Source: a virus. Taken from it: a stretch of 23,538 bases of DNA. Where the stretch lies: positions 1 through 23,538 of IMG/VR virus record IMGVR_UViG_3300025711_000028; one strand, 5' to 3'. This document shows positions 1 through 23,538 of this stretch, piece by piece. The notes under the pieces were generated by a model, which saw only the letters and a list, made by a program, of their open reading frames with translations, was not told where the DNA came from and ran no database searches. Within the stretch, counting starts at the first letter, position 1. Each line of letters starts with the position of its first letter. The position numbers were made by a program, and so were the translations under genes.

Positions 1-260
1 TGCGCCAGCTCGCGGAACGGGATCTGCTTCACGCCGATCAGGAACTGATAGTTCGGGTCGGTCTTGTTCCAGCAGCTGAACTGATAGGGTTTCTGGCACA
101 CCCCTGCGTACCCCTCCCCCCACCACGACTTATCCTTACCATCAAACACGCGGTTGCGGATCGTCCAGGCGACGGCGATCTGGCCGGCCGTGCCCTCACC
201 GCGCGCCTCACCCCAGATGGTGCGGGCGAGGACATCGCGATCTTTTTCAGTGGCGCTCAT
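1..260 (-). CDS. Endolysin, SleB-like cell wall hydrolase (partial)
   Basis: The first 86 codons of a gene whose 3' end lies beyond the left edge. The product reads as a SleB/CwlJ-type cell wall hydrolase (Hydrolase_2 family), which cuts peptidoglycan glycan strands. Visible family marks are the TIWGEARGEG motif at residues 14-23, whose Glu18 corresponds to the conserved acidic residue of the family, then AVAWTIRNRV (29-38), a WWG, and the QFSCWN segment with two nearby cysteines. The ATG at 260 has a GGAG box six bases upstream. No signal peptide or membrane segment is seen at the N-terminus, so release through a holin is expected. A terminator lies just upstream and the tail-fibre genes precede it, so it is the last recognisable gene of the late operon here. 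The family call is firm; the full length is unknown. Confidence 0.88.
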   Translation of the reverse strand, partial: MSATEKDRDVLARTIWGEARGEGTAGQIAVAWTIRNRVFDGKDKSWWGEGYAGVCQKPYQFSCWNKTDPNYQFLIGVKQIPFRELA

Positions 261-273
261 AATTTTCTCCAGG

Positions 274-300
274 CAAAAAAATACCCGCTCGATGGCGGGT
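274..300 (-). terminator. Intrinsic terminator before the endolysin gene
   Basis: Read on the minus strand, ACCCGC and GCGGGT (300-295 and 288-283) form a six-pair stem with a six-base loop, followed by TATTTTTTT. It sits between the fibre-assembly gene and the endolysin start. Confidence 0.75.
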
Positions 301-317
301 TGCGGTGTTTGGCTTGA

Positions 318-710
318 TCAGGCGGGATTGAGGGGCCAATCGATTGCTGTCGGGTACCCGTCCTGCGCACTGATGTTCCTCAGCGCCAGCTTATAAGCGG
401 CGAAGCTCTTGAACCGCTGGGTGTCAGCTTCGTCCAACAGGCCGGCGATGAACGCGTCAGACATTCCGGCCGTCGCCTTATCTGCTGACTCCAACAGCTG
501 ATCGCGTTTGGATATCGCGTTCAGGGCGGTAACCTCGACCTCGGTATCGGAGTAGCTGTAATTCGCCAAAGCTGCGGTCAGTTTCTTCTGGGTAACCCCC
601 AGAACCTCGAGTACGCCATCGTGATAGGAGCGCATTTCAGGGTCTGGCTGGCCCGCCGAAGTGGCGATTTTGACCAGGTCATAGTTGGGTGGAACGACAA
701 TGGTCGCCAT
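318..710 (-). CDS. Tail fibre assembly chaperone-like protein
   Basis: A 130-residue protein. The ATG at 710 shares a base with the tail-fibre stop (TGATG), so translation is probably coupled. A longer upstream reading in the same frame exists but runs inside the fibre gene and is not needed. The C-terminus has the pattern of phage tail-fibre assembly chaperones (Tfa / Phage_tail_APC type): an aromatic-rich YKLALRNI helix near residues 106-113, then a proline-containing tail ending in WPLNPA. Its place directly after the fibre gene fits a chaperone that folds or trimerises the fibre. The N-terminal half (a short beta-like start, then helices) is not recognised. Motif and position support the call; no catalytic residues are expected. 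Confidence 0.6.
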   Translation of the reverse strand: MATIVVPPNYDLVKIATSAGQPDPEMRSYHDGVLEVLGVTQKKLTAALANYSYSDTEVEVTALNAISKRDQLLESADKATAGMSDAFIAGLLDEADTQRFKSFAAYKLALRNISAQDGYPTAIDWPLNPA

Positions 711-1354
711 CAGGCATCTCCAAGCTGAAAGATTTCGAGGTTGCTGCCGCCACTCAACGCCGCGTTTAGATCGGCGCCACTGTCTTGAAAACCCTGAACC
801 CTCAGAATCGTACCTGCGGCGGTTACCCTGATAATAATCGTGAGCGTCAACACGGTTGAACCCGAAGGTGTCACCGGTGAAAGCAGGAAGCATCCAGCAA
901 AAGCGGCGTTACCCAGTGTGAAGCGCAGACCACGTCGACCATTTGCGGCGTAGTCGTAAGTCAGCGTCGCCGACACCAAGAAAATTCCTACTGGCAAAAC
1001 GAACGCATCTGAGTTTGAAGTCTGACTGTGAATTCCCCCGACACCGTAGACGTCGTTGGTCCAGTTTATTGTGGTGTAGGTACCGTTCGGAATAGTTACG
1101 TTGCTGGTATTCGATTTCCATCGAACGTCGCCGGACTTTATTCCCAATGCGGCTCGGGCTGTCGACTGCGTTGTTCCGCCGGTCCCGCCTTGCGCAATCG
1201 GGAGTGCTGCCGGAAGCGCGAGCGGGCTACCACTGGCGCCAAGCGCTGCATAAATTTCGTCGAAATTGCTCTGTGTTTTAGTGAACGCACTCCGAGGTGT
1301 ATCGCCGCCCACGCCTGTAGGCGCAGTGCCGAGATTAATCGTCTGCTTTGCCAT
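710..1354 (-). CDS. Tail fibre protein with C1q-like C-terminal domain
   Basis: A 214-residue protein starting MAKQTINLGTAPTG at the ATG at 1354, with AAGGA about seven bases upstream; an upstream in-frame start has no comparable site. The first 40 residues form the common short adaptor of Pseudomonas-phage tail proteins (INLGTAPTG...GDTPRSAF.K...NFDEIY). Residues around 54-62 carry the AQGGTGGTT fibre motif. The rest is predicted to be beta-rich, with an IPNGTYTTINW start, a PVGIFLVSATLTYD strand pair, a GRRGLRF strand and a final SNLEIFQLG strand, the order seen in C1q/TNF-like jelly rolls of fibre tips. It probably trimerises and binds a surface receptor. The fibre call is firm; the C1q-like fold is inferred from the strand pattern. 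Confidence 0.72.
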   Translation of the reverse strand: MAKQTINLGTAPTGVGGDTPRSAFTKTQSNFDEIYAALGASGSPLALPAALPIAQGGTGGTTQSTARAALGIKSGDVRWKSNTSNVTIPNGTYTTINWTNDVYGVGGIHSQTSNSDAFVLPVGIFLVSATLTYDYAANGRRGLRFTLGNAAFAGCFLLSPVTPSGSTVLTLTIIIRVTAAGTILRVQGFQDSGADLNAALSGGSNLEIFQLGDA

Positions 1355-1380
1355 AATTTGTCCTTTAAGTCGTTGGTAGG

Positions 1381-2043
1381 TCAGGCCAGCAATTTGGCGC
1401 AAAGAAACGGCCTGTGGCCTTGGTCAGTCCAAGCAGTGCTTGCAAGGCTGTACATCATGATTCGACCACCGCTGTAATCGACGCCCAGAGCGCAACCGCC
1501 GCCGGTTGAGTCGTTGTGGCAGTTCATCGCAAATGGATTCAGTGATACATATTCGCCAGCGCCGAGAGCTTTGTTTATCCCCCAGATGTAACGACGGCCA
1601 ACCGTAAGCACCTCGCTTCCGAGATACGTCCAGTTCCCGGCGGCGAAGGTCACTACAACCGCTGGGGCGCCGCTGTCATAGACAAGCGTGCCGCTCTGAT
1701 CCCAAAGGCGCATGCCGTATGCAGCAGTCCCCATTGATGCCCAGGCGGCAACGAAATAGAGACCGCTCAACGTTGCGTCGACAACCGAGGCTTTCATGGA
1801 AAACCCGGTCCAGTTTCCCGGGCCACCAGTGAACCAAACGGAGATAGGCACCTGAATCGAGCCGGTCTGATTGGGACGAATGAACACCAGCGGGGGATCC
1901 TGGCTTGTGACGGCTCGCGCAAAAGTCCCCGTTACGTTGGTGCTGCCGGAATATGATCCTTTGGTAAGAACACAGAGCCTCGGCGCTTCGGAGTCGATCT
2001 GGACATATGAATTGTCGTTGATGCTCTGAAATCCATAGCTCAT
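1381..2043 (-). CDS. Tail-tip associated protein, two copies of a YG-motif
   Basis: A 220-residue protein of unknown function between J and the fibre gene. Its start overlaps the stop of the upstream gene (ATGA), so the two are probably translated together. It starts with MSYGFQSINDNSYVQIDSE and has a related stretch at about residues 108-124 (YGMRLWDQSGTLVYDSG), so the motif (aromatic-Gly, hydrophobic, Arg/Gln, aromatic, acidic, Ser/Gly, ..., Asp-Ser/Thr) appears twice. The neighbouring 118-residue protein begins with the same motif. The chain is predicted to be beta-rich, with many Gly, Ser and Thr. Similar small proteins follow J in lambdoid phages (a DUF6453-like family is possible), but this family name is not certain. 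A structural role at the tail tip is inferred from position. Confidence 0.6.
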   Translation of the reverse strand: MSYGFQSINDNSYVQIDSEAPRLCVLTKGSYSGSTNVTGTFARAVTSQDPPLVFIRPNQTGSIQVPISVWFTGGPGNWTGFSMKASVVDATLSGLYFVAAWASMGTAAYGMRLWDQSGTLVYDSGAPAVVVTFAAGNWTYLGSEVLTVGRRYIWGINKALGAGEYVSLNPFAMNCHNDSTGGGCALGVDYSGGRIMMYSLASTAWTDQGHRPFLCAKLLA

Positions 2044-2396
2044 GTCGAGTACCTGATCGCGTACGCCTTGGCGACTATCCTTGACTGAATAGTCGATGCG
2101 CTGGCCGATGGATTCTTCGGACGCACCACAACCTGCCCCGCTGAAGTGGTGACGTACGGATAGGACTTTGAGTTGCCAAGGCCGTCGTTCTCGGATGACT
2201 GAACGTCCTGTGCCCTCGTCGGAATGATCATGAAGACGCAGTTAGCCGGATTGAAACCCGGGATATTCAGCGTGTAGCTGGGCGTGGAACCGCTGAAATC
2301 GATCACGCCCTGCCAGATCACTTGGTAGGTAAAGCTGTTGGTGTCCATGGCGAGCTGACCGCTCTCGTCAAAGACGCGTAGGCCAAATTGAGCCAT
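2040..2396 (-). CDS. Small tail-tip associated protein
   Basis: A 118-residue protein starting MAQFGLRVFDESGQLAMDT, four bases after the J stop. The N-terminal motif recurs twice in the next protein downstream, so the two probably derive from a shared module. The middle is beta-rich (SYTLNIPGFNPANCVFMIIP) and the end is a repeat-free basic strand (IVAKAYAIRYS). No catalytic pattern is seen. Position directly behind J and coupling to the following gene suggest a tail-tip or receptor-binding accessory. I do not recognise a named function. Confidence 0.6.
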   Translation of the reverse strand: MAQFGLRVFDESGQLAMDTNSFTYQVIWQGVIDFSGSTPSYTLNIPGFNPANCVFMIIPTRAQDVQSSENDGLGNSKSYPYVTTSAGQVVVRPKNPSASASTIQSRIVAKAYAIRYST

Positions 2397-2399
2397 TTA

Positions 2400-5300
2400 T
2401 CACCCCAGATAGCCGAGACGGACGCGCAGCACGTTATTGGCGTCGTAGACCGAGACGTTCAGCGAATTGATCACTAAGCGCCCTTGACCAGGAACGATGC
2501 CGTTGATTTCAAGCGTGCCGTCTTTGTTCAGAATCCAGCCTTGCTGGCCGGCGATGTAGTTGGTGGAGCTGATGTAGCTGCCGATCTTGGCGTTGGTGAT
2601 CGTGCCGTCGAGGATGAATGCTGAATTGAGGAAGGTTTGGCCCCCCTGCACCGCAAAGGGCACAGCGATCGCCCCGCCAGCAATGGTGTTGACGATGGCA
2701 AACCGATCAGCGCTCACCAGAAACTGGCTCTGCAGTCCGGCTCCGGTGTTTTCAATACCAAGGCCTATACCGGCGGCGACGTATTGCCCGCTGGCGGTGA
2801 CCTGCATTTTCACCGACCACATCGTTGAGGCCTTGCCATCCAGCGTGGCCACTGCCTGGCTAACCGTTTGAACGGCAGCATTGCTCTTGTTCACTTCAGC
2901 AGTGACGGTCTCGATACTCTTCGCAGTTGCGATGCCATCCTCAAGGCGAGCGGACTGCTCCGACCAAACCCCAACATAGACCTGATTAGATCCAGCGAAG
3001 CCGGTTGTATCTCCGGCAAGGGCGGGATTGACCTGCACGTAAACGCCATCAAGCTTGCTGGCCTGCGCAGTCAGTTGCTCCCCTTGTTGCTCAATCTCCA
3101 GTGTGTTCTGGGAGACCTGAGCAGCAAGTGCATTGGCTTCCTCAAGTACCTGACCGATATCGACCCAATAGATCGGATTCGGCGGCGGTGTATTAAGCGG
3201 TACTGCTTGCTCAGCCTGATAGAGGCGTCGACCAACTCGAACTGTGTCGCCCTTGATATAGGTAAGCTCCGGATCGTACTCAAGCGCGTCGGCAATATTA
3301 TCGATCTGATCTTGAAGCCCTGGGATCTTGTCTATCTCACTGAGAATTTCCTCTCCCAACTCTGTCCGGCCGATCTGACCGGCGATCATTTCCAGAATGT
3401 CGCCAGCATTCGAACTAGACTGGCCCTGCACGCCAAGCCCTATCGGATACCACGGCCCGATGTTTCCGATCTTGTCGACGATGCGCCCCCAGAAATAGAA
3501 GGTCACGCCGGCAGCAAGGCCGAGCATAGAGAAATCACTCTGTGGGTAAGCCAAGTCGGTCAGCTTGGTCGCGGCACCCAACTCGGTCGTCGGGCCATAC
3601 CAGATCTCCGTGCGTTGGCTGTCCTCAGCGCCAGCAGGGAAACCCCACTTTAGGTAAATGCCGAACAGCAGCGGCGTCGCGGTCAGGAACGCCAGCGCCG
3701 GTGGTAATCCCTGCTTCCCGCTAAGGTTGGTCAGGATCGAGTTGCGCCATGGCGACGTGATATCGAACGCGCTGACCGCGCGCACCCGGGCCACATAGGC
3801 GCCGGCGTAGATGCCGACCACGTCCACGTTGGTCATACCGGTGCGCTGCAGCTTTATCCAGTTGCCGCTGTCTTTGCGCCATTCCACGTCATAGCCGACC
3901 GCGCCATCCACCGCAGGCCAACTGATGGTCATGGTGGCCACGGCCAGACCCTGCACCACCGATGAAGTCGACGAAAGCGAAACACTCGCGGGCGCCGGTA
4001 CGACGGTGATCGGGATCACACTGATCGGGCGTTCTTCCAGGCGTGCGCCGGTGTCGATGAATGCGAACTTGCTCGGCTCGAACTGCAGCGCGCTGATTTC
4101 GTAGTCGCCTTCGGTGGTGCGTTTGGTGCGCAGCACGCGGTACAGCGGGATAGCCAGGTCATCGGCGTCGAGCGCCCATTGCAACTGAGCCACCGGCGGT
4201 TCGCTGTAGGCGACCGTGACTGTCACGGTGCGGTCGTTGACGCTTTGCACGGTGCGACCTTCAGCGCGGCCGCCGGGTAGATTGATGATCAGCCGATCAC
4301 CGGCCTTGGCCTGGGTATCGCGATCGAGCGTGATCATCCGCCCCGCCACCGCCGAGATCCGGCCGCCGACTTCACGGCCAGCCAGCAGCGAATCCGCCAC
4401 AGGGATGATGTGCCCCGGCAGCGGAATTACGCCCTCCATGCCGGTTTTGAACGACACAGTGCGGTCTTGGTTGTTGCTGAGGATTGCCCACTTGCCACGG
4501 CGCTGAGCCTCGGATGCGCGGGTGCAGCCAATGGCGCTTAACTCGGTCGGGCGATCGCCATAGCGGCGCTGCAGATCCAAGTCGGCAAACGGAATGACAT
4601 CGGTGTCGTAGTTGTTCGCCGGGTTGTCGTAGCTGACCAGCGCCCGGGTGTAACGGGTCTTCGCCGACGCGCTGCCATAGGAGAACTTGCCGTCGATGAC
4701 GTTGGCACGGGTGAAGACGTAGTCGAAGTCCTGCGCGCGCGGCATGTCCGCCTGCATCACCAGTTGACCCTGCGCCCAATAAGTCATGCCCCGATAAATC
4801 GCCGAGATGTCGCGCAGCAGCGACCAGGCATCAGCCTTGCCCTGCAGGTTCATGTCGCAGAGGAAGCGCGGTTCCTGCCCACCCAAGCCGTTCGGCACCA
4901 ACTGGTCGCAGTACTGGGCGATGCGATACAGCTCCCACTTGTCCACCATAAACGGCTTGATGCGCTTGCCCAGGCCGAAGCGTTCTTCGGTGCAAATGCC
5001 GTAGGTGATCCACGCGGGGTTATTGGTCCAGGCCGATTTCATCGAGCCGTCCCACGTCCCGGTATAGGTGCGCAGGATCGGGTCGTAGTTGCTCGGCACC
5101 ATCCAGCGCCGTGCCTTGCACTTCACGGTAACGGCCGGGATGTTGGTGAACTGCTCGGCGTCGAATTCGATGTAGAGCAGCGCGGTGTTCGGGTAGCGCA
5201 GCTTGGCGTCGATGACTTCGGTGTAGCCGGCGATTCGCATAATGTCGGCGACTTTATTGCTGTTCTGATTCGGCGTCAGACGGCGGACGCGAATTTGCCA

Positions 5301-5861
5301 ACCGGTCGAAGCCTCTGGCAGGTCGATACGGCGCGAACGCTCATAGCGCGTTGTTGTTTTGCCGTCGACAGCATCAACTAGAACCTGCTGATAAGCCCCT
5401 CCGTCGGTAGCCACATCAATGGCGTACTCGATGCGGTAGCCACCAACGCCATTTTCATCAGATCGCTGTAGACCTGTCCATGCGAAGCGCATACGCACGG
5501 CGGAAAGTTGGGTATTGGTGATTGAGCGAACCCACGGTGAATCGCTGCGCAGCTCAATGTCCAGCGAGGTTTCGTTCTCAACGGAAGGAATGCCCGGGAT
5601 GTAGGTCTGATCCACCGAGCCCGGGCGCCAGTCCCACTTCACGTTCGGGAAGTTGTAGTTGCCGCTGGCATCACGGATCGGGGTGTTGTCCAGGTAGATA
5701 TCGTAATCGGTCGGGACGCTATCGAACTCCCCCTCGCCCACGGCGATCAGCAGCTTTGCCAGGTTGGTCGAGCGCAGGCTGTCGCTGGCTTCGGTCGGCG
5801 ACTTCGGCTTGCTGCTGCCGCCTTTCTCACCGTGGATATCGATCTGTGCTGCTGCGCCCAT
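2400..5861 (-). CDS. J: Tip attachment / host specificity protein J
   Basis: The 1153-residue central tail-tip protein, equivalent to lambda gpJ (1132 residues), which forms the tip hub and meets the receptor. Start ATG has GGAGGAAAGC directly upstream. The N-terminal 600 residues match the J tail-hub region, with the typical TNLAKLLIAVGEGE start and YGICTEERFGLG. Two fibronectin type III-like modules follow at about 622-708 and 715-810. Residues 862-904 (GDTVRVGRRLY...YWVDIG) resemble a small CBM5/12 carbohydrate-binding module. A coiled-coil stretch (905-945) leads to a DUF1983-like region (about 1010-1095), and the end (LNKDGTLEINGI...) is the usual J C-terminus. Host range is expected to depend on the last few hundred residues. 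A terminator sits just upstream, so J is probably made from read-through late transcripts. Confidence 0.93.
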   Translation of the reverse strand: MGAAAQIDIHGEKGGSSKPKSPTEASDSLRSTNLAKLLIAVGEGEFDSVPTDYDIYLDNTPIRDASGNYNFPNVKWDWRPGSVDQTYIPGIPSVENETSLDIELRSDSPWVRSITNTQLSAVRMRFAWTGLQRSDENGVGGYRIEYAIDVATDGGAYQQVLVDAVDGKTTTRYERSRRIDLPEASTGWQIRVRRLTPNQNSNKVADIMRIAGYTEVIDAKLRYPNTALLYIEFDAEQFTNIPAVTVKCKARRWMVPSNYDPILRTYTGTWDGSMKSAWTNNPAWITYGICTEERFGLGKRIKPFMVDKWELYRIAQYCDQLVPNGLGGQEPRFLCDMNLQGKADAWSLLRDISAIYRGMTYWAQGQLVMQADMPRAQDFDYVFTRANVIDGKFSYGSASAKTRYTRALVSYDNPANNYDTDVIPFADLDLQRRYGDRPTELSAIGCTRASEAQRRGKWAILSNNQDRTVSFKTGMEGVIPLPGHIIPVADSLLAGREVGGRISAVAGRMITLDRDTQAKAGDRLIINLPGGRAEGRTVQSVNDRTVTVTVAYSEPPVAQLQWALDADDLAIPLYRVLRTKRTTEGDYEISALQFEPSKFAFIDTGARLEERPISVIPITVVPAPASVSLSSTSSVVQGLAVATMTISWPAVDGAVGYDVEWRKDSGNWIKLQRTGMTNVDVVGIYAGAYVARVRAVSAFDITSPWRNSILTNLSGKQGLPPALAFLTATPLLFGIYLKWGFPAGAEDSQRTEIWYGPTTELGAATKLTDLAYPQSDFSMLGLAAGVTFYFWGRIVDKIGNIGPWYPIGLGVQGQSSSNAGDILEMIAGQIGRTELGEEILSEIDKIPGLQDQIDNIADALEYDPELTYIKGDTVRVGRRLYQAEQAVPLNTPPPNPIYWVDIGQVLEEANALAAQVSQNTLEIEQQGEQLTAQASKLDGVYVQVNPALAGDTTGFAGSNQVYVGVWSEQSARLEDGIATAKSIETVTAEVNKSNAAVQTVSQAVATLDGKASTMWSVKMQVTASGQYVAAGIGLGIENTGAGLQSQFLVSADRFAIVNTIAGGAIAVPFAVQGGQTFLNSAFILDGTITNAKIGSYISSTNYIAGQQGWILNKDGTLEINGIVPGQGRLVINSLNVSVYDANNVLRVRLGYLG

Positions 5862-5877
5862 GCTTTCCTCCAGGCAT

Positions 5878-5904
5878 AAAAAAACCCGCTCAATGGCGGG
5901 TTTT
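5878..5904 (-). terminator. Intrinsic terminator before J
   Basis: Minus-strand AAAACCCGC and GCGGGTTTT arms (5904-5896 and 5889-5881) with a six-base loop, followed by a run of seven T. A-tracts on both sides could let it work in both directions. It ends 17 bases before the J start. Confidence 0.8.
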
Positions 5905-5920
5905 CGTGTATCCGATAAAT

Positions 5921-6124
5921 TTATGTTGATTCGGCAAGCTCAAATTGCCTGCGGATCTCAGCAAGCTCCTCGTTGGTGACCTTTACTTCAAGGCCCTTCC
6001 ACGGCAGATCTATTTTGCGACTGCCCTTAAACACGCATGGAGGATTAGTTTCCAAGTTCAACGACCAGCCCGGCATCTTCAACTCTTCGCCATCTGCAGT
6101 AACAAGCCGCACGCCATAAGCCAT
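5921..6124 (-). CDS. Small conserved-looking protein between I and J
   Basis: A 67-residue protein starting MAYGVRLVTADGEEL. The chosen ATG at 6124 has an almost perfect ribosome-binding site (GGAGGTGA, about seven bases upstream), stronger than those of most genes here; a start five codons further up would place it inside that site. The chain has short predicted strands, a central GWSLNLETNPPCVF segment, and an acidic helical end (NEELAEIRRQFELAEST). No membrane segment or signal is seen. It stands alone in a gap between I and J, which touch in lambda, and is followed by a terminator. The function is unknown. The opening (YG, hydrophobic, R, then D-G) slightly resembles the motif of the tail-tip proteins downstream of J. 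Confidence 0.7.
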   Translation of the reverse strand: MAYGVRLVTADGEELKMPGWSLNLETNPPCVFKGSRKIDLPWKGLEVKVTNEELAEIRRQFELAEST

Positions 6125-6176
6125 GTGATCACCTCCCAATTTTCTCGAGCATATCCTAATGCATAGGCCCTGAAGG

Positions 6177-6752
6177 TTACGCTTTGTCTTCAGCCAAGAT
6201 CGAGGCCGAGATGATCATCCCGCCCCACCGGCGTTCGCCAATGCATATCGGTACCGGATTGCCGCTGGCTGTGGTGTTCTTGGCGCTGCCGAAGGCGTAG
6301 GACGGGGAGTTTTCGGGGGAGGCGCTTTGAGAAAGCCCCTTTGCTTGCGGGCTGAGCATCTGCACCACACCTCCAGCAACCAGGGCAACGCCCATTTGAA
6401 CTGCCCACGTTTGACCGAAATATGTCCCTGCGACGACAAGCACAGCTCCAATTACGGTCTGCAATAGGCCCGCACGCTTGCTCCCTGAAATAACCGGAAC
6501 AATTCGAATCTCTTGGGTTCCGCCGAGGCCGAAATCTTTTTCAGCTACGTTTTTCCGGTTTCTGAAAATCGCAAAGCGCATCCCTTTGCGCTCAAGATCT
6601 TTAATGGCTCGCTCGAATCCTTCGATCGTGCACTTCAACGCTTTGAATGCCTCGCCCACGGACTTGCTCCCAAGCTCTCGGTGATGGACGCGACCAAACA
6701 GCTTGATAAGCGGGCCTGAAAGAAGAATGGTCGTCATGGCTGGGTTGTTCAA
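6177..6752 (-). CDS. I: Tail assembly protein I (lambda gpI family)
   Basis: A 191-residue protein of the lambda tail assembly I family, needed with K, L and J to build the tail tip initiator but not retained as a major part of the virion. Typical features are the ubiquitin-like N-terminal half (TTILLSGPLIKLFGR...), and then a hydrophobic Gly/Ala/Val helix pair at about residues 92-131. The end, PVPICIGERRWGG, is usual for the family. The best start is TTG at 6752 with GGAG seven bases upstream; the ATG at 6737 has no visible ribosome-binding site. A terminator precedes it, and a two-gene insertion separates it from K, to which it is normally adjacent. Confidence 0.85.
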   Translation of the reverse strand: MNNPAMTTILLSGPLIKLFGRVHHRELGSKSVGEAFKALKCTIEGFERAIKDLERKGMRFAIFRNRKNVAEKDFGLGGTQEIRIVPVISGSKRAGLLQTVIGAVLVVAGTYFGQTWAVQMGVALVAGGVVQMLSPQAKGLSQSASPENSPSYAFGSAKNTTASGNPVPICIGERRWGGMIISASILAEDKA

Positions 6753-6768
6753 AGCTTTTCTCCGCTCA

Positions 6769-6791
6769 TAAAAAAACCGCCCATAGGCGGC
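6769..6791 (-). terminator. Intrinsic terminator after the lipoprotein gene
   Basis: On the minus strand, GCCGCC and GGCGGT pair around a four-base loop (TATG), followed by a seven-base T run. It closes the inserted cassette just before gene I. Confidence 0.8.
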
Positions 6792-6795
6792 TTTG

Positions 6796-7194
6796 TCATT
6801 GCATCGTGGGTGATAAGTCCATGCTCATTGATGAGTCGATGGATATCCTGAATTTCTTGGTGGCACCAGCCTTTATGTTTGCTTCACGCTCTTTCAGCCC
6901 ACTGCCGCATGATGATGCACCCACGATGTGCTCACCGGCGGCCACGTAGAACTTTGCAGTTTCACCAGCACCAATCTCGGCAGCTTTTCGCCCGTCGATG
7001 TTCACGGATGTGTTGCAGCCGCCACCAACAAAGCCGGAATCCCGGGTAACGATCAAGACAGCGTCACCGGATGCCGGCTTCTGATATGCGAACAGGCGCG
7101 AGCTCGGCACAGGGTCAGCCTTTTCGGAAGGCACCGGCGAAGTCGCACACCCAGCCAACAGCGCTACCGCCAACGCTCCTAAGATCAGTTTCAT
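6796..7194 (-). CDS. Predicted outer-membrane lipoprotein (moron)
   Basis: A 132-residue protein with a classic lipoprotein signal: MKLILG, a hydrophobic core, and the lipobox LLAGC with Cys16 as the predicted lipidated residue. Residue +2 is Ala, not Asp, which in Enterobacteria-type Lol sorting favours the outer membrane. The ATG at 7194 has AGGAG eight bases upstream; a GTG three codons earlier would overlap that site. The mature part is short and beta-like, with three further cysteines (GGGCNTS and SSCGSG), and AGEHIVG resembling the pG-H segment of DUF2846-type lipoproteins; that family link is tentative. It sits between terminators in an insertion between K and I. A role in altering the lysogen surface or excluding other phages is a guess from similar cargo genes, not shown by sequence. 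Confidence 0.8.
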   Translation of the reverse strand: MKLILGALAVALLAGCATSPVPSEKADPVPSSRLFAYQKPASGDAVLIVTRDSGFVGGGCNTSVNIDGRKAAEIGAGETAKFYVAAGEHIVGASSCGSGLKEREANIKAGATKKFRISIDSSMSMDLSPTMQ

Positions 7195-7243
7195 GCAGGT
7201 CACTCCTGTGGGAAAGGAAGCACGATATCACTGGCGCAGGCGG

Positions 7244-7274
7244 AAAAGAAAAAGCCCGGCGCTGGGCCGGGCTT
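7244..7274 (-). terminator. Intrinsic terminator after the P63C gene
   Basis: Minus-strand AGCCCGGC and GCCGGGCT arms (7273-7266 and 7260-7253) form a perfect eight-pair GC-rich stem with a five-base loop, followed by TTTTTCTTTT. It separates the P63C gene from the lipoprotein gene. Confidence 0.9.
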
Positions 7275-7291
7275 GAACGTGTCTTATACCA

Positions 7292-8266
7292 TCACTCTCT
7301 GAGGTCTAGGCTCTGTTGGCCGTAGATCTTTTCAGCGATGTATTTCTCATACTCAGCTCTCGAATCTGAAACCGTGGCGATACCAATGATTTTGCCGATT
7401 TGTGTCCGCAAAGCTTTCACACCAATCTCAGACAAAAACATGTGAACCTTGTCGCCCTTTTCGCCATTCACTTGCTTGCTCGCTTTGGCTAGATCAAAAA
7501 CTTTGCCGTGACTGCGGGCCAGTGGCTTATAGATATGGTCGATCGTCAAATACTTGAATTCCCAAGGACGACCCCGCTCTGGCTTGGTCAGCCCGTACAG
7601 TCGATACCATTGCTCATAGAGCTCAGGGGAAAATTCCTTTTCATATTCACGCGCTTCTTCACGGACATACAGCTTATATGCCTCGATGACCTCTTCTTTG
7701 GTGCGGTCATATCCGGCCAAGGCATATACCAAGCCTTGGATACCAGCTTTTGCCGATGCCCCAAGAATAATTCTGGCCTGATTAGCGATTCTTTGATACC
7801 TAGGACCCAATTCCCCACGACTGTCTGCCATGATCAAAGCTTGGCAAATATCGATGAGAAGACCTACCTCATAGCCATTTACTTGGCCCTGAAACTCCCC
7901 TTTCGCTCCTACGTGATCGCCCTTGAAAATCAATGGGTTATCTATCCTTTGGAGCAGTTCCGCTCCTAAGGCTTGTGAGACGATTTTCCCCTTTGCAAAC
8001 TTTGGGAGGGCAGTGCCGCCAGATTGCTCGTTCAATAGCATTACTGCCATGCCAATCTGACTGATCACCGCAGTTTTTGAATCGTCATCGAGAACGTAGC
8101 AGTCGACGTCAAGTCCAAAAGCTTCGGCAAAGTTTCCTTTATGGGTAACCTTATATCCCCACCTGGCGGCGGCTGCAGCCTTGGCGATAGATGAACGCTT
8201 TGAAGGCGTCAACGATTCCGCTCGCGCCTTGCCCCCAGCTGCTTTCGATACGTCTTTCTCTGCCAT
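7292..8266 (-). CDS. P63C-domain phage protein (moron)
   Basis: A 324-residue protein whose C-terminal third matches the phage P63C domain: FSPELYEQWYRLYGL, then YLTIDHIYKPLA, KVHMFLSEIGVKALRTQIGKIIGI and a helical end. The domain is widespread in phages, and its biochemical role is not known. The N-terminal region holds GGKARAESLTPSKRSSIAKAAAAARWG, a basic Ala-rich segment common in such proteins. The ATG at 8266 has GGCGGAG nine bases upstream; the in-frame ATG at 8308 has no site. Base composition is lower in G+C than the flanks (26 of 60 bases at 7621-7680 against 39 of 60 at 16321-16380 in the capsid gene), which suggests later acquisition. It has its own likely promoter with four palindromes and its own terminator, so it could be expressed in the lysogen. 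Confidence 0.75.
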   Translation of the reverse strand: MAEKDVSKAAGGKARAESLTPSKRSSIAKAAAAARWGYKVTHKGNFAEAFGLDVDCYVLDDDSKTAVISQIGMAVMLLNEQSGGTALPKFAKGKIVSQALGAELLQRIDNPLIFKGDHVGAKGEFQGQVNGYEVGLLIDICQALIMADSRGELGPRYQRIANQARIILGASAKAGIQGLVYALAGYDRTKEEVIEAYKLYVREEAREYEKEFSPELYEQWYRLYGLTKPERGRPWEFKYLTIDHIYKPLARSHGKVFDLAKASKQVNGEKGDKVHMFLSEIGVKALRTQIGKIIGIATVSDSRAEYEKYIAEKIYGQQSLDLRE

Positions 8267-8341
8267 GCAAGCATACTCCGCCAAGTTGTGCTTGCATTTA
8301 GCTTTCATTTTGCAAGCATGTCAATAGGATTAATGCTTGCA
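8266..8341 (-). promoter_or_regulatory. Promoter with four evenly spaced palindromic operators (P63C gene)
   Basis: A consensus -35 box TTGACA lies at 8324-8319 (minus strand); 17 bases further is the weak -10 candidate CTAAAT (8301-8296). The octamer TGCAAGCA or its complement occurs at 8266-8273, 8289-8296, 8311-8318 and 8334-8341, so with starts 23, 22 and 23 bases apart, about two helical turns. Two copies (8265-8274 and 8333-8342) have the full ten-base palindrome ATGC-WW-GCAT and the other two differ by one end base. One copy lies between -35 and -10, one touches the -10, one is upstream and one covers the start codon and the spacer after the ribosome-binding site. This is the layout of a repressor-controlled promoter, perhaps autoregulated. 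The repeats are seen; the function is inferred, and the poor -10 box is the weak point. Confidence 0.6.
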
Positions 8342-9087
8342 TTTTTATGCCGCAGTACCAGTCGAGTGCGATCCAGCCACGGCCCGCCGAAGACAATGAC
8401 CTCTGACGGCCTGCCGTACAGGTGGTGCAGCAGGAACGGACCGGGGCCGAAAGTGGCAGCATCCTCACCGGGCAGCATAGGATCAGTGCCAAGGAATATC
8501 CCGGCGTGGTTTGGGTAAACTGTGCGGCCCACCTCCATCACGATCATGTCACCGCGCTGCGGCTGGTCGACTCGGTAGAAGCCGGCAGCCTCGTAGTTCG
8601 CTTCGTACAGGCTGGTGTTGTCCTTGCTTTCCCACCAGCCATCGGCGCGCTTGAACGCTTCGAACTCCAGCCCCCACTCGCGCTTGTACCAATCGGCGCA
8701 TACCTGCCAGCAGTCCCAGGCACCGTGCACGAATGGCCGTTTCAGCAGCGGCACTTCACCAGTGGGCACGATAGTTCTGAGGTCGCCTTCCGGCCAACTG
8801 AGTATGTGCCAGGGCAATGCGGTCGCTTCGCACATCGCGAGGTCGCGCGGTGATGGCCTGCTGGTTGCGTCCGGATGCGAATGCACCACGCCGATCACTT
8901 CGCCGACGTCTTCGGCCGCCGCGTATTCCTCTGGGTCGATTCGAAATTCCTCGTTCGGCTCGGTAGACACGTTGCGGCACGGGTAATACCGCTGCTTGCG
9001 GCCCACAGCCAGCAGCAGGCCGCAGCACTCTTTCGGGTACTCGGCCGCCGCGTGCGCCTGGATGGCGCTCAAGATGTGCTTTCGCAT
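8305..9087 (-). CDS. K: Tail tip assembly protein K (JAMM + NlpC/P60)
   Basis: A 260-residue two-domain protein like lambda gpK. The N-terminal half is a JAB/MPN-type metalloprotease-like domain, with Glu20 (PKECCG), the His69-Ser-His71-Pro core and the following Ser79 and Asp82. The C-terminal half is an NlpC/P60 peptidase-like domain, with Cys126 in AWDCWQV and His194 in NHAGIF. It acts in tail-tip assembly and may process peptidoglycan or tail proteins on entry. The ATG at 9087 lies one base after the L stop and has GGAG five bases upstream; an in-frame TTG five codons earlier is less likely. Its last 37 bases contain part of the operator array for the next gene, so coding and regulatory sequence overlap. 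Confidence 0.88.
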   Translation of the reverse strand: MRKHILSAIQAHAAAEYPKECCGLLLAVGRKQRYYPCRNVSTEPNEEFRIDPEEYAAAEDVGEVIGVVHSHPDATSRPSPRDLAMCEATALPWHILSWPEGDLRTIVPTGEVPLLKRPFVHGAWDCWQVCADWYKREWGLEFEAFKRADGWWESKDNTSLYEANYEAAGFYRVDQPQRGDMIVMEVGRTVYPNHAGIFLGTDPMLPGEDAATFGPGPFLLHHLYGRPSEVIVFGGPWLDRTRLVLRHKNASINPIDMLAK

Positions 9088-9088
9088 G

Positions 9089-9838
9089 TCAGCTCCGTGC
9101 AATCAGGGAAACAGCCGGGAAGCCACCGAACGGCAGCGGGTTACCCTCTCCGAAGCGCGGGATGCAACCTTTTCCCAGCGTGGCGTCACACTCATCCAGC
9201 TCCGGGTTGTCGGTGACGATGCCGTCCTTGGTCACGTATGGACCGGTGTATCCGCAGTTCGGCCCACGGTAACCACCGGTGAGACACCAGTGGCAAAGGG
9301 TCGTGGCCTGCCGGCCGATCGATTCGTTACCTACGTCGCCCGGGCTGGCCAGCTCCCAACTAACGTTTTCCCCATCCTCGTTCGTCTTCTGGTCGATGTA
9401 CCAGACCTCGATCGTCTCTTGAGTTGGATCTGCCGTCGGATTGCCGGCTGGGAAGTTGGCGGCATCGAGGTAGCTGCCGAGCGTGTGGCGCATCGTCAGC
9501 TTGAACTCGAGCAGATCCTCGAATGCCAGACAGAGCGCCGTGATGCGCCCGTTGACGTTGCCCACCGATAAAGTGGGCCGAACGGCAGTGCCGTCGCCAT
9601 TCGCCTCGATGCCGTCGATCTGCATCGGCCAGGCGCTGTACTCGTTGCCCTGCCAGTAGATAGCCTTCGCTGGAAGCTGGTCGGCATCAGCGCCAGCAGC
9701 GATCAGTTCGGCTGGTGTATGCGGGATTGAGTGCCCGTGAAAGCGCAAAACATCCGCGCCGTACTCCGTGCCGTCCAATTCAAAGAGCAGCACTTCGCTG
9801 CCAGGCTCAAGCACCTGGATATCACTGATCAGCGGCAT
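9089..9838 (-). CDS. L: Minor tail protein L
   Basis: A 249-residue match to the lambda minor tail protein L family, a ring component of the tail tip. The N-terminal part is beta-rich (MPLISDIQVLEPGSEVLLFELD). The C-terminal part has the expected cysteines: Cys182 and Cys185 (CHWC), Cys195 (PNCGY), Cys217 (DECDA) and Cys225 (GKGC). Lambda gpL is known to carry an iron-sulphur cluster in this region, so the same is likely here. It lies between M and K in the standard order, with a nine-base gap behind M. Confidence 0.9.
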   Translation of the reverse strand: MPLISDIQVLEPGSEVLLFELDGTEYGADVLRFHGHSIPHTPAELIAAGADADQLPAKAIYWQGNEYSAWPMQIDGIEANGDGTAVRPTLSVGNVNGRITALCLAFEDLLEFKLTMRHTLGSYLDAANFPAGNPTADPTQETIEVWYIDQKTNEDGENVSWELASPGDVGNESIGRQATTLCHWCLTGGYRGPNCGYTGPYVTKDGIVTDNPELDECDATLGKGCIPRFGEGNPLPFGGFPAVSLIARS

Positions 9839-9847
9839 GATTGCCCC

Positions 9848-10186
9848 TTATGGAAGAAAGGATTGGGTGAAGGTGGTCGTCAGGGTGTACCAGCCAGCGC
9901 CTCTTGGCGTGACCGAAGGCGCAGTACTGCGGTAGAACGAAAGCTCCCCGAGCGGCGGCGTCCAGAAGAACGACTTATGCCCGGCGTGACGATCAAGAAA
10001 CGCCTTGATATCCAGCGCGACCACCTCCCGCACGACGAACGTTAGCGGCCAGGAATCGACCCGATTATTCGGGCCGTCCCCAACAACCTGCTCGTAGCCA
10101 TTACCGAACTTCGAAGATCGATTGCGGTATTCCGGCGAACTGGTGGACTCGATCATCGGGCACCAGTCAAACGTTTCAACGGCCAT
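9848..10186 (-). CDS. M: Minor tail protein M
   Basis: A 112-residue protein of the Phage_min_tail family (lambda gpM), which joins the tail tube to the tip complex. Family marks are the FDWCP opening, the RSSKFGNGYEQVVGDG segment at about residues 22-37, and FFWTPP near the middle. The start ATG lies inside the end of the tape-measure gene (11-base overlap), suggesting coupled translation. Confidence 0.9.
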   Translation of the reverse strand: MAVETFDWCPMIESTSSPEYRNRSSKFGNGYEQVVGDGPNNRVDSWPLTFVVREVVALDIKAFLDRHAGHKSFFWTPPLGELSFYRSTAPSVTPRGAGWYTLTTTFTQSFLP

Positions 10187-13061
10187 TCACAAGCCTCCAG
10201 ATTTGTCCGCCAGGTTGAGTTTCCTTGGCGATTTCCTGCTGGGCACCGCGCCGTGCAACATCGGCATAGGCTTGGCCAAGGGCTTGCGAGTCTTGCTGTG
10301 AGGTTCCTGCCCCGGCGTTGTCCACCTGAAACGACTGGTTAATGACAACTTGCCCAGCGGCGGCCGGCGCGACCGAAGACCCACCGGACAACCCTACATA
10401 GCCACCGTCCGCGTATCCGCGCTTGTTGAGATTGACCAGGTAGTCCTTCATACCCGGCTGATCTACAACCTCCTTCCGGATCACCACTTCGCCACCGTGA
10501 ACAATCCCGGCGGGCTCGTATTTCCCGCCCGGCCCGGTGTAGCCACCATCATCGAAGCCATACTGAGCCGTGTAGCCGGCTGCGGTACTGCCAAGCGAAG
10601 ACGGTGCAGCGCCACCACCAAAGGCACCACTAACAGCGGCGCCAAGTGCACTACCAGCGACACTGCTGAACACGCTTGAGGCGGCGGACTGCAAGGCCAT
10701 TTTGGCGATCATCTTGGCAAAGCTTTTGGCGACGTCGCCGAAACTCTGATCGGCGCCAAACGCCCAATCTACCGCGGCATCGGTCAGGCCGTCATACAGC
10801 GACGTGAAGGCCGACTTCGCCTGTCCGGCAACATCCCGGGCTTGGTTGAGGTAATTGTCGAACGCGGATGAGGCACCCAGCTGCCAGTCGCTGCGCGCAG
10901 CGTCTTCGTCCTCGTAATACTTTGTCTGCATCGCCAGGCGCTGGTCGAGCGCCGATTTGAGCGACTGCGTTTCCTTGTCGTACAACTCGGTGCTGAACTG
11001 GTCCTTGTTGCTCTTGTTGTAGTCGGAGGTCAGCTTGTCGAGTTGCGACTGATACGACTGTTGGATGTTGCGCTGCTCCTGCAGGCGCTTGCGCTGCTCG
11101 TCGCCCAAGCCGATGCCGGCCAAGTTGTTATCCAGGCCCTGCTGCGCGCTGGAAAGCTGACTTTTCAGGTTCTCATCGAACGCCGCCAACTTGCGGCGGG
11201 TTTCCAGCCCCTTTTCGCGCAACGTGTTCTCGGTTTCGAGCGCTGCGTTGCGTTTGAGCTGGGCGGTGATCAGTTCCTGGTTGGCCAGCAGCGACTGCTG
11301 TTCGGCGGTGAGGGTTTTCTTGCCCTTGATGTCGGCAAGCTGCTGCTCCCACTCAACCAGCTTTTTCGCGTTCGTCCCAAGGCTCTGACTGGCAGCCGAC
11401 TGGTCGCCGATCAACGCGCTTTGCTGCTGGAGGACGGCGTATTGCTGTTTCGCCTGGTCCAGCGCCTTGATGCCGGCGTTCTCCTGATACTTCGGCGTCT
11501 TGGCGGCTTTCGGATCCTTGTATTTCTCGTTGATGGCGGCGATATCTTTCGCCTGCTGATCAGCGGAGATCAGCAGGGAGTTGTCACCTTTGGCCTTGGC
11601 CTGGGTAACCCGACGCTCCACCAGCAAGCGATAATCAGCCAGTTCACGCTCACGCTTTACCGAATTGCTCTCGGTTTCCTTGCGGAGTTTGTCCAGTTTG
11701 AGCTGGTCATCCAGCGCGGCCTGTTGTTGCTGCTGGGCGTACCCTTTGGCGGACGCGCGACGATCCTGCTCGGCCTTGAGCAGCAGCTTTTCGGTTTTCT
11801 CCCGCTCAAGCGCTTCCGTGCGGAAGCTGTCATCGGGCGTCAGATTGCTGAACGGATCCGCCGGCTTGCCTCGGGCATTGCGTTTGTTACGCGCTGCGGC
11901 GTTCTCGGCAATGGCGTTCAGTTGCTCGTCGAGTTTGGCGATCTGCTGGTCAAGGGTTTCTTCTCGCCCAACGTTCAGCGCCGCGTCCCACGCACCCTTG
12001 GCAGCGCTCTTGACCGCACCCCAGCTCGCCTCGAGGTAGCCTAGGTTCTGCTTGATGGACGTGGATGTCCGATTCAGACCGTCCTCATAGTTGGCGGTCG
12101 CCAAAGCGGCAGCTTCCTGAGTCCTACCCTGCTCCTGCAACGACTTGATGTTTTCGTACGTGGTCGCGGTGAGGAAGTTCATCGACTCGTTGAGTTTCAG
12201 AATCTCCGCGACCGGGTCCTTGGCGATCTTCTCGAAGTTTTCGACCGTTTTGCTCGCCGCAATCCCGGTCGCCGATTCGTACTTGATGGCGGCCTCGGCG
12301 ATGGACTCGAAAGCCGCTACCGGGATCCGGGTAGTCGCCGCCAACTGCGCCAGCACCTCGGACGCCTTGCCGACGGTGCCACTCACACCCGAAACCTGCC
12401 GCGCCATCGATGCCAAACCGTTCGCGGTGGTGCCGGCCGTGTTGCCCGTCATCGCCAGCGAGGTATTGAACGCGGTGGCTTCGTCGGAACCCTGCTTGTA
12501 AGCCAGGGCCAGCACCGCCGCCGCTGCCGCCGCGACCGTGAACGGGTTCACCAGCCCCAACACGTAACCGCCCAGGGCTTTGGCCGCCGGCACCACGCCG
12601 CCGAACATGTCCTTCAGCTGACCACCCTGCTGCAGGAAGACCGTCAGCGGGTTCTGACCGGCCTGCAACGACACGGCGATATCGGTGAACTGCGCCGGCA
12701 CTCCGCGCAGGTTGTTTGCGTACTGCTTGGCGGTCTGGCCATTCTTTGCCATAACCCGGTCGACCTTCTCGACCGCGTCGCGCTGTTCCTTCAGCTTGTT
12801 GAGGTACAGGGTGAAATCGGCATTGTCGAGCCGACCAGCCGCGCGGTGCTTGCGTAACTGCTCTTCCATTTTGTCGAGGCGCCCGTAGGCCCCGATCACC
12901 GGGTCGATCTGACCGACCAGCTTGTCGAGCTGGCCAGCCTGATAGGCCGCTTCCTTGGTGGCCGACTTCAGCGCACGCTGGGCCCGGTCCATGCCCTTTT
13001 CAAAGCCGCCGGTGTTGGCCACCAGATCGACCGTCAGTTGGCCAAGTGAATCAACCGCCAT
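10176..13061 (-). CDS. H: Tail tape measure protein (lambda gpH-like)
   Basis: A 961-residue tape measure protein. It spans the tail tube and sets its length, and it is ejected with the DNA. The N-terminus (VDLVANTGGFEKGMDRAQRAL) and the C-terminus (DGGYTGPGGKYEPAGIVHGGEVVI) are typical of the lambda H family. Hydrophobic stretches lie at about residues 168-190 and again in the Ala/Gly-rich part near 815-850. The middle (roughly 370-770) is mostly long charged helices and coiled coil, with a short run of Gln. GAGGTGA upstream of the ATG supports this start. It follows the G-T frameshifted chaperone, whose T part binds the tape measure in lambda. By the usual rise of about 1.5 angstrom per residue, the tail would be about 145 nm, close to lambda; this is an estimate. 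Confidence 0.92.
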   Translation of the reverse strand: MAVDSLGQLTVDLVANTGGFEKGMDRAQRALKSATKEAAYQAGQLDKLVGQIDPVIGAYGRLDKMEEQLRKHRAAGRLDNADFTLYLNKLKEQRDAVEKVDRVMAKNGQTAKQYANNLRGVPAQFTDIAVSLQAGQNPLTVFLQQGGQLKDMFGGVVPAAKALGGYVLGLVNPFTVAAAAAAVLALAYKQGSDEATAFNTSLAMTGNTAGTTANGLASMARQVSGVSGTVGKASEVLAQLAATTRIPVAAFESIAEAAIKYESATGIAASKTVENFEKIAKDPVAEILKLNESMNFLTATTYENIKSLQEQGRTQEAAALATANYEDGLNRTSTSIKQNLGYLEASWGAVKSAAKGAWDAALNVGREETLDQQIAKLDEQLNAIAENAAARNKRNARGKPADPFSNLTPDDSFRTEALEREKTEKLLLKAEQDRRASAKGYAQQQQQAALDDQLKLDKLRKETESNSVKRERELADYRLLVERRVTQAKAKGDNSLLISADQQAKDIAAINEKYKDPKAAKTPKYQENAGIKALDQAKQQYAVLQQQSALIGDQSAASQSLGTNAKKLVEWEQQLADIKGKKTLTAEQQSLLANQELITAQLKRNAALETENTLREKGLETRRKLAAFDENLKSQLSSAQQGLDNNLAGIGLGDEQRKRLQEQRNIQQSYQSQLDKLTSDYNKSNKDQFSTELYDKETQSLKSALDQRLAMQTKYYEDEDAARSDWQLGASSAFDNYLNQARDVAGQAKSAFTSLYDGLTDAAVDWAFGADQSFGDVAKSFAKMIAKMALQSAASSVFSSVAGSALGAAVSGAFGGGAAPSSLGSTAAGYTAQYGFDDGGYTGPGGKYEPAGIVHGGEVVIRKEVVDQPGMKDYLVNLNKRGYADGGYVGLSGGSSVAPAAAGQVVINQSFQVDNAGAGTSQQDSQALGQAYADVARRGAQQEIAKETQPGGQIWRLVNGR

Positions 13062-13064
13062 AAA

Positions 13065-13376
13065 TCACCTCTTGACCGACTGCAGCAGTCTGAACAGATC
13101 CTGCGCCGACGCCTCGGCCTCTTCGACCACCTCGCCGCGTTTCGGCAGGAAATCATCGAAGGTGGCTTTGCCGCCGTGCAGGTTATTCAGGATGGTGGCG
13201 AGCAGCGCAAAACCCTGCTCAATCCGAAGCCCCAGATTCAGCGAACCGGTCTGTTTTACGTAACGCATCCAGTCCAGCGCTTCGATATAAGTCAGTTTTT
13301 GCTTGGCTTCCGCGATCGTGCGGCCGCCGATCCCCGCGAGGACGAGCTCGTGCCAGAACTCTTCCTCGGGCTCGAT
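13065..13376 (-). CDS. T: T part of the G-T tail chaperone (made by -1 frameshift)
   Basis: The reading frame for 103 residues that are joined to the first 119 residues of G when ribosomes slip back one base at 13382-13376, giving a 222-residue G-T product. The sequence starts IEPEEEFWHELVLAGIGG just after the slip and contains charged helices to its end at LFRLLQSVKR. In lambda the G-T form binds the tape measure and its T part recruits the tube protein. No good independent start or ribosome-binding site is seen, which fits expression by frameshift only. It ends three bases before the tape measure start. Support comes from frame, slippery site, hairpin and gene order together. Confidence 0.82.
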   Translation of the reverse strand: MEPEEEFWHELVLAGIGGRTIAEAKQKLTYIEALDWMRYVKQTGSLNLGLRIEQGFALLATILNNLHGGKATFDDFLPKRGEVVEEAEASAQDLFRLLQSVKR

Positions 13377-13732
13377 TTTTTTTCGAGGGCGCCCTCCGGC
13401 ACCTTGTTGACCTCGCCGATCGCAGCGAGCAGCACAATAGTCAGCTGCGCACACAGGGGGCCGTGACCCGTCTCGGGGCCGCCCACGATATCGGCGACGG
13501 TGAATACCGGTTTGCCGTCCTTGTCGAGGATGCAGGACGCAATCTGCTGTGCAGCGACGTCCGCACCTTTGTTTTCAGCGTCCCAGCGCCGAGTCACAGA
13601 AATGAACGACTCATGGGCGACGTACACCGTGGCTTTTTGCAACTGGCCGCCGGAGTGCCACTCAATGTCCTTTTTCACCGACGGGGCGGCGAAAGCGCCG
13701 GCGGCTGCCAACGCTGCGATACTCAGATCCAT
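13292..13732 (-). CDS. G: Tail assembly chaperone G
   Basis: A 146-residue tail assembly chaperone in the place of lambda G, between the tube protein and the tape measure. AAGGA lies six bases before the ATG. The product without frameshift ends in a Ser/Lys/Arg-rich tail (residues 118-146) that follows the slippery codons, typical of out-of-frame continuation rather than conserved protein. The N-terminal 117 residues include SVKKDIEWHSGGQLQKATVY and the AAQQIASCILDKDGKPVF segment. G and G-T are expected in unequal amounts and leave the tail before maturity. Confidence 0.82.
   Translation of the reverse strand: MDLSIAALAAAGAFAAPSVKKDIEWHSGGQLQKATVYVAHESFISVTRRWDAENKGADVAAQQIASCILDKDGKPVFTVADIVGGPETGHGPLCAQLTIVLLAAIGEVNKVPEGALEKKSSPRKSSGTSSSSRGSAAARSRKPSKN
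13333..13382 (-). other. Programmed -1 ribosomal frameshift site with hairpin
   Basis: In the G frame the codons read GAA AAA AAA, inside a run of eight A (13383-13376), so the slippery heptamer A-AAA-AAA is in phase. Five bases later a hairpin starts: CCCGAGGA (13370-13363) pairs with TCCTCGCGGG (13342-13333) with a two-base bulge, and an inner GAGTTC (13361-13356) pairs with GAGCTC (13349-13344) with one wobble around the six-base loop TGGCAC. Heptamer, short spacer and stable hairpin are the known parts of a -1 signal. Confidence 0.85.
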
Positions 13733-13741
13733 GGGACTTCC

Positions 13742-14482
13742 TTATGGGGTGATGACTTTCGGGACGAAAACCGGATCGCCGGACACCTGGATGCCGACGG
13801 TGGACTTCACAACGTCGTTCAGCGCGAAGCTGAACGGGAAGCTGTTCATGTAGCCCTCGAAGGTGATCCAGGTGCGAGTGTTCGGCAGGTTGAAGTCGAC
13901 ACCGGCGTCGATCACTGCGGTAGCCGCTGCACCGGTGCCAGCGCCGCCAGTGAACGCCACGGTCGGAGCAGAGGTGTAACCGCTGCCAGGGTTGGTGATG
14001 GTCAGGCCGGTCACTTCGCCACCGGATACCGTTGCGGTAGCAGTTGCACCGGTACCGCCACCGCCAGTCAGTGCGACCGTCGGGGCCGTGGTATAGCCGC
14101 TGCCTGGATTGGTGACCGCCAGCGCCGTCACCGAGCCTGGCTGGCTGATGGTTGGTGGAATGCCCACCAAATCGCCGTTGCTATTCACAACGCGGCCGTC
14201 AGACCAGCCGATCGCCCACAGCAGCTTGGTGCCGGCGGTTTTCAGTTGGTGTAAACGAACGTGCGCAGGTGACTGCGGGTCGATGTTCAAGCCGAAAGAA
14301 GCCGAACCGGGTTCTGCGAGACCGGCTTCATATTCCCGGGCACTGGAGTTCATGCAGGTCGTCTCGATCTGCGCGATGCTGGTGTCGATCCCGTCTAGGG
14401 AGGTGAAGCATCCAACCACCAACAACGTGTTGCTGGCTGGGTCGATGGCATAGAGGTCCGTGCCTTGGGTCTTGATGGTCAA
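13742..14482 (-). CDS. Major tail tube protein with internal PGSGYT repeats
   Basis: A 246-residue protein in the position of the tube protein (lambda gpV). The N-terminal 105 residues ([16 protein letters not shown]...[20 protein letters not shown]) and the C-terminal 50 ([31 protein letters not shown]) fit the tail tube fold. Between them, residues 118-196 hold two 39-residue repeats with NPGSGYT-APTV--TGG-GTGA. Such a module is probably displayed on the tail surface, as the extra Ig-like domain of gpV is. The start is TTG at 14482 with GGGAG seven bases upstream; the next upstream in-frame codon choices end at a stop with no ATG, and the first in-frame ATG is residue 44, inside conserved sequence. 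A TTG start is unusual for a major virion protein. Confidence 0.83.
13895..14131 (-). repeat. Two tandem 117-bp coding repeats in the tube gene
   Basis: Two copies, 14131-14015 and 14014-about 13898, encode related 39-residue units. They match well at PGSGYT, APTV and GGxGTGA but differ in many silent positions, so the duplication is not recent. Each unit is likely a small beta element. Confidence 0.8.
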
Positions 14483-14524
14483 TTTGATACTCCCAGATTT
14501 CCTGCGAAATCACTTATGAGCGGG

Positions 14525-14550
14525 CATAAAAAAACCCGCCGAAGCGGGTC
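14525..14550 (-). terminator. Intrinsic terminator before the tube gene
   Basis: Minus-strand ACCCGC and GCGGGT arms close a TTCG tetraloop, a very stable C(UUCG)G hairpin, followed by seven T. It lies between the DUF3168 gene and the tube protein start. Confidence 0.88.
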
Positions 14551-14567
14551 GTTCTTTCTGGTTCCGC

Positions 14568-14933
14568 CTACTGGCTCACAAGCCAGGCGACGTCGAAGCC
14601 TTTGCGGTAGTTATGCGTGTCCTTGTCCTTGGCGTCGACGCCAAAACCGGTGATGTAGGCGTGCTGCGCGATCACTTTTCGCATCTCTGTCACAACTGAA
14701 GCAGCGGAAGAAACCGAATCGGCGTACACATCCACCTGTAGGCCGTAGCGGTCGGTGTCCGGCACGCCATTGACGTAGTTGATCGGCGAGCCGCTGACCA
14801 CCTGCCAGACAGCGTAAGGTTTTGGCGTGTTCTCCGGCGCTTCGCCGTGCGGATAGATCCGCGTCGGGCCGGTGCCGAGCAATGCCGTTACCGCAGGCGC
14901 CGCAGCGCACACAATGAAAATTGGCGCGATCAT
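14568..14933 (-). CDS. DUF3168 tail completion / terminator protein
   Basis: A 121-residue DUF3168-type protein. It occupies the place of the tail terminator (lambda gpU-like), which caps the tube and joins it to the head. Seen: PRIYPHGEAPENTPKPYAVWQ-like segment near residues 24-44 with the usual PYAVWQ, a GLQVDVYAD strand, and a helix with regular A/V spacing (SSAASVVTEMRKVI). Its ATG overlaps the upstream stop (ATGA). Confidence 0.82.
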   Translation of the reverse strand: MIAPIFIVCAAAPAVTALLGTGPTRIYPHGEAPENTPKPYAVWQVVSGSPINYVNGVPDTDRYGLQVDVYADSVSSAASVVTEMRKVIAQHAYITGFGVDAKDKDTHNYRKGFDVAWLVSQ

Positions 14934-15376
14934 CAGTTCACTCCCAGCTTTATCAATTGGTACTTAGCCGAACTCAGGAACTCCTTGAACAGAGCCTCAC
15001 GATTGTTCGCTAGGGCTGGTCGAAGGAATGGTTTTGCCCGGTTCTTCTCGGTGCCCAGTTCAACCCACCACCAGTAGAACGTGTTACCGCCCTTCTGCCC
15101 GCGCTTTCGCATGCGCACGCCGACAGAAATCACCACTGCTCCGACTTCCTCGCCGATCGCCTTACGTTCGATCATGGCCAAGTTGGCCGGGATGAAGTTG
15201 GCAGTTTCCGGATCATCGATCCGCGCCGCACGGTCCTTCGCGTCGATCAGAACGATATCCATCGCGTCCTTGGCTGCCGGCAACACGACCTTACGGCGCA
15301 TTTCCTCGGTCAGGCCTTTGAATCTCGCGGACAGTTCGTCGGCGCCCTTGAGGCTATACGTTACCCAATCAGCCAT
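14933..15376 (-). CDS. HK97 gp10-like neck / tail completion protein
   Basis: A 147-residue protein of the HK97-gp10 family, a neck or tail-joining factor. The family pattern is visible as LKGADELSARFKGL at the start, and a conserved FYWWWVELGTEKNRAKPFLRPAL block at about residues 101-123. It overlaps the head closure gene by eight bases and the DUF3168 gene by ATGA. Confidence 0.87.
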   Translation of the reverse strand: MADWVTYSLKGADELSARFKGLTEEMRRKVVLPAAKDAMDIVLIDAKDRAARIDDPETANFIPANLAMIERKAIGEEVGAVVISVGVRMRKRGQKGGNTFYWWWVELGTEKNRAKPFLRPALANNREALFKEFLSSAKYQLIKLGVN

Positions 15377-15710
15377 CGCTCACCCCCGAGGTAACCAGCA
15401 GCGTCAGATACTCCTTGCGAGAGTTCTGATCAGCGAGCGGAGGCCCGACGATGCCACAAACCTTGCCGTCATCCAGGACGACACGCATTGCAGAGGACAC
15501 GCCTTCTCGGTAACGAATAACAACCCTGCTTTTCGCCTCTGATTGGCCGGCTTGTGCGGAAATGAAGTCGCGAGCGCTCAAATCCTCGACTGAAGCCCAC
15601 ACCTTGGCGAACTCGACCCACTGTTCGGTCAATTGCTCACCGGTTTGCGGATCCTGAGTCGTAACCTTGTGCTGGATTTGAACCCGATGCCTGAGTTTAC
15701 CGGCCTGCAT
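15369..15710 (-). CDS. Head closure protein (gp7-like)
   Basis: A 113-residue head closure (head-tail adaptor) protein. It plugs the portal-connector channel after packaging. Family signs: MQAGKLRHRVQIQ at the start, DPQTGEQLTEQWVEFAKVWASVEDLSARDF in the middle and a VVIRYREGV strand. It shares one base with the preceding stop (TAATG), so translation is coupled. Confidence 0.87.
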   Translation of the reverse strand: MQAGKLRHRVQIQHKVTTQDPQTGEQLTEQWVEFAKVWASVEDLSARDFISAQAGQSEAKSRVVIRYREGVSSAMRVVLDDGKVCGIVGPPLADQNSRKEYLTLLVTSGVSDG

Positions 15711-16009
15711 TAGAAGCGCTTCCTGTACCAGAGCAGCCTTTCGACTGCGAGAGGGACGGCGGACGGCGCACCGCCGACCACCACGGCTTCCCGGTTGGAG
15801 TACCAGTGCCCCACCAGCAGCAAAATGGCTTGTTCTACGTCGCGGGTTAGGCCCATTTCGTCAGGTTCAACCGGATCGGTTTCGACCAGTTTCCGGTCGC
15901 AATGCTGCTCTACGTGCGCCTTGGCACCCTCAAGGTAGCCACCGATCAGCGCGTCTTCTTCGGCGCCATCAACCCGCAGATGCAACTTTACGGTGGTCAT
16001 ATCAAGCAT
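15710..16009 (-). CDS. Head-tail connector protein (gp6-like)
   Basis: A 99-residue helical protein of the gp6-like connector family (Phage_connect_1). It forms the ring below the portal. The opening TTVKLHLRVDGAEEDALIGGYLEGAKAHVEQHC is the standard motif, followed by a helix pair with LLVGHWYSNREAV and VERLLWYRK. The ATG follows the upstream TAA directly. Confidence 0.9.
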   Translation of the reverse strand: MLDMTTVKLHLRVDGAEEDALIGGYLEGAKAHVEQHCDRKLVETDPVEPDEMGLTRDVEQAILLLVGHWYSNREAVVVGGAPSAVPLAVERLLWYRKRF

Positions 16010-16228
16010 TTACTTGGCCTCTTTGGGCGCCGCCGGCTTGCCTTCCTTCGACTTTGCCGCCTTTGGCTTGCCGTTAGCATCAAGTTCTTCCACCAAACCC
16101 TTGCCAAGCAGCACATGTGCATACTCGTCATCAGCATTTTCAAACTCTTGACCACGCTTGACCTTCGGCGAGCCGGCGCCGAGCAATTCGGCGTTACCGA
16201 CGAACCCCCACAGAGCTTTGATTTTCAT
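16010..16228 (-). CDS. Small Lys/Ala-rich protein between capsid and connector
   Basis: A 72-residue protein with GGAGG four bases before the ATG. Its first half is compact (KIKALWGFVGN...KRGQEFENADDEYAHVLLGKGLVEEL), similar in layout to small head-region proteins of many HK97-like phages (a DUF7210-like link is possible). The last 22 residues are Lys/Ala/Pro-rich and probably disordered. No function is known. It is the first gene after the capsid terminator. Confidence 0.72.
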   Translation of the reverse strand: MKIKALWGFVGNAELLGAGSPKVKRGQEFENADDEYAHVLLGKGLVEELDANGKPKAAKSKEGKPAAPKEAK

Positions 16229-16238
16229 GCTACCTCCA

Positions 16239-16270
16239 GAAAAAGAAAGGCCGGCTTGATGCCGGCCTTT
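16239..16270 (-). terminator. Intrinsic terminator after the major capsid gene
   Basis: A perfect ten-pair stem, AAAGGCCGGC with GCCGGCCTTT, around a five-base loop (minus strand), then TTTCTTTTTC. It lies 15 bases after the capsid stop, where it could raise capsid output relative to downstream genes. Confidence 0.92.
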
Positions 16271-16285
16271 GAACAGGTGAGCGGA

Positions 16286-17488
16286 TTACGGCGCGGTTGG
16301 GAAGGTGCCCTTGACCAGCGCTTCCTTGCGACGCACGCCCAGGCCGAGACGCTCTTCGACCAGCAAGGCGATTTCGTTGCGGATGAACTGATCGTTGATC
16401 AAGCCCATCTTGAACTGGAACGACATGCGATCGAAAAGCGTTGTGGAGCGTGCGAAGTTGGCAACCAGGAACTCACCGCCGGAATCCACATCACCTTCGT
16501 CCATGCTGTCCGAAGTGATGACTGGACGGCCCCAGAGGATCGGCGTGACCAGGCCTTGCAGGTTGGCGAACAGATAGCGGTTTTCACCGTCTTTTTGCAG
16601 TTCGATATTCATCCAGTCCAGTTCGGTCATCACGACCCCATCGGCCGACATTTGAGACTGCTTACGCACCTGATAAATAGCGCGACGAACGAGGTCAATG
16701 GCAGTATCACCCGCCTTGCTCAACGCTACGTTGTAGTTGGTAGCCTGGGTCATCAAGCCGTTCAGGTTCTCGCCGGTACCGTCGCCTTTAAGGATCTGCC
16801 CTTCTTCCTCGAGCTTGAGGTCGTAGCGCAGCAGTTGTTGCAGGTACGCGAACATTTGCGGCACGTCGGAGAGCACTTCGTCGGTCGCCGGCATCCAGAC
16901 CGCGATCTTTTTCACGCGATCGGTTTCGGTGGTAAAGGTCACATTGCTGGTTGGCTTCAAACCACCTTCGGCCACCGGCGCCGCGCCGCGGGTGTGCAAG
17001 TTTTCGCGGAAATACGTGTAGCTCTGGCCGGTCACCGGGATAGTGGTGAGCAGGTCACGAATGCGCAGTTCCTGACGAATGCCTGGCTGAATCACCGGAT
17101 CGTAGATTGGCGCCACGACGCCAGCACTGGTGACCTTCATTTCCTTCATCGAAGCCAGATCAGACTTCGTGACTTCGATGAGGGCGGTGCTGACGCTCTT
17201 CTGCTGCAGACCTTTGTAGTTATCGTCGCCCTTCACCATATCGATGAAGCTTTTTCCTTCACCTGGTTGGCCACGCAGCTTGACACCCTTCTGTTCCAGA
17301 TCCTGAACCTGGTCGATGACTCGCTGAAGTTCACCCTTTTGGTTCTCGATCTGGCTCTTCAGGTCGGTGGTCACCTGATTGCCCTTCTCGACCTCCGCAA
17401 TGGCGGCGTCGTATTTCTTTTGCAGCCCGTCGAAACCGCTTTTCAATTGCAGTTCGAGGGAGTCCTTCAGTTCTTTTACTTCGCTCAT
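16286..17488 (-). CDS. Major capsid protein, HK97 fold
   Basis: A 400-residue HK97-type capsid protein. Residues 1-70 form the helical delta (scaffold) domain. A likely protease cut site is LQQK|SV after Lys97, which resembles the known HK97 cut after Lys103. The mature part would have about 303 residues and includes the IRDLLTTIP, DEVLSDVP and EEEGQILKGDGTGENLNGL blocks. The residues used by HK97 to crosslink subunits appear to be present: Lys178 in GGLKP, Asn371 in QFIRN, and Glu378 in LLVEERL, with the same seven-residue Asn-Glu spacing as in HK97 gp5. The ATG overlaps the protease stop (ATGA). The alignment with HK97 is from memory of that protein. Confidence 0.93.
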   Translation of the reverse strand: MSEVKELKDSLELQLKSGFDGLQKKYDAAIAEVEKGNQVTTDLKSQIENQKGELQRVIDQVQDLEQKGVKLRGQPGEGKSFIDMVKGDDNYKGLQQKSVSTALIEVTKSDLASMKEMKVTSAGVVAPIYDPVIQPGIRQELRIRDLLTTIPVTGQSYTYFRENLHTRGAAPVAEGGLKPTSNVTFTTETDRVKKIAVWMPATDEVLSDVPQMFAYLQQLLRYDLKLEEEGQILKGDGTGENLNGLMTQATNYNVALSKAGDTAIDLVRRAIYQVRKQSQMSADGVVMTELDWMNIELQKDGENRYLFANLQGLVTPILWGRPVITSDSMDEGDVDSGGEFLVANFARSTTLFDRMSFQFKMGLINDQFIRNEIALLVEERLGLGVRRKEALVKGTFPTAP

Positions 17489-18126
17489 GGCGATACTCCG
17501 AAATGGTTGGTGAACAAGGTGGAAATTTCTTTCAGCTCATCCACGATCACCGTGGCCTCACTGCCGCCATCACGGCGTAGTGCGGAGTAGCCGAGCGAAG
17601 CGACTGCCGCCGCTTCCTTCTGAGAAAGCCCAATGCGCTCACGCAGGGCGTTCTCGAAAAGTCGAATGTCTGATTTCACAGTAAGGATCTGCGCCTCTGG
17701 ATTCATTCCGAAGGGAACGAACGAGGCCTCCCAGAGCTCGGCCTCCTTGATGATGCGAACCCGGCGGCCGGCGCGCTCTTCGAAGTCAGCCTTGATGGTG
17801 TTGAAGCCGATCGACATGCTGTCGAGAATTTCGGCCTTCATCAGCTCGTAGGCATCCCGCGCATAGCTGACCGCGAGATTGACCTTGCCCTTGAGAAGCA
17901 AGCCGTGATCGTCTTGGGTGTAGTCAGCAGCACCGACCAAGCGTGTCAGGTCATGGTAGAGCGCAAGTTTCAATTTGCCGCCGCGGGTAGCCTTCACCCG
18001 AGTAAAGGCACCGGGCAAGATGACGTCATCACCAAGGTCAACGTTGTTGAACACCGCGGCGTAGCCTTCAAAATTGCCAGCGTCGTCCACCGCCTTGAGT
18101 TCGAACGGGACTTCAAGTTTTGACAT
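17485..18126 (-). CDS. HK97-family prohead protease
   Basis: A 213-residue serine protease of the HK97 prohead family (U35). It cuts the capsid delta domain and itself during head maturation. Motifs: FEGYAAVFNNVD, DVILPGAF, His58 in ALYHDLTRLVG, and Ser105 in the SMSIGF block. The ATG at 18126 has GGAG ten bases upstream and overlaps the portal end by 14 bases; an earlier in-frame start would overlap the portal further and adds a basic extension unlike the family. It lies between portal and capsid as usual. Confidence 0.9.
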   Translation of the reverse strand: MSKLEVPFELKAVDDAGNFEGYAAVFNNVDLGDDVILPGAFTRVKATRGGKLKLALYHDLTRLVGAADYTQDDHGLLLKGKVNLAVSYARDAYELMKAEILDSMSIGFNTIKADFEERAGRRVRIIKEAELWEASFVPFGMNPEAQILTVKSDIRLFENALRERIGLSQKEAAAVASLGYSALRRDGGSEATVIVDELKEISTLFTNHFGVSP

Positions 18127-19327
18127 TGGTCTGCATCTCCCACCGGGTAACCCGGCTGTACTCTTCGCCAACCAGAGGCGGCAGGTTTTCTTTTTCTCGA
18201 ACTTCGTTGATTGTCATCCAGCCCGAACCACCGGAACCGCCAAGCGCGCTTCCGTAGTAGGTGGCTCGACCAGCGCTGTCAGCGCGCAGAAGCCCCTCGA
18301 CTGTGAACTCGACAAAACGGGAATATTTGCGGTAGACCTTGTCGTTGAGTTCGTCCTCAACAGCGTCGATGTAGGGCTTAAGACCGAAGGTGATGAAGCC
18401 TGTGAGCTGTTGCTCAAGGTTTGAACCCATGATGGAAGTTTTGCCGGCACGGTTCGCCAGCCAGAGCGGCACACCATAGATACCTGCCAGCGCCTCTTCC
18501 TGAAATTGTTGGGATTCGATGAACTGGGCATCCCGCTGACTCAGGCCCGCAGGAACAATTTTCGGGTTTCCTTGGAGAATGGCCATCTTCCCAATATCGT
18601 CGGCGTCTGCCTTCCGAACGTCCGGAAACTTGGCCATGATCTGAGCTTCCTGCTGCTTGGTCAGAAAGTTCTCGTAGATCACATAGCCGCCAGTAAATCC
18701 GCCCTTCCGCATGAACCGCGACGACCACTGCTGCCCAGCTTTGGCTAGGCCCATGGTTTCCGCTTGGTACTCGATGGGCGACAAACCAACGATGCCGTCA
18801 AGGCTGAAGAGCTTGAAGTGCAGCATGTTCTCTGGTGAAACCGGAAAACGATCTCCTTCAGGAGGGGTTACCCAGTAAATAAGATCGTCATCGGTATCAA
18901 TCGTGACGATGTCGAACTTCAGCGGAACGAAACCTATGGCGTCACCCTTGACGTTGCGCTCAATCAGCGCAAACGCGTTACCCCGTAACGCCATGTTCAC
19001 CACGACGAACTTCAGGAAGTTCAGCAACGTCATGTAGGGGTTGGGTTTGCGTAACAGTTTTAGCGCCCGATCTTTGCCCGGTACTTGTTTCCGTCCGCCT
19101 TCAGCGTCTTCAAAAAGCTTCAGAGGTAAACCACTGAGTGATTCAGACAGGATCTTCACGCAAGACCAGACCATGCTGATCGACAGTGCTGTCTTGGTAT
19201 TGACCCGAACACCTGACTTGGTGCGTTTGCCGCCAATCTCCATATCCACTTCGACGTAATCGCCCGTGGTCGGATCGGTGTAACCGAAGAATCCCCAGGT
19301 ACGGGGGTTGTACCAACGAAATGCCAT
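18113..19327 (-). CDS. Portal protein, HK97 family
   Basis: A 404-residue portal protein of the HK97 family, which forms the twelve-subunit ring through which DNA enters and leaves. Conserved parts: ALSISMVWSCVKILSESLSGLPLKLFE near residues 47-73, NPYMTLLNFLKFVVVNMALRGNAFALIERN, and GLSPIEY. The C-terminal IYGVPLWLANR and MTINEVREKENLPPL blocks are also typical. It starts two bases after the large terminase stop. The HK97 gp3 protein has a similar length. Confidence 0.93.
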   Translation of the reverse strand: MAFRWYNPRTWGFFGYTDPTTGDYVEVDMEIGGKRTKSGVRVNTKTALSISMVWSCVKILSESLSGLPLKLFEDAEGGRKQVPGKDRALKLLRKPNPYMTLLNFLKFVVVNMALRGNAFALIERNVKGDAIGFVPLKFDIVTIDTDDDLIYWVTPPEGDRFPVSPENMLHFKLFSLDGIVGLSPIEYQAETMGLAKAGQQWSSRFMRKGGFTGGYVIYENFLTKQQEAQIMAKFPDVRKADADDIGKMAILQGNPKIVPAGLSQRDAQFIESQQFQEEALAGIYGVPLWLANRAGKTSIMGSNLEQQLTGFITFGLKPYIDAVEDELNDKVYRKYSRFVEFTVEGLLRADSAGRATYYGSALGGSGGSGWMTINEVREKENLPPLVGEEYSRVTRWEMQTNVKT

Positions 19328-19329
19328 GG

Positions 19330-21009
19330 TCAGCCTACTAGTCCGAAAAAGCCGTTATTGAGGTAGTCGTCCATGCCTCCGCGCGCCTCTGGGTTAAGAG
19401 ACAGCAGTGAAACGGCGTTGAACGTGGCCATGAGTGGGTCGATTTTCGCGGTGCCCGAAGCCTGTTTTGTGATCAGGAACGCGTTGGCTGATGGAACACC
19501 CTTAGCGTTGCCGCAGGCCCAAGCCATCAGAGGCTGACCACAGTGCAGAAACGCCCCTTCCGCAAGCTTGCGCTCGGTGGTTTTGATCGCGCCGGTCAGC
19601 TTCCAGCCCTGCGAAATACCGATAATTTTGTCTTCCTCGACGCCGGCGTCGGCCAAAGCGTCGAGCACCGCGCCAATGCCGGCCGGGTCTAGCCCGACCT
19701 TATCGAGCAGACCAGCCTGATTGATGCGCGCAACCGTCGCAGCAAGGTGTTCAACGTCGTCGCCGATCTTCTGTACCAGTGTGAGATCGCCCACAGCTGC
19801 CAGATCCATCAAGCGCGGCGCCTCTGACTTCCGGCGCTGCAGAACAGACGGGTGAGCGTAAGCGTGTGCCCAGTGCAGCCAGGTTCGCGACTCTCGAACG
19901 CGCCCCATCACCGCCAGCCCCAGCAAGTCGTCCAACCCGCCACCGTCGACTCCTACGACGATCACTTCGCAGCGCTCGATAAGTGAATCCAGCGTCAGCC
20001 CCTTCTCAGCTTGTGGCTCCCAGAAGTCGGCTCCGACCCAACTGTCGGACATCAGCGCCAGGCCAATCTCGATGTTAAGAAACTTGGCCAGGAAGCCTCG
20101 AACCTCGGCTTCACCGTCGAGTTCGGCCTGCATAAAAAGTCGTTCAAGGGTTGGCCTGTCCACCGAGTACCCCATGTTGGGGTTCACCAGGTGGAAATTC
20201 TCAGGCCGGCGAGCCTCGCCGCTCTCGATCATCGCGGGCGGAAATTCGTATATCACCGGAAGAAAGCGCGGATCGTCGATCCGGCCTTCACGCACGCCGC
20301 GCGCGTAGCTCAGTTTCGACTTGAATATCCCGGCCGGTGGCTCGTTTGACTGAGTCGTCAGCCAGATAATGAAGCCTTCCGGGCGGGACAGCAGGCCGCC
20401 CGTGGCCTCCCGAATCATGTCCGGCGCCTTGACGTTCTTGCCGAACAGCCAGGCCTCGTCGATCAGAACGCCGACGGCCTTTTTGCCACCAACGACGTCG
20501 CTGTCTGCCGCCACGACCTTCAACGTCGCGCCCGTCTCGCGGTGCGTGATCAGTTTCAGGTGCGGCTGGACGTGAAGCAGGTCACTCAGTTCTTCGTCGT
20601 GCTTGACCATGGCTGCGCATGGTTTGAAAGCGTTGTCTGCAATCTCCTTGGTCGGTGCCAGGATGATGAACTCAGCTTCCAGTCGCCAGTTGCGAATCAA
20701 AGCGGTCAGCATGATCGCCGCCGCAATCGTCGACTTGGAGTTCTTCTTCGGAATGCAAAGGAAGTACTCGCTGATCAGGCGGTGACCGGTTTCGTTGTTG
20801 TAGCTGCCGAAAATAGCGCCGGCAAAATCCAGAACCCAAGGTGCGCACGCTGTTTCAATTGTCGGGCAGCCAGGCGCGTCCACGATTTTCAGCGAACGGA
20901 ATACTTCTAATCCTTCCTCGGCCTCTGATGGAAAAAGAGGCGGCGGAATGATTGATTCGCCCACAGAAAGACGCTGCCACCAGTCCGGGCAGGCAGTTGT
21001 CCAAAGCAT
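19330..21009 (-). CDS. terL: Terminase large subunit
   Basis: A 559-residue packaging motor of the Terminase_1 type. The ATPase part has a Walker A-like CIPKKNSKST at residues 85-94, Walker B VLIDE at 181-185, and coupling motif TTQS at 218-221. The nuclease part begins near VVGVDGGGLDD with Asp355, followed by the family's later acidic positions. It drives DNA into the prohead and cuts at cos or at headful. It starts four bases after the small subunit stop. Confidence 0.94.
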   Translation of the reverse strand: MLWTTACPDWWQRLSVGESIIPPPLFPSEAEEGLEVFRSLKIVDAPGCPTIETACAPWVLDFAGAIFGSYNNETGHRLISEYFLCIPKKNSKSTIAAAIMLTALIRNWRLEAEFIILAPTKEIADNAFKPCAAMVKHDEELSDLLHVQPHLKLITHRETGATLKVVAADSDVVGGKKAVGVLIDEAWLFGKNVKAPDMIREATGGLLSRPEGFIIWLTTQSNEPPAGIFKSKLSYARGVREGRIDDPRFLPVIYEFPPAMIESGEARRPENFHLVNPNMGYSVDRPTLERLFMQAELDGEAEVRGFLAKFLNIEIGLALMSDSWVGADFWEPQAEKGLTLDSLIERCEVIVVGVDGGGLDDLLGLAVMGRVRESRTWLHWAHAYAHPSVLQRRKSEAPRLMDLAAVGDLTLVQKIGDDVEHLAATVARINQAGLLDKVGLDPAGIGAVLDALADAGVEEDKIIGISQGWKLTGAIKTTERKLAEGAFLHCGQPLMAWACGNAKGVPSANAFLITKQASGTAKIDPLMATFNAVSLLSLNPEARGGMDDYLNNGFFGLVG

Positions 21010-21012
21010 TGG

Positions 21013-21501
21013 CTACTTCCTTACGACAGTGAGCGGCGGCTTGCCGGCGGAGTATTTGCCCTTCCCCGCCTCCTTGGCGGCCTGCTCTTTCAGTTCCTTC
21101 TTGCCAGCGTCACCTTTCTTGCCATGCACATAGGGCACAGCGGTTTGGGCGGCGTTGCGCCGATCAAAAACCTTGGCCCTAGGCTCATTCATCAGGGCCA
21201 GTAGCCAGACCAGGGGGTCTTCTGTAGTAGGAAGGCAATCGAGAAACTCGCCTCCGGACTCCTCCGTATCGGGCGCGTCGTTGGATGGCTGCTCTCGGCG
21301 TTTGCGCGACTTCTCAGGGTTAACACTCAGCTCGGCCCGGCGAGCAAGGATTGCAATTGCAATCTTGGGATCATTGGCCCAGCGGGAACCCGCTGCGGAA
21401 GCCGTGGAAGCCTTACATCCTGCGGCTTCTGCCGCTTCTTTGTTTGACGCACCCCGGGCTTTTGCGTCAACAAACTGTCGTTGTTTGTCTGTTAACACCA
21501 T
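21013..21501 (-). CDS. terS: Terminase small subunit
   Basis: A 162-residue small terminase (Terminase_2 type). The N-terminus holds the DNA-binding helix-turn-helix region LTDKQRQFVDAKARGASNKEAAEAAGC, followed by RWANDPKIAIAIL. The C-terminal 40 residues are strongly basic (GKKGDAGKKELKEQ). It selects the viral DNA and stimulates the large subunit. The ATG at 21501 was chosen over a TTG two codons upstream; the ribosome-binding site (TAAGG) is about ten bases away and only moderate. Confidence 0.9.
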   Translation of the reverse strand: MVLTDKQRQFVDAKARGASNKEAAEAAGCKASTASAAGSRWANDPKIAIAILARRAELSVNPEKSRKRREQPSNDAPDTEESGGEFLDCLPTTEDPLVWLLALMNEPRAKVFDRRNAAQTAVPYVHGKKGDAGKKELKEQAAKEAGKGKYSAGKPPLTVVRK

Positions 21502-21593
21502 TAACAAAAAACCTTAGGGTCGGGAAAAAAAGTACGAATGGGATCGGGCGCGGTCTAGAAGCGGAAGTCCCCCTATATTTTGACCGCCCCCCC
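21502..21593 (-). other. Candidate cos region between HNH and small terminase genes
   Basis: Immediately after the HNH stop codon, the minus strand has a GGGGGGG run, then CGGTCAAAATATAGGGGGACTTCC, and ends with an A/T-rich run before the small terminase. G-tracts with a nearby GGTCAAA element at this junction recall the sequence found beside cos in HK97-type phages with HNH genes. The nick position cannot be placed by eye. Confidence 0.4.
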
Positions 21594-21932
21594 TCATCGA
21601 CCTCTGCCGGACGCCTCCTCAGCCTGCTTGACCGAGTCGTGGCACGGTTTGCAAAGGGTTTGCCAGTTGGTTCGATCCCAGAACAGGACCATGTCGCCAC
21701 GATGAGCAACAATGTGGTCAACGACGCTGCCGGCGGTAACGCGGCCAAGGCGTTCGCAGTAAACACAGAGAGGATGGTTATTCAGCCATCCTTCTCGCGC
21801 CTTCTGCCATTTGTACCCGTAGCCGCGTTGCGCCGATGTTTCCTTCGTCGCACGCCATGAGTTCGGATTGATGGCGGTCAGCCGATCAGCTTGGGTTTGA
21901 ACCCTGCTTCCCAGCGTCTTCAGCCTTCCCAT
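21594..21932 (-). CDS. HNH endonuclease next to terminase
   Basis: A 112-residue HNH nuclease. Zinc-binding CxxC (Cys56, Cys59), the active Asp72-His73 of VVDHIVAH, Asn89 in RTNWQTLC, and CxxCH (Cys94, Cys97, His98) are all present. Such proteins beside the terminase help cut cos DNA during packaging in HK97-like phages. The ATG at 21932 (MGRLKTLGSRVQT, a usual family start) has GGAG nine bases upstream; a TTG 20 codons earlier is less likely. It overlaps the end of the small CxxC gene by 47 bases in another frame. Confidence 0.9.
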   Translation of the reverse strand: MGRLKTLGSRVQTQADRLTAINPNSWRATKETSAQRGYGYKWQKAREGWLNNHPLCVYCERLGRVTAGSVVDHIVAHRGDMVLFWDRTNWQTLCKPCHDSVKQAEEASGRGR

Positions 21933-22047
21933 CGGGTAGCGCTCCAGCATTCGATTTAGGTGAGATAAGCGAAGCAGCACGCTCTCGGGCAATGCTGAGC
22001 CACTTAGCAGCTCTCGCTCGGCGGGCAGCGCATCCAGAACAGGCCAT
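21886..22047 (-). CDS. Small CxxC protein overlapping the holin stop
   Basis: A 53-residue open frame whose ATG overlaps the holin stop (TGATG). It begins MACSGCAARRARAAKWLSI, with a CxxC pair, an Arg-rich helix and a loose Gly/Ser/Pro tail. AAGG three bases before the ATG plus overlap suggest coupled translation after the holin. Small CxxC-RR proteins of this kind are often found beside lysis or terminase genes of phages, but no function is known to me. It could also be a chance frame: it is short, overlaps HNH by 47 bases, and its end lies in high-G+C sequence. Confidence 0.5.
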   Translation of the reverse strand: MACSGCAARRARAAKWLSIARERAASLISPKSNAGALPDGKAEDAGKQGSNPS

Positions 22048-22370
22048 CAGCCTTCAACCTTCCGAGCTGCTGCTCGATCGTAGTAACCGCGCACCTTCTC
22101 TACGCCGAGAAAGCCGACGGCACCGCCAGCAAACGTGGCCATGCTTTGCGGTAAGCCCATCCATTCAAGGAGTGGCACCAACGACAGCGTGACCAGGCCG
22201 CACAGCGCACCTTCCAGATACATCTGACGACGAGTACCGCCGCCGTACATCACTCGCAGCACAGCGATACCGACCGACAGGCCAGCGGCATAGAGCTGGG
22301 GTTGATGCAGTAGCAGCCAGGCAATCATTGCGGCCCACAGACCGGGATCCTTCTCAGGCATGTTTGGCAT
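22047..22370 (-). CDS. Holin, lambda S family
   Basis: A 107-residue holin like lambda S (107 codons). It starts MPNMPEKDPGLWAAMIAWLL against lambda MKMPEKHDLLAAIL, and has three hydrophobic stretches near residues 10-27, 27-44 and 50-72 with a GGAVGFLGVEKV segment that fits the family's third helix. The tail is basic. Two in-frame Met codons at 1 and 4 recall the dual start of lambda S (antiholin S107, holin S105), but residues 2-3 are Pro-Asn and the Lys2 that lambda needs is absent. GGGAGG lies about eight bases before the first ATG. Its leader can fold over that site, and a stop-start overlap links it to the next gene. Confidence 0.88.
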   Translation of the reverse strand: MPNMPEKDPGLWAAMIAWLLLHQPQLYAAGLSVGIAVLRVMYGGGTRRQMYLEGALCGLVTLSLVPLLEWMGLPQSMATFAGGAVGFLGVEKVRGYYDRAAARKVEG

Positions 22371-22378
22371 CTCGATTC

Positions 22379-22454
22379 CTCCCTTTAGGGGAGTGCAATA
22401 GGTTCGGCTCCAACGGCACTCCCGGCTCAGAGCGATGGGTGTGGTGGAGCCGAA
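22379..22454 (-). promoter_or_regulatory. Structured leader before the holin, competing hairpins
   Basis: Read on the transcript, four complementary pairs compete. State A: TTCGGCTCCA (22454-22445) with TGGAGCCGAA (22412-22403), and CTCCC (22393-22389) with GGGAG (22383-22379), the second covering the ribosome-binding site GGGAGG. State B: CGGCTC (22452-22447) with GAGCCG (22428-22423), and GGGAGTGC (22423-22416) with GCACTCCC (22396-22389), which would leave the site open. A pseudoknot joining the 10-bp and 8-bp stems is also possible. The pairings are exact in the sequence; the switch itself is inferred and stabilities were not calculated. Confidence 0.5.
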
Positions 22455-22458
22455 AACG

Positions 22459-22484
22459 AAAAAGCCCCAACGAATGCCAGGGCC
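22459..22484 (-). terminator. Weak second terminator before the holin leader
   Basis: Minus-strand GGCCC (22484-22480) pairs with GGGGCT (22468-22463) through four GC pairs and a wobble, with a loop of about 12 bases, then TTTTTCG. Weaker than the others; placed in tandem after the 22503-22520 terminator. Confidence 0.4.
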
Positions 22485-22487
22485 TCA

Positions 22488-22520
22488 AAACAAAAATAAA
22501 AAGCCCCGCATGCGCGGGGC
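22488..22520 (-). terminator. Intrinsic terminator after the DUF2513 gene
   Basis: Minus-strand GCCCCGC and GCGGGGC arms (22520-22514 and 22509-22503) form a seven-pair GC stem around a GCAT loop, followed by a T-rich run (TTTTTATTTTTGTTTT). Confidence 0.88.
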
Positions 22521-22540
22521 CCATAAACAGAAATTTTGTA

Positions 22541-22822
22541 TTAACGATACTTCGAAGGGCTGCTTCTTATCTCGTCAAGCAGGTCGTGCCCTTGCCACGT
22601 CAGGCCTTTGATGCTCGGGCCAATGCCAAAGCTTGCAGTCAGAAAACCTGTGTCCGCTAGTAGATTCAGGTGATAGCGAAGTACTTCGGTCTCTTCATCC
22701 TTCTTGTAGTTCCCATCAACCATATGCTCCGGGAACACAGCACTGAATGAAGCTCCGTTTAACGTAGTCCTTGCCTCAGTTCTCTCTAGTATTTCCTTGA
22801 TTACTGCCCAATCCCTAACCAT
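22541..22822 (-). CDS. DUF2513 family protein
   Basis: A 93-residue protein matching the DUF2513 family: MVRDWAVIKEILERTE at the start, TEVLRYHLNLLADTGFL in the middle, and a GLTWQGHDLLDEIRSS end. The shape (winged helix-like, with HxxLLxxxGFL and LTWxGHDLLD) suggests DNA binding, but no function is established. It lies between two terminators, directly after the candidate late promoter. The ribosome-binding site is weak (AGGT nine bases before the ATG), and the first codons can pair with the leader upstream (10-bp inverted repeat). In other phages the family occurs at varied places, so it could be a cargo gene. Confidence 0.8.
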   Translation of the reverse strand: MVRDWAVIKEILERTEARTTLNGASFSAVFPEHMVDGNYKKDEETEVLRYHLNLLADTGFLTASFGIGPSIKGLTWQGHDLLDEIRSSPSKYR

Positions 22823-22922
22823 TAGCGACTACCTAGATAAATCGAGAAGTCAGCAATATAACCTCATCCACATCAATGGAGAAAGACACGAAGTTAGGGA
22901 TTTGTTTGGATTTCTAGAAAGC

Positions 22923-22948
22923 AAAAAGCCCATCTCGGAGACGGGCTT
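22923..22948 (-). terminator. tR'-like terminator below the late promoter
   Basis: Minus-strand AAGCCCGTCT (22948-22939) pairs with AGATGGGCTT (22935-22926) in a ten-pair stem with one G-U wobble and a three-base loop, followed by TTTTTGC. It lies about 23 bases after the expected start site of the late promoter, the place tR' has below pR' in lambda. Confidence 0.85.
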
Positions 22949-22977
22949 TGCACGCGGAAAAACCGCAAAGTAACTGA

Positions 22978-23006
22978 AATCTATAGTTCGTCCCCGGCCT
23001 TGTCAA
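22978..23006 (-). promoter_or_regulatory. Candidate late promoter (pR'-like)
   Basis: A consensus -35 TTGACA (23006-23001) and a -10 TAGATT (22983-22978) with an ideal 17-base spacer. The -35 box contains the Q stop codon. The start site is expected near 22971. A TACTTT just after that point could act as the -10-like pause element used by Q proteins, but this is a guess. It is followed by a strong terminator, so long transcripts would need Q. Confidence 0.72.
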
Positions 23007-23356
23007 GCAGCCTCGCGCCGAAAATCGAGCGCGCCATCAATCCAGGCAATGCCCGCCTTCCAGAGCTGCCGAGTCTTCTCTTCACCGAAGCCCATCTTCT
23101 TGCCGACATCGATCAGCGCCTTGTCGCGAGCGGTGTAGTACTTCATCAGCACCTTGCCGCATTCCGGGTACCGCTTCAGCAGGCGACCCATCAAGCCGTC
23201 AATCATCAGCGCATCGTCGTCGGTGATCATCGGCGTGTGCAGCGTGTTCTCACGGGATGCACAGCACGACACGCCGGACCCCAGCACGACCCAACGGCCC
23301 CAATGCTCCAGCAAATCCTCGGCGGTGCGCTCGGTGAAGCTCTTCGTTCTCGCCAT
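23003..23356 (-). CDS. Q: Late antitermination protein Q
   Basis: A 117-residue protein that fits the phage antitermination Q family (the phage 82 / DUF1133-like type). The EHWGRWV segment near residues 15-21, the LGSGVSCCASRE stretch, and a helix-turn-helix-like block MKYYTARDKALIDVGKKMGFGEEKTRQLWKAGIAWIDG at about 70-107 are visible. Q binds DNA at the late promoter and modifies RNA polymerase so that it ignores terminators. Its stop codon lies inside the -35 box of that promoter, and a strong terminator follows, exactly the context expected for Q. The ATG lies two bases after the upstream stop. Confidence 0.85.
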   Translation of the reverse strand: MARTKSFTERTAEDLLEHWGRWVVLGSGVSCCASRENTLHTPMITDDDALMIDGLMGRLLKRYPECGKVLMKYYTARDKALIDVGKKMGFGEEKTRQLWKAGIAWIDGALDFRREAA

Positions 23357-23358
23357 GA

Positions 23359-23538
23359 TCAGTCCCCTTTAATGGCCGAGCCACCTGGCCCGCGAGTGTT
23401 GGTTTGCTGGTACAGATCGGCCATGGTCAATGGCTCGCGCGGCAGCGTTGCGATGTGGCGCTCCTGGCGGATAAGCATGCCGAGCTGAACGACCAGGTCA
23501 TCCATCGGAAGCGGCTCCAGCGTCTCGGCGTGCACTAG
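23359..23538 (-). CDS. 3' end of an unidentified gene upstream of Q (partial)
   Basis: An open frame entering from the right edge with no stop for 59 codons, ending two bases before the Q start. The visible C-terminus includes PMDDLVVQLGMLIRQERHI and ends LYQQTNTRGPGGSAIKGD. Tight spacing with Q suggests one operon. The start and the family cannot be seen; genes in this position in lambdoid phages are often nin-type (recombination or packaging accessory), but I cannot say which. Confidence 0.6.
   Translation of the reverse strand, partial: LVHAETLEPLPMDDLVVQLGMLIRQERHIATLPREPLTMADLYQQTNTRGPGGSAIKGD

Follow-up and report, generated by a model that had tools for sequence, protein, structure and literature searches.

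The gene of the P63C family in the window (the whole stretch of DNA analyzed here, a 23.5-kb virus record of 23,538 nucleotides) is preceded by four copies of a palindromic octamer, which raises the question of what these sites do and which protein reads them. The gene product belongs to the P63C family by its match to PF10546 (E 2.9e-8, 34.7 bits against a curated cut-off of 26.1), and it also matches PHROG phrog_2384 (E 2.5e-80). Its neighbors are lambda-like tail genes, with K-like (JAB plus NlpC) and L genes upstream and the tail-tip gene J downstream, and it has the appearance of a moron that was inserted together with a promoter and perhaps a terminator of its own (Table 1). Shuffled sequences give 1.7 terminator-like hairpins on average and the real one gives two, which makes the hairpin behind the P63C gene suggestive at most. 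Between P63C and an I-like gene lies a small lipoprotein-like gene (6796-7203, minus strand) with a sub-threshold match to DUF2846, possibly a second moron.

Table 1. Features of the P63C locus in window coordinates; the four sites are lettered in the order in which they are met on the gene strand.
Feature	Position	Strand	Remarks
Site A	8334..8341	-	Reads TGCAAGCA on the gene strand; outermost, 5' of the -35, within the K ORF; slot conserved
-35 hexamer TTGACA	8319..8324	-	Adjoins site B; read from the sequence
Site B	8311..8318	-	Reads TGCTTGCA on the gene strand; within the promoter spacer
-10 candidate CTAAAT	8296..8301	-	Final base shared with site C
Site C	8289..8296	-	Reads TGCAAGCA on the gene strand; at the predicted transcription start
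Ribosome-binding site GGCGGAG	8276..8282	-	Between C and D; read from the sequence
Site D	8266..8273	-	Reads TGCTTGCA on the gene strand; final A doubles as the first base of the ATG
P63C gene	7292..8266	-	Likely 324 residues; starts at 8308 in the ORF list
DNA coding for the N-terminal two-helix segment	8159..8251	-	Residues 6-36; co-occurs with the array
Intrinsic-terminator-like hairpin	7252..7274	-	3' of P63C; stem of 9 pairs followed by a T-rich tail

The initial annotation had described four palindromic octamers on alternating strands at steps of 23, 22 and 23 bp, and positions, steps and strands are all exact (orientation +, -, +, - in window coordinates, from D to A). The window holds five exact copies in total, the fifth isolated at 1437. 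When the window was simulated 1000 times with a first-order Markov model, no 80 bp held more than two sites (two were reached in 7 of the 1000), and the maximum was one in 2000 simulations of the local 375 bp, against four within 80 bp in the real array; these simulations rule out a chance origin of the cluster. With one mismatch allowed there are 16 copies window-wide, fewer than in shuffled sequences (mean 27.5), and the unusual feature of the octamers is hence their clustering and not their overall abundance.

The start codon is likely the ATG at 8266-8264 and not the codon at 8308 chosen by the ORF caller, since GGCGGAG at 8282-8276 lies 9 nt ahead of it. All four sites are then upstream of, or on, the start codon, the first of them overlapping the ATG. 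Read along the gene strand, the order is site A, TTGACA, site B, CTAAAT, site C, GGCGGAG, site D, ATG (orientation A+ B- C+ D-), and the repeated sites overlap the -35, the -10 and the start codon. Of the promoter signals that had been proposed around the sites, TTGACA and a 17-bp spacer are real, whereas the candidate -10, CTAAAT, is weak (3/6) and a consensus scanner lists no promoter; support for the putative promoter comes from relatives, through the consensus of their -10 slot. Two octamers do fall within the K ORF (8305-9102) as had been noted, but only because K reads through at this point. At 8305-8341 the K-like tail gene runs through two sites and its tail ends in ...MLAK, while in the related locus L001 K stops just past the first site; the C-terminus of K seems to have been altered by the insertion.

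Conservation beside related P63C genes was assessed in 22 readable relatives, obtained from a protein search (15 viral and six genome loci, with two of the 42 matching phage records added) after L015, which lacks its 5' end, was left out; L007 and L016 look like one sequence. At least two upstream TGCWWGCA sites are present in 22/22 relatives and all four in 14/22. The loss of conservation that had been named as refuting the operator idea is thus absent, and the surroundings of the array are unrelated across relatives. Its neighbor is the tail gene K in four cases (the window, L001, L003 and L021, as read from the sequence). In E. coli phage 611R6 the genes close by encode the antirepressor and the tailspike, and the P63C gene directly follows cI in SPN9CC and sits in the nin region in Nil3, where the repeated words are variants. 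Small plasmids of Acinetobacter, Deinococcus and Roseomonas also carry P63C relatives, and overall the array occurs on phage, plasmid and chromosomal DNA, its range taking in proteobacteria, Myxococcus, Deinococcus and, in part, Gordonia phages.

The layout was compared in 42 arrays, with the start codon as point of reference. Exactly four cores in the order + - + - occur in 30 of them, and in these complete arrays the A-B step is 20-24 bp, the C-D step 20-25 bp and the middle step (B-C) 30-32 bp in 25, 22 bp in four (window included) and 14 bp in one; some of these arrays had been retrieved by a pattern requiring a pair step of 20-26 bp, a bias from which only the loci found by protein search and the middle step are free. 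The even spacing noted for the window therefore holds there but is not general. A GCTTGC core lies 6-10 nt ahead of the start in 41/42 arrays, the exception being L011, in which site D carries one mismatch. The hexamer that ends at site C (T 79%, A 82%, N, N, A 90%, T 97% in 39 arrays) is, as judged from its consensus TAnnAT, the predicted -10 slot. Where the middle step of a complete array is 22 bp (the window, L001, L021 and L034), TTGACA directly precedes site B without exception, and in the longer arrays TTGC from site B can act as a putative -35. A middle step of 22 bp in place of about 31, shorter by about 9 bp or about one helical turn, goes with TTGACA 5' of site B, and helical phase is roughly kept. 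The logo of 156 sites is ATGCAAGCAT, although placing the sites by best octamer match favors the consensus; its AA/TT center is nearly fixed, which makes the orientation of a site meaningful. Being conserved in unrelated contexts and fixed relative to -35, -10 and start codon, the sites can be upheld as predicted operators on the P63C promoter, as had been proposed.

We then consider the protein itself. An AlphaFold model built from 43 sequences (mean pLDDT 80) has helices at residues 6-18 and 21-36, a mixed alpha/beta domain at about 40-175 and the helical P63C part at about 188-314. Residues 1-37 include eight basic and three acidic ones, and the N-terminal segment, for which Pfam gives no match, carries a motif of about 30 residues, GGxARAxxLTxExRxxIAxxAAxARW. 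Neither a Foldseek search with an earlier AlphaFold model (pLDDT 66) nor a PDB search with the pLDDT-80 model gave a match (no significant one in the latter case), and among viral structure models the matches are largely Bro-N proteins, weak and none with E <0.001. A second structural alignment returned DdrC (Z 6.0 over 87 residues, within residues 42-175) and, for the mixed domain, the fungal DNA-binding protein PCG2 (Z 2.8), both in the range of coincidence. The searches used the whole model and their rows cover mainly residues 132-175 and 187-316, so that the N-terminal segment, for which they show no DNA-binding relative, was barely sampled.

Many P63C genes have no array, and its presence follows the N-terminal motif. 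The motif was scored with a profile of the N-terminal ~31 residues of 16 sequences from alignment A1 (window and relatives), and P63C loci (L174-L212) were collected from sampled genomes (398, 369, 385 and 399 genomes). Within a fixed 150 bp either side of the open-frame start (the short or broken frames L190, L199, L200 and L201 left out), at least two GCAAGC/GCTTGC cores were counted at 16/20 genes with the motif vs. 0/15 without (p 1.9e-6). When the densest 110 bp of a 600-bp region was used instead (the fragments L190 and L198-L201 left out, the anchor of L174 set by hand), the numbers were 18/20 vs. 0/14 (Fisher 8.6e-8), and over all 62 rows, with phage, plasmid and relatives' loci added, 39/45 vs. 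0/17. This last count supersedes one anchored on the first codon of the frame (35/45 vs. 0/17), which missed genes with a long upstream frame. Two cores occurred in 13/285 control stretches and three in 0/285. P63C genes are kin and such counts overstate independence. In a tree built from the part of the protein after the motif, the motif state needs eight changes, six of them forced by starred branches. Among six independent pairs, a mean of 4.9 show array and motif changing together, and none shows the opposite direction (median sign test 0.06, with few pairs).

The coupling is most evident in a minimal pair. Paracoccus phage Pkon1 (L157) and L181 share 241/278 residues (87%); the N-terminus of the former begins MEQQSKQSKGGAARALKLSAQQRSEIARKAALARH and its gene has five cores, while the latter has a different N-terminus and no cores. 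SI8 (L164), 81% identical to the Pkon1 protein, has neither motif nor array, and the motif-negative L184, L186 and L187, with an N-terminus that is KilA-N-like by eye, also have no array. Judging by these last three, the N-terminal domain of P63C appears to be swappable. Six motif proteins without P63C (from Hoeflea, Acidiphilium, Mesorhizobium, a Rhodobacter phage, a Caulobacter phage and a Microbacterium phage; P63C absence judged by annotation and length) have no sites, which rules out the motif alone as carrier of the array. Small proteins of alphaproteobacterial plasmids (L146 1363-1599, L147 1366-1596, L149 1366-1596) have the motif at their C-terminal end, with no P63C part and no array; one is annotated as RNA-binding.

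The reverse approach, a DNA scan for the site pair, gave at least 120 viral loci. Among those listed, the pair almost touches the start codon (a few bases away at most) of an N-terminal-motif gene in 60/120; among the other 60, at least L029, L030 and L127 are motif genes whose start is farther away, and many of the remaining loci look like chance. In L091 (3925-3955 onward) the array is followed by a frame that ends after 40 residues and comprises the N-terminal motif only; truncation or a frameshift may account for this.

Six of the 45 motif-bearing genes (L179, L212, L155, L156, L161 and L162) are without two canonical cores. In five of these, other repeated words are seen by eye in place of the array: TTGCA-type words in L179 and L162, TGCTAAGCA in L161, ACTTGC/GCAAGT in L156, and GCGTGC with one GCAAGC in L155; L212 has a single core only. 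These words may be operator variants, and those of L156, L161, L162 and L179 are candidate specificity variants.

A strict version of the site pair was also sought genome-wide. It occurs 16 times in 10 of 30 P63C-bearing genomes, each time (16/16) at the P63C gene. In the 398-genome sample seven genomes have it, three at P63C and four as single pairs without a P63C match, which by our estimate is about chance level; the pattern is strict, and only 3/15 P63C genomes of this sample score. Under the strict pair pattern there is no P63C regulon, which fits a private operator.

Taken as a pattern in sequences, the four octamers probably form a dedicated P63C operator array, read by the N-terminal two-helix segment of the protein. 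The initial annotation had left the regulator open between P63C and a host or phage repressor; P63C is now clearly favored, because the sites track its N-terminal segment and strict pairs occur only at P63C in the 30 genomes, and a separate repressor is less likely. With about the same high confidence we take P63C to be the binder of the array, while repression as the sign of the regulation is likely, perhaps, but held less firmly. The two-helix segment would read the half-site GCAAGC and the full site described by the logo; copies of P63C on the two inverted pairs would cover -35, -10, transcription start and start codon, and the bound protein would block its own promoter, resulting in autorepression. 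Binding along the array may be cooperative. Promoter, array and N-terminal segment would then travel as one self-contained unit into phages, plasmids and chromosomes. The lambda-type OL/OR operators with CI/Cro have a similar layout, in which several near-palindromic sites, spaced by about two helical turns, overlap the promoter. As in lambda, the protein that occupies the P63C sites is probably encoded by the gene under their control. Unlike the lambda operators, the P63C sites have a different sequence, number four and reach the start codon, and the candidate reader is a two-helix segment without Pfam match instead of a CI/Cro domain.

The coupling could also arise without contact, if promoter and 5' end were co-inherited as a cassette, which would argue against P63C as the binder. 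Overlap with the promoter is as well a property of host-controlled operators, and GCAAGC resembles a LacI-type half-site, so that the sites might serve a different regulator, from the host or from elsewhere in the phage. This is unlikely given that the array spans phages, plasmids and chromosomes of diverse bacteria, depends on the N-terminus of P63C itself, being lost in the 87%-identical relative without the motif, and has no other strict pairs in the 30 P63C genomes. Sites A and B, and likewise C and D, can pair over about 9 bp; the loop of the C/D hairpin would contain the ribosome-binding site, and such RNA hairpins might hide this site and the start codon in read-through transcripts. However, the fold is no better than that of shuffles (z -0.88), C and D are consensus in 36/39 arrays and the other three are all non-complementary with none compensated, other P63C genes hold half-sites in different arrangements, and with the predicted transcription start at site C the latter would be mostly untranscribed from this promoter; lacking support from shuffles and from compensated changes, the hairpin reading is very improbable. 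Even less credit can be given to replication iterons or a recombination/homing target: steps near 22 bp resemble plasmid iterons and the motif matches weakly in phage intron-like endonucleases, but the position is fixed on promoter and start codon, the order is inverted and not direct, Pfam detects no Rep or nuclease domain in P63C, and the insertion sites are unrelated.

A more specific alternative is that the array is chiefly DNA for self-recognition or self-immunity, by which P63C, acting against the DNA of other phages, is switched off or tethered. The model for this is BstA, with a KilA-N-like domain, and aba, a short DNA element with terminal CCCGCC repeats that overlaps the bstA start, BstA variants having cognate elements (as described in PMC8585504). 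The P63C array likewise overlaps the start codon, and P63C occupies lysogeny-type slots: in the related P22-like phages SPN9CC (L163 1342-2571) and BTP1 (L169 28112-29035), P63C and bstA, respectively, take the same slot after cI. There is also a weak likeness between the KilA-N-like domain of BstA and the Bro-N/KilA-N-like middle of P63C. A profile comparison with BstA, aimed at common descent of the N-terminal domain, shows a weak similarity that does not suffice to claim a relationship (hhalign probability 20%, E 0.0012 over 125 columns). P63C as a BstA finds no support in PADLOC, Pfam or PHROG (a BstA positive control scores 1.9e-124), the window protein matches no PADLOC defense model, terminal CCCGCC direct repeats are absent from 8266-8341, and unlike BstA no defense activity is known for P63C. 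The sites are moreover tied to promoter elements, which pure immunity DNA would not need. We regard this alternative as quite unlikely, and the comparison with BstA as one of position and layout only.

An antirepressor- or defense-like activity would fit the need for a limited dose of P63C under the operator reading, and the lysogeny-type locations would fit too. The PHROG 'anti-repressor Ant' is matched by 14/34 P63C proteins (through the C-terminal part in the member shown), and Mx8 p63, from which the family presumably takes its name, is annotated as potential antirepressor; none of the 34 members matches the Bro-N, KilA-N or Ant Pfam families. To our knowledge neither such an operator array nor such an N-terminal segment is known for the Ant, Bro-N and KilA-N families. 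It is tempting to speculate, though unlikely to be correct, that P63C is a mobile prophage/plasmid self-versus-nonself family whose swappable N-terminal domain reads a private GCAAGC address. If true, the element would set its own dose and mark its own DNA, and the TTGCA-, TGCTAAGCA- and ACTTGC-type addresses would be separate specificity groups, like cognate BstA-aba pairs.

The array is undescribed in the literature searched (on P63C, the octamers, mobile promoters and antirepressor operators), a weak negative as most subscription papers fell outside its scope, and is not described in the accessible parts of PMC8585504, PMC6536676 and PMC13414232. What appears to be new is a predicted autoregulatory operator array together with a candidate recognition segment that is not listed in the family libraries searched. 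P63C genes, to which no function has been assigned, are common in phages, on plasmids and in genomes. With the array comes a molecular handle on them, namely a segment predicted to bind DNA, the word that it would read, and natural pairs in which both are present or absent, and a direct test of the binding of P63C to its own promoter becomes possible. It adds a small predicted DNA-recognition module and provides a DNA signature by which P63C genes can be found.

Follow-up and report, generated by a model that had tools for sequence, protein, structure and literature searches.

The locus in front of this holin gene raises the question of whether its RNA leader can alternate between a closed and an open ribosome-binding site, and thereby govern when the holin is made. 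The window, by which we mean the whole analysed stretch of 23,538 nucleotides (IMG/VR virus record IMGVR_UViG_3300025711_000028), carries the following features around this leader, all with positions in the window.

22047 to 22370, minus strand: holin of the lambda S family, 107 aa, beginning MPNMPEKD... (phrog_126, E 3e-39).
22379 to 22393, minus strand: ribosome-binding-site (RBS) hairpin CTCCC (22393-22389)-CTAAA-GGGAG (22383-22379), identified by fold and conservation.
22397 to 22457, minus strand: post-terminator late-leader RNA element (cmsearch, 87.6 bits).
22461 to 22486, minus strand: intrinsic terminator directly 5' of the element, with a U-tract that extends into the element; its position is kept in relatives.
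22501 to 22522, minus strand: second intrinsic terminator.
22541 to 22822, minus strand: small moron-like gene (DUF2513, phrog_585) between Q and the late operon, with terminators on either side.
22925 to 22949, minus strand: intrinsic terminator just 3' of Q, in a tR'-like position, its function assigned by analogy with lambda.
22978 to 23006, minus strand: sigma-70-like promoter TTGACA-17-TAGATT, a candidate late promoter by consensus match only, overlapping the end of Q.
23003 to 23356, minus strand: Q-like antitermination protein, 117 aa (phrog_79, E 5e-23; Pfam PF06530, E 4e-9).

With the Q-like gene, the promoter, and the terminators lying upstream of the holin leader, and with HNH endonuclease, terminase, portal, and capsid genes following downstream, the leader is placed at the head of the late operon. 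Here, the first-pass annotation had described segments that cannot all pair at once, one set closing the ribosome-binding site and the other keeping it open, and these complementary segments do exist, on the minus strand and 5' of the holin open reading frame (22370-22047), as follows.

22393-22389 with 22383-22379, minus strand: anti-Shine-Dalgarno (anti-SD) arm CTCCC with GGGAG.
22454-22445 with 22412-22403, minus strand: outer stem, TTCGGCTCCA with TGGAGCCGAA.
22452-22447 with 22428-22423, minus strand: alternative helix, CGGCTC with GAGCCG.
22423-22416 with 22396-22389, minus strand: alternative helix, GGGAGTGC with GCACTCCC.

The predicted fold of the leader is a long hairpin and then a short hairpin over the Shine-Dalgarno (SD) GGGAG. 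Because this 76-nt fold (-32.1 kcal/mol) is more stable than that of dinucleotide shuffles (mean -20.7 kcal/mol, z -3.96, with none of 200 as stable), the structure of the leader exceeds chance. The alternative set of pairings is another matter, and is no more than chance. In fact, the upstream hairpin contains one GGGAG-type sequence and the SD is another, so that a pairing of the hairpin copy with the anti-SD arm is an automatic consequence.

For the leader to work as a two-state device, the upstream hairpin would have to open, so that the GGGAGTGC strand captures the anti-SD arm and frees the ribosome-binding site, with holin output then hanging on folding kinetics. Its complementarities are present, pairing of GGGAGTGC with GCACTCCC is possible in 93.9% of the cells among 39 close relatives, and while the window's RNA is being made, CGGCTC/GAGCCG gives the most stable fold at lengths of about 36-46 nt, so that a brief folding intermediate is possible. 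However, the two-helix alternative, with pair probabilities of zero, reaches only -19.9 kcal/mol, or 13.9 weaker than the -33.8 kcal/mol of the closed state (state A), while the best fold forced to hold GGGAGTGC/GCACTCCC (-27.7 kcal/mol) lies 6.1 kcal/mol above state A and has an ensemble probability of 0.0. Moreover, the element hairpin forms by about 52-58 nt, ahead of the synthesis of the anti-SD arm. Conservation also speaks against the open state. In the 72-member set, CGGCTC/GAGCCG shows no compensatory changes and has one pair broken in 28 sequences and another in 14, and GGGAGTGC/GCACTCCC likewise shows none across relatives, as opposed to 41 double changes for state A. The GGGAGTGC strand is kept before unrelated genes that have no CTCCC partner, and the match between the element and the anti-SD arm is no better within 81 leaders (-12.62) than when permuted (-12.66).

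We thus found neither comparable stability or kinetic access of the two states nor compensatory conservation of both pairing sets. On folding, one state is far more stable with no competition, the very outcome that the first-pass annotation had set against its own proposal; with the weaker fold, the missing compensation, the element kept without an anti-SD partner, and the lack of matching within leaders, its second, open state finds no support, and we regard such a switch as highly improbable. A C precedes the anti-SD arm more often in phrog_126 leaders with the element (55 of 85) than in those lacking it (27 of 69; Fisher p 0.002, phylogeny ignored), and this C lengthens the possible alternative helix, though we think that its excess stems from shared ancestry or joint transfer. 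Very probably, then, the leader consists of two independent RNA parts that stand side by side without a switch.

The first of these parts is the 5-bp RBS hairpin, which occludes the SD GGGAGG (22383-22378). In the window, its pairs have a probability of about 0.95, with the SD being unpaired at only 0.01-0.04. The closing of the holin ribosome-binding site by a leader structure was thereby borne out, and it is strongly conserved, as the mean unpaired probability of the SD in the leaders of 154 relatives is 0.12, in comparison with 0.33 when the upstream letters are shuffled (values near 0.6 are found in two other first-gene families, phrog_2359 and phrog_2658). Among these 154 relatives, the loop differs in both length and sequence, and some stems have been rebuilt (TCCTC/GAGGA and CCCTC/GAGGG). 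The hairpin is kept with or without the upstream element (about 150 relatives), and is almost always present in 105 loci that were found via the holin protein.

The holin itself matches NCBIfam TIGR01594 (E 3.5e-27, 94.7 bits against a cut-off of 55, residues 4-106 on profile positions 1-104) and Pfam PF05106 (E 5e-31). It has in-frame ATG codons at 22370 (Met1) and 22361 (Met4), and the TIGR01594 profile alignment starts at Met4. A dual start, usually of the MxxMP[DE]K type, recurs in 149 of 156 holin relatives. The two starts are usually two residues apart, with an extension that as a rule has no charge (PN in 92 of the 149), lysine-containing versions being rare. Membership of the lambda S family and the dual-start N-terminus make the earlier comparison with lambda S an apt one. 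A positive charge contributed by the longer form was nonetheless absent in the window, where the extension is PN. By inference, the RBS hairpin would limit initiation at Met1, acting over the first SD as a fixed brake on translation from this codon. As with the sdi structure of lambda, the ratio of Met1 to Met4 is probably set by this hairpin, which may bias it toward Met4.

The second part is the element of about 60 nt. It is composed of the outer stem (22454-22445/22412-22403), an inner stem (CACACCC/GGGAGTG) with an A.A mismatch, and an apical part with a 2-nt bulge (TC, 22435-22434) and a GC-clamped 5-nt loop (22431-22427), and the sequence of this apical part, bulge and loop included, is conserved. 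Among 72 diverse members, 95.1% of the stem cells are paired and 41 cells are doubly changed, a count that none of 500 shuffles reached (mean 8.2), although this control is subject to the relatedness of the sequences; in slid controls, both pairing and score collapse. Six stem pairs show compensation, for instance UA/UG/CG, GC/GU/AU, and AU/GU/GC. In the outer stem of a larger, sequence-aligned set, G-U occurs in 198 cells and A-C in 29, and because G-U is so far above A-C, the element appears to be selected as sense RNA rather than as DNA. A promoter or DNA operator was also considered and set aside, since no consistent -10/-35 could be seen by eye and the strand asymmetry favours RNA. In Rfam, the element itself has no matching family even at E 5 (weak matches nearby are to the terminators and fall below gathering scores), and the open-access literature that we searched gave no account of an element of this kind. 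As far as could be checked, and with no counterpart that we could find in Rfam, it is an undescribed hairpin RNA.

The element is tied to what precedes it, and its link to what follows is loose. In 206 of 216 unique contexts, a terminator stands directly 5' of the element, as opposed to 6.3% of random positions, and the spacing between the two is near-constant; in contrast, the next start codon lies at no fixed distance. The first gene after the element in these 216 contexts is a phrog_126 holin in 116, a phrog_2359 holin in 41, phrog_2658 in 12, and phrog_34293 in eight, with others including extra genes. In single cases judged by eye, a tRNA-like sequence (L269) or an opposite-strand gene (L190, L240, and L279) follows, and phage phiAH14a has the element before a different holin, one without the CTCCC/GGGAG hairpin. 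About half of the 105 loci found via the holin protein have the element; from the others it is cleanly missing, often with the terminator abutting the RBS hairpin.

Using model R1, we found matches only in Pseudomonas and its phages, specifically in 79 of the 299 genomes from this genus (a few of these being judged chance), and none beyond the reference genome in 368 other Gammaproteobacteria. Weak model matches in IS-like coding DNA (L274, L275, L326, and L327) and in other apparently coding DNA (L309-L312) were dismissed as chance. The element accompanies three late-regulator families (phrog_79, phrog_3412, and phrog_3373), and a bond to one Q type was rejected on that account; the raw association in holin loci was 28/17 for phrog_79 and 11/24 for phrog_3412 (p 0.008, relatedness ignored). 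As for phrog_3412 (L004:810-1496) and phrog_3373 (L190:348-1064), which are listed without a function, these hold the Q position and may be late regulators.

Several loci depart from the usual arrangement. In L139, L141, L228, L290, and L294, there is no obvious terminator, and a different upstream sequence, which for the most part is similar among these loci, meets the element at TTTCGG, a junction that shows the element's sharp 5' boundary. Two copies are found in one phage (L144 and L190; also L300), where they frame additional moron-like genes that lie after the late regulator and before the lysis genes. Another hairpin class takes the same post-terminator position (L271:2523-2588, L272:1382-1447, and L273:2467-2532, all minus strand), and shares its flanks (CGTTTTCGGCC...GGCCGAACCTATT) with the element, but has a different inner stem and a similar apical loop (UUUGCUCYGMGC).

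The element has sharp junctions at either end and neighbours that vary, and in some phages two copies surround extra genes, all of which would suit a DNA-level boundary, that is, a recombination sequence for the exchange of moron and lysis genes that has no function as RNA. Yet recombination homology needs neither an excess of G-U over A-C nor helix covariation on one strand, and given this strand-specific covariation, a pure recombination boundary becomes less likely, to the point that we consider it improbable.

Taken together, the coupling to a terminator, the independence from the downstream gene, and the conserved loop lead us to propose that the element marks the read-through transcript via a bound factor. 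It would be transcribed only after polymerase has read through the upstream terminator, and a factor from the host, or a small one from the phage, is most likely brought by the conserved bulge and pentaloop to this late transcript or to the polymerase making it. The bound factor would then mark the late transcript for processive transcription, or for processing or stability, roles that we hold to be about equally likely. Most likely, the element is thus a late-transcript tag that is read through its conserved apical loop. More specifically, and only tentatively, we suggest that Pseudomonas phages have a class of cis-acting RNA not described before, which is recognised via the bulge and pentaloop and acts after read-through on the late-operon polymerase or transcript together with several unrelated late regulators. 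No phage protein was found to track the element by gene content between 17 contigs with it and 12 without it, a comparison that very small or fast-evolving proteins would escape; the families enriched in contigs with the element reached at most 12 of 17, and those absent from all 12 contigs lacking it at most 10 of 17.

Two narrower accounts each seem possible but rather doubtful. One would have the element act in cis to render polymerase resistant to termination or pausing over the late operon, like HK022 put, which suppresses termination with no need of a phage protein, or like a nut site for a small factor. This agrees with the conserved apical loop and bulge, with its location after Q-type regulators where the late operon begins, with its persistence before a tRNA-like sequence or an opposite-strand gene, and with the lack of a tie to any one downstream ribosome-binding site. 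It fits less well that the element sits 3', and not 5', of its coupled terminator, that it is a single hairpin as opposed to the two stem-loops of put (PMC9378689), and that a terminator lies within about 120 nt downstream in merely 24 of 216 contexts, little above the 6.7% at random. This same count, being near background, led us to reject the element as an attenuator of a second terminator. The other account, which we rate no higher, makes the element a signal for mRNA processing or stability, whereby the U-rich linker is cleaved and the late mRNA then starts with a stable hairpin. While the single-stranded, U-rich linker between two hairpins, the near-constant terminator spacing, and the independence from the downstream gene are all consistent with this, it leaves the sequence conservation of the apical loop unexplained.

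What emerges is a covarying late-leader RNA, not in Rfam, present in the phages that about a quarter of the sampled Pseudomonas genomes carry. The element offers a defined 60-nt target for studying what happens to late transcripts once Q-type read-through has taken place. In Pseudomonas phages, dual-start holins of this family generally have a leader hairpin over the first SD, which widens the lambda S story and makes a role in lysis timing testable outside E. coli.

Among known systems, lambda S shares with the window's holin its family (TIGR01594, PF05106), two nearby in-frame starts, and a small hairpin in the ribosome-binding region. In lambda, this leader hairpin (sdi) influences start choice, and the longer form, S107, adds a lysine, whereas the two-residue extension here is usually uncharged. 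As in the Q-dependent late operons of lambdoid phages, with their intrinsic terminator at tR', a Q-type gene, a candidate late promoter, and a terminator precede the late genes here. We know of no conserved hairpin element after tR' in lambda, and none follows the terminators of the P. aeruginosa phages D3, LC3I3, and U7; in D3 (53293-53400, L332) and LC3I3 (L330), a like terminator is succeeded by tRNA genes or other sequence.

The put RNA of HK022 is about 70 nt in length, forms two stem-loops, and lies near the early promoters (PMC9378689). Unlike put, the element is one conserved hairpin that comes after a terminator in late leaders, and the two stem-loops of a put-like RNA were not found, as the second hairpin is missing when another gene follows the element. 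Like put, however, the element is a structured phage RNA that stands first in a long transcription unit, and in which the sequence of the unpaired bases is conserved (PMC9378689).
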